A stretch of 59,778 bases of DNA, taken from contig JADFNO010000003.1 of the NCBI GenBank assembly GCA_022563315.1, positions 1 to 59,778 of the forward strand. Reading direction: 5' to 3'. Source of the stretch: Planctomycetota bacterium (GTDB taxonomy: Bacteria > Planctomycetota > Phycisphaerae > Phycisphaerales > SM1A02). Position numbers and translations under genes: made by a program. The notes beneath the pieces were generated by a model. That model did no database searches. It was not told the origin of the DNA and worked only from the letters and a program-made list of their open reading frames with translations. This document shows positions 1 to 59,778 of this stretch, in pieces. Within the stretch, counting starts at the first letter, position 1, and each line of letters starts with the position of its first letter.

Positions 1-250
1 GGTTCCGCTTCAGCGCAAGAACAACGTATTCCTCGGGGCCCGCGTCGTCGGGAAGTGTCGGCAACCCGGGTTCTGCGGGCTGTCCTGCGTCTCCAGTGCG
101 ATAACGATGCGTCAGCTCGGGCGACGGATCCACGTCGATCGCTTCACGATCGATCCATTCTGCAAACGGCCCGGCTCGATAGTCGCTGACACAACCGGTA
201 AACACGAGCATGCCAAGAACGAGGGGAATGAATGAAAGTCGACTAGTCAT
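1..250 (-). CDS. TolC/CusC-type outer-membrane efflux lipoprotein, N-terminal part only
   Basis: Minus-strand reading frame starting with ATG at 250 and running off the window after 83 codons. The first 20 residues form a lipoprotein signal peptide: MTSR, a hydrophobic stretch, then the lipobox FTGC with Cys at residue 19. A low-complexity Pro/Asp segment follows and the frame reaches 'EEYVVLALKRN' at the edge, which resembles the first helix of TolC-family proteins (usually LALxxNP). TolC-type lipoproteins are the outer-membrane channel of RND metal or drug efflux pumps. The Cys-rich gene just upstream (479-991) fits a metal-efflux operon. The call rests on a short N-terminus, so the family is probable, the substrate is inference. 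Confidence 0.55.
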   Translation of the reverse strand, partial: MTSRLSFIPLVLGMLVFTGCVSDYRAGPFAEWIDREAIDVDPSPELTHRYRTGDAGQPAEPGLPTLPDDAGPEEYVVLALKRN

Positions 251-360
251 TGTGTATTTCCTGCGTACTCATCACGCGAAGCAATGCAGTTGCCGCTTGG
301 TTCCGTCACCATCGTCGTCGCGCCTGCGGCTGCGTATCTTGAGCGAAGCTGACCGCGCAA

Positions 361-391
361 AGTGTATCGCTCTGTCGATAAAGGATACACT
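361..391. promoter_or_regulatory. Inverted repeat, candidate operator or RNA hairpin
   Basis: Perfect 8-bp inverted repeat AGTGTATC (361-368) and GATACACT (384-391) separated by 15 bp. It lies between the Cys-rich gene and the TolC-type lipoprotein gene, 110 bp upstream of the latter's start. It could be a repressor operator for the presumed efflux operon or an intercistronic hairpin; the sequence does not decide. Confidence 0.35.
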
Positions 392-478
392 CTGAAGCAA
401 CAGCCGCAGCTGCACGATGAAGGTCCGAAGCGCGCGAACAGCGCGCCGTGGCCAAGCCGGTGCGGGTGAGATGTTCGA

Positions 479-991
479 CTAGATTGTAAGGAGGCAGTGG
501 CGTAGCAAGAGCGAATCTGCGCACGGCAAACCAGGCCCGGCTCGAGCCGTCCTCGCTTGTAAGCCGAAGCGCGCCACGCTTGGCACGACCATTGCTGGCG
601 TCCAGGCCAGCGTTTCCACGACTTGGAAATCGACCGCTCCGTGAATGGGAAGAACGGCGACCCGACCGATATTGGCGTCCCGCGAGTGATCGCCGCAGCC
701 GCAGGTAGCGGGATCGTCGTTTGGCGTGCTGGGCCCAGGCGCCGGCTCGCAGCAACTGCTCGGGCTCGCCACGCCAGCCGCGCTCGTCAACGATTCAGTT
801 GCGCGGAACGCGAGGCAATGTCCCTTCGCCGCGCTTGTCACCGCCGATTCGAACTGGTTGTAGGGGGCAGTTGGGGCGGCGCAGCTTGACGACGAGAGCG
901 CTGAACCGAACACGCCGCAGCAGCACCATGCGGGCGACCAGAGGGCCATGGTGACCGCCATGATGAAGCTGGTTATCTGTGTGTTGACCAT
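479..991 (-). CDS. Small exported Cys/His-rich protein next to efflux lipoprotein
   Basis: 170-residue protein if started at the ATG at 991; an in-frame ATG at 1039 adds 16 residues but would put charged sequence before the signal peptide. MVNTQ is followed by a hydrophobic stretch and then CCCGVF, so export is likely. Cysteines cluster as CCC, SCC and CGCGDH, and there are several His, which suggests metal binding. The C-terminus 'LLRHCLLTI' is hydrophobic and ends abruptly. No catalytic motif is recognised. The gene is followed on the same strand, 229 bp on, by the TolC-type lipoprotein. I infer a role in metal handling from composition and neighbourhood only. Confidence 0.5.
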   Translation of the reverse strand: MVNTQITSFIMAVTMALWSPAWCCCGVFGSALSSSSCAAPTAPYNQFESAVTSAAKGHCLAFRATESLTSAAGVASPSSCCEPAPGPSTPNDDPATCGCGDHSRDANIGRVAVLPIHGAVDFQVVETLAWTPAMVVPSVARFGLQARTARAGPGLPCADSLLLRHCLLTI

Positions 992-1268
992 GGGCCCTGA
1001 TGCCTTGCGAATCGTCGCTCTCGCATTATACAACGTCAATCTGGCCAGGGAAATTCAAAGAACCCGGGATTTCTTGCATACGGATCGGAAAAAAGGGAGA
1101 TTCTCGGGGTTTGAGCGTTCCCATTGGGTGACGCCTCGCCTCCAAGACGCCATCGTCACGCCGCGCCCACCGTGGGCTGGCCGCCGTCGTAGGCGTCCAG
1201 ACCATGCAGCAAAAGTCACGCATGCAGATACAGTGCCTCCCGTCCCCCGGCCACCGGAAGCTTGACTC
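992..1268. other. Intergenic region without recognisable gene
   Basis: No convincing reading frame on either strand. It separates the minus-strand Cys-rich gene from the repeat copy at 1269-1384 and the plus-strand lipoprotein gene, so promoters for both directions are expected here; I could not identify a clear -35/-10 pair. Confidence 0.4.
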
Positions 1269-1384
1269 GGAACACTCGGGACAGCCACCAATGTAATGCC
1301 CTGATGGAGTACTCTATTCAAGGTGTGCACGCCCTCTCGGATTCTCGCGCGAATCGAAGAAGTAGGTGACGTCCCTAGTTTCTC
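1269..1384. repeat. Palindrome-ended repeat, copy A
   Basis: About 116 bp closely matching copy B at 2161-2275. The two share a 25-bp identical stretch near the right end (core CGCGCGAATCGAAGAAGTAG) and many shorter matches throughout. The ends are inverted relative to each other: CGGGACAGCCACC on the left, GGTGACGTCCC on the right. Size, palindromic ends and repetition fit a REP/MITE-like element. It sits immediately upstream of the lipoprotein gene. Confidence 0.75.
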
Positions 1385-1443
1385 AAAGGTGACCAACGGT
1401 GAAGCGAACTCCGGACTATTCTCATCGCCGTGGAATCCGTAGG

Positions 1444-2127
1444 ATGGGTTGCTGTGGCAACATCTTAGCCGTGCGCAGGGCGATCCTCGTTGCTCTTAGC
1501 AGCAGTTGCCTGATGGGGAGCTGCAATAGTCAACAGCAACAGATCGGAGGACAACCGCCTGCACGCCTTGAGTTCCGAGTTGCTGCCCGGTTAGGCGACT
1601 TTTCTTCTAGCGAACTGGCGGAGATGCGAACCTGGCTTGCTACCGATAGCGATGGACGGGAGACCGAGCGGATGTGGCGATGGTTCGCGCTGAATGATCC
1701 GGCGCAATGGTCACCTCACCAGATCGACGACTGGGATTCTTTCCTTACAGAGCCGGCCCGCCACTTGGAGGAACACTTGGGGTTTGTTGCTGATGCTAAA
1801 GATGGACAGTGCTTCCTTCTGCTCTCTGCGGATCCGCAGCACATGCTCGTGCATGACAGCGAAGATTCATGGAGCGTGGCGTCCGTCTACCCGACGCATG
1901 ACATTACAGGTCGACCAGCTATAGGATTTGCCCTCGACGAGAAGGGAAGCCGGAGATTCGCGCTCCTTACTTCGCGAGCGGTCGGTTGGAACCTTGCAAT
2001 CCTGATTGACGACAAGATCTACTCCGCACCGAAGGTGATAGATCCTGTCGATGACGGGAGAAGCATCATATCTGGCTCGTTCAATCGGACGCAGCATCGG
2101 AGGATCCTCAGGATTCTACGAAATTAG
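1444..2127 (+). CDS. Lipoprotein resembling a free-standing SecD periplasmic (P1) domain
   Basis: 227 residues from the ATG at 1444; a GTG at 1399 would add 15 basic residues ahead of the signal peptide. The signal ends in LMGSC, a plausible lipobox, followed by a Gln-rich linker. The C-terminal third ('IGFALDEKGSRRFALLT', 'LAILIDDKIYSAPKVIDPV', 'SIISGSF') closely follows the SecD pattern: fxLnxeGaxxFaxlT, laIxLDgxxxSAPxI, IxGxf. In SecD this periplasmic head helps pull translocated proteins across the membrane, but here there are no membrane helices. Residues 40-130 are not recognised. The gene is flanked by copies A and B of the same repeat. Function is unknown; a chaperone-like or decoy role would be speculation. 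Confidence 0.7.
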   Translation: MGCCGNILAVRRAILVALSSSCLMGSCNSQQQQIGGQPPARLEFRVAARLGDFSSSELAEMRTWLATDSDGRETERMWRWFALNDPAQWSPHQIDDWDSFLTEPARHLEEHLGFVADAKDGQCFLLLSADPQHMLVHDSEDSWSVASVYPTHDITGRPAIGFALDEKGSRRFALLTSRAVGWNLAILIDDKIYSAPKVIDPVDDGRSIISGSFNRTQHRRILRILRN

Positions 2128-2160
2128 CCACCGCCACCTGGACCTGTACGGACGATGTGT

Positions 2161-2275
2161 GAGAATTCCGGACAGTCACCAACGTATTGGCCTGATTGAG
2201 TAGTCTATTTAAGGGTGCAGGGCTTCTCGAACTTTCGCGCGAATCGAAGAAGTAGGTGATTGTCCCGAATTTCCC
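2161..2275. repeat. Palindrome-ended repeat, copy B
   Basis: Direct-orientation second copy of the element at 1269-1384. Terminal inverted sequences are clearer here: CGGACAGTCACC (2169-2180) against GGTGATTGTCCCG (2255-2267), with AATTC-like flanks. It begins 33 bp after the lipoprotein gene's stop codon and could also act as a transcription stop or RNA-stabilising hairpin. Confidence 0.75.
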
Positions 2276-2363
2276 TACATCCCCGTGAGCCGTCCCGATG
2301 GAATTGGGACGGTTCGCACTCGCAGACCAAAACCCGTCCATCGCGCGTCCGCGGCGGGGTCGG

Positions 2364-3080
2364 TTAGGCGCTCTTGCGCATCGACTTTTGGCGAATCAGC
2401 CGGTCGCGCTTCTCGGCCAAATCTTCTTGTTTGCGCCTTGGTGCGACCTTGCGCGGCTTCGCTTTGACTTGTTTGGTCACTTCCCCGCCGGTTGCAGCTT
2501 GGAAGCAATGTCCAAGGAGCGACGTGAATTCTTGGCGCTGCATTTGGCGAACGAACTCGCCGACCGTGATCTTCGTTTCATTCGCGCGAGCTTGCTCGTA
2601 GATATCGATGAAGGCGTACGGCTCCCAGGCGCCGTTGAGCTTCAGGATCTCTCTGAAGCGATTCAGGGCGTCATCGGGGCTGGACCCAATCAATTCTATA
2701 GCTGTTTGAACAAGCGACGGGTAGATCGGATGATCGTCAAGCTGCCGGAAAAACCCTTTCGCGCCGTCGGCCCGTCCACGGTGCCGTTCGCTCAGAGCGA
2801 GGATGAAAAGAGATTCCTTGGGTCGTGCGCCCTGGGCGTACATTGCGGACTCGTCGATCCAGCCGTTCCACAAGTACAGGAGTGCGCGGACGGCCGCACC
2901 CATGGACTCATTCGTGAGGCTGGTCGGGGCGAAGAGTTGGGCGTCGTCCATCGCGTCCAAGGTCTTCTTCGCGGTGGAGCTTGGGTTGTGCTGCCATTGG
3001 ACGGCCGGCAGCGCCGTTCCCCGTGCGAGCAACAGCTTAGAGATTTCCGGAGCCGACTCTGAGATTTCCAGTTCGATCAT
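2364..3080 (-). CDS. Uncharacterised soluble protein
   Basis: 238-residue frame starting at the ATG at 3080. No signal peptide or membrane segment. The body is mostly helical (MIELEISESAPEISKLLLARG...), with short leucine/alanine-rich segments that could form TPR-like hairpins around residues 55-160 (for example 'RALLYLWNGWIDESAMYAQG', 'ALNRFREIL'). The last 40 residues are highly basic (KPRKVAPRRK...RQKSMRKSA), suggesting nucleic-acid contact or disorder. I do not recognise the family. It is preceded on the same strand by a 628-residue membrane protein gene, about 190 bp away, with no sign of an operon. Confidence 0.6.
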   Translation of the reverse strand: MIELEISESAPEISKLLLARGTALPAVQWQHNPSSTAKKTLDAMDDAQLFAPTSLTNESMGAAVRALLYLWNGWIDESAMYAQGARPKESLFILALSERHRGRADGAKGFFRQLDDHPIYPSLVQTAIELIGSSPDDALNRFREILKLNGAWEPYAFIDIYEQARANETKITVGEFVRQMQRQEFTSLLGHCFQAATGGEVTKQVKAKPRKVAPRRKQEDLAEKRDRLIRQKSMRKSA

Positions 3081-3273
3081 GGAACCGCCCCCGTTGCGAA
3101 TCAGGCACGTGCAAGGTACCCGTAGCGGTATCGTCCCAAACCCAGGCGCACATCGACGTGACCCTGGCGTATCGGGGCGCAGTAACCGTTGTAAACCGCC
3201 CAGCCCGCACAGTCGTTACAGCCGATCGAGGTCGCCTTATAGCGTGGCGGCCGCCGGTCGCGCTTCGGGGTCG

Positions 3274-5160
3274 TTACCGCCGGGAAAGTGAGGCGCCGAT
3301 CGTCAGGAGCCCGGCGAGCATGCACGCAGCCCCGAGCATCGGGGCGAGTCGACCGAACCGTGTGCTCGCAGCCGCAGCTTCGAGCATTCGATCATCACTG
3401 CCGCTGACCTCCGCTCGAATTGTGGTTGGCGTTTGCGCGATCCCGCGCGTCGGGTGATCGTCGATCAGGGCCGGCCGATCGTCGAGTTCCCCCAACGGCG
3501 GCTGAAGCGGTGTCGAGTCAAGCTGCGTGGTCGTCACCACCACAACGTCAACCGGGATCACGGGCGGCTGCAGAGTCGTCTCCTGCTGAGGGGTCGGCTC
3601 AGGCGATTCGCTCTGGTCGGGCAGGGGCCCGGCGTTTGCCGAGGCGAGGTACTCACCCAGGCGTTCCTGGAGGAAGTCAGGTCGCGGCTTGACAAGCGCG
3701 AAGACGTTGAGCGGTTCGTTTGGTGTTGGCGTCGCCTCTTGAATCTGGATCGAGCGCAGACCAAGGCGATACCCGAGCCCGGAGCGGGGCGAATCCGCCT
3801 TCTCCGGCTGTAGGCGGGTTGAGAGGCGCTCATTTGGCGCGCGCTCGGCGCGTATCTGTTGGGGAAGCATGCGCGTGTTCACTTTCGGGGCCAGGTTTGC
3901 GTTGAAGCGGTTCATCGCCCCGAATGTTGACGCCGGGCTTTGTCCCAGCCTGTCCGTCGCGCGGGTCGCATCGGCGGCCTCGGCGGCAAGCCGGGCTGCC
4001 TCTTGCCGATCGATACCGAACTCTCGTAGTGCTGCTTGAACCTTCTTGTCCTTCAGGTCGATATTGGCGAGGTCAGGCAAAATGCTGAGGAGGTCGGCAC
4101 TTCGTGCCTGCCCAACCTTGCCCAAAGCCGACGTCGCATCCGGCCGCTTCGCCGAGTCGGGATCGACGGCCCTCGATAACAATGTCTTCGCCGCTGACCT
4201 CGCCTCATCGCTGCTTGCGCTTGACAGGAGCGTCTCGGCCGCGGCCAGCTCGTCGTCGTCGAGCAGTTCCTTCAGTGCGCCGTCGTCGCTGCTCATGTCT
4301 GCGAGCAACGCCTTCGCGGTGGGCAGTCCCGCTTCATCAAGGAGCTCGTTGACGGCATCCAGATCACCCTCGGCGACGCGCTCGGCCAGGGCTTGCACAT
4401 CTGTTCCTTCCAGCAGGCCGCCGTCTGCGGTCAAGTCCGCAATCAGATCCTGCGCCCTTGGGTCGGCCAGGAGTTCCTCCAACTGCTCGCGATCATTGAG
4501 GATCTCTCGGAGTTGCTGTGGATCGTCCAGAAGATCGCGCAGAAGCTCTTGGTGTTCCTGGACCAAGCGAGCCGTCTGGAACACTGTGGCCAAGGAGCGG
4601 CGCGGAAGACGATCGCTGTTCGTAAATACGAAGCCGATGATCACCAGCAGCGTGCCCAGCGTCAGTCCGGCGCGGCGCGCTGCGCCGAGACCGTGGCGGC
4701 ACCGAGGGAACCGGATCAGAACCAGAACCGCAAGCGAGATCAGTGGCGACGGTCTCCACCACTCCGCGGCCGATCGGTTTGGTTTCGGTCGAGACCTGAT
4801 CAGAAACGGCAAGGTCACGAAGCTTCCCAGGGCCATCGCCGCGGCGAGGTACGGGCTGTACCAGTCGGCGCCCTCCATCCCGTACCACTTCAAGCAGAGG
4901 CGAATGTAGTTCAATCCCGCGGCGAGGATCAGCAGCGCGCTGATGTCAATGGCGAGTACGGCGAGGGTCCGAGTCCGGTCGACTCGCCCTGCGATCAGCG
5001 CACAAACACCGATGGCGAGTGCGAGCCGTACGCCGTGGATGTGGACCTGGGCGTCGATTCCCGAGAGGGCGTATCCAGCCAGCCCACAGAGCAGGAGATA
5101 CAACGCATAACCAAAAAGGACGTATTGCGATTGCCTGTGCAAAGCTGCCCCCCAACGCAC
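3274..5160 (-). CDS. Uncharacterised membrane protein with Leu/Asp-rich internal repeats
   Basis: 628 residues from the ATG at 5160. The first 185 residues hold about six hydrophobic segments (approx. 14-34, 42-60, 64-82, 102-120, 138-150, 168-185). Residues 195-350 are an acidic helical region with a repeated pattern of about 11-14 residues: 'LLRDLLDDPQQL', 'EILNDREQL', 'ELLADPRAQDL', 'ELLDEAGLPTAKALLAD', 'ELLDDDELAAAETLL'. A long Pro/Thr/Gln-rich, presumably disordered stretch (approx. 420-600) leads to a final membrane helix near 605-622. This gives an N-terminal membrane domain, a large soluble part and a C-terminal anchor. No known family is recognised; it may be a scaffold. Confidence 0.65.
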   Translation of the reverse strand: MRWGAALHRQSQYVLFGYALYLLLCGLAGYALSGIDAQVHIHGVRLALAIGVCALIAGRVDRTRTLAVLAIDISALLILAAGLNYIRLCLKWYGMEGADWYSPYLAAAMALGSFVTLPFLIRSRPKPNRSAAEWWRPSPLISLAVLVLIRFPRCRHGLGAARRAGLTLGTLLVIIGFVFTNSDRLPRRSLATVFQTARLVQEHQELLRDLLDDPQQLREILNDREQLEELLADPRAQDLIADLTADGGLLEGTDVQALAERVAEGDLDAVNELLDEAGLPTAKALLADMSSDDGALKELLDDDELAAAETLLSSASSDEARSAAKTLLSRAVDPDSAKRPDATSALGKVGQARSADLLSILPDLANIDLKDKKVQAALREFGIDRQEAARLAAEAADATRATDRLGQSPASTFGAMNRFNANLAPKVNTRMLPQQIRAERAPNERLSTRLQPEKADSPRSGLGYRLGLRSIQIQEATPTPNEPLNVFALVKPRPDFLQERLGEYLASANAGPLPDQSESPEPTPQQETTLQPPVIPVDVVVVTTTQLDSTPLQPPLGELDDRPALIDDHPTRGIAQTPTTIRAEVSGSDDRMLEAAAASTRFGRLAPMLGAACMLAGLLTIGASLSRR

Positions 5161-5422
5161 AGTGGCGTCGATGCTGCGGTCGCGTCACCGGCGCCCAGCG
5201 CGACCGTCCGGCTCGGCACGCGTAATGAACCTACCGCAGCGTCTACAGAACCATCGGATGAGCGCAACCTACGCTGATGAAGGCACTTGTAGAAATCGCG
5301 GTGGCGTAGGAACCCAGACGGAACAGGCTGGCCCTGCTGGTTATTGTCACCGGTTCGCGGACGGCCGATGTCGCGACGGAAGATGCGTCCGATAAGCCAA
5401 ACGCCGCTTCGACGGCGCTCAT

Positions 5423-6082
5423 TTAGCTGCGTCCGACGTGTGCGGGCGCGACAGCGGTTCTGTCCGGGCACGGCGACACGCTCGCTCGTAAGCGGCGAGG
5501 GATTCCGTACCACCAGCAATTCTTTACTGCACAAGCGCCTATGCACAGGATGCCGCCCAGCTCCAGCAGCCAACGGACTCGGACGCCAAGCATTTCGATT
5601 GCAAGCGCATCATCCAACTGATGAAACGACATCGCACGAGCGATGACGAAGCACAACAGTATGACGGTGCCTACGAACGCAAGAACATGGCGCGGCAGAA
5701 GCCGGCGCGTCAGAGCCAGCAGCACGGCCAATGAGATCAAACCGAATCCGGCAACGCCGGCGACAAGGGGTCGCTGGACACTGGATCTGTCTTCGTACCA
5801 ACCCTGCGACAGCGCGATGTTTCGGCCGAACTCAGTCAGCCACGATTCCAGGTCCAGATGTTTGTTCACACCGAGGATGACCATGCACAGGGTGAGCAAG
5901 GCCCAAAACAGGAAGCTCGCCCGGTACGCGACGGTGCGATCGTGTTTTCGGCGTTCGACCTTCCGATATTCTTTGGCCATGCGGGCGCCGATTCTCGCGA
6001 CGGACAGCGCCCATGCGCACGCGACCGCGACGATCAGGTAGAACGCCACGATCAGGGTTCCAGGTACGGCAGCATCGGCCAT
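5423..6082 (-). CDS. Conserved integral membrane protein, unknown function
   Basis: 219 residues from the ATG at 6082, which lies just before the first membrane helix (GTLIVAFYLIVAVACAWAL); upstream in-frame starts at 6187 and 6229 would add an unconvincing leader. Four membrane helices are visible (approx. 8-28, 56-78, 106-124, 132-152), with a fifth near 175-190. Between helices 2 and 3 is 'GVNKHLDLESWLTEFGRNIALSQGWYEDR', a pattern (NKxLDLxxxxxxxGRxxAxxxGWYxxR) that I know from small membrane proteins often mis-annotated as isopropylmalate isomerase. No enzyme motif is present. Function unknown. Confidence 0.6.
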   Translation of the reverse strand: MADAAVPGTLIVAFYLIVAVACAWALSVARIGARMAKEYRKVERRKHDRTVAYRASFLFWALLTLCMVILGVNKHLDLESWLTEFGRNIALSQGWYEDRSSVQRPLVAGVAGFGLISLAVLLALTRRLLPRHVLAFVGTVILLCFVIARAMSFHQLDDALAIEMLGVRVRWLLELGGILCIGACAVKNCWWYGIPRRLRASVSPCPDRTAVAPAHVGRS

Positions 6083-6535
6083 CCTTGGATGCCATCCGCT
6101 GGTTGTGACCTCGGCGAGCGTCGTACTAGTGATACCGATAATTTGCCAGCAGCAGGACATGATTCCTGGATACTCCTCAACGAACATGCGGTGTCGAGGT
6201 TGCCTTGGTGACGCCCATACGGCCCACACCAGAGCGGGCTTCGAACAATCGTTCTCAGCCCGCCTACCTCCCGCTCAACCACAGGTTCCAATACTGGGCC
6301 TCGCATGCCAGCGCCTCGCCGTGTTCTCGTGCTGAGGTTGCCGGGTATTCCGTTTGTAGGCGTTGCGCCGGTTGTGTGTTTTGTGCGGAAAGGGCGCGGC
6401 ATCTGCGATCGATGGCTCGATTACGGTGGGCAGCGCCCGCTCCACGGCGCCGCCGATCCGCGGGTACGAGGGGCCATGCGATCGTTTGTGAGGAATTCGA
6501 AGCGGGCGGTGTCTTGGCGTATGCCGTGGCGAACG
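6083..6535. other. Intergenic region without convincing gene
   Basis: About 450 bp between two minus-strand genes. Reading frames present here have unnatural composition and no recognisable domain. It is expected to carry the promoter of 5423-6082 and the 3' end of the ankyrin transcript; no clear terminator was seen. Confidence 0.4.
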
Positions 6536-9037
6536 CTATCGCGATCCGCCAACTGCCGTCCATTCAAAGCCAACCTTCTGTGCCAACCCCGCCGAGGTCA
6601 GCATCTCGATGATCGGTCGCCGGTCGCGATCGCCGGCGCTGCGTTTCTGCGCAAGCTGCATTGCATTCTGTCCGTTGAAGTTCTCTGCTTCGACGGCGGC
6701 GTGGGTAGCCAGGAGCAGGTTGACGCAGTCGGCGCTGCCGTACCAAGCTGCCGCCATCAAGGCCGTATAGCCCCGGCTACTGGCGGCCTCGATGTCGGCT
6801 CCGGATGACAAGAGCAACTCGACGCTGCGGCGATTGCTGTTGAGGGCCGCTGACATGAGCGCCGTTCCGCCGCGATCGCTTCGGGCGTCGACCGAGGCGC
6901 CTGCTTCGAGAAGGAGCGAAAGAATCTTCGTGTCGCCGCGGGCGGCGCTGAGCATCAACGCTGTATGCCCGCGACGGTTCTTCGTTTCCAGTGCGGTGCC
7001 GGCTTCGAGGAGTGCGCCAACGCATGGGGCGTGGCCGTTCACCGCTGCCGCCATCAGCGCCGTATTGCCAAAATTATCCGTCGCATCCAACTCGGCGCCG
7101 GCGCTGAGAAGGAATCGAAGTGATTCCAATGCCCCATGGCGAGCGGCAAACATCAGGGCCGCTTCACCGGTGTCGGACTGAGCTTCGATGTCCGCTCCAA
7201 GGCGAATGAGCAGTTTGGTGGACTCGGGACCGCCGAATCCCGCCGCCAACGTCAACGCGGTCTGGCTCCTCGCGTTCACAGCGTTGACGTCGGCTCCGAC
7301 CTCGATCAAAGCGCGGATGGCGGGCAGAGCGCCATCTCTCGCCGCCCGCGTCAAGGGGAACTCGCCTTCATCATCCCACGCCTGGGGATCGGCGCCGGCT
7401 TGAATCAGCAGCTCAACGCACGCGGCGTCGCCGCTGGCCGCCGCCGCCATCAACGCCGGGTATCCGCGATTGTTGCGGGTGTGGACATTTGCCCCAGCTT
7501 GTAGCAACGCATTTACACAGTCTGCCTGTCCGCCTATGGCCGCCTCCATGAGCGGTGTGCCGTGGTATTTGTTTCTCGCCTCGATGTCGGCGCCGGACCT
7601 GAGTAGGTACTGCAACGGATCGAGCGCACCATGTCGCGCCGCGTACATCAGAGCCGTTCGGCCGTCGTTGGACGCGGCTCCAATCTCAGCGCCGTCCCGG
7701 ATCAGCACCTTGACGGCTCCGAGTCCGCCGAACCCTGCCGCCAGCATGAGCGGTGTTTCCCCGCGAATGTTGGGCGCGTTGACATTCGCCCCGGCCTCAA
7801 GCAGCGAGTGGAGTCTGTTGATCGCACCCTCGCGGCCGGCGCGGGTCAAGGGCGTTTCACCCTGACCGTCCCAGGCTTCGAGATCTCCCCCGCGCCGAAG
7901 AAGCGCATCGACACACCCGGCCCGTCCGTGGTCCGTCGCGTTGGTTAGCGCCGTGTGGCCGTCTTGATCGACGGCGTTCACATCCGCCCCGGTTTCGAGC
8001 AGCGCAACCAGACAGGCGGTGTGCCCGCCTTGCGCGGCTGCCATCAGGGCTGTCTCGGCCTTGTGATTTTTCGCGTGGACGTCAGCGCCCGCTGTCAACA
8101 GACAGTTCAGCGATTCGAGCGCTCCGTTGCGCGCTGCGTAGATGAGCGCGGTATGTCCGGTGGTCGAGGTCGCGTGGATGTTTGCCGAAAGCCGCAGCAG
8201 CACCTGAACTGCGCCGTTCTCACCTCGAGCGGCCGCGAGCATCAATGCTGTTTCACCGTATTTATTGGCCTGATTGACATCGGCTCCAGCCTCGATCAAG
8301 CTGCGCAGCGAGGCCGTCGTCCCGTCGCGGGCCGCCCGTGTCAAGAGTGATTCACCGTCGTCGTCCCATGCGTCAAGATCAACCCCAGCTCCCACCAGCG
8401 ACCTCATCGCGGCGACGTTGCCGGCCCAAGCGGCGATCGCCATGGCGGTGTCGCCCTTGGGAGTTCGGGCGTGGATGTCGGCGTGATGCTCCAGCAGCAC
8501 ATTGACACAGGCGACATCGGTCATCGCCCCCAGCATCAGCGGCGTGTAGCCCCGACGATCCTTGACGTGCCCGGCAGCGCCGGCTGCAAGCAGTTCCTTG
8601 AGGCAGTTGGACCGACCTGACCAAGCTGCGACCGATAACGCGGTGCCTCCAGTGTCGCACGTGGCCTCCAACGGCGCACCGGCGCGAAGCAGGTGACGCA
8701 GGCAGCCGAGACTCCCATTGCCCGCGGCCGCCATCAACGGCGTGTATCCCCGGTCGGTAACGGTGTTGAGATCGGCCTTGGCTCGAAGCAGATACTCGAC
8801 GCATGCCCCCTGGCCGTGCTGAGCGGCAATGTGCAGCGCCGTGGCTCCGGTCTGATCGCGATGATCGACGTGGATGCCTCGCAGCAGCTCGCGATAAACA
8901 CTATTCACATCGCCGACGCGCGCGGCCTCGTGGATGGGTCCTGCGGTCACCGCGCCGTGTGCTGCGAACCATCCCACAACACCTGCCAATAGCCAACGAT
9001 ATGGAGTTCGGCTGCTCACGTTTCTGTCCCCGTTCAT
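6536..9037 (-). CDS. Exported ankyrin-repeat protein (about 24 repeats)
   Basis: 833 residues from the ATG at 9037, chosen because it places a signal peptide (basic N-terminus, then WLLAGVVGWFAAHGAVTA) at the very start; an ATG at 9133 adds 32 residues before it. Residues 35 to about 825 are a continuous solenoid of roughly 24 ankyrin repeats of 33 residues with the usual G-x-TALxxAAxxG...LLxxGAxxxA pattern. Ankyrin solenoids bind other proteins; there is no enzymatic domain. Three repeats (units 7, 12, 17) share 'AWDD/G-GE-xLTRAxRxG', which shows a higher-order period of five repeats, about 495 bp. The short tail 'VGFEWTAVGGSR' is not a sorting motif I recognise. Exported, likely periplasmic; partner unknown. 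Confidence 0.92.
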   Translation of the reverse strand: MNGDRNVSSRTPYRWLLAGVVGWFAAHGAVTAGPIHEAARVGDVNSVYRELLRGIHVDHRDQTGATALHIAAQHGQGACVEYLLRAKADLNTVTDRGYTPLMAAAGNGSLGCLRHLLRAGAPLEATCDTGGTALSVAAWSGRSNCLKELLAAGAAGHVKDRRGYTPLMLGAMTDVACVNVLLEHHADIHARTPKGDTAMAIAAWAGNVAAMRSLVGAGVDLDAWDDDGESLLTRAARDGTTASLRSLIEAGADVNQANKYGETALMLAAARGENGAVQVLLRLSANIHATSTTGHTALIYAARNGALESLNCLLTAGADVHAKNHKAETALMAAAQGGHTACLVALLETGADVNAVDQDGHTALTNATDHGRAGCVDALLRRGGDLEAWDGQGETPLTRAGREGAINRLHSLLEAGANVNAPNIRGETPLMLAAGFGGLGAVKVLIRDGAEIGAASNDGRTALMYAARHGALDPLQYLLRSGADIEARNKYHGTPLMEAAIGGQADCVNALLQAGANVHTRNNRGYPALMAAAASGDAACVELLIQAGADPQAWDDEGEFPLTRAARDGALPAIRALIEVGADVNAVNARSQTALTLAAGFGGPESTKLLIRLGADIEAQSDTGEAALMFAARHGALESLRFLLSAGAELDATDNFGNTALMAAAVNGHAPCVGALLEAGTALETKNRRGHTALMLSAARGDTKILSLLLEAGASVDARSDRGGTALMSAALNSNRRSVELLLSSGADIEAASSRGYTALMAAAWYGSADCVNLLLATHAAVEAENFNGQNAMQLAQKRSAGDRDRRPIIEMLTSAGLAQKVGFEWTAVGGSR

Positions 9038-9494
9038 GACGTCATGGTCACCATCGCGGCCGTACATTCGGCCGCATGTCCACGCCATCGTCCAAGCGGC
9101 CAAGACTCGTCCGACGATCGTGCAGACTCGCATTATCGGAAGCGACGACTGATGTTGGTCGCTCGTCGTTACATCCGAGGTATTCGTGGACTGCGATCTA
9201 TCGACACGATGTTACCGGACCCAGGGTGTTCGGGGCACGGAGGCCGGAAAGTGTCAGCGGATTGGTAGATGGGGGCGAGCGCGAAGCCGGCGGTCGGCAG
9301 CGTGCCGCTGATCCATCGGACGAACCTCCCAGGTGTTGCTTCTCGCAGAAATGCCCCAACCCGGATAATCCACGGCACATCTCTATCCGATATGAGCGTC
9401 ACGTCTTCCCGGCGTTTCGAGGAAAACGCCACGGGCGGGTGATTCTGAGGGGCGAACCGTCTGGGCTGCGCCCGGGTCCAAACGAGGGGCTGCG
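9038..9494. other. Divergent intergenic region and leader of the polysaccharide locus
   Basis: About 457 bp between the divergent ankyrin gene and the antiterminator gene. A hairpin with a 7-bp stem (GGCGTTT / AAACGCC) lies at 9411-9430, without a following T-run, and GGGCTGCGCCC near 9470 forms a second short hairpin. The region should contain the promoter of the locus, but no convincing -35/-10 pair was found. No known riboswitch consensus was recognised. Confidence 0.4.
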
Positions 9495-10103
9495 ATGCCG
9501 GTCGACACGATTGAAACCAGGCAAGAATTGCGCGATGGCCGGTCCCTGACCCAAAGTGGGTGTGTTGACGTCGTTGCCTTTGGGCCCCGGCCTGAGTCTA
9601 GGCCGATCGTCGCTAGCCCACCCCTATGGCACGTTCTTCATACCCGTGCCCGGCAGGAGAAAGCCCTGGCCAAGACGCTGCTCGCGGCCGGGATCGAGCA
9701 CTACCTGCCGTTGGTGGGGCGAGTTTCCTACCGGGGTCGGCGAAAGTACATCGTACAGCAGCCGTTGTTTGCCTCGTATCTGTTTATGCACGGCTCGGTT
9801 GAAGCAACCTACTTCGCCGTCGCCACCAAGCGCGTTGCAAACGCCATTCGGGTAAGCGATCAGCAGCGCTTTGTCCAAGAGCTCCAACAGATACGACTTG
9901 CATTGGAGAATCGGGCTGAACTCAGCCCTTCTCGATATCTCGAGGTCGGTCGGCGGGTACGCGTCGTCGGCGGTCCGTTCCGCGGCATTGAGGGATTGAT
10001 TGAGGACCGGTCGAAGGTCGGCCGCCTCGTGCTTCAAATCGCCGCCTTGGGCCGCGCTACGAGTCTGGAGATCGACACTGATCTCCTGGAGCCGGTGGAC
10101 TAG
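9495..10103 (+). CDS. NusG/RfaH-family transcription antiterminator
   Basis: 202 residues. The NGN domain begins near residue 44 (WHVLHTRARQEKALAKTL, YLPL, SYRGRRKYIVQQPLFASYLFM) and the C-terminal KOW motif is near residues 150-172 (GRRVRVVGGPFRGIEGLIED). Specialised NusG paralogues of this type (RfaH, UpxY, LoaP, and related) ride on RNA polymerase and suppress termination in long surface-polysaccharide operons. Its position as first gene of a 26-kb same-strand polysaccharide locus supports that role. The first 40 residues precede the NGN domain and may be disordered; an internal start cannot be excluded. The gene is followed by a 147-bp leader containing hairpins, a possible site of action. 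Confidence 0.9.
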   Translation: MPVDTIETRQELRDGRSLTQSGCVDVVAFGPRPESRPIVASPPLWHVLHTRARQEKALAKTLLAAGIEHYLPLVGRVSYRGRRKYIVQQPLFASYLFMHGSVEATYFAVATKRVANAIRVSDQQRFVQELQQIRLALENRAELSPSRYLEVGRRVRVVGGPFRGIEGLIEDRSKVGRLVLQIAALGRATSLEIDTDLLEPVD

Positions 10104-10160
10104 AGCTGGGGCCAAAACCTCCGCTTTTCTCCACTGGAAAAGTCTCTTCGACGGGGTCGG

Positions 10161-10205
10161 CACCGCACGGCGGTGCGCGCGACGGGGGCGAAGCCCCGCC
10201 ATTTT
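10161..10205 (+). promoter_or_regulatory. Tandem hairpins with T-run, candidate attenuator or antitermination site
   Basis: Between the antiterminator gene and the next gene lie CACCG-cacgg-CGGTG (10161-10175) and GGGGC-GAA-GCCCC (10185-10197) followed by GCCATTTTT. The second resembles a short intrinsic terminator. GGCGGT at 10169 matches only the first six bases of the enterobacterial ops element, so that resemblance is weak. Placement fits a terminator that the NusG-type protein overrides; this is inference. Confidence 0.4.
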
Positions 10206-10250
10206 TCGCCGATGGTCGTTCGATCCTCGGGCGAACACCAAATCATCAAG

Positions 10251-11603
10251 ATGAGAATGAACCGACCAGCACCCAGGATGTCGTTGTCGCCACATTTGCT
10301 CGACGATGCCGCGTGCGCTCGTACCGATCGGCCGACGACGGTGTGCGTTTTCGGCGCCGCATTGGATACGGGGAACCTCGGCGTCGAGGCGCTTGGTCTT
10401 TCGATTCTGCGCGGCCTTGACCAGCGATTGCCCAACGCTCGACTCATCGTCTTCTCCGGCCGGCCGGGGAGGCGCCTTGCCCGCGTCGAGCTGCCTTCGC
10501 CGCACGGCCAGCAGACCATCTCGTATGAGGAGATTGGCGCCTCGCTCTCGCGCGACCCGTTCAAACCCGGCAACCTGTACATTGAGCATGCCCTGCACCG
10601 ATTGGGATGGGGCGCGAGATCCGGATCGGTAAGTCGAGTTCTAAGCGAAGCGGATCTGATACTCGATGTGTCGGGTGGCGATAGTTTTACCACGATGTAC
10701 GGCCCGTACCGCTACAAATACGCCGTCTATCCGAAGCGTCTCGCCTTGAGGTTCGACGCGCCATTCGTTTTGCTGCCCCAGACGTACGGGCCGTTTGACG
10801 CTGACCACGCAGACGAAGTTCGAGTCCTGCTTCGCTCAGCCGCCCAGATTTGGGCCCGCGATCAGGCTGGCTGTGAATCGGTAGAGCAACTCGCGGCGGA
10901 CGTATCGGTTGGACGTTCGGCGGACATGGCGTTTACACTCCCGGCCGACCCTGCGGCCGCGAAAATCCCAACCGTCTCAAAACCACTGGTGGGCGTGAAC
11001 GTGAGCGGGCTGCTCTTCAACGACACCGCCGGCAACGTACGGCAACGGTTCAACCTTTGCTGCGACTATCGCCGGCTGATGCATGATGTGGTTGTTGCGA
11101 TCTTGGACGCCGATACAGACGCGCACATTCTGTTCGTGCCGCATGTCGTCGTTGACCGACACCATGTCGAATCCGACCTGCGAGCCTGCGAAACGCTACG
11201 CGCCACGCTTGGCGACGAGTTGCGCCGGCGCACGACCGTGATGCCGAACCCAAGTTCGGCCTGCGAAGCGAAGGGGATCATCAGCCGGTGCGACTACTTT
11301 GTCGGTACGAGAATGCATGCCTGTATCGCAGCCCTGTCAAGCGAAGTGCCCGCCAGTGCGATCGCGTACAGCATCAAGACGTCCGGTGTTTTCGGCACGC
11401 TTGGCATGGAGCACGCTGTGTTCGATGCGAGATCGCTCAGCGCTGATGACATTGTGTCCTGCATCGTGGCGCGGTTTCGGGACCGAGCTTCGGATCGCGA
11501 ACTGATTCGGCAACGCCTGGGCGGCGCTATTGCCAGCGTCGATCGTATGTTCGACGAAGTGGTCAGCTTGGTCCAAAGGGGTCAAATGAGGCGAGCCGCA
11601 TGA
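10251..11603 (+). CDS. Polysaccharide pyruvyl transferase family protein
   Basis: About 450 residues from the ATG at 10251; ATGs at 10257 and 10278 are also possible and the frame opens further upstream at 10173. The protein shows the family's Rossmann-like start (VCVFGAALDTGNLGVEALGLSIL), the 'DLILDVSGGDSFTTMYGPYRY' segment, 'LPQTYGPF', and near the C-terminus 'CDYFVGTRMHACIAALSSEVPASAIAYSIKTSG', typical of WcaK/CsaB-type enzymes. These transfer pyruvate from phosphoenolpyruvate as a ketal onto sugars, adding negative charge to exopolysaccharides. The stop overlaps the next start by 4 bp (ATGA), indicating translational coupling with the asparagine-synthetase-like gene. Confidence 0.88.
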   Translation: MRMNRPAPRMSLSPHLLDDAACARTDRPTTVCVFGAALDTGNLGVEALGLSILRGLDQRLPNARLIVFSGRPGRRLARVELPSPHGQQTISYEEIGASLSRDPFKPGNLYIEHALHRLGWGARSGSVSRVLSEADLILDVSGGDSFTTMYGPYRYKYAVYPKRLALRFDAPFVLLPQTYGPFDADHADEVRVLLRSAAQIWARDQAGCESVEQLAADVSVGRSADMAFTLPADPAAAKIPTVSKPLVGVNVSGLLFNDTAGNVRQRFNLCCDYRRLMHDVVVAILDADTDAHILFVPHVVVDRHHVESDLRACETLRATLGDELRRRTTVMPNPSSACEAKGIISRCDYFVGTRMHACIAALSSEVPASAIAYSIKTSGVFGTLGMEHAVFDARSLSADDIVSCIVARFRDRASDRELIRQRLGGAIASVDRMFDEVVSLVQRGQMRRAA

Positions 11604-13348
11604 TTCGTCGAGCGGAACTATTGATCGCGCCTTGGGATGCGGTCCCGGCCGATCCCGAGGAAACGGCGCGCTGCCTTGCTCGTTCACTCAAGGCGCCACA
11701 GTTTGAGCTGCGCGCGACCGGCTCGGGCCACACGGTTCTCTTCGCCTACGAAGGGCAAGCTGACGCTGCGGTAACGAGTGACGGCGGTGATTGGTCCATT
11801 ACTGAAGGGCATTGGCCGGAACCCGTCGGGCTGCGTCTGAGCGTTTCGTCGGAGCCCGCCGACCCATCTTGGACGATCGAAATCGATCACTATGGATTGC
11901 GTCCGCTGTACTTCGGCCTGGATCGTCGTCGCCAGCCGGTCGTTTCTACAAGGCCGGAGATGGTCGCGGCCCTGATCGGGAGTCGGCTCTCAGCTCAGGC
12001 GTTGGCTGAGCAACTGCTTGTTGGATACAACCTGGAGAACCACTGTGCTTTCGAGGATGTCTTTCGTTTGCGCCCGCAAATGAGATTGAGCTATGAGCAG
12101 TGGCGTGGATTTCGTGTGACGCCGACGCAAAGTGAAGCGACAAGTCGACGCGATGCCGAGCAAGCGCCAGCTACTTCTGAACAATGGATAGAGGCGATCA
12201 CACCTACGATCACCGAGGCCTTTGACGCCGGCTACGCGTTGGAGTTATCCGGCGGTGTGGATAGCCGGCTCGTGCTGGCGATCGGATTGCACGCGGGCGT
12301 CAAGCCTCGCTTGGCGTTTACGCTCGGCTCAGATCACGATGAGGACGTCCAAATCGCGCAGTTGATCTGTGATCGGTACGAGATCGATCATCTGATGCTC
12401 CCGGTCGAGATCGATCCAACGCGCATCGCCGCGGACGCCTACGACTTCGTGATGCGAAGCGGCTTTGCCGCCAATGCCTGCGGCTACGCCTGGCTACCGG
12501 CGGCGTTCGAGCAGCTCTCGTCGAGACGCACGGCCCAGATCGGCGGCGGGGGAGGGGAATGCGCTTCCGGCTTCTACTATGGCCCGGCCGATTTCCTGGG
12601 CGCCTCGCGCGCACTTGATCAACTCTGGGTGCGAGCGCGACTGTTCAAATCGGGCGTTGAAATGACGGAGATGTTCGGGCGAACACGGGGTCGCCTCCTG
12701 TCCGCGGACGTTACGAACACCGCCCTACGAATCTTGCGAGAAAAACACAGCACGTGGCGCGAGGCGAGCGATGCGTTTTATCTCACGCAGCGGGTTCCCA
12801 ACGCGGGCGGTCCGGTTCTTTGCGCGTCGGCGTGTTGGTACGAACCACTGCAGCCGCTCTTGCACCAGCCGCACATCGAATGGACGCGGAGTCTCACCCC
12901 GAGCCAGCGCGCCCATCGTCGCACCCAAATGAGTCTCATTCATCAGCTTGATGCAGCTTTGGGAGAGATTCGATATTCAGGCGGACGAGCATATGCCCGT
13001 ACTTCCGCTGCAAAGCTCAGACAGCGCGTGTGCAGGTTTTCCTCGGCGGCGAGAAAGATTCGTCGGCGACTCGCAGATCACCGGGCGGCCCCGGACCAGG
13101 GCGCGGACCTCTCGGCCGACGCGCTCGTGCAGAATGAATCTGTGCGAGAAGCGATTCGAGATCTTTCGGAGCGCCCGGAATTGAACGTTCGCCGTGAGCA
13201 CGTCGAGCGGATGCTCGCGACGCCCAGCCTTTATGAGCATGAACTGGGCGTGCTGCTCTCCACGGCTTGGGCCCAGCAGACGGCCCAGGCCATTGCTCGT
13301 CAGTTGCATTCATTGACATCGGAGGCGCCGTTGCGATGTGCGGCCTAG
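11600..13348 (+). CDS. Asparagine-synthetase-like ATP-PPi amidotransferase
   Basis: 582 residues. The synthetase domain starts near residue 195 with the PP-loop 'LELSGGVDSRLVLAIGL' and continues with 'LAFTLGSDHDEDVQIAQLICDRY'. This domain activates a carboxylate with ATP for attack by ammonia or an amine. The N-terminal part (about 1-180) has the shape of a class II glutaminase domain ('IEIDHYGLRPLYFG', 'VVSTRPEMVAALIG', 'FRLRPQMRLS') but begins MIRRAELL, so the essential Cys-2 nucleophile is missing. It therefore cannot use glutamine through that domain. AsnB homologues are common in exopolysaccharide loci, presumably amidating uronic acids. Coupled by a 4-bp overlap to the pyruvyl transferase gene. 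Confidence 0.85.
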   Translation: MIRRAELLIAPWDAVPADPEETARCLARSLKAPQFELRATGSGHTVLFAYEGQADAAVTSDGGDWSITEGHWPEPVGLRLSVSSEPADPSWTIEIDHYGLRPLYFGLDRRRQPVVSTRPEMVAALIGSRLSAQALAEQLLVGYNLENHCAFEDVFRLRPQMRLSYEQWRGFRVTPTQSEATSRRDAEQAPATSEQWIEAITPTITEAFDAGYALELSGGVDSRLVLAIGLHAGVKPRLAFTLGSDHDEDVQIAQLICDRYEIDHLMLPVEIDPTRIAADAYDFVMRSGFAANACGYAWLPAAFEQLSSRRTAQIGGGGGECASGFYYGPADFLGASRALDQLWVRARLFKSGVEMTEMFGRTRGRLLSADVTNTALRILREKHSTWREASDAFYLTQRVPNAGGPVLCASACWYEPLQPLLHQPHIEWTRSLTPSQRAHRRTQMSLIHQLDAALGEIRYSGGRAYARTSAAKLRQRVCRFSSAARKIRRRLADHRAAPDQGADLSADALVQNESVREAIRDLSERPELNVRREHVERMLATPSLYEHELGVLLSTAWAQQTAQAIARQLHSLTSEAPLRCAA

Positions 13349-14889
13349 TCCCAACCGAGCGCTTTAGCAACGCCCCGAGCGATCACCGTACATTTCGACA
13401 TGCCCTGAAGTGGGCGTATGTCGCCACACTCGGTCAGCGGGGAATTGTACTGTTGGTGACGTTTGTTCTGGCGGCGATCCTTGGGCCGGAAGACTTCGGC
13501 ACGGTCGCGATGGCGATCGCATACATCATCTTCATCGAGATGTTCGTTGCGCAGGGCATGGGCGCTGCCATCATTCAGCGCAAGGATCTGTCGCGCGAAC
13601 ACTTGGATTCCGTGTTCTGGCTCGTCGTCGCTGCCAGCATCGTTCTCTGCGGCGTGAGCGTGCTGGTGAGTCCGTGGTGGGCCGCGGTCAACCATCTGCC
13701 TGAACTGGGATCGGTCATCGCCTTCCTCTCGCTTTCCGTACCTATCAAGGGCCTGAGCGTTGTACAGGAAGCCCTGCTTCAGCGGAAAATGGACTTTCGT
13801 AATCTTGCGCTGCTGCGAGGCGCGGCGCTCATCATCGGTGGCGCCGTCGGGGTGACGATGGCGATTCGTGGCTTCGGCGTTTGGGCGCTTGTCGGTCAAC
13901 AACTCGTCGGATCGGCGCTGGCCACGGCCGTGATGTGGAAAGTGAGCGACTGGCGACCTCGCCTGTTCTTTTCGTGGCGACGCGCGCGCGAGCTGTTCGG
14001 CTTCAGCGGCGGGATGTTCGCCTCACAGCTTGGCGTGTATACCGCCAGCCAGTCCGATGCGATTCTGATGGGCCTTTTCTTCGGCCCGGTGGCGGTCGGT
14101 CTTTATCGTCTGGCGACTCGGTTGATGGAGGCTGTGCTGGACATTGGGACGCGATCGATTCAGACCGTCGCCCTGCCGCACTTCTGCAGTTTGCAGGATG
14201 ATGCCCCGAGGCTTCGTGCAGCGGTGTTGTCATGTATCAGACTCAGCGCAACGATCACGATTCCTGCGATGACGCTGCTTGCTCTGGCCAGCGACGAACT
14301 GATGATGCTTCTGGGAGAGAAATGGGCGCCCGCAGCCGGTGTGTTGAAGATCGTGGTGTTCATGGGGATGGCCAAGGCATTGACGCTCTTCACCGGCCCA
14401 TTGCTCTTGGCCAACGGACGTGCAGGAACCGTTGCCGTACTCGTTTGGATCCTGGCGATCGCTACGGCCGGCATCATTGCCGCTGTAGGCGGATTGATGA
14501 AGCACGCGGCCGTTGGTGACCAAGTAGCTGCGGTCGCGCTGACCCGTACTGGTACCTTCATTGTTCTGCACGGCGTGGTCAGTCTGCTGATTATCAGCCA
14601 TCTTTATCAAATCTCCATGCATCAATTGGTTGCGGTAGTTGTTCCCGCGATCGTCGTGTCCGCAGCCGCCTTGTTGACGGCAAAGCTCGTGACGCTCCTC
14701 GGCTTCGGCGCGAATACAAATCCGGTCGTCGCGTTATTTTGTGTGATGGCGCCGGCTACGCTGGCGGCCGGTGGGACACTACTCATTGTTGACGAATCAG
14801 TTCGCACCACGATCTGCAGAATCATGCGGCCGGACCGCTCACAACGCATCACGTCGCCTGACGGCGCTGTCTCCACACAACAGGATTAG
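13336..14889 (+). CDS. Wzx/WzxC-type lipid-linked oligosaccharide flippase
   Basis: 517 residues from the ATG at 13336, which has GGAGG 11 bp upstream and overlaps the previous gene by 13 bp. It has about 12-14 hydrophobic helices beginning near residue 28 (ALKWAYVATLGQRGIVLLVTF). 'LAAILGPEDFGTVAMA', 'VQEALLQRKMDFR' and 'SDAILMGLFFGPVAVGLYRLATR' are characteristic of the Polysacc_synt_3 / WzxC branch of the MOP exporter superfamily. These proteins flip undecaprenyl-diphosphate-linked repeat units to the periplasmic side for Wzy polymerisation. The C-terminal 25 residues are polar and probably cytoplasmic. Confidence 0.92.
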   Translation: MCGLVPTERFSNAPSDHRTFRHALKWAYVATLGQRGIVLLVTFVLAAILGPEDFGTVAMAIAYIIFIEMFVAQGMGAAIIQRKDLSREHLDSVFWLVVAASIVLCGVSVLVSPWWAAVNHLPELGSVIAFLSLSVPIKGLSVVQEALLQRKMDFRNLALLRGAALIIGGAVGVTMAIRGFGVWALVGQQLVGSALATAVMWKVSDWRPRLFFSWRRARELFGFSGGMFASQLGVYTASQSDAILMGLFFGPVAVGLYRLATRLMEAVLDIGTRSIQTVALPHFCSLQDDAPRLRAAVLSCIRLSATITIPAMTLLALASDELMMLLGEKWAPAAGVLKIVVFMGMAKALTLFTGPLLLANGRAGTVAVLVWILAIATAGIIAAVGGLMKHAAVGDQVAAVALTRTGTFIVLHGVVSLLIISHLYQISMHQLVAVVVPAIVVSAAALLTAKLVTLLGFGANTNPVVALFCVMAPATLAAGGTLLIVDESVRTTICRIMRPDRSQRITSPDGAVSTQQD

Positions 14890-14908
14890 CAGACAAGGCC
14901 TCTATCGA

Positions 14909-15448
14909 ATGTTAAGCGCATTGCGATCTGTACGCGATCGGGTCGAACGTTTCGCGCTGGAGCGACATCGACGATCCATTCTCAAGGTCGTTCGAGGTGG
15001 CGAGGGGCTGCACCTCGACGGCAAGGTTCTTTTTGTGCACGCCGAGAGACTCACGCTTGGGCGCAATGTGCATATCGGCCACGGTGCGTGCTTTAACTGT
15101 CTGGGAGGCATCACCGTTGGAGACCACACGATCATAAGCGGACAGGTCACCATCTACTCCTACGATCACGCTTTCAAGAGGCCGTCACGTCTGCCGTACG
15201 ATGACGAGGTAACGCCCAAGCCGGTGTACATTGGACGCTACGTGTGGATCGGGATGAATGTTACGATCGCGCCAGGCACCATTATCGAAGACGGCGCTGT
15301 GATCGGAATCGGGACGGTTGTCAGCGGTCACATTCCCGCCAACGCAATCGTCGTGAGCCCTAAGCCAAGGGTCGTTGGCTATCGCGACGAATCGCACACA
15401 CGAGCTTTGGCACAACAAGAACGGTTCTACCTCAGCGCAGCCGCATAG
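14909..15448 (+). CDS. Hexapeptide-repeat (left-handed beta-helix) acyltransferase
   Basis: 179 residues from the ATG at 14909, 19 bp after the flippase stop. From about residue 40 onward it shows imperfect hexapeptide repeats: 'LTLGRNVHIGHGACFNCLGGITVGDHTIISGQVTIYSYDH', then 'PVYIGRYVWIGMNVTIAPGTIIEDGAVIGIGTVVSGHIPANAIVVSPK'. The His in 'YSYDHAF' corresponds to the catalytic His of the maltose/galactoside acetyltransferase group. It probably O- or N-acetylates a sugar of the repeat unit using acetyl-CoA. Confidence 0.9.
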   Translation: MLSALRSVRDRVERFALERHRRSILKVVRGGEGLHLDGKVLFVHAERLTLGRNVHIGHGACFNCLGGITVGDHTIISGQVTIYSYDHAFKRPSRLPYDDEVTPKPVYIGRYVWIGMNVTIAPGTIIEDGAVIGIGTVVSGHIPANAIVVSPKPRVVGYRDESHTRALAQQERFYLSAAA

Positions 15449-15486
15449 ACGAACCTACGAATCTGTTGACCTAATTGGCAGCATTG

Positions 15487-16326
15487 ATGTCTTGGCATAT
15501 CGACATCCTGATGATCACCTATAACCGGCCGGGGTACACTCGTTTGTCGTTGCCGGCGCTGCTGGATTCATGTGATGAGACGATGCGGGTCTGGGTCTGG
15601 CAGAACGGCGCCGATGTTGAGACGCTCGAAGTCGTGCGCAGTTATCTCGATCATCCCAGGCTGCATCGATTCCATCACAGCCTTGAAAACGGGTTCGTTC
15701 GTGAGCCGACGAATTGGCTGTTCAATGAAGCAGAAGGTGACTTACTCAGTGTGATTGCAGACGACTGCCTCGTCAGCGACGGTTGGGCGGACAAGTTGCG
15801 CAAGGCGCATCAGGATGTCGCCCAGTTCGGCGTGATCGCCTGCTGGCACTTTCCGGTCGACGATTACATTCCCGAATTGGCTCAGAAGAAGACGTACCGT
15901 TTTGCCTGTGGACATCAGTTGATGGTCAATCCGTGGGTGCAAGGAAGCGGCGTCATCATGAAGCGAGAATGTGTGGATGCTTTGGGTCTACTCCCGCCGA
16001 AGGACAAGGGATTCACGCGCTACTGCATACGCATTGCCGCGGCCGGCTGGACGAACGGCTGGTGCGTGCCGCTGGTGCCGATCGATCACATGGATGATCC
16101 ACGATCGCCCAACACGATGTTGAAGACCGACGCGGACCTCGAGCGTCACCTCCCTCTTTCGGCCTGGATGCGGGGTACGCGAACCATCGAGACGTGGACC
16201 GCACACCTTCGAAAGTCCGCCAGAGCCATACAGGAGTCGCCGATCGATCCACGTCTCTACCTCGGCGTGCGCAAGAAGATCCGTCGACTCTGGACTCGGA
16301 TCAAACGACAAGAGTTGTTGTATTGA
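15487..16326 (+). CDS. Family 2 glycosyltransferase
   Basis: 279 residues from the ATG at 15487 (a TTG at 15475 adds four). The fold opens with the GT-A strand 'HIDILMITYNRPGYTRLSLPALLDS', followed by 'VWVWQNGADVETL' and 'LSVIADDCLVSDGW', where the adjacent Asp pair is the expected metal/nucleotide-sugar site. It lacks membrane segments, so it is a cytoplasmic or peripheral enzyme adding one sugar to the lipid-linked repeat unit. The basic C-terminal 20 residues (RKKIRRLWTRIKRQ) may associate with the membrane. Donor sugar cannot be predicted. Confidence 0.85.
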   Translation: MSWHIDILMITYNRPGYTRLSLPALLDSCDETMRVWVWQNGADVETLEVVRSYLDHPRLHRFHHSLENGFVREPTNWLFNEAEGDLLSVIADDCLVSDGWADKLRKAHQDVAQFGVIACWHFPVDDYIPELAQKKTYRFACGHQLMVNPWVQGSGVIMKRECVDALGLLPPKDKGFTRYCIRIAAAGWTNGWCVPLVPIDHMDDPRSPNTMLKTDADLERHLPLSAWMRGTRTIETWTAHLRKSARAIQESPIDPRLYLGVRKKIRRLWTRIKRQELLY

Positions 16327-16335
16327 CGCCTGCGC

Positions 16336-17709
16336 TTGAAACTGAGAACAATCGTGCGCTTGCCTGTGATTGAAACCATTGAGGACGTGGCCCAACGACA
16401 GCTTTGCTGTGGTTGTGGCGCGTGCGCGTATGTCAGTCCGGACGCGATCGAGATGATCGACTCGCTGGGGCACGGCCGGCGTCCGCGCTTCAAAGGGCCA
16501 CGTCGAACTAGAGCGGATGATCAAGAGGCGCTGCGTGTCTGTCCGGGTCTCGGGCTTGAGCACACCTTCGATCGTTCGCATCCTGATCTCATTCGTGAGC
16601 TCGTGGCGGGTTGGGGACCTGTGCTGGAAGTGTGGGAAGGCCATGCGACGGATGACGCGATTCGCTTTGCCGGCTCCAGCGGCGGCGCCGCTAGCGCCCT
16701 TGCCCTCGCCTGCATTGAACAGGGCGGCATGCACGGGGTCCTGCACATCAAGGCCCGAACGGACGCGCCGTATCTCAATCACACGATCCTCAGCACGACC
16801 CGCAAGGAGATACTCAGCGCCACCGGGTCGCGCTACGCACCGGCCAGTCCGTGTGATGGCCTCCAATTGATTGAAGATGCGCCCGCGCCGTGTGTCTTCA
16901 TCGGCAAGCCGTGCGATGTGGCGGCCGTTCATAAAGCCAAGCAAGTTCGTCCCGCGCTGGCTGAAAAGGTGGGCGTGACGATCGCCTTTTTCTGCGCGGG
17001 CACGCCGACCACGAACGCCACGTTGGAATTACTTCGGCGGATGGGTGTCGATGATCCGTCACAGGTTGTCGAGTTGCGATACCGCGGCAATGGCTGGCCG
17101 GGCGACGCCACGGTTAGGTTCAGGACAGAGAACGGAATCGAGACGCGTTCGCTGAGTTATGAGGAATCGTGGGGTGAGGTGTTGACGAACGACAAGCAAT
17201 GGCGTTGTCATGTCTGCGCCGATCACACGGGCGAGTTCGCCGACATTGCCGTGGGCGATCCTTGGTATCGGCGCGCTGAACCGGGCGAATGCGGGCAATC
17301 GCTCGTGCTGGTCCGGACCGAGCGGGGCAGGCGCATCTTGCGTGAGGCGATTGAGGCAGGGTATCTCGCCCTGACTCGCGCCGATGCCTCGATTCTGCCG
17401 CGGTCGCAGCCGAATCTTCTGCGCGGGCGCGGCGCCGTGTGGGCGCGGATACTTGTGAACCGGTTGATGGGCGTCCCTGCACCACGCTACCGCGGATTCC
17501 CGATGTTCCGATTCTGGCTGGCGAAGCTGACACTGGTGGAGAAACTTCGTTCGATCTTAGGAACAGCGCGACGTGCAATGCGGCGGGGGCTCAGGGATCG
17601 GACGGTGATCGTTCCGTTCATGGCTCACGATCTGACTACCGAACCATGCCTTCAGTTCGTTTCTGACAAGCGAGCCGATTCCGAGGTGGCAGTGTCCCAG
17701 GCGGCTTAG
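16336..17709 (+). CDS. Coenzyme F420 hydrogenase beta-subunit (FrhB)-like iron-sulfur protein
   Basis: About 457 residues; the TTG at 16336 is the longest start, with GTG codons at 16354 and 16366 as alternatives. The N-terminus carries 'LCCGCGACAYV' and a later 'VCPG', typical of a [4Fe-4S] site, and the FrhB_N/FrhB_C signature is seen in 'FAGSSGGAASALALACIEQG', 'CVFIGKPCDVAAVHKA', 'VGVTIAFFCAGTPT' and 'CHVCADHTGEFADIAVGDPW'. The family binds flavin and iron-sulfur and, in polysaccharide loci, commonly accompanies pyruvyl transferases and glycosyltransferases; its redox role there is not settled. It lies 9 bp after the preceding glycosyltransferase gene. Confidence 0.85.
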   Translation: MKLRTIVRLPVIETIEDVAQRQLCCGCGACAYVSPDAIEMIDSLGHGRRPRFKGPRRTRADDQEALRVCPGLGLEHTFDRSHPDLIRELVAGWGPVLEVWEGHATDDAIRFAGSSGGAASALALACIEQGGMHGVLHIKARTDAPYLNHTILSTTRKEILSATGSRYAPASPCDGLQLIEDAPAPCVFIGKPCDVAAVHKAKQVRPALAEKVGVTIAFFCAGTPTTNATLELLRRMGVDDPSQVVELRYRGNGWPGDATVRFRTENGIETRSLSYEESWGEVLTNDKQWRCHVCADHTGEFADIAVGDPWYRRAEPGECGQSLVLVRTERGRRILREAIEAGYLALTRADASILPRSQPNLLRGRGAVWARILVNRLMGVPAPRYRGFPMFRFWLAKLTLVEKLRSILGTARRAMRRGLRDRTVIVPFMAHDLTTEPCLQFVSDKRADSEVAVSQAA

Positions 17710-17757
17710 CGAACCGCCGTTCGTCTTGAGGCTGTGTAACAGCGAGGCAGCGAAACA

Positions 17758-18654
17758 ATGAACCTAGCGATTCAATCAATGATTCGGCCCACCATCCAAA
17801 CTGGACGGGCGCTTTGGAAGATGGTGCGCGGAAAGCCGGTCGTCTTTATTGACGATCCACCGCAGCCCGGGCCGAGGTACGGACACGGTAATCCGCCGCA
17901 TCCGGCTCTGCTTGCGCTGATCGAACGAGGCCGGGACGGTTACCGTAAACGGTTGGAAGGCTTCCTTCGGTTACAGGACAAGCTGCGGCGCATCCCGGTA
18001 AACGCCGACAGCGCTCAAGCCGACAACGCAACCCCGCATTGGAACAATCCGTGGTTTCCCGGCCTGGACGCGGTCGCTCTGAGCGGTCTGATTGCTGACG
18101 CCAAGCCCGCGACGTACCTCGAGATCGGGTCAGGTTTCTCGACGCTCTTTGCGAGACAGGCGATCACGGACCTCGGGCACACGTGTCAGATCATCTCGAT
18201 CGATCCGGAGCCGCGAGCAGCGATTGACGCTGTTTGTGATCATGTATATCGAAGTCCGGTGGAGTCGGTGGGGCTTGAGGTCTTCGATTCACTTCAGCCG
18301 GGCGACATCCTGTTCGTGGACAGCTCGCATCGCGTCTTCATGAACTCCGACGTCGAGGTGATATTCCTGGATGTTCTTCCGCGGCTCAAGCCGGGTGTGT
18401 TGGTACATTTTCACGACATTTGGCTGCCCTACGACTATCCGGAGCGATGGGTCGATCGTTACTACTCCGAGCAGTACATGCTGGCGGCCCTTTTGTTGTT
18501 CGGCGATCAGTACGAGATCGTTCTTCCGAACCGGTTCATCACTGAAGATCAAGAGCTTGGCGATGTTCTTTCGCCGCTTTGGAATAGCGCGGAGCTTGCC
18601 GGCGCACCGACGCAAGGCGGATCGTTCTGGATTCGCCGCAAGGAAGTGAGCTGA
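17758..18654 (+). CDS. SAM-dependent methyltransferase (class I, Methyltransf_24-like)
   Basis: 298 residues from the ATG at 17758. Motif I is 'TYLEIGSGFSTLFARQAI' at about 122-140, followed by 'CQIISIDPEPRAAID' with the acidic ribose-binding residue, and 'PGDILFVDSSHRVFMNSDVEVIFLDVLPRLKPGVLVHFHDIWLP', a pattern seen in macrocin-type and related O-methyltransferases. The first 100 residues are not recognised. In this setting it probably methylates a sugar hydroxyl of the polymer. Six bp separate its stop from the next methyltransferase gene. Confidence 0.85.
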   Translation: MNLAIQSMIRPTIQTGRALWKMVRGKPVVFIDDPPQPGPRYGHGNPPHPALLALIERGRDGYRKRLEGFLRLQDKLRRIPVNADSAQADNATPHWNNPWFPGLDAVALSGLIADAKPATYLEIGSGFSTLFARQAITDLGHTCQIISIDPEPRAAIDAVCDHVYRSPVESVGLEVFDSLQPGDILFVDSSHRVFMNSDVEVIFLDVLPRLKPGVLVHFHDIWLPYDYPERWVDRYYSEQYMLAALLLFGDQYEIVLPNRFITEDQELGDVLSPLWNSAELAGAPTQGGSFWIRRKEVS

Positions 18655-18659
18655 AGGCC

Positions 18660-19352
18660 ATGTCGTTGATTCGCCGATTCGCAGCCGTAGAGGACCCAAA
18701 TTCGCTCTCGAACCGCATGCGCTCGAAGCGTTTTCGCGGCTTCGAAGAGCTTGTCGAGCCGCTTCCACGACCGCTGCGCATCATCGACTTCGGCGGCACC
18801 CCCGAGTTTTGGGAACAGCGAGGTTGGGCTGGACGCGACGATGTGCACATTACCGCTGTGAACCTTCAGCCGAGGATTAGTTTTCGTCCGAACTTCCGTC
18901 CCGTGTTCGGTGATGTCGCGGATCTGAGTCAGTTTGCGGATAACAGTTTTGACATCGCATTCAGCAACTCGGTAATTGAGCATCTGTTCACGTTCGAACG
19001 ACAGGCAGCGATGGCCAGGGAGCTTCAGCGAATAGCGCCGGTGTTCTGGCTACAGACCCCGAATTACTGGTTCCCGATCGAGCCGCATTTTCACGTGCCG
19101 GGTTGGCAGTGGCTTCCGATCGGCGTCCGTAAGGCGGTCATCAAACGCAGGCGGTGCGGCTGGCGGGGGCCATGTCCCGACGCCGAACTGGCCGATCAGA
19201 TCGTACGCGAGGTGCGACTGTTGACCCGAAGTGAGCTTCAGCGTTTGTTCCCCAAGGCAGCGATCGTTCCGGAGCGCTTCGGCGGTCTAGTGAAATCGTG
19301 GATCGTGCACTCGACGATCGAGCCGGCTTTGGCGCGAAGGCTGGCCGCATGA
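18660..19352 (+). CDS. SAM-dependent methyltransferase (type 11-like)
   Basis: 230 residues from the ATG at 18660. 'LRIIDFGGTPEFWEQRGW' stands in for motif I, 'ITAVNLQPR' follows, and 'DNSFDIAFSNSVIEHLFTFERQAAMARELQRIAPVFWLQTPN' is the usual post-motif segment. Motif I is slightly unusual (DFGGTPE rather than DxGxGxG), as in several polysaccharide-locus methyltransferases. The final stop overlaps the ATG of the following 56-codon frame by 4 bp. Confidence 0.85.
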   Translation: MSLIRRFAAVEDPNSLSNRMRSKRFRGFEELVEPLPRPLRIIDFGGTPEFWEQRGWAGRDDVHITAVNLQPRISFRPNFRPVFGDVADLSQFADNSFDIAFSNSVIEHLFTFERQAAMARELQRIAPVFWLQTPNYWFPIEPHFHVPGWQWLPIGVRKAVIKRRRCGWRGPCPDAELADQIVREVRLLTRSELQRLFPKAAIVPERFGGLVKSWIVHSTIEPALARRLAA

Positions 19353-19519
19353 CCAAATTGTTTCGATTGATTGATGCAGAGATAGCTGGCGGGGCGTATC
19401 AGGACCCGACGATGAGTCCGGTTCGGCGCCGGGGCTGTGAGCATGGTGGATCGAGTTGTTGGGCGGGCTGGAACTGCGCAACAGCTTCGGTGAGAGGGGC
19501 AGAGGGCAAGTCTCGATGA
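19349..19519 (+). CDS. Small 56-residue frame coupled to both neighbours
   Basis: Starts at ATG 19349, overlapping the methyltransferase stop as ATGA, and stops at TGA 19517-19519, which again overlaps the ATG (19516) of the Wzy-like gene as ATGA. The peptide begins MTKLFRLIDAEIAGGAYQDP and then becomes Gly/Ser/Cys/Trp-rich. No family or signal peptide is recognised. The double 4-bp overlap is the only strong evidence for translation; it could be a coupling leader, or the remnant of a larger gene that has lost its reading frame. Confidence 0.4.
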   Translation: MTKLFRLIDAEIAGGAYQDPTMSPVRRRGCEHGGSSCWAGWNCATASVRGAEGKSR

Positions 19520-20976
19520 TGCTTGCGACTACACCAACTTTGGACTGGTTCAATCAAACGACGGTGCACCCGCTCGGGTTGGTGTTGCTCGTGGTGCTTG
19601 GGGCGGCGACGCTCCTCGTACCTCGACGTTACGCGCTGGTGCCGATGCTGATCCTGGTGTGTTTCGTCGGTCCGGCGCAACGGATCGTGGTTGCCACCCT
19701 CGACTTTAATTTTCTACGTTTGATGGTGTTGGCGGGATGGGCGAGAGTTCTACTCCGTGGCGAGATGTGGGGGTGGCGATGGAGGCCGCTCGACACGGTG
19801 GTGCTGGCATGGGCGATCTGCGCAACGCTGCTGGCCACCTTTTTGCACACGACTCTGGCGGCATTCATCATGCGTCTCGGTCTTTTGTACGACGCGATCG
19901 GACTCTACTTCTTATGCCGGCTCCTCGTCCGAAGTTTTGACGACCTGCGCGTCTTCGCGCAATGCGCGGCGCTGATCAGCCTTCCGGTCGCGGCCCTGTT
20001 CCTAGTCGAGCAGACGACCGGTCGCAACCTCTTTGCGATCTTCGGCGGGGTTCCGGAGATCACGATTGTGCGCGCCGGGCGACTGCGGTGTCGCGGCCCG
20101 TTTATTCACCCAATTCTCGCCGGCTCATTTTGGGCGGCGCTGATGCCGTTGATCGGAGCGCTTTGGTGGTATCGCGGCAATAGCCGGGTGCTCTCACTCT
20201 TGGGGCTGGCCGGAGCCGCGGTCGTCGTCGTGACGTGCGCATCGGCTACTCCGCTCGGTGGCTTGCTGGCCGGACTGATTGCCGCGACGCTGTTTCCGAT
20301 TCGCCGTTGGTTCTCGCAGCTGCGCTGGGGCGCGGTTCTGGGTCTGATAGCGCTCCAGTTGGTTATGGTGAATCCGGTCTGGCACCTCCTGGCGCGAGTG
20401 CAGCTGGTCCCGCAGTCGACCGGTTGGTATCGCTTCAAACTGATCGATGAGTTCATCAAGCATTTCGATGAATGGTGGCTGATCGGGACCGAGTCGTATT
20501 CGAGTTGGTGGACCTACGGTCTTGACGCCATCACCAACGAGTACATTCTCCAAGGCGTTGAGGGTGGGATTCTCACGCTCGGGCTTTTTCTCGCCGTCAT
20601 CGCTGTCGCCTTCTACGCAGTTGGGCGTACCTGGCGTGGGGAGGTTCGCCGGCACTTGCGACTCCGGCGATTGACAGCGCCGCGGACCCCCAGCCTGCGT
20701 GCCCGACGACTTCGCCGGGACCGGGAATCCGCCGGGCACGTGGCGATGGCCTGGGCACTGGGCGTGGCGCTGTTCATCCATTGTGTCGTCTTCATCGGCG
20801 TATCCAACTTCGGACCGACGATTCTCGTCTGGTACCTCACGCTCGGTTTCATTGGAAGTCTCAGTCCGCTGCGCTCCCGGAAGCGCGCCGTCGCTTCTCG
20901 GCGGCCGGTGCACACGGCGCCGCCCCGCAAAATGATCGCGATACCCGGGTCGACCGCACCCTTGGCGGGTGCGTGA
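19516..20976 (+). CDS. Wzy/WaaL-type O-antigen polymerase or ligase, copy 1
   Basis: 486 residues from the ATG at 19516; an ATG follows at 19519 and the frame opens further upstream at 19456. About 11-12 hydrophobic helices start near residue 17 (HPLGLVLLVVLGAATLLVP). Segments such as 'GRNLFAIFGGVPEIT', 'GRLRCRGPFIHPILAGSFWA' and the periplasmic loop 'STGWYRFKLIDEFIKHFDEWWLIG' match the O-antigen ligase/polymerase (Wzy_C-like) superfamily, where an Arg and a His in such loops act in polymerisation. It has a close paralogue at 22118-23542. The C-terminal 30 residues are basic and polar. Confidence 0.88.
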   Translation: MMLATTPTLDWFNQTTVHPLGLVLLVVLGAATLLVPRRYALVPMLILVCFVGPAQRIVVATLDFNFLRLMVLAGWARVLLRGEMWGWRWRPLDTVVLAWAICATLLATFLHTTLAAFIMRLGLLYDAIGLYFLCRLLVRSFDDLRVFAQCAALISLPVAALFLVEQTTGRNLFAIFGGVPEITIVRAGRLRCRGPFIHPILAGSFWAALMPLIGALWWYRGNSRVLSLLGLAGAAVVVVTCASATPLGGLLAGLIAATLFPIRRWFSQLRWGAVLGLIALQLVMVNPVWHLLARVQLVPQSTGWYRFKLIDEFIKHFDEWWLIGTESYSSWWTYGLDAITNEYILQGVEGGILTLGLFLAVIAVAFYAVGRTWRGEVRRHLRLRRLTAPRTPSLRARRLRRDRESAGHVAMAWALGVALFIHCVVFIGVSNFGPTILVWYLTLGFIGSLSPLRSRKRAVASRRPVHTAPPRKMIAIPGSTAPLAGA

Positions 20977-21029
20977 TTCCAATTGCTGCATCTGCAGTCG
21001 CTTGTGCCGTTGAGAGCCGAAAGGAATGC

Positions 21030-22073
21030 ATGATGATTCGTCGTGACAGGATACAGCCGGTGAGCCGAGACAGATGGGACGGCCTGGCGCACCGATTTCT
21101 CGATCATAATTATCAGCAGACTTGGGCGTATGCCCAAGCGCTGGCCGAGCGCCGTCACGCTGAATGCGAACATGTTGCGATCGATTCAGACAGTGAACTT
21201 ATTGGGGTTGCCAGTGTTCGAGTGAGGCGTCTGCCGGTAGTCGGAGGAGGCATAGCCTATGTGGCCGGCGGGCCGCTCACGAGGATCGGGCGTGACGACG
21301 ACATTGATCGGCTGGCGCAATGCCTCACGGTGCTTGAAGCCGAGTACGTTCAGCGCCGCGGCCTCACGCTTCGAATCTTGGCTCCACTCGGTTCCCCCGA
21401 TTGGAATGCTCGAGCAACGAACTCATTTCATCGTACGAACTTCGCGCCAACCGATCGATCCCGCAGTTACCGAACGTTCCTACTGGATATCGATCGACCG
21501 CTGGATGATGTGCGTGCCGGTTTCTCCAAATACTGGAGGCGGAACCTTCGACGCGCGGAGCAGAGAAATTTCATTATTCGTACGGGCACGGGACCTGAGT
21601 TCTTTGAGGAAATATGCCGGCTGTATCAGCGGCTACGAGGACGCAAGCAGTTTCGTGCCGATCTCGATGCCGATTTCTACGCGTCTTTGCAACGTCAGCT
21701 TTGCCACGACGAGCGGTTTGACGCACTGATCGTCGAGCACGATCGCCAGCCGGTGGCTGGCCTGGTGATGAGCATGCTCGGCGATACCTGCGTCCCGCTT
21801 GTCCTGGCGACGGACGAAACCGGCCTGCGGAACTACGCCGCGTACGGCTTGCAATGGCACTCGATTGTCATGGCTCACGATCGAGGCCTTCGCTATTACG
21901 ATCTGGGCGGCATCGATGCCGAGGGCAACACGGGCGTGTACAACTTCAAGAAGGGTATGCGCGGTATGGAACTGTGCGCCCCAGGTCCGTTCGAGTCGTC
22001 TCCATCGGGCGTGATCGCCGCCATCACGAGTTCGGCGGAGCGGATCTACAAACGGTTGGCTCGAGCCGCTTGA
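21030..22073 (+). CDS. FemAB/GNAT-type acyl or aminoacyl transferase
   Basis: 347 residues from the ATG at 21030, with AAAGGA about 6 bp upstream; the frame is open much further upstream over the Wzy-like gene, but that part has the composition of a shadow. The protein shows the FemAB/BioF2-like double GNAT fold: 'NYQQTWAYAQALAERR', 'FSKYWRRNLRRAEQRNFIIRTGTG', 'QPVAGLVMSMLGDTCVPLVLATDETGLRNYAAYGLQWHSIVMAHDRGLRYYDLGGIDAEGNTGVYNFKKG' in pieces. Relatives transfer amino acids to peptidoglycan; those in exopolysaccharide loci probably acylate or aminoacylate the polymer. It sits between the two Wzy paralogues. Confidence 0.85.
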   Translation: MMIRRDRIQPVSRDRWDGLAHRFLDHNYQQTWAYAQALAERRHAECEHVAIDSDSELIGVASVRVRRLPVVGGGIAYVAGGPLTRIGRDDDIDRLAQCLTVLEAEYVQRRGLTLRILAPLGSPDWNARATNSFHRTNFAPTDRSRSYRTFLLDIDRPLDDVRAGFSKYWRRNLRRAEQRNFIIRTGTGPEFFEEICRLYQRLRGRKQFRADLDADFYASLQRQLCHDERFDALIVEHDRQPVAGLVMSMLGDTCVPLVLATDETGLRNYAAYGLQWHSIVMAHDRGLRYYDLGGIDAEGNTGVYNFKKGMRGMELCAPGPFESSPSGVIAAITSSAERIYKRLARAA

Positions 22074-22117
22074 GCGTCTATCGAGCAAGTTAGCAGACCT
22101 TTACAAACCTTGAGCAC

Positions 22118-23542
22118 GTGTCACTTTCACGGCTCACGGGGGATCAAGTCATTCCAACTTGGTACGACCAAACCACACTCCACCCGATTGGCCTCATCGC
22201 GGTGTTTCTCCTGGGCATAGCGACGCTCGTGGTGCCCCGTCGCTATGCGCTGGCGCCGATGCTGATCATGGCGTGCTTCATCTCGCCCGCCCAGCGAATC
22301 GTGATTGCCTCCCTGGACTTCAATCTTCTTCGGATCATGGTTCTGTTCGGATGGCTCCGCGTCATTGTCTTTGCCGAGATCCGCCGGATTGAATGGAAGC
22401 GGATTGACACAATCGTGATCCTCTGGGTCGTCATCGCAACCGTGGTGGTGACACTGCGCGAAGCAACGGCCGCGGCATTCATCTACCGTCTCGGGCTGAG
22501 CTTCGACGCGCTCGGCATGTACTTCCTGTTCCGCTTTTTGATCCAGAGCTGGAAGGACCTGGAGACACTGATGTTGGTTGCCGCGATCATCAGTATTCCC
22601 GTGGCGGCAGTCTTCCTCATCGAACTATCCACCGGGCGCAATATGTTCGCGATATTCGGCGGCGTACCGGAGATCACGGTCGTGCGCGAGGGCCGGTTGC
22701 GCTGCCGCGGACCATTCTCGCATCCGATTCTGGCCGGCTGTTTCTGGGCGGTGATGATGCCCTTGATCGGCGGCCTGTGGTGGAATAGTCGCTGGGTGCG
22801 ATGGTTTGCGCCCATCGGTCTGGTTGCCTCGGCAATCGTGGTCTTTAGCACAGCATCGGATACGCCAATCTCCGCTGTTATGGCTGGAGCTCTCGCCGCA
22901 GCGTTGTTCCCACTGCGGCGGTCGATGCGTTGGATCCGGTGGAGTACGGTGCTCGGCCTCGTTGCGCTTCAGATCGTGATGACGAATCCGATCTGGCACC
23001 TGTTTGTTCGTATCCAGCTCGTCCATGGCTCAACCGGCTGGTATCGCTTCAAGATGATCGATGGATTCCTCCGGAACTTCAGTGAATGGTGGATACTTGG
23101 CACGAAGGACTATTCCAAGCTTTGGCCCCAGCCCTTCGATTCCATCACGAACCAATTTGTTCTTGAAGGCGTCGAAGGTGGTCTGGTTACGCTCACACTG
23201 TTCGTCGTACTTTTGGCGCTTGGATTTCACGGCGTCGGTCGGATTGTACGGTCAGTTCGGAACTCCAAATCCCGCCAGATCATGGCGTGGATGCTTGGCG
23301 CCGCTCTCTTCGCGCACTGCGCTTCTTTCCTGGCGGTTTCCTACTTCGGTCAGATCGTGATGATCTTGTTCCTGACACTCGCGGCCATCGCTTCGCTCTC
23401 GCCGCCCGATCGTCGGTTGGTGACTGCTCGGACTCGGGCACGACAACGCTCATCCCGTGCTTCCAAGCCAACGTTCCCGCAGCTTGCTCACCCGCCAATT
23501 CCCGTCCGCACCTGCCGAAGCGCAGACGAATCTCCGGCCTGA
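22118..23542 (+). CDS. Wzy/WaaL-type O-antigen polymerase or ligase, copy 2
   Basis: 474 residues from the GTG at 22118. Copy 1 and this protein align over nearly their full length: 'QTTLHPIGL', 'VVPRRYALAPMLI', 'PAQRIVIASLDFN', 'GRNMFAIFGGVPEITVVREG', 'RCRGPFSHPILAGCFWA' and 'GSTGWYRFKMIDGFLRNF' all have counterparts in copy 1. About 11 hydrophobic helices. One copy could polymerise the repeat units and the other ligate the chain or link a different unit; sequence alone does not say which. The C-terminal 45 residues are a polar, Arg/Pro-rich tail. Confidence 0.88.
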   Translation: MSLSRLTGDQVIPTWYDQTTLHPIGLIAVFLLGIATLVVPRRYALAPMLIMACFISPAQRIVIASLDFNLLRIMVLFGWLRVIVFAEIRRIEWKRIDTIVILWVVIATVVVTLREATAAAFIYRLGLSFDALGMYFLFRFLIQSWKDLETLMLVAAIISIPVAAVFLIELSTGRNMFAIFGGVPEITVVREGRLRCRGPFSHPILAGCFWAVMMPLIGGLWWNSRWVRWFAPIGLVASAIVVFSTASDTPISAVMAGALAAALFPLRRSMRWIRWSTVLGLVALQIVMTNPIWHLFVRIQLVHGSTGWYRFKMIDGFLRNFSEWWILGTKDYSKLWPQPFDSITNQFVLEGVEGGLVTLTLFVVLLALGFHGVGRIVRSVRNSKSRQIMAWMLGAALFAHCASFLAVSYFGQIVMILFLTLAAIASLSPPDRRLVTARTRARQRSSRASKPTFPQLAHPPIPVRTCRSADESPA

Positions 23543-23574
23543 CGAAGATGACGGCTACCTGTCCATCTGCTTCG

Positions 23575-23745
23575 ATGAGTGCTCGGTCAAGCGTTGAGAA
23601 GGCCCCAGAGTCGGCCCAGGCGCTATCGTTCACGACCGTCGTCGCCGATTCTCTCGAAGCGGTCGAACGCCTTCGCACCGGCTGGAACCGATTGCGAAGC
23701 GGTTGTTCGCTTGCGACCCCCGCCGCTGGTCGAGGGTGGGAATGA
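23575..23745 (+). pseudogene. Truncated CelD-type GNAT N-terminus, possibly translated
   Basis: A 56-codon frame whose residues 16-55 ('ALSFTTVVADSLEAVERLRT', then GWNRLRSG) resemble the N-terminus of the CelD-type gene at 25470-26732 (RLSFEIVHSFDALDHLRTQW-DEL): shared LSF, then LRTxWxxL. CelD-type proteins are normally about 350-420 residues, so this is a fragment. Its TGA overlaps the start of the deacetylase gene (ATGA, 23742-23745), so ribosomes finishing here could restart on the deacetylase. I read it as a decayed gene now serving at most as a leader. Confidence 0.45.
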
Positions 23746-24458
23746 TCGGCCTCACGCTTGCCGCGACGGTGTCGGCATCCGCCGCCGCTTTCACCTGGTA
23801 TCTCGGGCCGATGTTGGCCCGCCGAGTGTCGGAGCGCCGACTCAGACAGCAGTGTGCCCAGACACGGAGCCTGGTTCTGACCTACGACGATGGCCCGGGT
23901 GCGAGTCTCACGCCCCGCTTGCTTGATCTACTTCGGGCGCGCGATGTGAGAGCGACGTTCTTTCTCGCCGGCTTCCGCGCAGCTGAGCATCCCCGAATCG
24001 TTGATGAGATCGCAGCGGCCGGACACGAGATTGCCTGCCACACGCAGCGGCACCTCAATGCGTGGCGGGCCTGGCCTTGGCGGGGCGTCGCCGACATCAG
24101 CGCGGGCTATCAGACACTGTCGCGGTGGGTGCCCAAAGACGGAATGTTTCGGCCGCCACATGGGAAAATGACGCTGGCGACTTGGGCAGCCGTCCATCGT
24201 CGCCAAGCGCCGATCGGGTGGTGGACGATTGCCGCAGGCGATGTCGCGCAACGGCTTCCCGATTCGAATTCGTCCGTGGAGCAGGCACGACGTGTCGGAG
24301 GGGGCGTCGTGTTACTCCATGACTTTGATCGGGAACCAGAGCGCGCCGACTTCGTGCTCCAGTCCACGACCCAACTCCTCGATGCCGCCCAGCAGGAAGG
24401 ATGGACGATCCGGACGCTCGGTGAACTTATGTGTAACGGGACGAAGAATGCCGCCTGA
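23742..24458 (+). CDS. Polysaccharide deacetylase (NodB/CE4 family), membrane-anchored
   Basis: 238 residues from the ATG at 23742, preceded by GAGGGTGGG. Residues 1-22 form an uncleaved hydrophobic anchor (MIGLTLAATVSASAAAFTWYL). The CE4 motifs are present: 'TYDDGPG' (Asp pair), 'HTQRH' (metal-binding His residues), 'FRPPHGK', and 'VLLHDFD'. It therefore probably removes N- or O-acetyl groups from polysaccharide in the periplasm. The third motif has His where an aromatic residue is usual. Its 3' end overlaps the next glycosyltransferase gene by 11 bp. Confidence 0.88.
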   Translation: MIGLTLAATVSASAAAFTWYLGPMLARRVSERRLRQQCAQTRSLVLTYDDGPGASLTPRLLDLLRARDVRATFFLAGFRAAEHPRIVDEIAAAGHEIACHTQRHLNAWRAWPWRGVADISAGYQTLSRWVPKDGMFRPPHGKMTLATWAAVHRRQAPIGWWTIAAGDVAQRLPDSNSSVEQARRVGGGVVLLHDFDREPERADFVLQSTTQLLDAAQQEGWTIRTLGELMCNGTKNAA

Positions 24459-25473
24459 GACGCTAGCCGTCGTTGAGGCCGAAGCACCCTCACGTGCGTT
24501 CGATCATGAAGCGTCGATGCGCGTTGGCGCACTCGATCTTTCCATCGTAATCGTGAATTGGAACACCCGGCATGTGATTGTCGATTGCCTCGAATCGGTG
24601 TTTGCGAACCTCGGCGCACTCTCGGTCGAGGTCATCGTAATCGACAACGCGTCCACGGACGGTTCGGCCCAGACGATCGCAGGCGAATTTCCGCAGGTCC
24701 GGCTGATCGCCAACGATACGAATCGCGGCTTTGCCGCAGCCAACAACCAGGGGATGCGCATTGCGCGCGGAGCGTATGTCCTACTTCTGAATCCGGACAC
24801 GGTGGTGCTGGAGGGCGCGTTTGACAAGACGCTCGCCTACGCGCGTCGGCATCCCGACATCGGCGTGCTCGGCTGCCAGGTCATGGAGAATGCCCAGGCC
24901 GTTCAGCGGACATGCTTTCGGTTCCCGTCGCCGCTGAACACGCTCATGTGGGTTTCGGGCGCTCTGGCATGGTTCCCGCGATCACGAATCGCCGGCCGGG
25001 CTGCCTACGGACCGTGGAACCGCCGGGATGAGCGCGAGGTGGAAGTCGTCTCCGGCATGTTCATGCTCGTTCGCTGCGAAGCAATCGAGCAAGTTGGCCT
25101 CATGGACGAAGCGTATTTCGTCTTCGCGGAAGAAGCCGACTGGTGCTACCGATTCCGAAGCGCTGGTTGGCGCTGCGTGTTCGCGCCGGTCGGGCGCATT
25201 GTGCATGTCGATGGCGGCAGCAAGAGCACCGAGCAGGCCAGCGTAAAGATGTACGTCGAGATTCAAAAGAGCCTGTTGCTGTTTCATCGCAAGCATTTGG
25301 GTTGGGGCTGTTGGGCGATGAGCAAACTTCTTTTCTCGACGACGATGGTGATTCGCCTTGCATGGTGGACGGTGTGGACCGCGCTGGGTGTGGGTGAGTC
25401 ATCACGTCACAAGGCGAGCCAGTCGGCCGCGGCGGTGCGGTACCAGTGGACGGGACGGGAGCCCCCCTGGTGA
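24448..25473 (+). CDS. Family 2 glycosyltransferase, rhamnosyltransferase (WbbL)-like
   Basis: 341 residues from the ATG at 24448, which overlaps the deacetylase stop; an ATG at 24517 directly before the GT-A fold is an alternative. 'LSIVIVNWNTRHVIVDCLESV', 'VIDNASTDGSAQTI', 'NRGFAAANNQGMRIA', 'YVLLLNPDTVV' and 'GMFMLVRCEAIEQVGLMDEAYFVFAEEADWCYR' match WbbL-type enzymes, with NPD as the metal motif. Members commonly transfer rhamnose or other deoxysugars to lipid-linked oligosaccharides, but the donor is not established here. The stop overlaps the GTG of the CelD-type gene (GTGA). Confidence 0.92.
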   Translation: MPPETLAVVEAEAPSRAFDHEASMRVGALDLSIVIVNWNTRHVIVDCLESVFANLGALSVEVIVIDNASTDGSAQTIAGEFPQVRLIANDTNRGFAAANNQGMRIARGAYVLLLNPDTVVLEGAFDKTLAYARRHPDIGVLGCQVMENAQAVQRTCFRFPSPLNTLMWVSGALAWFPRSRIAGRAAYGPWNRRDEREVEVVSGMFMLVRCEAIEQVGLMDEAYFVFAEEADWCYRFRSAGWRCVFAPVGRIVHVDGGSKSTEQASVKMYVEIQKSLLLFHRKHLGWGCWAMSKLLFSTTMVIRLAWWTVWTALGVGESSRHKASQSAAAVRYQWTGREPPW

Positions 25474-26732
25474 GCGCGCTCCCTGTATCAAGTCCGGGTC
25501 ATTTGGCGCTCGACGCGCCACGACTTCGATTAGGGGCGCGACGCCTCTCATTCGAGATCGTGCATTCGTTTGACGCGCTGGATCATCTTCGAACCCAGTG
25601 GGACGAACTCGTCGCTCAGGTCGGATCACGAATCTATCTAACCTACGACTGGTGCAAGGTGTGGTGGGAACACTACGGACGGGGGCGGGACGCTCGCGTG
25701 TTCGTGTTCCGCGAAGCTGAACATCTCGTCGGCGTCGTCCCCATGTTTATCGACGACGTGCGGCTCGGTCCCGCGAAACTTCGACTCGGGAAGATCATGG
25801 GGTCGGATTTCACGCAGGCGATCTGCGACCTGCCGGTTTGTACGCCATGGGCGGAGGCGGTGATCAACGAGATTATGGAGCAGTTGATCGCCAACGACGG
25901 CTGCGATGCGATTGTGTTCGGCCCGATGCTCCAGGCGTCCGGCCGGATCAATGCCGTGCGCGCCGCCGCAAAGGATCGCAAGGACCTCGTCTCGATTTAC
26001 CGTGATCGGGTTGTGACTCAGCAGACCACGATCGTGCTGCCAGCATCGGCGGACGAGTACCTCAGCTCACTTTCCAAGAACCAGCGATTCAATCTGCGAA
26101 AGGGCTGGAGGCGGCTGACCGACGACTTCGATGTCGAGGTGGCTGTCGTCACCGAGCCCGGCGAGGCGGCCGAGGAGTTCGGCGACTTCGTGCAGATGCA
26201 TACGCAGCAGTGGCAGAGTAACGGGATGCTCGGGCACTTCGGAGACTGGCCCGGCGCCGAGGCGTTCAATCGATCGCTGGTGTCGGTGATGAGCCAAGCC
26301 GGTCGGCTGCGTCTCCTGCGCCTGCGCGCCAATGATCGTGTCGTTGCCCGCCAGTACAGTCTCGTGTTTGGGAATACATGCTATTGTCGGCTGGCGGCCC
26401 GTGCCGTTCAGCGCGACTGGGACCCGTACGGACTCGGACGCCTCAGCTTGATGAAGTTGTTCGAGCGGTTGATTCCAGAGGGGGTACACCAGGTGGACGT
26501 AGGGACTGGAACGTACGAGTACAAACTGCGTCTTGGCGGTGAAGAGCACAACGTTCGGTCGATCCTCATCGTTGCCAAGCGAAGCGGCGCTCGTCGCCGA
26601 GCCAGAGTGTTCTGCGCACTGGCGGACGCGATCGACCGATTCTACTACCGACTGTGGTACTGCCGCATCGCGCCTCGAGTGCCGTTTCGTCACGGACCGC
26701 TGTGGACAACGTGGATCAGATCGCGTGTCTAG
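25470..26732 (+). CDS. CelD/BcsL-type GNAT acetyltransferase
   Basis: 420 residues from the GTG at 25470, which forms a 4-bp GTGA overlap with the previous stop; an in-frame GTG at 25446 is less attractive. 'LSFEIVHSFDALDHLRTQWDE' and 'YLTYDWCKVWWEHYG' mark the CelD-type N-terminus, and the C-terminal GNAT half holds 'SKNQRFNLRKGWRRL', 'VARQYSLVFGNTCYCRLAA' and 'GVHQVDVGTGTYEYKLRLGGEEHNV'. Family members are thought to acylate exopolysaccharides such as cellulose, though direct biochemical proof is sparse. The region after 390 is basic and aromatic, possibly membrane-associated. Confidence 0.87.
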   Translation: MSALPVSSPGHLALDAPRLRLGARRLSFEIVHSFDALDHLRTQWDELVAQVGSRIYLTYDWCKVWWEHYGRGRDARVFVFREAEHLVGVVPMFIDDVRLGPAKLRLGKIMGSDFTQAICDLPVCTPWAEAVINEIMEQLIANDGCDAIVFGPMLQASGRINAVRAAAKDRKDLVSIYRDRVVTQQTTIVLPASADEYLSSLSKNQRFNLRKGWRRLTDDFDVEVAVVTEPGEAAEEFGDFVQMHTQQWQSNGMLGHFGDWPGAEAFNRSLVSVMSQAGRLRLLRLRANDRVVARQYSLVFGNTCYCRLAARAVQRDWDPYGLGRLSLMKLFERLIPEGVHQVDVGTGTYEYKLRLGGEEHNVRSILIVAKRSGARRRARVFCALADAIDRFYYRLWYCRIAPRVPFRHGPLWTTWIRSRV

Positions 26733-26784
26733 CGTCTCCTAAGCCGGTTGTACGCCGTCTCTTTGACAGCACGTTCGACGGATT

Positions 26785-26847
26785 TTTGTCATGATCCTTT
26801 CAATTCAGGACAGGGGTATTTGTCATGATCCTCTCAATTCAGGACAG
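26785..26847 (+). repeat. 29-bp direct duplication spanning a start codon
   Basis: Two copies of a 29-bp sequence (26785-26813 and 26819-26847), differing at one base (T/C in the fourth codon-third position) and separated by GGGTA. Each contains TTTGTC-ATG-ATCCT, so the start region of the downstream methyltransferase is present twice. The offset is 34 bp, so the first ATG (26791) is out of frame with the gene. A TTGACA hexamer lies at 26763-26768. Confidence 0.9.
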
Positions 26848-27571
26848 ATTGCGATATTGGCTTCGCTTGGCCGTCTACGGATCCGGCGCAGGCTCGATCG
26901 CTTATCGTTTCCTGCGCCGGCGCGACACACCAGCGATCCACGAGATGGCTGAATACTGGAACCAGGAGCTGTCCGGGCGGATGTCGGTGCCAAACATCAA
27001 CGGCCGAATAGGCAACGCGATACGCGATATGACGTCCGTGCTGCTGATTCAACACTGCGGACCGCCGCCGAGAACCGTGCTCGATCTCGGGTGCGGCTTC
27101 GGGGATCTGGCGCAGGCGCTGGGCGGCGAGGGCCTGGAACGGTACGTCGGCGTGGATCTCAGCGACTACGTCATTGATCGTGTGCGGCGCCAATGTACGT
27201 CATGGCCGATAGCAAGCCGGTGCGAGCTTTCGTTCCATAACGCAGACCTGCGCGAGTTTGTGCCTGAAGATCGCGAGCGCTTTGACGTCATCGTCTATAA
27301 CGAGGTCCTGAAGTACGTATCGGTGGATGAGGCGGTCGAGCAACTCGGCCGTTACCGGCGATGGCTCGCGCCGGATGGTGTTTTTTGTGTGAATATCACC
27401 GACGACCCGAAGAGCCGAGCTATCTTTCGAGCCCTGACGAAGAAGTTCACTTGGGTGTACGGCGTGGTCTATCAGCAACGGCCGGACGGCCCAGGGTTCC
27501 GCATAACGAGCGACGACGCGACGCCGGCCTATCTCGTGGGCCTCTTCCGGGCGCCGGCAGCGCCGGCTTAG
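26825..27571 (+). CDS. SAM-dependent methyltransferase
   Basis: 248 residues from the ATG at 26825, the second of two duplicated start regions. Motif I is 'VLDLGCGFGDLAQALGG' near residue 87, then 'YVGVDLSDYVIDRV', 'FHNADLREF' and 'ERFDVIVYNEVLKYV', the standard class I order. The N-terminal 75 residues (with LRYWLRLAVYG) precede the fold and may contact the membrane. Third methyltransferase of the locus and probably a sugar or phosphate methylase, either decorating or capping the chain. No SD is visible, only the duplicated sequence. Confidence 0.87.
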   Translation: MILSIQDRLRYWLRLAVYGSGAGSIAYRFLRRRDTPAIHEMAEYWNQELSGRMSVPNINGRIGNAIRDMTSVLLIQHCGPPPRTVLDLGCGFGDLAQALGGEGLERYVGVDLSDYVIDRVRRQCTSWPIASRCELSFHNADLREFVPEDRERFDVIVYNEVLKYVSVDEAVEQLGRYRRWLAPDGVFCVNITDDPKSRAIFRALTKKFTWVYGVVYQQRPDGPGFRITSDDATPAYLVGLFRAPAAPA

Positions 27572-27628
27572 TTTGCCCGTCATCACCGCGCAGATGATCT
27601 CGGTTCTCACGTCCAGAAGCGAGCAAAC

Positions 27629-28501
27629 ATGTACGTCTATAACCGTCGTGGCCTGATCGTTCGGCTGATATGGCTGTGCATTGCCATTGTCCGATGGCTC
27701 ACCGCCGGCTGCGGGATCGTGAGGCGACCTCGCGTCGTCACGCTGTGCTATCACGGCGTCACGGCCCAGCAGCGGCGGCGGTTCGAGCGCCAGATGACAA
27801 TGATTGCCGATCGAGCCGTCCCGACGGACGCCGCGGAACCCGACCGGCGCCGACGGTGGGCGCGGCCGGGCGTTTGTGTGACGTTCGACGACGGCTTCGC
27901 CAATCTGTTGGATCATGCCCTGCCGGTAACGCGCGAGCTTGGCATTCCGGCGATGGTGTTCGTGGTCACCGAGAACATGGGTTGTCTGCCGAAGTGGGAG
28001 ATGACGCCGGATCATCCCGACGCATCGCAGATCACGCTCTCTGAATCGCAGCTCAGACAGGCAGCGGAGGAGCCGCTGTGTCGTTTCGCGTCCCACAGTT
28101 CGACGCACCCCCGGTTGACGGATCTCCCGTTGGGCCAGGCGAGGCGAGAACTGTCCGGATCAAGGGCAGTCCTGGAACAGAGGCTTGGCCGGCCCGTCGA
28201 GGATTTTGCGTACCCTTATGGCGCCTGCAACCCAACGCTCGTCCATGAGGCGTTTGCGAGCGGGTACCGACGTGTTCACACGATGGGTCCGATTACGATG
28301 CCGGAGGACGTCTGCGGTGAAGTGATCGTGCGCATGAAGATGTCGCCGGACGCCTGGACGATCGAGTTTCAACTGACGGTCGCCGGCGCGTATGACTGGC
28401 TTGCCTCGGTACGGCGAATTTTCCGTCGGCTTCGCCGGGCGACGAGCGCCGCGGCGCCATTCGCGACCTCGCAGCTTCAAGCCAAGGCGCCGGGGGCCTG
28501 A
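27629..28501 (+). CDS. Polysaccharide deacetylase (CE4 family), second in locus
   Basis: 290 residues from the ATG at 27629. An N-terminal hydrophobic stretch (LIVRLIWLCIAIVRWLTAGCGIV) acts as signal or anchor. The CE4 core reads 'VVTLCYHGVT', 'VCVTFDDGFANLLDHALPV' with the catalytic Asp pair, 'RFASHSSTHPRLTDLP' with the metal His residues, and 'VEDFAYPYGACN'. This is the layout of PgaB/IcaB-type and related exopolysaccharide deacetylases. It differs from the deacetylase at 23742 in domain spacing, so the two probably act on different acetyl groups. Confidence 0.88.
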   Translation: MYVYNRRGLIVRLIWLCIAIVRWLTAGCGIVRRPRVVTLCYHGVTAQQRRRFERQMTMIADRAVPTDAAEPDRRRRWARPGVCVTFDDGFANLLDHALPVTRELGIPAMVFVVTENMGCLPKWEMTPDHPDASQITLSESQLRQAAEEPLCRFASHSSTHPRLTDLPLGQARRELSGSRAVLEQRLGRPVEDFAYPYGACNPTLVHEAFASGYRRVHTMGPITMPEDVCGEVIVRMKMSPDAWTIEFQLTVAGAYDWLASVRRIFRRLRRATSAAAPFATSQLQAKAPGA

Positions 28502-28763
28502 GTCTCGACCGGCGCTGGCCAGGCGCGGCGCCGACGGTCAAGTCAAACGAGCACGGGATTATCCCAGCTGGTCAATTTGGGTTGATTCAGCATGGATTTC
28601 TGGGCCGCCGGTGCGGTTCCTATCGGTCTTACCATGATTTGTCGGCACAAGTCTCCTCGTCCGACCAGATCGCATTGCTTCTCTGACTTGAATTGAAGTG
28701 GCCCTATAACGGCGACGATACCCAACACGACGCTGCAAGTGTAGACCCAGCGAGGAATTATCA

Positions 28764-29261
28764 ATGGCCACGATTGCCAGTTTAGATCAGCGCACACGCC
28801 CGGCGCGCACCGGAAGATTGCGAGTTCTTGCCATCGCTTCCGGCGGCGGGCATTGGGTGCAGTTGCTGCGTTTACGACCCGCGCTGGCCGAGTGCGATGT
28901 CACCTACGTCAGTGTGGACAAGTGCTATCGAAGTGAAATCAGTCCTGCAAAGTTTCGCGTCGTTAACGATGCGACGCGACGAAACAAGATCGGCCTGGTG
29001 TTGCTGGCCATCCGCGTGGCGTGGATATTGGCCCGGGTCCGACCGGACACGATCGTGACGACCGGGGCTGCGCCCGGGTACTTTGCGGTCCGGCTTGGGA
29101 AACTCTTCGGGATGAAAACGATCTGGATCGACAGCATCGCCAACGTCGAGCGGTTGTCACTCTCAGGCAAGCAGGTGGAGCCCTACGCCGACCTTTGGTT
29201 GACGCAATGGTCTCATCTGGCCGGCGTCGGTGGACCGCGCTATGCAGGAGCCATGCTGTGA
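28764..29261 (+). CDS. Alg14-like glycosyltransferase accessory subunit
   Basis: 165 residues from the ATG at 28764, with GAGGA about 7 bp upstream. 'LRVLAIASGGGHWVQLLRLRPAL', 'RPDTIVTTGAAPGYFAVRLGKLFGMKTIWIDSIANVERLSLSGK' is the Alg14/PssD/EpsE-type pattern. The subunit corresponds to the N-terminal, acceptor-binding half of a GT-B glycosyltransferase and recruits the Alg13-like catalytic half encoded immediately downstream, with which its stop overlaps as GTGA. Such pairs add the second sugar to lipid-linked saccharides in several bacterial exopolysaccharide pathways. Confidence 0.9.
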   Translation: MATIASLDQRTRPARTGRLRVLAIASGGGHWVQLLRLRPALAECDVTYVSVDKCYRSEISPAKFRVVNDATRRNKIGLVLLAIRVAWILARVRPDTIVTTGAAPGYFAVRLGKLFGMKTIWIDSIANVERLSLSGKQVEPYADLWLTQWSHLAGVGGPRYAGAML

Positions 29262-29818
29262 TTTTCGTGACCGTGGGATCACAGATGCCGTTTGATCGCT
29301 TGATCCGGACGGTTGACGACTGGGCTGGCCGGCGCCAGGCGCCGCGGTTATTCGCGCAGATTGCCGGCGGTGACTATGTGCCCCGTCACATGCAGTGGCA
29401 GCGGTTCATTTCGCCTGCCGAGTACCGTCGGCGGATCTTCGAGTCAGAGTTGATTATCGCTCACGCCGGGATGGGGACCGTTCTCACGGCGCTCGAGTTC
29501 AGTCGGCCGCTGCTGGTGATGCCTCGCCGCGGCGGGTTTGGCGAGACCCGCAACGATCATCAGGTCGCCACCGCGGCTCGGTTGGCCGAGGCGGGATATG
29601 CCAGCGTGGCCATGAACGAGGACGAATTGATCGGACAGCTTGCCTCGCTTGATCAGGTCGCCGTGTCCAGTGCTATTGCCTCGCATGCCTCTGTTGAACT
29701 GCTTTCGGCGGTGCGGGACTTCATCTCCGGTGACGCCCAGCCGAGTCGTGATTCTGGTGTCCAGAGCCATCCGTTTCCAGCCGTCGGGGAGGAATTGGCG
29801 CATGCCAAGGCTGCTTGA
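29258..29818 (+). CDS. Alg13-like glycosyltransferase catalytic subunit
   Basis: 186 residues from the GTG at 29258 (4-bp overlap with the Alg14-like gene). The frame is open upstream but that part is out of register with any known family. 'MIFVTVGSQMPFDRLIRTVDDW' is the typical start, and 'ELIIAHAGMGTVLTALEFSRPLLVMPRRGGFGETRNDHQVATAARLAEAG' is the UDP-sugar-binding half of a GT-B fold, as in Alg13, PssE and the C-terminal half of MurG. Works with the upstream subunit to transfer a sugar on the cytoplasmic face. Confidence 0.9.
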   Translation: MIFVTVGSQMPFDRLIRTVDDWAGRRQAPRLFAQIAGGDYVPRHMQWQRFISPAEYRRRIFESELIIAHAGMGTVLTALEFSRPLLVMPRRGGFGETRNDHQVATAARLAEAGYASVAMNEDELIGQLASLDQVAVSSAIASHASVELLSAVRDFISGDAQPSRDSGVQSHPFPAVGEELAHAKAA

Positions 29819-32051
29819 ACAACCCGTGGCATCCGGCGAACGGATATTCGATGGCATCATCTGCTTCGGCGGCGAGGATTGGTGGTACCACAATCGAGGT
29901 CACTACGACATTCGGATGATGCGCGAACTGAGCAAGCGCGTTCCCGTGCTGTATGTAAACTCCCTCGGGATGCGAGCGCCCAATCCGCGCGAGGGCGCGA
30001 TGTTTGTTCGCCGGGTCTTGCGGAAGCTCGCCAGTCTCAGGCGAGGGTTCGTTCGCGTGGATGATCACTTCGGTGTTCTGAGCCCGATTTCTTTTCCCGG
30101 CGGGTGGAGCGCCGCCGTCACCAAGCGGTGGCTCACCAAGCGCGTCGTCGAGGCGGCCCAAGCCATGGACATCATGCGTCCGCTAATTTGGGTTGCCTGT
30201 CCGACCGCGGCCGGCGTGATTGATGCGATTGACCGGGCGGGGCTCGTCTATCAACGAACCGATCGTTATGAGTGCTACCCCGGCGTGCAGCCGAGCCGCA
30301 TCAAGGCGTTTGACGATCGTCTCAAAGCCGATGCTGATCTCACGGTCTTCTGTGGGGACTTTCTCTTCGAGCGCGAGTCGGCGCAATGTCGACAGGCCTG
30401 CCGGATCGACCATGGAATCGATTTCGAGCGCTTCGAGAACGCCGGTCGGCGACGAGGGGAGGAGCCGATCGACATCGTCGATCTTGGACGCCCGCGCGTG
30501 GGGTTCGTGGGCGGGATCGATGCTCACACGTTCGACGTGCGTCTCTTTGTCGAAACCGCCCAGCAGCTTCCCGAGATTCAGTTTGTTCTCGTCGGCGCAT
30601 GCTCTTTGCCGGCCGGTTGGTGCGAGCTGCCCAACGTCGCGCTGCTGGGCCAGAAGCCGCACGAGGAGGTGGCGGCTTATATGGCGGCGTGTGACGTGCT
30701 CATCATGCCGTGGCGGCGGAATCAGTGGATCCAGGCATGCAATCCGGTCAAGCTCAAGGAGTACCTGGCGGTTGGGCGACCCATCGTTTCAACCGACTTC
30801 ACGCAACTTCGCCGGTACGACAGTCAGGTTCGCGTCGCTTCCACACCGCAAACGTTTTGCGCAGAGATCCGTAGCGCACTATCTGATCCGGGAGACGAAA
30901 AGGCACGTCGAGCCCAGGTCGCCGACCAAGCTTGGAGCGGCGCTGCCGAGCGGTTGCTCGATGAACTGCACGTGATCGGACTGATTTCGGCCCACGGATC
31001 AAGAATCCCCAAGGACGATCAGGCGGATACGACTCCTCCAGCGACAGTTGGGCGGCTCCGTTTGGTCGGAGGTGACTGGTTTAATGCGACGAACAGTCGC
31101 CCAGGGCTACGCGCCTGTCTGGTGCTTGCCGGGGGATTGCGTCCCTCACCGCTGGTCGAGGCGGCCGGCCGATCGGTCCTGGATCTTTACCTCACACCAG
31201 AGAAGACCGTTCTGGATGTGATGGTCGAGCAACTGACGTTGCTGCCATCCTCGGACGGAATGCCTCTTGCGATCCGCGTCGTCTACAACGGCCGTCTCCC
31301 GGCTCCCTGGCCGGGGACCTCGGCTCCCAACGTGCGGTTCGAGCAAGACCCTCAAGCGTACCGCGGCGCTGCGGGCCTGGTCGCCGACCTCTGTGCCGGC
31401 TACGAGGACCACGAGCACGTTCTCGTCGTTGAGGCCGGCCGGGTCCTCGCCCGCGACGTCGAATCGATGTGGGACGAACATCTGGCCAGCGATGCAGACG
31501 TCACGGTCGGGTGCAATCAAGACGGCAGTCCAGGGGGAGTCTATATCACCAGGTGCGGCGTATTGCGCCATATCCCGCCGATCGGGTTTGTCGACATCAA
31601 GGAACAGTGGCTGGCCTCGGCAGGTGATCGGGGCGTGAAGGTTCGCGTGCACGGTTTTTCGAGCCCGGGAGCCCTCCCGCTGAGAACGCGGTCCGATTTT
31701 CTGGCCGCCGCGCGACATGTGAACAATCATGTTGCGTCACGTGCTTGCCGATCCATCGCCTCGCCGCCCGCGCAGGCTGCGGGGCTCGAGCCGTTTCGAG
31801 TCATCGGCCACGGCGCCGCCATCGGCCCCGATGTCCACATCAACGACGCCGTGATTATGCCCGCGGCCGTGATAGGCGGTGGGGCGTTGATTGAGCATTC
31901 CGTGGTCTGTCCCGGAGCCGTGATTGAGCCGAAACTTCGAGTCGTCAATGCGGTCGTGAGCAGAAGCGGATTCTATGTTGATCAGTTTGTAACAACCGCA
32001 TCGATCCCGGGGCTGTTCTCCGAATCGAACTTGCATGCCAAAGCAGCTTGA
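29802..32051 (+). CDS. Glycosyltransferase fused to degenerate sugar nucleotidyltransferase/beta-helix
   Basis: 749 residues from the ATG at 29802, which has GGGGAGGA about 10 bp upstream and overlaps the Alg13-like gene by 17 bp. Residues 1-395 are a GT-B glycosyltransferase resembling TuaH-type enzymes ('GGEDWWYHNRGHYDIRMMREL', 'RPRVGFVGGIDAHTFDVRLFVE', 'MPWRRNQWIQACNPVKLKEYLAVGRPIVSTD'). From about 425 a sugar-nucleotidyltransferase-like domain begins with 'ACLVLAGGLRPSPLVEAAGRSVLDL', lacking the GxGTRL signature that binds the nucleotide. The last 90 residues are hexapeptide-like ('VIMPAAVIGGGALIEHSVVCPGAVIEP'). The second half may be regulatory or structural rather than catalytic. This two-enzyme fusion is unusual. 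Confidence 0.8.
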   Translation: MPRLLEQPVASGERIFDGIICFGGEDWWYHNRGHYDIRMMRELSKRVPVLYVNSLGMRAPNPREGAMFVRRVLRKLASLRRGFVRVDDHFGVLSPISFPGGWSAAVTKRWLTKRVVEAAQAMDIMRPLIWVACPTAAGVIDAIDRAGLVYQRTDRYECYPGVQPSRIKAFDDRLKADADLTVFCGDFLFERESAQCRQACRIDHGIDFERFENAGRRRGEEPIDIVDLGRPRVGFVGGIDAHTFDVRLFVETAQQLPEIQFVLVGACSLPAGWCELPNVALLGQKPHEEVAAYMAACDVLIMPWRRNQWIQACNPVKLKEYLAVGRPIVSTDFTQLRRYDSQVRVASTPQTFCAEIRSALSDPGDEKARRAQVADQAWSGAAERLLDELHVIGLISAHGSRIPKDDQADTTPPATVGRLRLVGGDWFNATNSRPGLRACLVLAGGLRPSPLVEAAGRSVLDLYLTPEKTVLDVMVEQLTLLPSSDGMPLAIRVVYNGRLPAPWPGTSAPNVRFEQDPQAYRGAAGLVADLCAGYEDHEHVLVVEAGRVLARDVESMWDEHLASDADVTVGCNQDGSPGGVYITRCGVLRHIPPIGFVDIKEQWLASAGDRGVKVRVHGFSSPGALPLRTRSDFLAAARHVNNHVASRACRSIASPPAQAAGLEPFRVIGHGAAIGPDVHINDAVIMPAAVIGGGALIEHSVVCPGAVIEPKLRVVNAVVSRSGFYVDQFVTTASIPGLFSESNLHAKAA

Positions 32052-32078
32052 AGATCAAGCGTGAGGGAGAGGGTCGCC

Positions 32079-34382
32079 ATGAGCGAATCCACCCGAGATT
32101 ACATCCGGACGGAAACCGACGAACTTGTTGACGAACCGATCGACGCGCTGCGCGCCAATCCGCTGCAGACGATCCATCGGCAGTTGCGGGGGCGCTACCG
32201 CGTGGCGGTGCTGCTGGCCGTTCTGCTGGGCCTCTGCGGCGGTATCGCCGGCTTCGCGCTGTTCCCTGCGAAATATGAGAGCACGGGTCTGGTCCGGATT
32301 ACGCCGACGTTGCCTACCGTTCTCTACGAGAGTGCAGAGAACAAAATCCCGCCGATGTTCGAATCCTTCGTCACGACGCAGGCCGCCTTGATCCGCAGCC
32401 GGGAGCTCCTCCAAGACGCCTTGGACCAAGGCGGGCTGGTCGCGGCCGGTTGGGAGCCGGGGCCTGAAGGCGTCGCCCGTCTGCAAAGTGCTCTGGAAGC
32501 CAGGCGGAACCGCGGCGAACAGGTGATCTCGGTTCGCGTCACGCACACCGACCCGCGGCTCGCTCAGAGCGCGGTGAACGCGATCCTATCCACCTTTGTG
32601 GCGCGCGAAGACAACCGGTCCGGAATGGCGAGCTCGGCGCGCGAGGGCAAGCTTGTGGAACGCGCGGCGCAACTGGAAGAGGCGTTAGGCGACCTGAATG
32701 TGCAGATGCTCCGGGCTTCTGATCACATTGGGACCGACGCCGTTCAGCGCCAGCACACGGCCAAGCTTCACGAACTTGAGGTTCTTGAGAAGCAGCTTGC
32801 GGACCTTGCCCTGGCCAGCTCGGTGCTCGAGTTGCCCAACGGCGCCGAGAACAGCGCCAATGTCCTCGCAAACCTCGATCGCGTTCTGGGTATTCATATA
32901 GACGGGCAACTCGAAGATCTGCGACAACAAGAGGCCGAGCTGAAGGCCCGGATCGCCACGCTGAGCCGGAAGCTCAAGCCGAAGCATCCGGCGATGATCG
33001 AACAGCTGCGCCAGCTCGACGCGCTTCGGGTGCAGATGCGCCTGCGCGAGACGGAGCTCGCAAGCCAGCTTGGTGAAGTCGAATCTGCGAACGGGGTCGA
33101 CGCCGCGGTGGCCACGCCGAGGAATCGCATTCGCCGCGCAGAGTTCGTCTATCGATCGCTTCGTGATCAGGTGAGTGCAGAGGTCGCCACGCTAGGACAA
33201 ACGCGATCACAGTTGGCCGATCTCCGCGCCGAGTCCGAGAATGTGAAGTGGCGTCTGTATGAGGCACGGACACGCCTGGACCAGCTTCGAGTGGAGCAGG
33301 GCTTTGACAAGATGGCTCGAATCAGCGTTCTCGCTTTCGCCAATCTTCCCTTGGCGCCGGTGTCCGACAAACGTGCCGGCACCACGTTCATCGGGGTGAT
33401 GTTTGGCAGCGGGCTCGCTGTCGGGCTGATCGTCCTGTTCGGCTTGGCCGCTGCGCGATGCCGATTCGCCGAGGATCTGGACGTCTTCCAGGGCGAGGCG
33501 CCTGTCATCGGCGTCGTGCCGGACATTGCCGACGGTTCGCGTGACGCCAAGGCGCAGGCGGGCATCGTTGTGCATCAGATATGTAACGCCCTGTACGTGA
33601 ACTCGAGCCGTGATCTTCATCCGGTGTACGCCGTCACCAGTCCATCGTGCGGCGACGGCAAGACGAGCATCGCGCTGGCCATGGGCGCTTCGTTTGCCGC
33701 CGTTGGGTGCAAGACGCTCGTGGTCGACCTCGACCTCGTCGCCCAGGGACTGACTCGCCATTTGAAGCTCCAGACGAAGAACGGACTGTGTCAGGCGCTG
33801 GGTATGGCCGAGGGAGCCGGACAGGTGCACCGCACGATGACCTCCAATCTGTGGGTGCTGCCGACGGGTCGGCCCAAAGACATGCGGCCGCGGCAACTCT
33901 CGCCATCCAAACTCAAGTGGTTGATCGATGCCCTGCGGGCCAGGTTCGAGGTGATCGTGCTCGACACGGGACCGATACTGGAGAGTCTGGAGGCGCCGGC
34001 AGCGGTCGGGGCCGCGGACCAAACCGTGCTTATCACTGCCCGCGGCCGCAAGCTGGGCGACGTTCGAGCGGCGTTGGCGCGACTTCGGCAACTCCATGCG
34101 ACTTGTCAGGGGCTGGTGCTGAACCAGGCCGCGCCCGTGGATTGTACCCACGCGGCCGCCCTCAACTCGCGCACAAACGCCTGGGCCGAGCGGCCTTCGC
34201 TCCAAGCGGTCAGCGAGCAGCCGTCCTCGGCGCCGGCATCTGCCAAGAGAGATGGACCACAGTCGTCCAGCCCGCACGATCAAGGGCCCAAGAAGCCTCG
34301 CCTCCGTCTGACGCCCTCGCCTCTCGAGCAGGTGAAGGACCCAGCGGTTGAGGATGATCGACAAAGGAAACGAGCCGCCTGA
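32079..34382 (+). CDS. Wzc-type polysaccharide co-polymerase with BY-kinase domain
   Basis: 767 residues from the ATG at 32079 (GGGAGAGGG upstream). A Wzz domain starts with a membrane helix at about 45-70 (VAVLLAVLLGLCGGIAGFALF) and continues with a long coiled coil, about 190-400. A second helix at about 438-460 leads to the cytoplasmic bacterial tyrosine-kinase domain with Walker A 'SCGDGKTSIAL', Walker A' 'LVVDLDLVAQG' and Walker B 'VIVLDTGPI'. Proteins of this type control chain length and export. The usual C-terminal tyrosine cluster, the autophosphorylation site, is absent; the tail is Ser/Lys/Pro-rich instead. The gene follows the fusion glycosyltransferase by 27 bp. Confidence 0.93.
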   Translation: MSESTRDYIRTETDELVDEPIDALRANPLQTIHRQLRGRYRVAVLLAVLLGLCGGIAGFALFPAKYESTGLVRITPTLPTVLYESAENKIPPMFESFVTTQAALIRSRELLQDALDQGGLVAAGWEPGPEGVARLQSALEARRNRGEQVISVRVTHTDPRLAQSAVNAILSTFVAREDNRSGMASSAREGKLVERAAQLEEALGDLNVQMLRASDHIGTDAVQRQHTAKLHELEVLEKQLADLALASSVLELPNGAENSANVLANLDRVLGIHIDGQLEDLRQQEAELKARIATLSRKLKPKHPAMIEQLRQLDALRVQMRLRETELASQLGEVESANGVDAAVATPRNRIRRAEFVYRSLRDQVSAEVATLGQTRSQLADLRAESENVKWRLYEARTRLDQLRVEQGFDKMARISVLAFANLPLAPVSDKRAGTTFIGVMFGSGLAVGLIVLFGLAAARCRFAEDLDVFQGEAPVIGVVPDIADGSRDAKAQAGIVVHQICNALYVNSSRDLHPVYAVTSPSCGDGKTSIALAMGASFAAVGCKTLVVDLDLVAQGLTRHLKLQTKNGLCQALGMAEGAGQVHRTMTSNLWVLPTGRPKDMRPRQLSPSKLKWLIDALRARFEVIVLDTGPILESLEAPAAVGAADQTVLITARGRKLGDVRAALARLRQLHATCQGLVLNQAAPVDCTHAAALNSRTNAWAERPSLQAVSEQPSSAPASAKRDGPQSSSPHDQGPKKPRLRLTPSPLEQVKDPAVEDDRQRKRAA

Positions 34383-34411
34383 TTCGACGTTCCCGGGGGA
34401 GAATTGGATTG

Positions 34412-35524
34412 ATGAGGGATCACACTGCGCTCAGCGTCTACCAAGCCGTCAACGGCTCAGCCCTGAGTTCGATCATCGAGGAAACGCCAGACCGGCCGAT
34501 CACAATCGTCCATCGTGGGCGCGACGTCGCCGACCTCACGCATGCAACGTCGTTCCTTCTCGTCGCGTCGAGCGGTCCAGTCCCCTCTCGCAACGACCTT
34601 GCTCAGATGACTGCCGAGCCGCTTCGATCGCTCGCTCCGCGCATCTGGCAGATCAATCGACCTTCGCCTTCGTACCGCGAACGAGTCACCGCAGACGAGG
34701 CCAACGAGCTCATCTGCGTTCGGCGAGAATATGGACGTCCCGTCCTCGATACCGCCCCCATCATTCTTACCTCCGACCGGCAGATCGCCCAGCAATGGGC
34801 ACGCGCTCGTTCCGACCGGCAAGCGCGCCGTCAGCTTCAAAGGGCGGTCCATCAAGGGTCCGGCGCAGTCTTGCAAATGTCCCGACGCTTGCGACAGTGG
34901 ATCGGAACGTTCCGGGCCAAGCGGCTCTTCGACATCGCCTTCAGTCTGATAGCGCTGATCCTGACGGCCCCGTTGTACCCGATCGTGATGCTGGCCATCT
35001 GGCTCGAGGACGGGGCCCCGGTTTTCTTCGTGCATCGCCGCCAGTCGATCGGAGGTCAGGAGTTCGGCTGCATCAAGTTTCGTGTCATGCGCAGGGACGC
35101 TGAGCGAGTCAAAGCGGTCCTCGGCTCGCGGAACCGTTCGGACGGACCGCAGTTCTATTTGCCGGATGATCCGCGCCTGCTCAAAGTCGGTCGGTTCCTT
35201 CGACGCTGGAACATCGACGAACTGCCGCAGTTCATCAATATCCTGCTCGGCGACATGAGTGTCGTCGGCCCTCGCCCCAGCCCCGATCACGAGAACCAGT
35301 TCTGCCCGTCGTGGCGCGAGGCGCGCCTGAGCGTCCGGCCGGGATTGACCGGCCTGTGGCAGGTCTGCCGCACCCGCAAGCCTCAGGTCGATTTCCAAGA
35401 GTGGATCCGCTACGACTTGGAATATCTCGAGCACCGAACCTGGCTGCTCGATTTGTGGATCATCGTGCGGACGCCGTTGGCGATATTCGGAAACCCGGCT
35501 CGCGCAACCGGCGCATCGATGTAG
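34412..35524 (+). CDS. Polyprenyl-phosphate hexose-1-phosphate transferase (WbaP/ExoY type)
   Basis: 370 residues from the ATG at 34412 (a TTG precedes at 34409), with GGGGAGAA upstream. Residues 1-165 are an unrecognised soluble domain. From 'RAKRLFDIAFSLIALILTAPLYPIVMLAIWLEDGAPVFFVHRR' onwards it is the PglC-like bacterial sugar transferase domain, with one reentrant membrane helix, 'CIKFRVMRRDAE', 'DELPQFINILLGDMSVVGPRP' and 'RPGLTGLWQVC'. It transfers a sugar phosphate to undecaprenyl phosphate and thus initiates the repeat unit. It is the last gene of the locus. The extra N-terminal domain might be regulatory. Confidence 0.93.
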   Translation: MRDHTALSVYQAVNGSALSSIIEETPDRPITIVHRGRDVADLTHATSFLLVASSGPVPSRNDLAQMTAEPLRSLAPRIWQINRPSPSYRERVTADEANELICVRREYGRPVLDTAPIILTSDRQIAQQWARARSDRQARRQLQRAVHQGSGAVLQMSRRLRQWIGTFRAKRLFDIAFSLIALILTAPLYPIVMLAIWLEDGAPVFFVHRRQSIGGQEFGCIKFRVMRRDAERVKAVLGSRNRSDGPQFYLPDDPRLLKVGRFLRRWNIDELPQFINILLGDMSVVGPRPSPDHENQFCPSWREARLSVRPGLTGLWQVCRTRKPQVDFQEWIRYDLEYLEHRTWLLDLWIIVRTPLAIFGNPARATGASM

Positions 35525-36051
35525 GCAGGTCAAACTGGATTCTGTCTGTCGGCCCGCGCGGCTTTGGGCGCTACCGCCTCTCTCAATCCGGCGCCCGTCT
35601 CGCCACAACGTACCGCAAACAATGAAGCCCCCCGAGCACTCCTTTTCTCCCCTCTGCGTGGAAGCTGGAGTGTCGGGGGGCGGATACTTGGCTGGTGCGC
35701 GATGCAGGTATAGCGCTCGCCGAGCGATCGGCCGTTCTTCCACCCCGGTGCGTTTCTTGCAACCCCCTGTTGCGCTGCTTCCGATCGTGTGCCTTGCGCG
35801 TCGTCGGAAGCAATTGAAGTTTGTCGCCGCTTACTCTTGAAACTTACAACCAAACGAGACCAAGGCAAATCAAATCCCGCAGTCTCCGCAGATTGCCGTG
35901 TCCCACGTCAGTGCGTGAATTATGTCACGAGCGATCGACGAGGCGAACGTGCGAGAATCGTGAGGACCTGGCGCTGACGGAGCGAATGATCGGGCCCGCG
36001 GTTCACGACGTCGGATGACTTGGTCGAGTACCATGTCGCGCGAACACTGAA
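35525..36051. other. Intergenic region ending the polysaccharide locus
   Basis: About 527 bp without a credible gene. It contains the strong inverted repeat at 35627-35681. Remaining sequence has no recognised repeat, and no promoter consensus could be assigned for the DUF368 gene that follows. Confidence 0.45.
35627..35681 (+). terminator. Long GC-rich hairpin, probable transcription end of the locus
   Basis: Arms GCCCCCCGAGCACTCC (35627-35642) and GGAGTGTCGGGGGGC (35667-35681) pair over 14-15 bp with one bulged base and a 24-nt loop. No T-run follows, so intrinsic termination in the usual sense is not assured; a Rho-dependent or mRNA-stabilising role is possible. Lies 103 bp past the sugar transferase stop. 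Confidence 0.5.
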
Positions 36052-37062
36052 ATGACGGGCAACGCAAAGCACAACACCGTTGGCGTCGGGCTCGCCGTGA
36101 GAGGCGGTATCGGCGGCCTGCTCATGGGCCTCGCCAACCTCGTCCCCGGTCTCTCCGGCGGAACGATGCTGCTCGCCGTTGGCGTCTATCCGCAATTCAT
36201 TCGGGGTGTCGCGGAAATCTCAACGTTCCGGTTTCGCCTAAAGACATTTGTGCTGCTGGCCTGCATCATTGGGATGATGGTCCTGGCGATTGTCGCCTTC
36301 GCCGGCGTCGTTAAGAACTTGGTCATCGACCATCGCTGGATCATGTACAGCCTGTTCATCGGCCTGACGCTCGGCGGTGCGCCGGTCGTTTGGCGCATGC
36401 TTCGCCCGATGAAGCTAACGGCGGTGCTGGCATCGATCGTCGGGATCCTCGCAATGGTCGCCCTGGTGTTGACACAATCCAGCGGTGTTGGGACCGAATC
36501 GACCGCCGACACCCAGCGCTTCGCCATGCTCGTACTAGCCGGGGTGGCCGCCGGAGGCGCGATGATCCTGCCCGGCATATCCGGGGCCTATCTTTTCCTC
36601 ATCCTCGGCCAATATGTACTGATCCTGACTGCGATCCAAACCGCTCAACAGGCCGTGACTGACCGAAATTGGGCACAGTTGGGCGAGGCGATGTGGGTGA
36701 TCGTCCCGGTCGGCGTCGGCGTCGTCATCGGGGTCGTGGGGGTCAGTAATCTCATCAAGTTCCTGCTCGATCGCTTTCCCAAAGCAACGCTGGGGTTCCT
36801 CCTCGGCCTGTTGCTGGGGGCTGTGGTCGGACTCTGGCCCTTTCAGCGGCCGGCGCCCCCTCACATCGGAGACACGCTTCAAGGTCGGCTCGTCACCGAA
36901 CAGAATATGTCGTCCTTTGACTCGGAGGATTGGTCGACCGAGCTCTTCTCGCCCGACTACCAACAGGTGCTCGGATCACTGGGCCTGATCGTCGCCGGCT
37001 TGGTCATCTCCACTGCGGTCGCCCACATTGGAAGAAACGCCCACCAAAACGGGTCCGACTGA
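36052..37062 (+). CDS. DUF368 (PopT-type) undecaprenyl-phosphate translocase candidate
   Basis: 336 residues from the ATG at 36052. 'GLLMGLANLVPGLSGGTMLLAVGVYPQFI' is the family signature (GxANxIPGVSGGTxA), repeated in the second half as 'GGAMILPGISGAYLFLILGQY'. About 8-10 membrane helices. Members of this family have been described as undecaprenyl-phosphate translocases that return the carrier lipid to the cytoplasmic face. Its place next to a large carrier-consuming locus fits this. A segment with sequence 'RLVTEQNMSSFDSEDWSTELFSPDY' is a soluble loop between helices. Followed 63 bp on by the CapD-like gene. Confidence 0.85.
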   Translation: MTGNAKHNTVGVGLAVRGGIGGLLMGLANLVPGLSGGTMLLAVGVYPQFIRGVAEISTFRFRLKTFVLLACIIGMMVLAIVAFAGVVKNLVIDHRWIMYSLFIGLTLGGAPVVWRMLRPMKLTAVLASIVGILAMVALVLTQSSGVGTESTADTQRFAMLVLAGVAAGGAMILPGISGAYLFLILGQYVLILTAIQTAQQAVTDRNWAQLGEAMWVIVPVGVGVVIGVVGVSNLIKFLLDRFPKATLGFLLGLLLGAVVGLWPFQRPAPPHIGDTLQGRLVTEQNMSSFDSEDWSTELFSPDYQQVLGSLGLIVAGLVISTAVAHIGRNAHQNGSD

Positions 37063-37125
37063 CCGCCGTATCGCCGATATCACTTGTCGATCGAAATCGC
37101 TCGACGCATCGCATGGAGGCGCTGC

Positions 37126-38589
37126 GTGCCCCAGACCGCCATCATCATCGGCCAGCGTGAGAACTGCCGCCGTCTTGAACGACAACTGGACTTGCTGCGC
37201 GATCGGCCCGTAACGCTGGGCTGGGTCTTGACCGACGACGATGCCCAGGCCGATCGGCTCGACGATGACGCGCCGACGCTCGGCGCCGTCGATCAACTCG
37301 AGGCAATCGTGGCTCAACGACGGCCGGGTCTTGCCCTCGTCTCGTTGCCTGCCGTCATGAACGAGCTTATCACCACGATCCGTACGCGGCTGCGCCGGCT
37401 GGGCGTTCCCGATCGGTTCATGCCCACGCTCCAAGATCAGCTTGCCGGCGTCGGTCCGCGCACAGTTCCTCAGCTCGACTTGTCGGCGCTGATTGATCGT
37501 TCTCCGCGGAAGTGTGATCAACAAGCCGTCGGCGCGCTCATCAAGGACAAGTGCGTCCTCATCACCGGGGCGGGCGGCTCGATCGGTAGCGAACTGGCGC
37601 GCATTGCCGCGACCTTCGATCCGGCCCAGCTCATTCTGATTGATCGATCGGAGAACGCCCTCTTTGAGATCGATCGCCAGATCGCGCGCTTCGCGCCCGA
37701 ACTCGCTCGCCGTGCGCTCCTTCACGATATCGTCGAGCCTGAGGCGACGCGTGCGCACTTCGAACTGATCCAGCCGGACCTTGTCTTCCATGCGGCGGCT
37801 CACAAGCATGTTCCGCTGATGGAGGACCATCCTGCCGCGGCGGTGGACAACAATCTCTTCGGGACGAAATCCGTCGCCGATGCGGCCGATGCGGTTGGCG
37901 TCGAGCGGTTTGTGATGATCAGCACCGACAAGGCCGTCAGGCCGCGCTCGATCATGGGCATGACCAAACGACTAGCGGAACTCTATGTTCAATATGTCGG
38001 CAAGCAGTCACAAACACGATTCGCAATGGTGCGGTTCGGCAACGTACTTGGTTCAGCGGGAAGCGTGCTGGATACCTGGGCTAAGCAATTGGCGGAAGGC
38101 GGACCCATCACCGTGACCGACCCGGGTATGACACGCTACTTCATGATGATCCCCGAGGCGGCGGCGCTGGTCATGCAAAGTGCGGCGTTTCTCGATGCAT
38201 CGTCTTCGGCGGGAGACGTGTTCATCCTCGATATGGGTCAGCCGGTGCGCATTGTGGATCTAGCGCGGCGGTTCATCGAAGCGTATGGTTTGTGCCCCAA
38301 GTTGCCGGACGATGCGGCGACATCAGAGGCGACCGGCCAGATGCGCATCGTCTTCACCGGCGCGCGACCGGGCGAGAAGCGGCATGAGCAATTGGCTCGC
38401 GATCCTCATGCGCTCGTGCCGACCGCCCATCCGGACATCCTGGTCACGAGATTGCCGGAGGTCGATGACGAACTGATCGAACACATGCTGGCCGAACTGT
38501 CACCGCAACGTCGGAGCCGGGACCGCGTTCGTGTCGCGGCGGCCATCCGCGGGCTGATTTCGGCAGAACTGGAGCCGGCGGCAGCGTAG
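37126..38589 (+). CDS. Nucleotide-sugar 4,6-dehydratase/epimerase (CapD/WbpM family, soluble form)
   Basis: 487 residues from the GTG at 37126, selected because GGAGG lies 7 bp upstream; a TTG at 37084 would add 14 residues. Residues 1-120 are a Rossmann-like region (AIIIGQRENCRRLERQLDLL) as in the NAD-binding half of WbpM; the four membrane helices of full-length WbpM are missing. The extended SDR domain begins at about 140 with 'CVLITGAGGSIGSELARI', then 'AAAHKHVPLMEDHP', 'SIMGMTKRLAELYV' (Met replaces the usual Tyr, as in this family), and 'GARPGEKRHEQL'. Likely UDP-GlcNAc 4,6-dehydratase-like, providing a deoxy-aminosugar precursor. Confidence 0.9.
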   Translation: MPQTAIIIGQRENCRRLERQLDLLRDRPVTLGWVLTDDDAQADRLDDDAPTLGAVDQLEAIVAQRRPGLALVSLPAVMNELITTIRTRLRRLGVPDRFMPTLQDQLAGVGPRTVPQLDLSALIDRSPRKCDQQAVGALIKDKCVLITGAGGSIGSELARIAATFDPAQLILIDRSENALFEIDRQIARFAPELARRALLHDIVEPEATRAHFELIQPDLVFHAAAHKHVPLMEDHPAAAVDNNLFGTKSVADAADAVGVERFVMISTDKAVRPRSIMGMTKRLAELYVQYVGKQSQTRFAMVRFGNVLGSAGSVLDTWAKQLAEGGPITVTDPGMTRYFMMIPEAAALVMQSAAFLDASSSAGDVFILDMGQPVRIVDLARRFIEAYGLCPKLPDDAATSEATGQMRIVFTGARPGEKRHEQLARDPHALVPTAHPDILVTRLPEVDDELIEHMLAELSPQRRSRDRVRVAAAIRGLISAELEPAAA

Positions 38590-38745
38590 AAGTTGTTGAA
38601 ATGAAAGGCTTTACGAGTAATTCCCAATGAGGCTCATACCCCCCGGCTTGCATCTGAGGCCCGCGGTGCCGATCATATCGCCTCATCTCGGCGGCCCCGC
38701 GACGGGTGGATGCGGCCAACGAGGGACCAAGCTTCGGGATCGCCT

Positions 38746-39048
38746 ATGAGCACCCTAAACAATCTCCAACGTGGGACTGAACCGATCGGCGTGCGCGACC
38801 AGGCCGACGCCCTGCTCGACCGGTTGCTGGCTGAGCGCACCCGCACCGAACGCCGTCTGGCCGAGGCCGGTCGAACCGATCCGTTGAAACTTGTTACCGG
38901 CCGAAGCGCCATCGACAACGCTATCGCCGCCACTCGCGAAATGATTCGCGACGTTGACGAGCTGCTCGGGGATGGCGTTGGACATCGCAATGGGACGACG
39001 GCGCCGTTGATCGAGTCCATTCGCGCAGGCACGCAATCGGTGCGATGA
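38746..39048 (+). CDS. Small helical protein of unknown function
   Basis: 100 residues from the ATG at 38746 (in-frame starts upstream are less likely). The sequence is dominated by charged helices (RDQADALLDRLLAERTRTERRLAEAG, AAIDNAIAATREMIRDVDELL) likely to pair as a hairpin or coiled coil. Nothing else is recognised. Its stop overlaps the start of the following membrane-protein gene by 4 bp, so the two are probably translated together. Confidence 0.6.
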   Translation: MSTLNNLQRGTEPIGVRDQADALLDRLLAERTRTERRLAEAGRTDPLKLVTGRSAIDNAIAATREMIRDVDELLGDGVGHRNGTTAPLIESIRAGTQSVR

Positions 39049-39458
39049 CCAAATCGGCAGCCAGAGGTCGATCGAAGAAGAGTTCAGCCAGTCGATCTGC
39101 GCGGCGCACCGTGCCCGACGGCGGCGTCTATATCGCGTTCGTGCTCGGCGGCGCGTTTGCCATGCTGTTGTGGTGGATCGCGGATCCGGATACATGGAGG
39201 TCGGGCCTCATCGGTTACATCATTGCCCTGGCGTTCCTGGTAAACCTCAACGGTTGGCGGGCGTACAGAGGGCGCCATCTCTCCGGGTGGCAACTGGCGC
39301 TGGCCCGTCTCCCGCTGCGATGTGTCGGGTATGGCGCGAAAGGCGGTCGGCCGATCGAAACCGCTCATGGCGCGCCCAACGCCCGCATGATCCTCTTCGT
39401 CAGCTTCGCCGTCAGCGCGGCGATCATTCTCTTGCTGAGCAAGTGGCTGATCTTCTAG
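39045..39458 (+). CDS. Small membrane protein of unknown function
   Basis: 137 residues from the ATG at 39045, 4-bp overlap with the preceding helical protein. A basic, Ser-rich N-terminus (TKSAARGRSKKSSASRSARR) is followed by three hydrophobic segments: about 28-45, 55-70 and the C-terminal 'ILFVSFAVSAAIILLLSKWLIF'. No family recognised. A strong terminator follows 28 bp after the stop, marking the end of this transcript. Confidence 0.6.
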   Translation: MTKSAARGRSKKSSASRSARRTVPDGGVYIAFVLGGAFAMLLWWIADPDTWRSGLIGYIIALAFLVNLNGWRAYRGRHLSGWQLALARLPLRCVGYGAKGGRPIETAHGAPNARMILFVSFAVSAAIILLLSKWLIF

Positions 39459-39485
39459 AGCGTTTTACACATTCGTTTCAAAAGC

Positions 39486-39514
39486 ATGCCGCGTCCAATC
39501 GACGCGGCATTTTT
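39486..39514 (+). terminator. Intrinsic (Rho-independent) terminator
   Basis: Perfect 10-bp stem ATGCCGCGTC (39486-39495) and GACGCGGCAT (39501-39510), loop CAATC, followed by TTTT. Located between the membrane-protein gene and dut, it ends the upstream transcript. The DNA also reads as a terminator on the other strand, less well. Confidence 0.85.
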
Positions 39515-39540
39515 GTGCGCGACCTGGTACACTGTGTCGC

Positions 39541-39984
39541 ATGAGTCAGATCGCCCTTCGTATCAAACGTCTCTCGCCGCATGCGGTTGTGCCGGAGTAT
39601 CAATCCGAACATGCGGCCGGAATGGACTTGCACGCGGCGCTGGAGAATCCGGTGACGATCGAGCCCGGCGATATTAGCCGTGTGCCGTGTGGGTTTGCGA
39701 TGGCCTTGCCCCCGGGCTTCGAAGCTCAGATACGCCCGCGCAGTGGACTGGCGACGAAGTTCGGGATCTCCGTCGCCAATTCGCCCGGCACCATCGACGC
39801 TGACTATCGCGGCCAGGTCATCGTGGCCCTGATCAATCTTGGCAAGCAACCGTTCGTCGTCGAGCCGAAGATGCGCATCGCTCAGATGGTGGTCGCGCCG
39901 GTCGAGCGCTGCGCCATTACCCAAGTCGAGCAGTTGGACGAAACCGTCCGCGGGACCGGCGGCTTCGGCAGCACCGGCGCTTGA
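39541..39984 (+). CDS. dut: dUTP diphosphatase
   Basis: 147 residues from the ATG at 39541. The five dUTPase motifs are present in order: 'AAGMDLHAA', 'RPRSGLATKFGI', 'GTIDADYRGQVIVALIN', 'RIAQMVVAP', and the C-terminal 'RGTGGFGSTGA', a P-loop-like cap that closes on the trimeric active site. It hydrolyses dUTP to dUMP and pyrophosphate, keeping uracil out of DNA and supplying dTMP synthesis. Length and motifs are typical of the homotrimeric class. Confidence 0.97.
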   Translation: MSQIALRIKRLSPHAVVPEYQSEHAAGMDLHAALENPVTIEPGDISRVPCGFAMALPPGFEAQIRPRSGLATKFGISVANSPGTIDADYRGQVIVALINLGKQPFVVEPKMRIAQMVVAPVERCAITQVEQLDETVRGTGGFGSTGA

Positions 39985-39996
39985 TCTGCCCGTACC

Positions 39997-40560
39997 TCAA
40001 CCAGCCCCCAACTCCATGCCGCTTGCGGCTTCGCGCACCGCAACGATCGGGCTTGGTCTCACTGTTTCTTCCTGCAGCAGTAGTTCCCAATACCCCACAT
40101 CGTGCCACCGATCAAACTTCCACCCGACTCTTTCAAAGAGCGCGGCGCGTTTGAAGCCGAACGATTCGTGCAAGCGCACGCTCGCCTCGTTAGGTTGGGT
40201 GATGCCGGCCAACAGCGTGTGATAGCCCTGAGCCTTGAGGGTCGGCATCAGCCGACCGTACAGCGCCTTGCCAACGCCGTGGCTTTGGTGATCCGGATGC
40301 ACATATACCGTCACTTCAGCGCTGTAGGTATAGGCGCATCGCCCTTTCCACGGAGTGGCTTTGGCGAAACCAACAATGGCGTTGTCGTGATCCACTGCCA
40401 CGACATACGGGTACAGCTCGTGCGTCTCGCGCCATTCTTCCTGCCATGATTCCAACGTCTCCGGCTCAAGGGCAAAGTTAGCCGCCGTATTGATCGCCGC
40501 CCAATTGCTGATCGCAAGGATGGCGGACAGATCATCGAACTTTGCCAGTCGGATGCGCAT
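39997..40560 (-). CDS. GNAT N-acetyltransferase, phosphinothricin-acetyltransferase-like
   Basis: 187 residues from the ATG at 40560 (an ATG at 40566 adds two residues). 'MRIRLAKFDDLSAILAISNWAAINTAANFALEPETLESW' and 'AYTYSAEVTVYVHPDHQSHGVGKALYGRLMPTLKAQGYHTLLAGITQPNEASVRLHESFGF' (in pieces) follow the PAT/Bar pattern, with the acetyl-CoA motif HQSHGVGKAL. Members N-acetylate small amines, amino-acid analogues and other substrates; the actual substrate here is unknown. The gene is convergent with dut, 12 bp between the stops. Confidence 0.88.
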   Translation of the reverse strand: MRIRLAKFDDLSAILAISNWAAINTAANFALEPETLESWQEEWRETHELYPYVVAVDHDNAIVGFAKATPWKGRCAYTYSAEVTVYVHPDHQSHGVGKALYGRLMPTLKAQGYHTLLAGITQPNEASVRLHESFGFKRAALFERVGWKFDRWHDVGYWELLLQEETVRPSPIVAVREAASGMELGAG

Positions 40561-40597
40561 GAGCATGGCCGCTATCAGTCACGCATAGTCTAGGTGC

Positions 40598-40667
40598 GGT
40601 GCCACGGCTCGACTTGCCCCGGGGGTGTGGTGCCACGGCTCGGCTCGCCCCGGGCGAGAGAGCCGTG
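40598..40667. repeat. REP palindromes upstream of the RAYT gene (two units)
   Basis: Two consecutive units beginning GGTGCCACGGCTCG (40598 and 40628). The second contains the inverted pair CACGGCTC (40634-40641) and GAGCCGTG (40660-40667), a REP hairpin. Matching palindromes occur after the transposase gene (41267-41301). Confidence 0.85.
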
Positions 40668-40724
40668 TGAACGTCGTCGAAGTAAACAGATTGACTGACG
40701 ACTCCACGGGGAGGGTTGCTCCGG

Positions 40725-41264
40725 ATGCATCGCAGTTCGTACAAGACGCGCCGGCGGTTCGAAATCGCGAACCAGCCAAGATTCCTTACGTTCTCTTGCT
40801 ATAAACGACTACCGCTGTTTGGGAACGACGCGATCAAGGACGCCTTTGCCACGCGACTGGAAGTGAGTCGAGGGCGACTCGGGTTCCGGCTGTGTGCATG
40901 GGTCGTGATGCCCGAGCATGTTCATCTGATCATCGTGCCGAATCTCACTGAGGTTAGTACGCCGCAGATTCTCTCGGCTATCAAGCGTCCGTTTGCCGAA
41001 CTTGTTCTGCGCCGATGGAAACAGCTTAGGGCGCCGATTCTGAAGAACGTTCGCGTTGCTACGGATCGATACCGTTTCTGGCAGGCCGGAGGAGGATATG
41101 ACCGCAACATTCGAGATGAGGGCGAGATGCTGCGGAAGCTTGAGTACATCCACGCTAACCCGGTCAACCGAGGACTTGTTGATCAGCCCGTGGATTGGCA
41201 GTGGTCCTCAGCACGGTGGTACGCAGGGCTTTGTGACGGACCTGTTGAAGTTGATCGGTGGTAA
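40725..41264 (+). CDS. REP-associated tyrosine transposase (RAYT, Y1 family)
   Basis: 179 residues from the ATG at 40725, with GGGGAGGG about 9 bp upstream; a TTG at 40716 is the other possible start. 'PRFLTFSCYKRLPLF', 'FRLCAWVVMPEHVHLIIVPN' with the HUH-type His-x-His metal site (EHVHLI), and 'LRKLEYIHANPVNRGLVDQPVDWQWSSARWY' are typical RAYT features, and the catalytic Tyr is expected in 'LEYIHANP'. Such proteins nick and mobilise REP hairpins as single strands. REP-like palindromes on both sides (40598-40667 and 41267-41301) make this an intact REPtron-type unit. Confidence 0.92.
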   Translation: MHRSSYKTRRRFEIANQPRFLTFSCYKRLPLFGNDAIKDAFATRLEVSRGRLGFRLCAWVVMPEHVHLIIVPNLTEVSTPQILSAIKRPFAELVLRRWKQLRAPILKNVRVATDRYRFWQAGGGYDRNIRDEGEMLRKLEYIHANPVNRGLVDQPVDWQWSSARWYAGLCDGPVEVDRW

Positions 41265-41266
41265 GA

Positions 41267-41301
41267 CACGGCTCTCCGCTGCGCGGTCGAGCCGTGGCAC
41301 C
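41267..41301. repeat. REP palindrome downstream of the RAYT gene
   Basis: CACGGCTC (41267-41274) and GAGCCGTG (41289-41296) continuing GCACC: the same hairpin as upstream of the gene, inverted relative to it. It starts 2 bp after the transposase stop codon. Confidence 0.85.
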
Positions 41302-41331
41302 GACGCCAATGCGGCGGCCGTGTGCGATTGC

Positions 41332-42018
41332 CTACACCATCGTCAACGATTCCAACCCCGTCAACCCGAGCGGTTCCTTCGTATAAAACGGCTCGGCGGA
41401 CGTGACGCCGATGCGGCTGCCGAGATATTCGTTGGCTGATTTGATCCACTCGACCACACGCCGGTTCCTCTGGGGAATCACGAACTGTGTCTCGTACGCC
41501 ACGATCGAGTCGCGCTTGCGGTCCTCGTATCCGGTGATGTCGAACAGGAAACTGGGATCAGCCACCCAGCGCAAATGCGTGCAGTAGTAGTAGAACAACC
41601 ACTTGGGATAGATCGGTTCGCCCGGCAGATCAATCTTCGTCAGCTTGGCATCGAATCGCGCATCTTCGACGATGCGCGTCGTGGCCACATGGTCGGGGTG
41701 GGCATCTTGAAAGTAAGGGGCGAACACGATCTGAGCTTGATGTTCACGAATAACGCCGGCAACCAAATGTCGCGATTCGATATTGTGCTCGAGCACGCGG
41801 TTGGGCAGGTCCAGGAGACGGCGCTTCACGCCAAGAATCTCAGCGGCCTTGGCGGCTTCAACGGCCCGCGTCTGCGGATCGCCGTGCGGCGTGGGCTCGC
41901 CATTGGTCATATCCAGCAGCAACACATCGTGCCCCTGCTCGGTGAGTTTGGCGATCGTGCCGCCCATGCCCAGCTCCTGATCGTCAGGATGTGGGCCGAC
42001 TACAAGGATGTTCGTCAT
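41332..42018 (-). CDS. PIG-L/LmbE-family N-deacetylase, BshB1-like
   Basis: 228 residues from the ATG at 42018. 'ILVVGPHPDDQELGMGGTIAKL' carries the zinc-binding HPDD motif, and 'IVFAPYFQDAHPDHVATTRIV' carries the second zinc His and catalytic base; 'FLFDITGYEDRKRDSIVAYETQF' matches the C-terminal half of BshB1. The closest pattern is the bacillithiol-biosynthesis deacetylase BshB1 (GlcNAc-malate deacetylase), but related planctomycete enzymes act on other N-acetylglucosamine compounds. A BshA-type glycosyltransferase and BshC are not recognisable in the window, so the role in thiol synthesis is unproven. Confidence 0.88.
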   Translation of the reverse strand: MTNILVVGPHPDDQELGMGGTIAKLTEQGHDVLLLDMTNGEPTPHGDPQTRAVEAAKAAEILGVKRRLLDLPNRVLEHNIESRHLVAGVIREHQAQIVFAPYFQDAHPDHVATTRIVEDARFDAKLTKIDLPGEPIYPKWLFYYYCTHLRWVADPSFLFDITGYEDRKRDSIVAYETQFVIPQRNRRVVEWIKSANEYLGSRIGVTSAEPFYTKEPLGLTGLESLTMV

Positions 42019-42097
42019 AGCGTCGGATCATAAAGGGTGAGACACCGCCGGGGCTACTTTGGCGCGGAGGCGGCGTTGGCTGTGCGTTGGGCCCCGG

Positions 42098-44332
42098 TCA
42101 ATTTCCGTTGAAGCCGATCACGCCAGGCCCGGCCGATCGGGGCTCGCCGAGGTCCGCCAACAGCTCCTCAGCCAGCGTATTGACGTAGTTGGCGAGGGCG
42201 TCGGCCAGATCGACCTGCCCGGTGGAGCTGGCATGCTGCTGCTCGAGCGCGTATCGGCAGAGATTGGCGAGCTCGGTGCGCCGCGAAAACATCCAGGCGT
42301 CGTCCGTAGGCGGATGCACCGATTGCCCGAGCACCGCCTGCGCGCCATCGGGCAGACGCTCCAGCGGCTCAGCGAGGATCTGCCCCAACCGGCCGGCAAG
42401 TTTGCCCAGCGGCGCCTCGCGGTCGATACGCTCCAGTTGCAATCGCAGCGACTGGTCGTCTTCGTCGATGGCGGCGGTGGTCGCGAGCTTGAGGCGGGCC
42501 GGCAGATCGGCGACCGTCCGCGCGATCGAGTCCGCCCCCAATTCCCAGGCTGACCAGCGATCCAACGCCGGCGCTTCGCCCGTCAGACGAAGCAACTCAA
42601 CGACATCCGCCAGCGTCTGCGTCAATCGGTGCAGCAACAGCATCCGGTTCGCGGCTTTACTATCAACGTCGCCGTCGGCGAGAGCTTGGGCCCATTGTCT
42701 CCGGCGTTCGTCGATGACTTGAACAAGTTGGTCGTGTCGCGCGCCGGTGGCCGCAATCACTTCACGATCCGCCCGGCGCAGACGGCGCTCAAACGGCAAC
42801 GGATAGAACAGGTGCAGTTGTTGTTCCAGTCGGTCCAGCGCAAGCACGGCATCGGGGCGACGCGTCGGATCCAGCAGCCATCGACTCAACTTCTCGATCT
42901 GTCCCTTGAGAAGTCCCGCTGACCGCGGGGCGAGCAGGCTCAGGGTGTCGATCCAGTTCGGAAGTTCTTCGATCCGCTGAAGATCTTGCAAGTATTGCTT
43001 CTGATCGGCGAGCAGGGTCGTGAAGGCCGGGTCGGTCAGCGCCTCCGGGTTGTCGGCGAAGGTCTGGAGCTGTTCGAGGAGCGCCCGTTCCGCGGCGCGA
43101 TAGCGATCATCGAGTTTACGCCGAACGATCCGCAGCGCTCTGGGAATCTGGGGCGTATCCAATTCCCGATAGTCGATCATGCGGCTCAGCACAGCGCGGA
43201 TCGTTCCGGGATACGCCGGGGCCGCATCGTCCGGCTCCTCGATGGGTTGGACGAGCACCGCCAGAATCGCGCTAATTGGTCGCACGTCGACACGGCGCGG
43301 TGCGAGCGACGAGGCGCGATCGATGATGGTGGACAAAGTCACCAGGCGCTCCAGCTGTGCCTGGCCGCGCTCGCGCGTCTGTTTGTCCTTGAACAAGGCC
43401 ACTGCGTCGTAGAGCTGATCTTGGAGTACGTCCTTGAACGCCTGATCCAACCAGTCGGCGTGGGCGACCGCTTCAGCGAAGTCGAGCGTCCGTGACAGCA
43501 GCGATCGGTACGCCGTAACGCTTGGACGTAGCTCGGCGAAGGCTTCGCCGCGCTGCAGCATGGTGACGATCGCCGCTATTTCGTCACGGGTATCTTCGGG
43601 GATTGGCACTGTGGCCAGACGGGCGGCGATCTGCCCTAGCGTTTGGATCTTCTGCGGGCTCGACGTCTGTCGCTGACCCAACCCAGCCGCGATCATAGCC
43701 GGCGTGGGCGTGGTGGCGGCAGCCGGGATCCAGTGGTTCACGATCGGGCCCAACGTTGCCAGCCGTACCGCCGGAATCAATCCCGATATCAACGAGGCGA
43801 TGATCCTGTCCAGCGCTTCCGGATCACGCACGGGCAAGTCAGCGGGTAGCACCAACGCGCGTTCGTTGAAGCGGCGCAACGCTGCCGTTGCGTTGTCGAA
43901 TCGATTCTCAAGGTCATGATCCGGCCTCCCTGATCTCGATTTCAGGGCGTGCCCGAGGGGAACGAGTCCGTTCAGCGCATCATCAAGTTCCTCCCGGCCG
44001 CGGAACAGGCGGTAGCCGATCACGACGGCGAGGCTGCCGTCTGCCCCAGCGTGGTCGCCCTGTTCCAACAACTCGATGGCCAGGCGGCGCACGTTCATCG
44101 ATGCTCTGAAGATGTCCTGCCGCAGCGAATCGGCGCCGGATTCACGGTCGGCGAGATCGAGCAGTTCCTCGCGGACGATGCTGACGCAATGCCCGGCATA
44201 GGAGTTCAGGCCGAGCGGCGGGGGAGGGCCGGCCGGGTCGAGCGATCGCGGTACTGACGGCGCGACCCTAGCGCTCGCGGTCCCGACGATGGCGAGCGCG
44301 ATCATCGCCGTGTTCAGCCAGCACCTGGGCAT
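42098..44332 (-). CDS. Large exported helical protein, unknown function
   Basis: 744 residues from the ATG at 44332; the ATG at 44305 is an alternative. The N-terminus MPRCWLNTAMIALAIVGTASA is a signal peptide. The rest is predicted almost wholly helical, rich in Leu/Ala/Arg/Asp/Glu with no Cys-rich or catalytic motif, e.g. 'ALDRIIASLISGLIPAVRLATLGP' and 'ALRIVRRKLDDRYRAAERALLEQL'. The gene starts within the 3' end of the upstream GT4 gene (65-bp overlap), so it is probably translated from the same messenger. No family recognised. Confidence 0.75.
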   Translation of the reverse strand: MPRCWLNTAMIALAIVGTASARVAPSVPRSLDPAGPPPPLGLNSYAGHCVSIVREELLDLADRESGADSLRQDIFRASMNVRRLAIELLEQGDHAGADGSLAVVIGYRLFRGREELDDALNGLVPLGHALKSRSGRPDHDLENRFDNATAALRRFNERALVLPADLPVRDPEALDRIIASLISGLIPAVRLATLGPIVNHWIPAAATTPTPAMIAAGLGQRQTSSPQKIQTLGQIAARLATVPIPEDTRDEIAAIVTMLQRGEAFAELRPSVTAYRSLLSRTLDFAEAVAHADWLDQAFKDVLQDQLYDAVALFKDKQTRERGQAQLERLVTLSTIIDRASSLAPRRVDVRPISAILAVLVQPIEEPDDAAPAYPGTIRAVLSRMIDYRELDTPQIPRALRIVRRKLDDRYRAAERALLEQLQTFADNPEALTDPAFTTLLADQKQYLQDLQRIEELPNWIDTLSLLAPRSAGLLKGQIEKLSRWLLDPTRRPDAVLALDRLEQQLHLFYPLPFERRLRRADREVIAATGARHDQLVQVIDERRRQWAQALADGDVDSKAANRMLLLHRLTQTLADVVELLRLTGEAPALDRWSAWELGADSIARTVADLPARLKLATTAAIDEDDQSLRLQLERIDREAPLGKLAGRLGQILAEPLERLPDGAQAVLGQSVHPPTDDAWMFSRRTELANLCRYALEQQHASSTGQVDLADALANYVNTLAEELLADLGEPRSAGPGVIGFNGN

Positions 44333-45479
44333 AGATCGTCTCCAGCTCCTTCACCATCCGCGCTGCGGCGAAGCGGTCTTTACAGCGCTCGCGTCCGCGC
44401 TGTCCCATCTCCTGTCGCTCCGTTGGATGATCCATCATCCACTGAACCGCATCGCGTAACGCCGTCAGGTCGCCCGGCGGCACGAGCCGACCGACTTCGC
44501 CGTCGATGCACACCTCGTTGGCGCCATCTACATCATAGACGATGGTCGGCACGCCGCTGAGCAGCGCTTGCGGAACGGCTCGCGGCAGCCCCTCACGGTA
44601 ACTTGGATGAACGAGCACGTTCATCGCTCCGAGGCACGCTGGGATGCGCTGCGGTTCAACCAGGCCCGTGAGGACGACTTGCGACTCAAGCCCCAGACGT
44701 TGAATTCGTTTCATCAGCCGATCGCGCCACCAGCCGTCGCCGACCCACAAAAGCTTGATATTGGGATGTGTGTGCATCATCGGCGAAAGGGCGTCCAACA
44801 GATCGTCGTGCCCTTTCAGCTCGGCCAGACGCGCGATCGTTCCCAAGACGAAGTCGTCCTCAGCCAAGCCAAGTTCAGTGCGCATCGCCTGCGGTGAGTG
44901 CTTCGGTTGAACAAACGGTTCGGTCTCGATCCCGGAATACACCGTGACGTATTGGTCACGCCGCCCGATCCTTGCCGCCAGGGCCTGGTCGCGCATCGCA
45001 TCAGCGACACAAATGATGCGGTGGCAACGCCGGGCGGCGAAGCGCTCCGAGGCGATGTAAATCGCGTTGCGCCACTTTGTCTGGTAGGGATGGAACGCCA
45101 AACCGTGGATGGTGTGGACAACACACGGCACGCGCGCCTTCCATGCAGCGAGCCGCCCCAAGATACCGGCTTTTGATGAATGGGTATGGACAACGTCCGG
45201 TTGCCATTGTGCAATGATCCGCTTGAGATCAAAGTAACAACGCACATCTCGCACGGGTGACAGATCTCGAACGAGGTTGGGCGTCTCGATCGTGTCGATC
45301 CCGCCGTGTTGTTTGACGCGCTCAAGCAGTGACCCTTCCGGTCCGTAGATCGGGCCGTAGACCAGACTCACCGTGTGTCCCGCGTCAGCTTGGCCTTCGC
45401 AAGACAGCACCGTGTTCTCTTGCGACCCGCCGAGGATCAAGCGCGTCGAGATGTGCATGATGCGGAGGGGAGAGGCCAT
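44268..45479 (-). CDS. Family 4 glycosyltransferase
   Basis: 403 residues from the ATG at 45479; the frame extends upstream through a repeat array, which I treat as non-coding. 'LRIMHISTRLILGGSQENTVLSCEGQADAGH', 'PDVVHTHSSKAGILGRLAAWKARVPCVVHTIHGLAFHPYQ' and 'VHPSYREGLPRAVPQALLSGVPTIVYDVDGANEVC' (in pieces) identify a GT-B, GT4 enzyme. The usual second Glu of the EX7E motif is Gln here (REGLPRAVPQ), a variation I know from this subfamily. Acceptor and donor unknown. It precedes the exported helical protein gene on the same strand. Confidence 0.9.
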   Translation of the reverse strand: MASPLRIMHISTRLILGGSQENTVLSCEGQADAGHTVSLVYGPIYGPEGSLLERVKQHGGIDTIETPNLVRDLSPVRDVRCYFDLKRIIAQWQPDVVHTHSSKAGILGRLAAWKARVPCVVHTIHGLAFHPYQTKWRNAIYIASERFAARRCHRIICVADAMRDQALAARIGRRDQYVTVYSGIETEPFVQPKHSPQAMRTELGLAEDDFVLGTIARLAELKGHDDLLDALSPMMHTHPNIKLLWVGDGWWRDRLMKRIQRLGLESQVVLTGLVEPQRIPACLGAMNVLVHPSYREGLPRAVPQALLSGVPTIVYDVDGANEVCIDGEVGRLVPPGDLTALRDAVQWMMDHPTERQEMGQRGRERCKDRFAAARMVKELETIYAQVLAEHGDDRARHRRDRER

Positions 45480-45485
45480 AGGCCT

Positions 45486-45520
45486 TGAGCCATGCGCCAT
45501 GCGGGATGCGCCATGAGGGG
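45486..45520. repeat. CATGCGCCATG-type repeat array, left arm
   Basis: Short array with GAGCCATGCGCCATGCG and GATGCGCCATGAGGGG. It is the reverse complement of motifs in the array at 45925-45996, on the other side of the four-helix-bundle gene, so the gene lies between inverted repeat arrays. Confidence 0.75.
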
Positions 45521-45535
45521 TTGGAAATGCACGCG

Positions 45536-45928
45536 TCATTGTTCGAGAGATCGTATGAGTCCGTGCAGTAGACGCCGAACGTCGTCTACCATATTCATGA
45601 TGGCATCCCAATCCCCGGCCAACGTGAGACGTTTGCAGATATCCGCTTGCGTGGAGAGCTCATACAGCGATCCTCTCGCCGTTCGCAGAAACCGAATGTA
45701 GTCTTGTCGGGCTCCTCGCCCCCAACCCTCGGCGATGTTCGACGGAACGCTCACGGCACACCTTCGCATCTGCGATATGAGGCCAAACCGCTCATTTGGA
45801 GACAGGTTGGCTGTTTCTTGATACACGCGCACCACAAGATCCATGCCTTTCTGCCACGTGATGAGATCCCGATACGACTTTATTTGTTCGACCAACGGAG
45901 CTTCCTTTTCAGTTTCCAAGGAACTCAT
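45536..45928 (-). CDS. Four-helix-bundle protein (23S rRNA intervening-sequence protein type)
   Basis: 130 residues from the ATG at 45928. 'KSYRDLITWQKGMDLVVRVYQETANLSPNERFGLISQMRRCAVSVPSNIAEGWGRGARQDYIRFLRTARGSLYELSTQ' (in pieces) matches the TIGR02436/S23-type family: 'WQKGMDLV', 'SQMRRCAVSVPSNIAEGWGR'. Members were first noticed inside intervening sequences of 23S rRNA genes and form four-helix bundles; their function is not settled. The gene is bounded on both sides by inverted CATGGCGCA-type arrays, suggesting that it moves as a unit. The start codon itself lies within the right-hand array. Confidence 0.92.
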   Translation of the reverse strand: MSSLETEKEAPLVEQIKSYRDLITWQKGMDLVVRVYQETANLSPNERFGLISQMRRCAVSVPSNIAEGWGRGARQDYIRFLRTARGSLYELSTQADICKRLTLAGDWDAIMNMVDDVRRLLHGLIRSLEQ

Positions 45929-45996
45929 CGCGCATGGCGCATGGCTCGTCCCTCATGGCGCATCCCTCATGGCGCATCCCTCATGGCTCATCCCTC
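45925..45996. repeat. CATGGCGCATCCCT tandem array, right arm
   Basis: Contains three consecutive TCATGG(C/C)GCATCCC-like units of 14 bp (with one variant CTCATCCC unit) after TCATCGCGCATGGCGCATGGCTCGTCCC. Begins at the four-helix-bundle start codon and stops at the last base before the truA stop codon, so it forms the whole spacer between the two genes. Inverted relative to 45486-45520. Confidence 0.8.
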
Positions 45997-46761
45997 TCAG
46001 TACTTCACCCATATCAGGAACAGTCCCTCCGGCGGGAGCGTCGTTCCGGCGGCGGTGCGGTCAACGGCGGCAAGAATCTTCGGAACGTCGTCCGGCTCAA
46101 GTTTGCCTCGTCCGACCTCGACCAATGTTCCCGCGATGATGCGCACCATGTTGTAGAGGAATCCATCGCCGCTGACGTCAATTTGGCATCGGCGTTTTGC
46201 CAGAGCCGTCACCGTGCAATCGTGGATCGTCCGCACGGTGCTTTCGCGGCCGTGGTTGAGCCGAGTGAAACTCGCAAAGTCGTGCTCGCCGATCAGGTGA
46301 CGGGCAGCGTCGTTCATCCTGGCGGGATCAAGTTCGTATCCGCTGAAGTACACGAATCTGCGATCGAACAGTGGAGGCAGATGACGGCCCCGATTCCCGT
46401 AGGCGATGCGATAGCGGTATCCCTTGGCGACGGCATCGCTGATCGGCGAGAAATCGTCATCGACGATCGACGCCCGGCGGACCTGCACATCGTCCGGCAG
46501 ACGGGAGTTCACCGCCGCCGCCAGGCGCTTCGGCTCGATGGTCGAGTCACACGAGAAGGCAGCGACCTGCCCCCGTGCATGGACTCCGGCATCGGTCCGG
46601 GAGGCGCCCGTTAGCGTAATCGGCTCACGAACCACTTCACAAACCGCTGTCTCAAGCACGCCCTGCACGGTGCGCAACGGCTCCTCACCCGGCTGGTGCT
46701 GCTGTTGCCAGCCGTGAAAATCAGTCCCCTCGTACGCCACGGTGAGTTTGTAGCGAGGCAT
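45997..46761 (-). CDS. truA: tRNA pseudouridine(38-40) synthase
   Basis: 254 residues from the ATG at 46761. 'YKLTVAYEGTDFHGWQQQ', 'TLTGASRTDAGVHARGQVAAF' with the catalytic Asp of the RTDAGVHA motif, 'GEHDFASFTRL' and 'GDGFLYNMVRIIAGTLVEVGRG' are hallmarks of TruA. The enzyme isomerises uridines 38-40 in the anticodon stem-loop of many tRNAs and works as a homodimer. Full length; nothing truncated. The stop is immediately adjacent to the CATGGCGCA array. Confidence 0.97.
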   Translation of the reverse strand: MPRYKLTVAYEGTDFHGWQQQHQPGEEPLRTVQGVLETAVCEVVREPITLTGASRTDAGVHARGQVAAFSCDSTIEPKRLAAAVNSRLPDDVQVRRASIVDDDFSPISDAVAKGYRYRIAYGNRGRHLPPLFDRRFVYFSGYELDPARMNDAARHLIGEHDFASFTRLNHGRESTVRTIHDCTVTALAKRRCQIDVSGDGFLYNMVRIIAGTLVEVGRGKLEPDDVPKILAAVDRTAAGTTLPPEGLFLIWVKY

Positions 46762-46857
46762 AGAGGGGATAGTACGATCAGGACAGCCGGCGTGGTTCGC
46801 TCAGCGTGAGCTTTCCTGCATCACGCTCAACAGAACTGGCCGATATCATGGCGGTGC

Positions 46858-46947
46858 AAAGGAACGGCCGGAACTGATCGCAAATCCGATCTCCGCGATA
46901 TCGAAGACCTACGAGAGCTCATCGAGCGTGAACGATCATCAAGCTGA
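46858..46947 (+). pseudogene. Remnant of a nucleotidyltransferase C-terminus
   Basis: An in-frame stretch without a start codon reads 'KGTAGTDRKSDLRDIEDLRE', then LIERERSSS and stop. It resembles the C-terminus of AbiEii/DUF6036-type nucleotidyltransferases (KxxAGRxxDxxDIxxL). Nothing upstream in any frame restores the catalytic GSxxxxD motif. It overlaps the start of the 64-codon gene that follows. I read it as the tail of a decayed gene; the resemblance is short and could be chance. Confidence 0.35.
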
Positions 46948-47122
46948 AAGTTGGACCGGCGTTGACGCGGAGTTCGATGGCCATCTGGCCAAGCCGATCT
47001 TGCAGATGTCGGTCGCCGAACGCTTGGAGTGGGCGTGGCAGATGATGGTGCTGCACGATATGGCGAACAAGCGCCGCGCCGCACGCGCCAAACCACCGAC
47101 GGACCCCGAAGCGCGTCGATGA
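46928..47122 (+). CDS. Small soluble protein of unknown function
   Basis: 64 residues from the GTG at 46928. 'HLAKPILQMSVAERLEWAWQMMVLHDMAN' followed by a basic C-terminus (KRRAARAKPPTDPEARR). No signal peptide and no recognised family. It overlaps the nucleotidyltransferase-like remnant, an arrangement typical of two-gene nucleotidyltransferase modules, some of which act as toxin-antitoxin pairs; here the partner seems to be inactive. Confidence 0.5.
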   Translation: MNDHQAESWTGVDAEFDGHLAKPILQMSVAERLEWAWQMMVLHDMANKRRAARAKPPTDPEARR

Positions 47123-47239
47123 TCCGCACCTGTTCAGGCAGGTACTAGAGCAGGTTCACTGAAGATGTAGCAGCTGCGAGCGCTTGTCATCTAACGCCAC
47201 GATGAATTTGCCGGTCCCAACGGGTCGATCGGCGCGACT

Positions 47240-47315
47240 CCGGTGGCACGGGCATCTTGCCCGTGCGACTTGTCCTGGCGTGGTATCTGCACGGGCAGGA
47301 TGCCCGTGCCACCGG
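47240..47315. repeat. GGTGGCACGGGCATCTTGCCCGTG-type REP pair
   Basis: Two imperfect palindromes (GCACGGGC-atctt-GCCCGTGC and its counterpart GCACGGGCaggatGCCCGTGC) in opposite orientation, with outer ends CCGGTGGC (47240) and GCCACCGG (47315). A REP-doublet, the same core as in the element at 47375-47512. Confidence 0.9.
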
Positions 47316-47374
47316 ACCGTCGCTCCGGCGAGGTTCCGATTGACTCGGGATGCCACCGGTCTTGAGGCAACGAC

Positions 47375-47512
47375 TTAGTAACTATCTCAAAACCGGTGGC
47401 ACGGGCATCTCGCCCGTGCAAACGTCTCGCCGTGCACGCGTAGCGTCATCATGAAGCGTACGGGCAGGATGCCCGTACCACCGCAACTAGGGTTCTGAGA
47501 TAGTTTCTTAGT
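47375..47512. repeat. MITE-like element enclosing a REP pair
   Basis: About 138 bp with near-perfect terminal inverted repeats: AACTATCTCAAAACC on the left (47380-47394) and GGTTCTGAGATAGTT on the right (47491-47505), flanked by TTAGT/TTAGT-like bases. Between them is another REP pair (GGCACGGGCATCTCGCCCGTGC and TACGGGCAGGATGCCCGTA). No coding capacity; likely mobilised in trans. Confidence 0.85.
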
Positions 47513-47557
47513 CCCTCTTCTACCATGCCCTGACGCCACAAGAGCATTGAAACTGCC

Positions 47558-48694
47558 CTAGTTCCCGAACAGATCACCCTGCGCCATCACTCCCTTTTTT
47601 TGGAAGTACCCCATCGCCTCTTCGACGCTTGAGAAGATCTTCGTCGCGGTCTCGGTGATGAACGGTGACGGCGTCTTGGCAGGCGTCCACACGATGTAGA
47701 CTTCCTTGGTGTGCTCGAATGCGTGCTGAAGTTCGCGCTCTACGCCGCTGGAGAGGGCCGGCATGCCCCCGGGGAGTTCCGGGATGTAGGAACAGATCAT
47801 GTCCGACTGATCGATGAGCTTGAAGTCGCGCATGTAGATTTGCCCGTCGATATCACCGGCGATATCCAGCACTTCGCGCACGGACACGCGAATACACGGT
47901 CCGTCATCGGTTCGCGCGCCGAAGGTGTGCGGCTCGACCTCCACCCAGTCTTGGCCCTGCTGCGAGGCAGCGATCGCCCGCTCCAGTAGTAGTTTCTCGT
48001 CCACGTCGCCGGGATCAAAGGTGATGAAATGCTCGGCCAAACCGGCTCGGAACTGGTCGATCTTGGCCAGGATTTCGGGCATATCCATCACGTGGCTCAT
48101 GGGAAAACTTGGATATACCTTCGGAATATCCGGGCGCGTGATGAGCCGAAGGCACGTCTCGATCGTTTCGCGCTGCCGGCCGCGGCTGAGAATGTAGAAC
48201 CCGTGCGGGCGTCCGACGGCTTGGGCGAGCAGTTCAGTGGCCAGAATTTCCTCTTCGCGCCACACCATGCAATCCTTGAGCGTGGCGTCGATGTCGTGCT
48301 CGGCGTGCAGTCGATGATGGACCGTTTCCACATTGTCGACGAGGCAGATAAACATGTCCGGCTCGAACAGCTGGATCTGATCGAAGTCGAATGCGGAGAA
48401 TAGTCCGTGCCGCCAACGAAACGTCGCGTGCGTGTTGATGATTACGTTGGGATGTTCACTGGCCGGGGCGGTCTGGGCGATGATGTCCTTGAAGACGGCG
48501 CGGCGAAGGGCGTTGAGCCGGCTTAAGGGAAGATCGAGGATTCGGCCTGCGCGGATGTCCGGGGCCTCAGCGTACATCAGGTTGCCGATGTGAAACGTCT
48601 CGATATGACCGCCGCGACGGCCCGCAAGGTCGGCCACCGCATCGAGGTACGGCTTCTTGTGCATACCGATCTGGCCGGTGACGATTGTTCGCAT
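47558..48694 (-). CDS. P-loop-like kinase domain fused to deoxyribosyltransferase-like domain
   Basis: 378 residues from the ATG at 48694. Residues 1-200 resemble an archaeal-type adenylate-kinase fold: 'MRTIVTGQIGMHKKPYLDAVAD' has the GxxGxxK spacing of a Walker A loop but with His and Lys in place of the usual Gly and Ser/Thr; later 'DMFICLVDNVETVHHRL' resembles Walker B. From about residue 270, 'IYMRDFKLIDQSDMICSYIPELPGGMPALSSGVERELQHAFEHTKEVYIVW' (in pieces) follows the nucleoside 2-deoxyribosyltransferase pattern. Together this suggests a nucleotide-binding or nucleotide-processing protein. I do not know a characterised member of this architecture. The gene stands alone between the repeat cluster and the DedA gene. 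Confidence 0.6.
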   Translation of the reverse strand: MRTIVTGQIGMHKKPYLDAVADLAGRRGGHIETFHIGNLMYAEAPDIRAGRILDLPLSRLNALRRAVFKDIIAQTAPASEHPNVIINTHATFRWRHGLFSAFDFDQIQLFEPDMFICLVDNVETVHHRLHAEHDIDATLKDCMVWREEEILATELLAQAVGRPHGFYILSRGRQRETIETCLRLITRPDIPKVYPSFPMSHVMDMPEILAKIDQFRAGLAEHFITFDPGDVDEKLLLERAIAASQQGQDWVEVEPHTFGARTDDGPCIRVSVREVLDIAGDIDGQIYMRDFKLIDQSDMICSYIPELPGGMPALSSGVERELQHAFEHTKEVYIVWTPAKTPSPFITETATKIFSSVEEAMGYFQKKGVMAQGDLFGN

Positions 48695-48782
48695 GACGGT
48701 GATCTCGGCCGGGGCACGGCTGGTGACCGGCGGCAGAGTATATGGTTCGCGACGGATCGTCCGAAGCGCCAGTCAGCTCAAG

Positions 48783-49460
48783 TCAGGCTTTTTTGGCGGC
48801 TTGCCGCCCGAGGCGACGTGGACGAAATCGTCGCAGCCAGGCGGCCTTGGCCCGCGGTGCGTGTTTCCGATGCGTGCGGTGGCGACGCCACCAGGCCAGA
48901 CCCAGCATCAACGCTAGGATCACCAGGACCGCACCAATCAGTGACAAGACCAAATCGGCCGTTTTCAGCGTTCCCAACCCCTGAGCGATCGTATAGCCGA
49001 GCCCCAGTTGCAGCGGTACTGTCGCCAGGCAGCTTGCGCTTTCCGCCAGCGCGAACTTCCAGAATGGCAGATGCAAGACGCCGGAAGCTGCAATCGCCGG
49101 CGTGCGGCTTCCGGGAATGAAGCGGGCCATCACCACGACCCAGACCCCGCGCCGTTCGATCTCGTGCTTCACCTCCAACAGCCGCCGGGGATGGACGATC
49201 CGCTTGAACCATCGCTTGTGCAGCAGCGGCGTGCCGAACTTTCGGCAAAGCCAGTACCACATGAAATCACTGAGCAGGACCCCGGCATAGGCGGCGACGG
49301 CGGTCTGAACGAGTCCGATTTTCCCGTGACCGACCAGGATCCCAGCCGGGACGATGATGAGGTCCTCGCCTAGGGGGACACCGATCCCGGTCAGGAGCAG
49401 CGCCACGAACACCGCCCACGGACCGTAGTTGCTCAGAAGATTGGAGTAGACTTCTTCCAT
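48783..49460 (-). CDS. DedA/SNARE-associated family membrane protein
   Basis: 225 residues from the ATG at 49460. 'LLLTGIGVPLGEDLIIVPAGILVGHGKIGLV', 'FGTPLLHKRWFKRIVHP' and the DedA signature 'ARFIPGSRTPAIAASGVLHLPFWKFALAESASCLATVP' (in pieces), containing the GxRxxxxxxxG arginine motif. About five membrane helices and a basic C-terminal tail (WWRRHRTHRKHAPRAKAAWLRRFRPRRLG). DedA proteins include UptA, an undecaprenyl-phosphate translocase; the window also has a DUF368 translocase candidate. Divergent from the glycerate kinase gene, starts 80 bp apart. Confidence 0.9.
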   Translation of the reverse strand: MEEVYSNLLSNYGPWAVFVALLLTGIGVPLGEDLIIVPAGILVGHGKIGLVQTAVAAYAGVLLSDFMWYWLCRKFGTPLLHKRWFKRIVHPRRLLEVKHEIERRGVWVVVMARFIPGSRTPAIAASGVLHLPFWKFALAESASCLATVPLQLGLGYTIAQGLGTLKTADLVLSLIGAVLVILALMLGLAWWRRHRTHRKHAPRAKAAWLRRFRPRRLGRQAAKKA

Positions 49461-49539
49461 CGGCGGGCCCGCACGAACCCAGGCACTGTCAGTGTATTCT
49501 GAAACGGCCAGCCGTGACGATCCAACTCGGGCAAGCCCG

Positions 49540-50694
49540 GTGAACAACCAAGATGAGACTCAGCTAGGGATAGAGCGGCTGGGCCGAGTCGTGTGCGCCC
49601 CGGACAGCTTCAAGGAGACGCTTTCGGCCCGGGCGGCGGCTTCGGCGATGGCCGCGGGTGTGGCCCGTGTCGATGAGGCGATCGTCTGCGATCAATGTCC
49701 CGTGGCGGATGGCGGGGAGGGGAGCCTTGATGCCCTGGTCACCGCGACCAAGGGGACGATCCACCGTGCGATCGTCACCGGGCCACTCGGTCAGCCGATC
49801 GAGGCTCGCTACGGAATTGCCGGCGATCGAAGGACGGGCCTGGTCGAACTGGCCGAAGCCTCCGGGCTGGCGCTTATAGCGCCTGATCGTCGAGACCCGA
49901 CGCGCACCACGACGTTCGGCACCGGCGAGCTGATCGCCGCGGCTAGGGATCGAGGGTGTGAGACGATTGTCCTGTGTATCGGAGGCAGCGGCACTGTCGA
50001 CGGCGGCGTTGGCATCGCCCAAGCGCTCGGCGCGAAGTTCTTCGACCCCAGCGGGCGCCGCCTCGACGCGCCCCTGTCCGGCGCACGCCTTCTTGAGATC
50101 GCATCCTACGAACCGCCGGCTTCAGTACCGAAGATCAACGTCGCCTGCGATGTAACGAATCCGCTGTGTGGTCCGCAAGGCGCGGCTGTCGTCTATGGTC
50201 CGCAAAAAGGCGCGACGGCCCAACAGGTCCGACAGCTCGACGTCGCGCTGCGTCATTTAGCTTCCCTGACGACGGTCGATCCGAACCTGCCGGGGGCAGG
50301 CGCCGCCGGGGGAGCCGGGTTCGCCCTGGCCGCGTTTTGTGGTGCGACACTTCAGCCGGGCATCGAGTTGATCCTCGAGGCGGTCCAGTTCAGGCGACGA
50401 TGTCAAGACGCCGATCTCGTTCTCACTGGGGAGGGGTGTCTGGACGCCCAGTCGTTGCACGGCAAGGCAACCATTGGCGTGGCCCGGGCCGCCCACTCGT
50501 TGGGCGTACCGACCATCGCAATCGTCGGCCGGACCGGTCCCGGGGCTGATGCGTGTGTCAGGCCGGACAAGGGTGGGCTGCTCGCGGACGTGATAAATCT
50601 GAGCGATCGCTACGGGCTACAGCGTTCGATGACCCAGACGGCGACGCTGCTGACGGAGGCCACCGCCCAGGTTATTCGCAGCCGGCTGCGCTGA
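49540..50694 (+). CDS. Glycerate kinase (GlxK/GarK family)
   Basis: 384 residues from the GTG at 49540; ATG 49492 is an alternative but lies in the divergent promoter region. The usual start 'MKIVIAPDSFKGTLSA' appears here as 'VVCAPDSFKETLSARAAASAM', followed by 'CPVADGGEGSLDALV', 'CIGGSGTVDGGVGIAQALGAKF', 'VACDVTNPLCGPQGAAVVYGPQKGA' and 'GAAGGAGFALAAF'. The enzyme phosphorylates D-glycerate to 2-phosphoglycerate, in glyoxylate/glycerate or serine breakdown. No pathway partner lies nearby. Confidence 0.92.
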   Translation: MNNQDETQLGIERLGRVVCAPDSFKETLSARAAASAMAAGVARVDEAIVCDQCPVADGGEGSLDALVTATKGTIHRAIVTGPLGQPIEARYGIAGDRRTGLVELAEASGLALIAPDRRDPTRTTTFGTGELIAAARDRGCETIVLCIGGSGTVDGGVGIAQALGAKFFDPSGRRLDAPLSGARLLEIASYEPPASVPKINVACDVTNPLCGPQGAAVVYGPQKGATAQQVRQLDVALRHLASLTTVDPNLPGAGAAGGAGFALAAFCGATLQPGIELILEAVQFRRRCQDADLVLTGEGCLDAQSLHGKATIGVARAAHSLGVPTIAIVGRTGPGADACVRPDKGGLLADVINLSDRYGLQRSMTQTATLLTEATAQVIRSRLR

Positions 50695-50958
50695 GTAGGC
50701 GCCGCGTTGAGTGGGTTGTAGCGTCCTCTCGAGCGGTTTCCGTCCTATCGCACACTTCCACGGATGCCACCGACAGCGATGCCGGTCCCAATGATCTCAA
50801 CAAAAGGCGACGATCGTTCACCCAGGGTATCTAGGCCAACGCGGACATGTCTGCATACACCTCCTAAGTCGCCGCGGGGATTTAGGGATTTGCCGGGAAT
50901 GGGGGTTGCTTCCTCCGATCTGAGGCGGGAGAATGAGTCTTGTTCCCTCTCGCACCTA

Positions 50959-50966
50959 GAAGGAGG
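50959..50966 (+). promoter_or_regulatory. Strong ribosome binding site
   Basis: GAAGGAGG ends one base before an ATG at 50967 and 6 bases before the ATG at 50973. The spacing makes 50973 the better start. This is one of the few textbook Shine-Dalgarno sequences in the window. Confidence 0.7.
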
Positions 50967-50972
50967 ATGGCT

Positions 50973-53081
50973 ATGTCTCGATGGCAGATTCACGCTCCCA
51001 ACAGAGGCTGCGGGCCGCTCGCCGTTCTTATGACTCTGACTGTCCTGGCAGTAGGTATGCGCTCTGCCGTTGCCGCCGAGCGCTTCTGGATCAACCCCCA
51101 GGGCGGCATGTACCACGACCCTGCAAATTGGGATGGTGGCGGGATTCCCAATTCGAGCAGTACAGCCGTATTCAATCTCTTCAGTCTTTACGCCGTCGGT
51201 TTTGGTCAGGACGCGGCCCTCTTTGCCCTTCGCGTTGTCAACGACAAGGTCATATTCGATATGGACGGCTGGACACTGGGGGCGATCGGCGGATCACCGC
51301 CGCAGATAACTGTCGGCAGCGAGCCCGACAGCGGTTTCTCCGGGCGTCTATCCGTACTTCAAGGCGTGCTCATATCTGTCGAGGCGTCGATCGCGCCGCA
51401 ACCCGGCTCAATCGGTGCGGTGGAGATCGCAGGTCAAGGTGCCGAATGGCTCTTACCCGGTGCGTTTGGCCGACTCTTCGTCGGGGATTTCGGTGATGGA
51501 ACACTCGAGATTCTGGGAGACGCTTCAGTATCGGTAGGCCAGCTCGCACGAATAGGCGTTGAAGCCGGAGCACGTGGTTTGTTAATCGTTGACGGCCAGG
51601 GATCGACGTTCACAATCAATCAGGGTGGGAACATCTTCATGATCGGACACAAGGGTCATGGGGAGTTGTTCATCTTCCACGGCGGAAAGGTATTCACTGG
51701 GAATCAGATCGTAAACATTGCTCGCTCCATTGGTTCATCCGGCTCCGTCGTTGTTCGAGGCGCGGGTTCCTTGTGGGAAACCGAAAGCCTGGCCGTTGGA
51801 GTAAGGGGCCCTGGGAGCCTTCTGGTAGAGGACGGTGGGCAAGTTGTGTCCACAGATGATGTGATAACACTTGCAGTACACCCCGAGGGGGCCGGCGAGA
51901 TGAGCGTGCGCGGACTCGGATCGAGTGTCTCGGTCAACGAACAGCTCCGATTGCTCGGAAACGGCGGGATCTACATCGACGGCGGTGGACAAGTCATCGT
52001 TGGCGGATCTACCCTTGTGGTGCCGCGAGAAGGAGCTACTGGCGTACTCAACGTTGTGGGTCCGAAGTCGATGCTTCAATCCGGTGGGGCGGTTACGGTC
52101 GGGGGCAAAGGTGAGTCCTCGTTGCTCGTGGCCGACGGCGCAACACTCGAGGTCAATAGTGCGCAGGTTAGCGGTCGTGCGGACGCCATAATCACGGGCG
52201 ACAAGTCATCATTGCTGTCAGGCGACATCGGCGTTGGGGGAGCATCCGACGAAGCCTCACTGCTTATCGAGCAAGGTGCAACCGTAGAATGTCGTGACCT
52301 CGACATCGGCGGAAGCGGCCCGAACAATCTGGGGCTCGTGCAGATACGCGACCCCGACTCAGGTTTACACATCAACCGCACTCTCCGCATTGGCGTGCTT
52401 GGACAACCCGAGGCGCCAGGAACCGGTGTCCTTACGATCGAATCGGGCATTACTGTGAACTGCCTTAAATACGCCTTCGTAGGCGCGCAAGCCAACGGCC
52501 CAGGCCAACTCAACCTACTTGGAGCCGGCACTAGACTGATTGTCGTCTTGGATTTTGCCGCTGGTGGACAAGCGCCAGCAGAAATCAATCTCCTTGACGG
52601 AGGGGGCCTCAGTGTTCTTGGGAACTACGCTCAAAGCTCATCGACCACGCTTGCAATTGAACTGGTTTCTTCGGCGGTTACGCAAGGACTCGAGCATATC
52701 GATATTAACGGGCTTGCACAGTTAGCCGGTACACTGAATGTCACACTGCAAGGCGAATTCGACCCGCCGGTTGATACGGCCTTCGATATTATTACAGCCG
52801 CCTCGATCAAGGGTGTCTTCGACGACGTAATGTTACCGACCACCCCGAGCGGTCTAGGCTTCGAGCTGGTTTATCTTCCTGATCGAGTTCGGCTTGTCGT
52901 CGTAGGATTGAGCTTGCCAGGCGACCTTGATGGCGACGGGACAGTCGGCGTGAAGGACCTGCTCATCCTTCTCGGCAATTGGGGTCCGTGCGCTGATTGC
53001 ACTGATTGCGTCGCTGACCTGGATGGCGACTGCATTGTAGGGGTCAAGGACCTGCTCATCCTCCTAGGCAACTGGGGGTGA
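50973..53081 (+). CDS. Secreted beta-strand-repeat protein with dockerin-like C-terminus
   Basis: 702 residues from the ATG at 50973, set by the strong Shine-Dalgarno site. Signal peptide: MSRWQIHAPNRGCGPLAVLMTLTVLAVGMRSAVAA. The main body (about 60-600) consists of repeated short beta-strand segments such as 'GSLLVEDGGQVVST', 'GEMSVRGLGSSVSV', 'GTGVLTIESGITVNC', 'GILVVDGQG'-like, typical of autotransporter-associated/adhesin-like beta-solenoids. The end carries two dockerin-like Ca-binding repeats, 'GDLDGDGTVGVKDLLILLGNWG' and 'ADLDGDCIVGVKDLLILLGNWG', separated by a Cys/Asp-rich spacer. Such proteins are common in Planctomycetota and probably secreted or cell-surface. No cohesin or exosortase is visible. 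Confidence 0.85.
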   Translation: MSRWQIHAPNRGCGPLAVLMTLTVLAVGMRSAVAAERFWINPQGGMYHDPANWDGGGIPNSSSTAVFNLFSLYAVGFGQDAALFALRVVNDKVIFDMDGWTLGAIGGSPPQITVGSEPDSGFSGRLSVLQGVLISVEASIAPQPGSIGAVEIAGQGAEWLLPGAFGRLFVGDFGDGTLEILGDASVSVGQLARIGVEAGARGLLIVDGQGSTFTINQGGNIFMIGHKGHGELFIFHGGKVFTGNQIVNIARSIGSSGSVVVRGAGSLWETESLAVGVRGPGSLLVEDGGQVVSTDDVITLAVHPEGAGEMSVRGLGSSVSVNEQLRLLGNGGIYIDGGGQVIVGGSTLVVPREGATGVLNVVGPKSMLQSGGAVTVGGKGESSLLVADGATLEVNSAQVSGRADAIITGDKSSLLSGDIGVGGASDEASLLIEQGATVECRDLDIGGSGPNNLGLVQIRDPDSGLHINRTLRIGVLGQPEAPGTGVLTIESGITVNCLKYAFVGAQANGPGQLNLLGAGTRLIVVLDFAAGGQAPAEINLLDGGGLSVLGNYAQSSSTTLAIELVSSAVTQGLEHIDINGLAQLAGTLNVTLQGEFDPPVDTAFDIITAASIKGVFDDVMLPTTPSGLGFELVYLPDRVRLVVVGLSLPGDLDGDGTVGVKDLLILLGNWGPCADCTDCVADLDGDCIVGVKDLLILLGNWG

Positions 53082-53225
53082 CGAACCAAGGACTGGGTAC
53101 TCGACAGTCGGCGCTGCGCAATGAATCCGTGATCTGAACGAGCCGCCGTATCCCTGCGAGCGGTTCCACGCAAGCCGCAAACGTGTTGCGGATCGCGCAG
53201 GAGTTGGGGGAGACGCGGCGGCTCG

Positions 53226-54653
53226 CTAGAGCGCGATCGTTTGACCCGGCTCGATCGTATCGGGCAGGTCGAGCTTGGCCAGGTCGTTCGGCTCCAGGGC
53301 GGTCAGCGGACTGATCTCGATTCGCGCGCTCACATGACCATCAGCATCGCGCGGCACCGTAACGCCGTGCGCCTCCAGCCACCGGCCCGCTCGGTCGGAT
53401 TGAAGCTGGTGCGATGTGGCGGGCGAGTCGTTCCCCTGGGCATTCTTGATCGGGGCAAACTCCTCGATCCGGCTCGTCTCGTACACGATTGAAGATTCAG
53501 CCAACGGCAACGCATCAAAGACGAGCGTTTCCATTTTCACCGCATTCGGTTGCGTGGGCTGTATCAGTTCCGCTGATTTCGTATCAACGTACGGCACGAT
53601 TTTCTCCGCCCGGTGGTAGGGCAGCGCGAATCCGTCGTCGCCGGACGCCAGCTTCTTGACGAACTTCACGCCGAGCATGTGGACGGCGATCGAGCCGGCG
53701 CAGAATCGAAGCCGACCATCGTCGTCGCGCTGCTGGGCGAGTTCGTCGGGCGGGTCGGAATATTCGATCACGATCGTCTTGCCGTCGGCCCGGCAAAAGA
53801 TGCCGACCTTTTCGTCCGGCGACGTCTTCCGCACCATCTTGCTGGACATCTCGCCGGAGGAATCGGGGGCGGCTGCGTGCAATCCGATGAACAGCGGATC
53901 GATCACCTTCACCAGCGGATTGTCCACCTGGAAGTAGCTGATGTGCTCGACGCCGCGGGCGAGCATCGCGTCGATCGCTCCGCTGGCGACGAGCGCCTTG
54001 ATCGATCCGCCGTGCCCGTCGGGGTTGACCGCGACCCGGCCCTTGTCCGTGAGCAGGAGCTTCCCGGTCTCGGCTTCGATCGAGGGGATCGTGGCCTGGG
54101 GAAACATGAAGATGTTGCGCCGATCCAGCCCGAAGCACCGGTTGTCCTGGATGAATGCCCGGGTCGGGGTGTCGTTGGCGGGGCTGGTCAGGATGTACCA
54201 GCGAATCGTCTTGCCGTACCGGTCCTGATTGGCCAGGATCTGCTCTGCGAAAACGCGGAACAGCGGGCTGCCCGTGACCACCGTCGCTGGATAGGCGCCC
54301 TTGGGGCCCTTCCAGCCCAGCCGCGTGCCTTGTCCTCCCGCAACCGTGAACGCCGCGACTTTGCCCGCGCGCAGGAGCTCCTCACCCACCTCGCGATAGT
54401 GGCCGGCGTCATAGGTCGAGCCGGGCTCCTGGGCGTAGTACGGAGCTGGTTCCACATCCCGCGGACGTTCGGCCTGTTGCGTGCGGACAACGAGCGTCTC
54501 GATCAGCACCTGGAGCTGGTCAAAGTCGATGCCGTGAAGCTGCGTGAGCAAAGCCGCCTGATGTGCCTCGTCCAGTTCATCCCAGAATGCCAGGAGATGT
54601 CCCTGCCCGTATGAATCGAGCGTGGCGCGGATGGACGAAAGACGATCAGGCAT
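53226..54653 (-). CDS. UTP-sugar-1-phosphate uridylyltransferase (UAP1/UDPGP family)
   Basis: 475 residues from the ATG at 54653. 'VAFTVAGGQGTRLGWKGPKGAYPATVV' contains the UDPGP signature (AGGxGTRLG...PKG), and 'HISYFQVDNPLVKVIDPLFIGLH', 'VGIFCRADGKTIVIEYSD' and 'GSIAVHMLGVKFVKKL' continue the pattern of eukaryotic-type UDP-N-acetylglucosamine pyrophosphorylase. It probably makes UDP-GlcNAc (or UDP-GalNAc/UDP-glucose) from the sugar-1-phosphate and UTP, supplying envelope and exopolysaccharide synthesis. Bacterial cells usually use GlmU; this larger family is typical of eukaryotes, some Planctomycetota and others. Confidence 0.92.
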   Translation of the reverse strand: MPDRLSSIRATLDSYGQGHLLAFWDELDEAHQAALLTQLHGIDFDQLQVLIETLVVRTQQAERPRDVEPAPYYAQEPGSTYDAGHYREVGEELLRAGKVAAFTVAGGQGTRLGWKGPKGAYPATVVTGSPLFRVFAEQILANQDRYGKTIRWYILTSPANDTPTRAFIQDNRCFGLDRRNIFMFPQATIPSIEAETGKLLLTDKGRVAVNPDGHGGSIKALVASGAIDAMLARGVEHISYFQVDNPLVKVIDPLFIGLHAAAPDSSGEMSSKMVRKTSPDEKVGIFCRADGKTIVIEYSDPPDELAQQRDDDGRLRFCAGSIAVHMLGVKFVKKLASGDDGFALPYHRAEKIVPYVDTKSAELIQPTQPNAVKMETLVFDALPLAESSIVYETSRIEEFAPIKNAQGNDSPATSHQLQSDRAGRWLEAHGVTVPRDADGHVSARIEISPLTALEPNDLAKLDLPDTIEPGQTIAL

Positions 54654-54660
54654 CTCGTGT

Positions 54661-55341
54661 TTAGGACCCCGGGCGAGCGGGCTTGGACCACCCTTGCGGC
54701 ATGTGCCGAACGACCATCCCGCTTTCTAAGTAAATCACCTGTTCGCAGACGTTCGTGCAGTGATCAGCGACCCGTTCGAGGGACTTCGCGACCGTCAGCA
54801 GCTTGAAGGCGAACTTTGCGGTGAACTCGCCGCTGGCGACCTTTTGCTGCGCGTCGAGAATAATCTCCCGCTTGAACTGATCGACCGTGTCGTCGAAGCC
54901 CAGCACCTGCTCCGCGAGCCGTTTGTCCAAGTTCGAGAGCGATCGAGTCGCATCACGCAGCATACCCACCACGCTGTTGGCCATGACTCGAAACGTCTGC
55001 GGAATAGTCTCGGGCATTTCGCCGTAGTTCGCGACCTCTTCGGCGATATTCACAGCGCAGTCGGCGATGCGCTCCAGCTCGTTATTGATCTTTACCACGG
55101 TCAGCACCGAGCGAATCTCGTGCTCGTTGGTCTCGCCCATGGCCAGCAGCGGGATCGACGCCCGTTCGATCTCGACGTCCACCTTGTCGATGACGCTGTC
55201 CGCTTCGATGACGCTCTGAGCCTTGACCTGGTCCAGATCGAAGAAACACTCGACCGCCCGCAGAAGCATATCCGTCACCCGGTCGCCCTGAGTGACCAGA
55301 TCGCTCTTGAGCCTCGCCAGCTTCTTTGTGAACTCGGTCAC
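54661..55341 (-). CDS. phoU: Phosphate signalling/transport regulator PhoU
   Basis: 226 residues from the GTG at 55341; the open frame continues upstream across the pdxJ gene only as an antisense shadow. Two PhoU three-helix bundles are seen: residues about 10-100 (LKSDLVTQGDRVTDMLLRAVE, EADSVIDKVDVEIERASIPLLA, 'INNELERIADCAVNIAEEV') and about 115-210 (MLRDATRSLSNL, 'ILDAQQKVASGEFTAKFAFKLLTVAKSLERVADHCTNVCEQVIYL'). The E/DxxxD metal-binding motifs (ERIADC, ERVADH) are intact. PhoU dampens the PhoR/PhoB response and phosphate uptake. No pst genes are in the window. Overlaps nothing; 7 bp from the UAP1-like gene. Confidence 0.93.
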   Translation of the reverse strand: MTEFTKKLARLKSDLVTQGDRVTDMLLRAVECFFDLDQVKAQSVIEADSVIDKVDVEIERASIPLLAMGETNEHEIRSVLTVVKINNELERIADCAVNIAEEVANYGEMPETIPQTFRVMANSVVGMLRDATRSLSNLDKRLAEQVLGFDDTVDQFKREIILDAQQKVASGEFTAKFAFKLLTVAKSLERVADHCTNVCEQVIYLESGMVVRHMPQGWSKPARPGS

Positions 55342-55473
55342 GTTGAACGTCTCGTGTGACTGACCTTCGGCGCGGGCAGTATACCCACCCCCAAGCCGTT
55401 TACCATGCGCAACCTCAACCGCCGGGTTTCGCTTCCCTTGTGAAGCGCCGATCGTGCGCCTACGCTTGCGACG

Positions 55474-56247
55474 ATGATCCAACTCGGCGTCAATCTCGAC
55501 CATGTGGCGACCATCCGCCAGGCCAGGCGGACCTACGAGCCGGACCCGGTCTGGGCCGCGAGCGAAGCGCAGCTCGGCGGCGCCGATGCGATCACCGTGC
55601 ATCTGCGTGAGGATCGACGCCATATTCACGACGATGATGTTCGCCGGCTTGCCGAGCTGGTGCATGTCAAGCTCAACCTGGAGATGGCGGCCACGGATGA
55701 GATGATCGCGTTCGCCGCCACGCTCAAGCCGCAGTCCGCCGCGCTCGTGCCCGAGGGTCGTCAGGAGATCACGACCGAGGGCGGGCTGGACGTAGCCGGG
55801 CAGACCGCACGGCTCACCGACGTCGTGGCCCTTCTCCATGACGCGGGATCGATCGTCAGCGCGTTCATTGATGCCGAGCCGGCTCAGATTGAAGCCGCGC
55901 AGGCCTGCGGATTTGACGCCTGCGAGGTCCATACCGGGCCCTACGCTCAGGTCTTTTGGGAGCAAGGCAAAGACGCCGCTCTGCCGGCGATCCGAGCCGA
56001 GCTGGACAAGGTTCGACAGGCCGGAGCGTTGATTCAGCAGGCGGGTATGCGCTTCAACGCCGGGCATGGCCTGACCTATTCCAATGTCCAGCCGATCGCC
56101 GCCCTGCCGGGCCTGTGCGAGCTGCACATCGGCCATTCGATCGTCAGCCGGAGCGTGTTCGTCGGCTTGCGGGCGGCGGTGGTTGAGATGAAACGGTTGA
56201 TGCGTGAGGCAGCGGAGTCGTGTTCCGGCCATAATACCAGTGCGTGA
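55474..56247 (+). CDS. pdxJ: Pyridoxine 5'-phosphate synthase
   Basis: 257 residues from the ATG at 55474. 'MIQLGVNLDHVATIRQARRTYEPDPVWAA', 'GADAITVHLREDRRHIHDDDV', 'LKPQSAALVPEGRQEITTEGGLDV', and 'GHGLTYSNVQPIAALPGLCELHIGHSIVSRSVFVGL' (in pieces) are all PdxJ hallmarks, including active-site His and Glu residues. The TIM-barrel enzyme condenses deoxyxylulose-5-phosphate with 3-amino-1-hydroxyacetone-1-phosphate to form pyridoxine 5'-phosphate. Divergent from phoU with about 130 bp between starts. Full-length. Confidence 0.97.
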   Translation: MIQLGVNLDHVATIRQARRTYEPDPVWAASEAQLGGADAITVHLREDRRHIHDDDVRRLAELVHVKLNLEMAATDEMIAFAATLKPQSAALVPEGRQEITTEGGLDVAGQTARLTDVVALLHDAGSIVSAFIDAEPAQIEAAQACGFDACEVHTGPYAQVFWEQGKDAALPAIRAELDKVRQAGALIQQAGMRFNAGHGLTYSNVQPIAALPGLCELHIGHSIVSRSVFVGLRAAVVEMKRLMREAAESCSGHNTSA

Positions 56248-56281
56248 GAAGTGCCCCGATGCCGAAGATGCGAGCAATTCC

Positions 56282-57184
56282 ATGACCACGTTCCAAGGCG
56301 CTTATACCGCGTTGATCACCCCGTTCGTTGCTGATGGCTCGAAAGTCGATTTCGACCGGCTTGCCCAGAACATGGAGCAGCAAGCCGCCGGCGGCGTGAG
56401 CGGCGTTGTCCCCTGCGGCACCACTGGCGAGTCGCCGACGCTCAGCGACCAGGAGCATCGCGCCCTGGTCGAGAAAGTCGTCGAGTTGGCCAAGCCGCGC
56501 GGTCTCACCGTCATCGCCGGCGCCGGCTCCAACGACACGAACTACGCCATCCACCTGCATCGGTTCTCACACGCCGTCGGCGCCGACGCCGCGCTGCACG
56601 TCACGCCCTATTACAACAAGCCGTCGCAAGAGGGCCTGTATCAACACTTCATGGCGATCGCCGATTCATGCGATCTGCCCATCGTGCTGTACAACATCCC
56701 GGGTCGAACGACCGTCGCTCTCACCGGCGACACGATCCACCGCCTCTCAGCTCACCCCAATATCCGTGCTATAAAGGAAGCGACCGGGTCGCTGGACTTG
56801 GCGAGCGAGATCAATCTGCGCACCGACCTTCAGTTGCTCAGCGGTGACGACTCGTTGACATTGCCGATCGCATCGGTCGGCGGGGTGGGGGTGATCTCGG
56901 TCGTATCCAATCTGGTGCCCGAGAGAGTTGCTGCGTTGTGCGAGGCGTTCTTGAACAACGACTGGCCTGCGGCTCAGGAATTTCATCGCGAGCTGTTCGC
57001 GCTTTCACGTGGGTTGCTGGGCCTTGCCGTCAATCCGGTGCCGATCAAGACCGCGTTGGCCCTGCTTGGTCGGGATACCGGCACGGTGCGGCTGCCGCTG
57101 TGTTCGCCCGATGATGATGTCCGCCAGTCGATTAAGAAACTGCTCGCCGCCGGCAATCTGCAGTCCGCCAAGGTGCCGGTGTGA
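56282..57184 (+). CDS. dapA: 4-hydroxy-tetrahydrodipicolinate synthase
   Basis: 300 residues from the ATG at 56282. 'GAYTALITPFVADGSKVDF', 'GGVSGVVPCGTTGESPTLS', 'YYNKPSQEGLYQHFMAIA', 'PIVLYNIPGRTTV' with the Tyr of the catalytic triad, and 'IRAIKEATGSLDLA' with the Schiff-base Lys are typical of DapA. The enzyme condenses pyruvate with aspartate semialdehyde in lysine and peptidoglycan-diaminopimelate synthesis. It starts 34 bp after pdxJ and its stop overlaps the Nudix gene, so the three may form one transcript. Confidence 0.97.
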   Translation: MTTFQGAYTALITPFVADGSKVDFDRLAQNMEQQAAGGVSGVVPCGTTGESPTLSDQEHRALVEKVVELAKPRGLTVIAGAGSNDTNYAIHLHRFSHAVGADAALHVTPYYNKPSQEGLYQHFMAIADSCDLPIVLYNIPGRTTVALTGDTIHRLSAHPNIRAIKEATGSLDLASEINLRTDLQLLSGDDSLTLPIASVGGVGVISVVSNLVPERVAALCEAFLNNDWPAAQEFHRELFALSRGLLGLAVNPVPIKTALALLGRDTGTVRLPLCSPDDDVRQSIKKLLAAGNLQSAKVPV

Positions 57185-57729
57185 CGCTCCCCCACAAGAT
57201 CGCGGTGCTGTGTTATCTGTATGACGCGAACGATCGAGTGTTGTTGCTGCACCGGGCGCAGAATCCCAACAAGGGCATGTACTCGCCGATCGGCGGCAAA
57301 CTTGAAATTACCTCCGGCGAGGGGCCGCACGACTGCGCGCTGCGCGAAATCAATGAAGAGACCGGGCTTGTCATTGAGCGCGACGATCTTCGTATGATCG
57401 GCATCGTCTCGGAATCTGCCTACCAACACGAAACGCACTGGCTGATCTTCTTGTTTGAGGTCACGACGCCCGTCGATCCCGCTGCATTGCAATGGGCGGA
57501 CTTCGACGAAGGCGTCTTGGAATGGAAACGCATCGACGATGTTGCGCAGCTTGCGATCCCTCGAACGGACCGCGAGGTGATGTGGCCGCTCGTGCAGTCG
57601 CACCGCGATGGATTTTTCGTCGTCCACATCGATTGGTCAGCCGACGACGAGATCACGTGGACCGTGCATGAATCGGTCAAGAAGGGCACGGAGGCACGAA
57701 GGCACGAAGGCACGAAGGGGTTTGTGTAG
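57181..57729 (+). CDS. Nudix hydrolase with repeat-derived C-terminal extension
   Basis: 182 residues from the GTG at 57181 (4-bp overlap with dapA). The Nudix box is 'GGKLEITSGEGPHDCALREINEETGL', matching GX5EX7REUXEEXGU; adjacent segments 'KIAVLCYLYDANDRVLLLHRAQNPNKGMYSPI' resemble 8-oxo-dGTP diphosphatase-type members. The substrate cannot be read from the sequence. The last 15 residues (KGTEARRHEGTKGFV) are encoded by four tandem copies of an 8-bp repeat and are probably not part of the fold. Confidence 0.9.
   Translation: MTLPHKIAVLCYLYDANDRVLLLHRAQNPNKGMYSPIGGKLEITSGEGPHDCALREINEETGLVIERDDLRMIGIVSESAYQHETHWLIFLFEVTTPVDPAALQWADFDEGVLEWKRIDDVAQLAIPRTDREVMWPLVQSHRDGFFVVHIDWSADDEITWTVHESVKKGTEARRHEGTKGFV
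57685..57716 (+). repeat. Tandem 8-bp repeat (GGCACGAA, four units)
   Basis: Units at 57685-57692 (GGCACGGA), 57693-57700, 57701-57708 and 57709-57716 (GGCACGAA each), followed by GGGG. The array falls within the 3' end of the Nudix gene, where each 3-unit shift changes the encoded tail. Confidence 0.92.
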
Positions 57730-57797
57730 CGGCTTAGCCGGTGGGCTTGACCCACCGCGTTACGCGTGTTCTCCGACCCGCGTACACTTCCTTCGCC

Positions 57798-59060
57798 ATG
57801 ACCTCCGATTGGCTATTCTGGATCGCCGGTGGATTGCTCGGCATAGCGGGGCTGTGGCTCGCGTACTGGGCCCTTCTTTCTGATCGCGCCAAAGGCCGCA
57901 AGCGCTGTCCAAAGTGCTGGTACGACATGCAAGGGGCAGAAAGTTTACGCTGTCCTGAATGCGGTCATACCGCAAAGAATGATCGCAAACTCCAAAAGAC
58001 CCGGCGGCGTTCGTGCTGGGCCGTTCTAAGCGTCATTGTCCTCATCGGGTCGTCGTTACTTCATCTAGCTCCTCAAGTACGTACTCGCGGTTGGCTATCA
58101 ATTGCCCCAAACACGCTTCTCATACTTATGTTGCCATATGACGAGACCGGACTATTACGTTACCGATTGTTATTGCGTCTTGATGTTGAGGATTACGGGT
58201 ATCCCCCTCTTGTACGTAATGATCTCTATAAGTGGCAGTGGCGTCTTTTCGCTAGTCGGCTTGCTGAGACCGCGAGACGCGATTGGAAGACCGGCAACCC
58301 AACCAAAGTAATAAGAGATATCGATCTCATTCCGGATCGTGTACTCGCCAGCGAAGTTGCGGCGGAGTGTTTGCCGCAGGCCAATAACGAGGACAAAAAC
58401 TGGCTGATCCTCCGGATCGCAATGATCCGTAATGCCAACGAAACGGCGAGCCCAGCGTGTTTGCCAGCTCTGGCAGATCTAGTCGACGAACACGACGAAA
58501 CTCTAGCGCATCTCGCACTGAATTCCATTGAGGCCTTCGACTCAGATGGAGTGTCAGTCTTACCTCAGCTATGTCTTATCTACTCCAACCGGAAGGAGAG
58601 GGGAGCACCGATGCCTTCCATTCTGCGGTCGTTTCGACATATGGGGCCGGCAGCAAGCGCGGCGATTCCCCTGCTGGCGGCCGAACTGGAAGATCCAGAT
58701 CCACATACTCACTTCTCCGCGTTGGAAGGATTAGCAGGGATCGACTTCGCACAGGCGGAACCGTTCTTGCTCGAGCACGTCCACAGCGCAGACGTGGAGC
58801 GTGTTCGGAGAGCACTGACGGTGCTTCTTGTTCTGGAAGGTCAGACCGACCGAGCGCTGGTTGTACTGGACGAACTTAGTCGACACGAGAGTGCCGCCAT
58901 TCGTGAGGTCGTTCCACACTCAATAGTGTGGATGAAAAACCGAGTTGCATCTGCGCTACCAATACTTGATCAGATGCAGGAAGATGGCAGTGAAGAAGTA
59001 CAAAAGGCAGTGAAATGGGCCAAGAGCTTCATTGGGCCTCTCCACCCCGATTCACCCTAA
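57798..59060 (+). CDS. Membrane protein with zinc ribbon and HEAT-like repeats
   Basis: 420 residues from the ATG at 57798. One membrane helix (LFWIAGGLLGIAGLWLAYWALL) is followed by a zinc ribbon 'CPKCWYDMQGAESLRCPECG' and a second helix (SCWAVLSVIVLIGSSLLHL). The C-terminal half has HEAT/Armadillo-like helical repeats ('ACLPALADLVDEHDETLAHLALNSIEAF', 'ASAAIPLLAAELEDPDPHTHFSALEGLAG', 'ERVRRALTVLLVLEGQ'). The zinc ribbon of this type is frequent in Planctomycetota membrane proteins. Function unknown; a protein-binding scaffold at the cytoplasmic membrane is plausible. Codon and GC composition drops visibly from about 58100 to 58600, compared with neighbours. Confidence 0.7.
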   Translation: MTSDWLFWIAGGLLGIAGLWLAYWALLSDRAKGRKRCPKCWYDMQGAESLRCPECGHTAKNDRKLQKTRRRSCWAVLSVIVLIGSSLLHLAPQVRTRGWLSIAPNTLLILMLPYDETGLLRYRLLLRLDVEDYGYPPLVRNDLYKWQWRLFASRLAETARRDWKTGNPTKVIRDIDLIPDRVLASEVAAECLPQANNEDKNWLILRIAMIRNANETASPACLPALADLVDEHDETLAHLALNSIEAFDSDGVSVLPQLCLIYSNRKERGAPMPSILRSFRHMGPAASAAIPLLAAELEDPDPHTHFSALEGLAGIDFAQAEPFLLEHVHSADVERVRRALTVLLVLEGQTDRALVVLDELSRHESAAIREVVPHSIVWMKNRVASALPILDQMQEDGSEEVQKAVKWAKSFIGPLHPDSP

Positions 59061-59778
59061 CCCGGCAACCGACCCGACCTTGTGCATCAAACCCGCTGCG
59101 GCTTCTTGTGTCTCCGCTTCCGCAATCAGGCGCACGATCGGCTCCGTGTTACTTGGTCGTAAATGCACCCAACCCTCGGTGAAATCCACGCGAATGCCGT
59201 CGGACGTGTTGATCTTCTCGTCAGCGAACGCCTCAGTTACCTTCTGAATCATCGACCCGACTGCGTCGCGCCCGCCCACGGCTGATAGATCGAACTTCTG
59301 CTTGATCATTTCATAGTGCGGCAACTCGGAGACGAGATCGCTAAGGGATCGTTTCTCAGCAGCCAACAAACTCAACACCAGCGCCATGGCCGACAGACTG
59401 TCGCGCACGAAACAGACCGGCGGGAAGATCACGCCGCCGTTGCCCTCGCCGCCGATCACGGCGTCCTCGGACCGCATCGCCGCCACGACATTTGCCTCGC
59501 CCACGGCGGTGCGCAGGACACTCGCTCCGGGATATTGCGCCGCGACATCATCGATCATCCTGCTCGTGGAGAGATTGGTGGCAATCACACCACCGCCTTG
59601 CAGTTCAAGCACGCGCTTGGCCGCGAGCACGAGCGTGTATTCCTCGCCGATGTATGTGCCGTGCTCATCGACGATGGCGAGGCGATCGGCGTCGGGGTCC
59701 TGCGCGAAGCCGCAAGCGGCCTGGGCCGTTGCCGTCGCTTTCGCGAGTTCGACGAGATTCTCCTTCAACGGCTCCGGG
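59052..59778 (-). CDS. Phosphohexomutase (phosphoglucomutase/phosphomannomutase/GlmM family), C-terminal part
   Basis: The 5' end is cut by the window edge; 241 codons are visible. 'FAQDPDADRLAIVDE' is the metal-binding loop, 'ATNLSTSRMIDDVAAQY', 'VIGGEGNGGVIFPPVCFVRDSLSAMALVLSLLA' the sugar-binding loop (GEGNGG), and 'RPSNTEPIVRLIAEA' the phosphate-binding loop of domain 4. The upstream phosphoserine domain is outside the window. Such enzymes interconvert hexose-6- and hexose-1-phosphates; GlmM-type members make GlcN-1-phosphate. Convergent with the zinc-ribbon gene; the last 9 bases overlap. Confidence 0.92.
   Translation of the reverse strand, partial: PEPLKENLVELAKATATAQAACGFAQDPDADRLAIVDEHGTYIGEEYTLVLAAKRVLELQGGGVIATNLSTSRMIDDVAAQYPGASVLRTAVGEANVVAAMRSEDAVIGGEGNGGVIFPPVCFVRDSLSAMALVLSLLAAEKRSLSDLVSELPHYEMIKQKFDLSAVGGRDAVGSMIQKVTEAFADEKINTSDGIRVDFTEGWVHLRPSNTEPIVRLIAEAETQEAAAGLMHKVGSVAGLG

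Follow-up and report, generated by a model that had tools for sequence, protein, structure and literature searches.

The open reading frame at 29802-32051 of the window (the whole stretch of 59,778 nucleotides analysed here; ATG at 29802, stop codon at 32049-32051) encodes a 749-aa fusion protein. In the account that we favour, at somewhat better than even confidence, its C-terminal half is an ancient, catalytically dead GDP-mannose-pyrophosphorylase (GMPP)-like pseudo-nucleotidyltransferase (psNT) that was reused as a cytoplasmic scaffold or regulator of a slime-polysaccharide (EPS) machine. The protein runs from a GT4 (TuaH-like) glycosyltransferase through a variable linker into the GMPP-like nucleotidyltransferase (NT) domain and ends in a left-handed beta-helix (Table 1). 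The glycosyltransferase half was assigned to GT4 by Pfam Glyco_trans_1_4 (PF13692; 46.4 bits against a cut-off of 27) and matched MshA and GumK in fold by Foldseek, while it scored 66 bits with the NCBIfam TuaH equivalog model (NF047676), below the cut-off of 550. The predicted model of the linker had pLDDT values below 50 at residues 399-433.

Table 1. Features of the fusion gene and its neighbours in the window.
Feature	Position	Strand	Basis
Alg14-like gene	28764..29261	+	Pfam Alg14; conserved neighbour
Presumed Alg13-like gene, 17-base overlap with fusion-gene start	29246..29818	+	Open frame; recurs beside Alg14-like in related loci
GT4 (GT-B fold, TuaH-like) glycosyltransferase half	29802..30989	+	Pfam, NCBIfam and Foldseek matches
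Disordered, fast-evolving linker (predicted)	30990..31100	+	pLDDT and dN/dS
Putative pseudo-nucleotidyltransferase (psNT) domain	31101..31736	+	AF2 model, GMPPB match
VLAGGLRPSPL in place of LAGGxGTRLxPL pyrophosphate loop	31122..31154	+	Family alignment; own-genome RmlA alignment
RGAAG loop, counterpart of LGTAG (nucleobase side)	31362..31376	+	Family conservation; HMM alignment
EAG at catalytic/metal Asp (NSD) site of active enzymes	31431..31439	+	Column residues; HMM alignment
DIKEQ in place of SIEKE segment (catalytic Glu195-Lys196 of GMPP)	31593..31607	+	Conservation; HMM alignment; PMC9168903
Predicted left-handed beta-helix (hexapeptide) domain	31791..31985	+	LbH_EIF2B sub-cut-off match; beta coils in model
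Wzc-like chain-length determinant / AAA protein	32061..34382	+	Neighbour scans
Initiating phosphoglycosyl transferase (PGT, WcaJ-type), shortened N-terminal domain	34409..35524	+	Bac_transf 196 bits; N-terminal profile match

On the C-terminal half of the window protein every Pfam and NCBIfam model stayed below its cut-off, and Pfam NTP_transferase gave no match. The NCBIfam glgC and man1P_GTase models matched it at about 35 bits, far under their cut-offs, and LbH_EIF2B matched the beta-helix region at about 30 bits, under a cut-off of 54. The AlphaFold (AF2) model of this half (pLDDT 87) found its best solved-structure match in human GMPPB (VIA Z 24.9 over 276 residues, 3.3 A), with AGPase and eIF2B at Z 19-22, and some bridging homologues did pass PF00483. 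Because of the sub-cut-off matches, the predicted GMPPB fold and these bridging homologues, the C-terminal half is read as an NT domain followed by a left-handed beta-helix, the architecture of GMPP/AGPase-type enzymes recovered by the AF2 model and the VIA/Foldseek matches. Within NCBIfam, the mannose-1-phosphate guanylyltransferase model NF052502 was the best or near-best NT match of the family (35 bits for the window protein, 105 bits for the free-standing member L115); these scores lie far under its cut-off of 440 bits, and psNT lacks the catalytic residues.

The C-terminal half opens with CLVLAGGLRPSPL (31116-31154). A sequence-only reading had proposed that the LAGGxGTRLxPL motif was replaced there while the domain and its hexapeptide tail were kept; both points were borne out, the latter by the structure prediction that it had called for. 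Across an alignment of 83 non-redundant family members, GxG[TS]RxxP occurred in none, and neither did EKP. When psNT was aligned with the genome's own RmlA, the metal/catalytic Asp and the catalytic Lys were absent from the residues listed at their columns. The phosphate loop, Lys, Asp and EKP that mark active sugar-1-phosphate nucleotidyltransferases of PF00483 are thus missing from psNT. The same draft genome carries four PF00483 NTs (a 258-aa RmlA type, a 362-aa GMPP-type frame, a 275-aa GlmU-like frame and a 514-aa frame), with intact motifs in the RmlA, GMPP-type and GlmU-like proteins. Among the divergent psNT members, which are fused to exosortase, fused to PGT or free-standing (L115), several matched PF00483, tying the family to true NTs, and all were without the catalytic set; the motif region reads LAGGLDTRRCPL in L115 and LAGGPGSVRMP in L106. 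Since the motif is lost in all 83 aligned members, its loss in the window is neither a sequencing error nor chance. As judged from the alignment, it is a trait of the whole family that is older than the GT4 fusion, so that a recent degeneration confined to the fusion is ruled out.

Relatives of the C-terminal half were found in 39 of the 61 genomes searched. By profile, psNT was detected in 132 of 301 genomes of the order and in 38 of the 392 genomes sampled from the phylum, a search restricted to Planctomycetota. The GT4 fusion was present in nine loci, and most other relatives were free-standing proteins of roughly 310-430 aa. These nine fusions form one clade (support 97/90), and a single origin of the GT4 fusion is read from the sequences. 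Two other fusions were encountered: psNT-exosortase in L107-L114, eight loci that belong to other families within the class or phylum, and psNT-PGT in one locus as a single 703-aa protein (L106:6568-8676), whose genome also carries a free psNT. The long exosortases of L153 and L154 had no psNT domain that we could find. In L045-L048 and L138, unfused GT4 genes were encoded close to psNT and in the same direction. The window's genome holds three psNT copies, of which the other two are unfused and lie in exosortase-Wzc loci (L060 and L061); a related-locus search of genome contigs returned only two near-copies, and two neighbours of 95% identity are the basis for taking the genome as Planctomycetota. 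The fusion is not present in all related loci, a question that the sequence-only reading had raised, and the canonical motif turned up in no homologue, fused or unfused. The idea in that reading, that a one-time enzyme has been retained in a regulatory or scaffolding role, is well supported at the level of sequence by the family-wide loss of catalytic elements, the purifying selection described below and the lack of a canonical-motif homologue, but it was too narrow, given that the loss predates the fusion, that most members are unfused, that three alternative fusions exist and that the context is one of EPS genes.

The window cluster is a Wzx/Wzy-type EPS locus. Upstream of the fusion gene lie genes for a Wzx flippase, a GT2, FemAB/GNAT and a deacetylase, and the Alg14-like gene with its partner, which we take to be Alg13-like from this pairing and general knowledge. 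Downstream, the Wzc-like and WcaJ-type PGT genes are accompanied by undecaprenyl-phosphate translocase-like and Polysacc_synt_2 (CapD-like) genes. To describe the context of the family, 65 loci were chosen from the match lists, partly by frame length and not by neighbours, and synteny was counted in the 60 loci that had over 4.5 kb of downstream sequence. Of these, 58 had a PGT near psNT, 53 a Wzc-like gene, 49 an exosortase and 37 EpsI, and the usual gene order was psNT, exosortase, EpsI, Wzc and PGT. No exosortase was seen beside the GT4-fused psNT in the seven loci read more widely, nor was EpsI found in GT4-fused loci. A phmmer search of the window with one exosortase query also found none, and the window was not classed as an exosortase-associated EPS locus. 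Exosortase was present in 294 of the 301 genomes of the order. Three GT4-exosortase-EpsI-Wzc loci (L151, L152 and L157) had no psNT that we found; together with the genome counts for psNT and exosortase, this indicates that psNT is not required for such loci. One Wzc-like protein (L054:12057-14534) carries a c-di-GMP-binding MshE-type domain (NF053729; 57 bits against a cut-off of 38), and export may be under c-di-GMP control.

The PGTs adjoining psNT (L054:14614-15402, L048:16040-16828 and others) share a conserved N-terminal domain with 46% mean column identity over 16 rows. When three of them were scanned with Pfam, Bac_transf was found in all, hexapeptide in two and nothing else. In the window PGT this domain is shortened, and the profile match spans residues 48-173 only. 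The N-terminal region of some PGT neighbours contains hexapeptide-like sequence, and the domain may be a diverged NT plus beta-helix. A first hhalign comparison with psNT gave P 0.13; the larger alignment gave P 7e-5 at 63% probability over 36 columns. This is suggestive at most, and the domain was not accepted as a proven relative of psNT. The hexapeptide-like sequence and the faint profile similarity prompt an attractive but weak idea, that psNT and the PGT might dock through their beta-helices.

Across homologues of the C-terminal half, several positions are fixed: both Gly of RGxxG (83/83) and, in DxKEQ, the D and E (83/83 each), with K in 73 and Q in 76 of the 83 rows. RGxxG aligns with LGTAG of GMPP in the HMM alignment. 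In VTC1, Gly85 contacts guanine (PMC9168903), and this residue would correspond to an RGxxG glycine of psNT; the nucleobase side of the pocket may therefore survive. DxKEQ aligns with the SIEKE segment of a GMPP, a weak stretch in which a one-residue shift is possible, and this segment holds the catalytic Glu195-Lys196 of VTC1 (PMC9168903). The psNT family reads K-E where GMPP has E-K, and under either alignment register the catalytic Lys is lost. In comparison with two sister species, dN/dS was 0.24-0.31 for the NT domain, 0.20-0.25 for the glycosyltransferase half and 0.61 for 50 codons of the linker, all rough values from few substitutions. The NT domain is, on these estimates, under purifying selection much like that on its GT partner, with a relaxed linker.

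That the C-terminal half is a decaying remnant, baggage on a working glycosyltransferase, would fit the loss of every catalytic residue. Nevertheless, decay is rejected on the dN/dS values, with constraint close to that on the GT half beside a relaxed linker, and the fixed positions and the synteny across many families speak against it as well; we regard it as highly improbable. An altered enzymatic activity may still be compatible with the sequence. The active-site-like conservation of D, E and both Gly, invariant in 83 rows, could suggest that the D-x-K-E-Q and RGxxG positions serve a newly gained catalytic activity, although these residues may equally be structural, and such an activity would have to work without the metal Asp, the catalytic Lys and the phosphate loop. 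An acyltransferase is unlikely because we noticed no His conserved throughout the aligned beta-helices. We consider a new activity decidedly improbable, if less so than decay.

A less remote, though still unlikely, alternative is that psNT is an allosteric subunit of the GMPPA/GlgD type, which would bind a sugar nucleotide and control an active pyrophosphorylase, matching donor supply to EPS synthesis. The nearest analogues of psNT are GMPPA and KJC. GMPPA is the human non-catalytic GDP-mannose pyrophosphorylase subunit that regulates active GMPP (PMC11228364, PMC9168903), acting as a feedback inhibitor of GMPPB (PMC11228364). GMPPA and plant KONJAC1/2 share with psNT the GMPP-like NT domain and the left-handed beta-helix, and psNT combines lost catalytic residues with a kept nucleobase-side RGxxG loop. 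However, GMPPA and KONJAC1/2 pair with an active GMPP paralogue, whereas psNT occurs with PGT, Wzc-like and exosortase genes; unlike them, it forms fusions with GT4, exosortase or PGT, has no EKP, the sugar-binding element, and reads DxKEQ where GMPP has SIEKE. Among the four PF00483 NTs of the window's genome, which is a draft, no unambiguous GMPPB- or GlgC-like partner carrying a beta-helix was recognised. Non-catalytic or regulatory members also exist in the GlgD/ADP-glucose pyrophosphorylase large subunit and eIF2B gamma and epsilon families, which share the fold of psNT but belong to other pathways and have no close sequence relation to it (about 19 bits for GlgD).

The retention of psNT across the phylum beside EPS initiation and export genes, together with its three different fusion partners, makes a role as regulator or scaffold probable and debris improbable. 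Dead GMPP-type subunits have precedents in GMPPA (PMC11228364) and KJC/GMPPA (PMC9168903). In such a role, psNT would act in the cytoplasm as a subunit without catalysis of its own and would hold or tune the complex for EPS initiation and export; its beta-helix would serve for docking, perhaps onto the N-terminal part of the adjacent PGT. The remade NT pocket could be a dead scaffold or a sensor of a putative nucleotide or nucleotide-sugar ligand; both this ligand and the interaction partners are ones that we infer. In the window lineage, the gene fusion would tie psNT covalently to a GT4 enzyme that is encoded near psNT in some other loci. A more specific version, which we put forward as possible yet rather doubtful, makes psNT, as a phylum-wide and so far undescribed family, a core cytoplasmic subunit of the Planctomycetota exosortase-associated EPS machine, with its beta-helix docked on what would be a second, still more decayed NT and beta-helix domain in the initiating PGT and the kept base-binding loop sensing a nucleotide.

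The psNT loci resemble the exosortase/EpsH-associated EPS loci of the PEP-CTERM system, with EpsH exosortase, EpsI, a chain-length protein and a sugar transferase (PMC1569441). The parts of that account available to us do not mention a psNT component and report EpsI as without known function; the window's own locus differs in showing no exosortase. In titles and abstracts of the open-access literature, no paper was found that describes the psNT family, including under exosortase-nucleotidyltransferase in Planctomycetes or bacterial polysaccharide pseudoenzyme nucleotidyltransferases. Catalytically dead pyrophosphorylase subunits have been known chiefly from pairings with live paralogues, and psNT seems to have been reused in bacterial EPS loci with exosortase and the initiating PGT. 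The three alternative fusions provide testable guesses on protein contacts in these loci and offer a handle on the control of EPS initiation in Planctomycetota.
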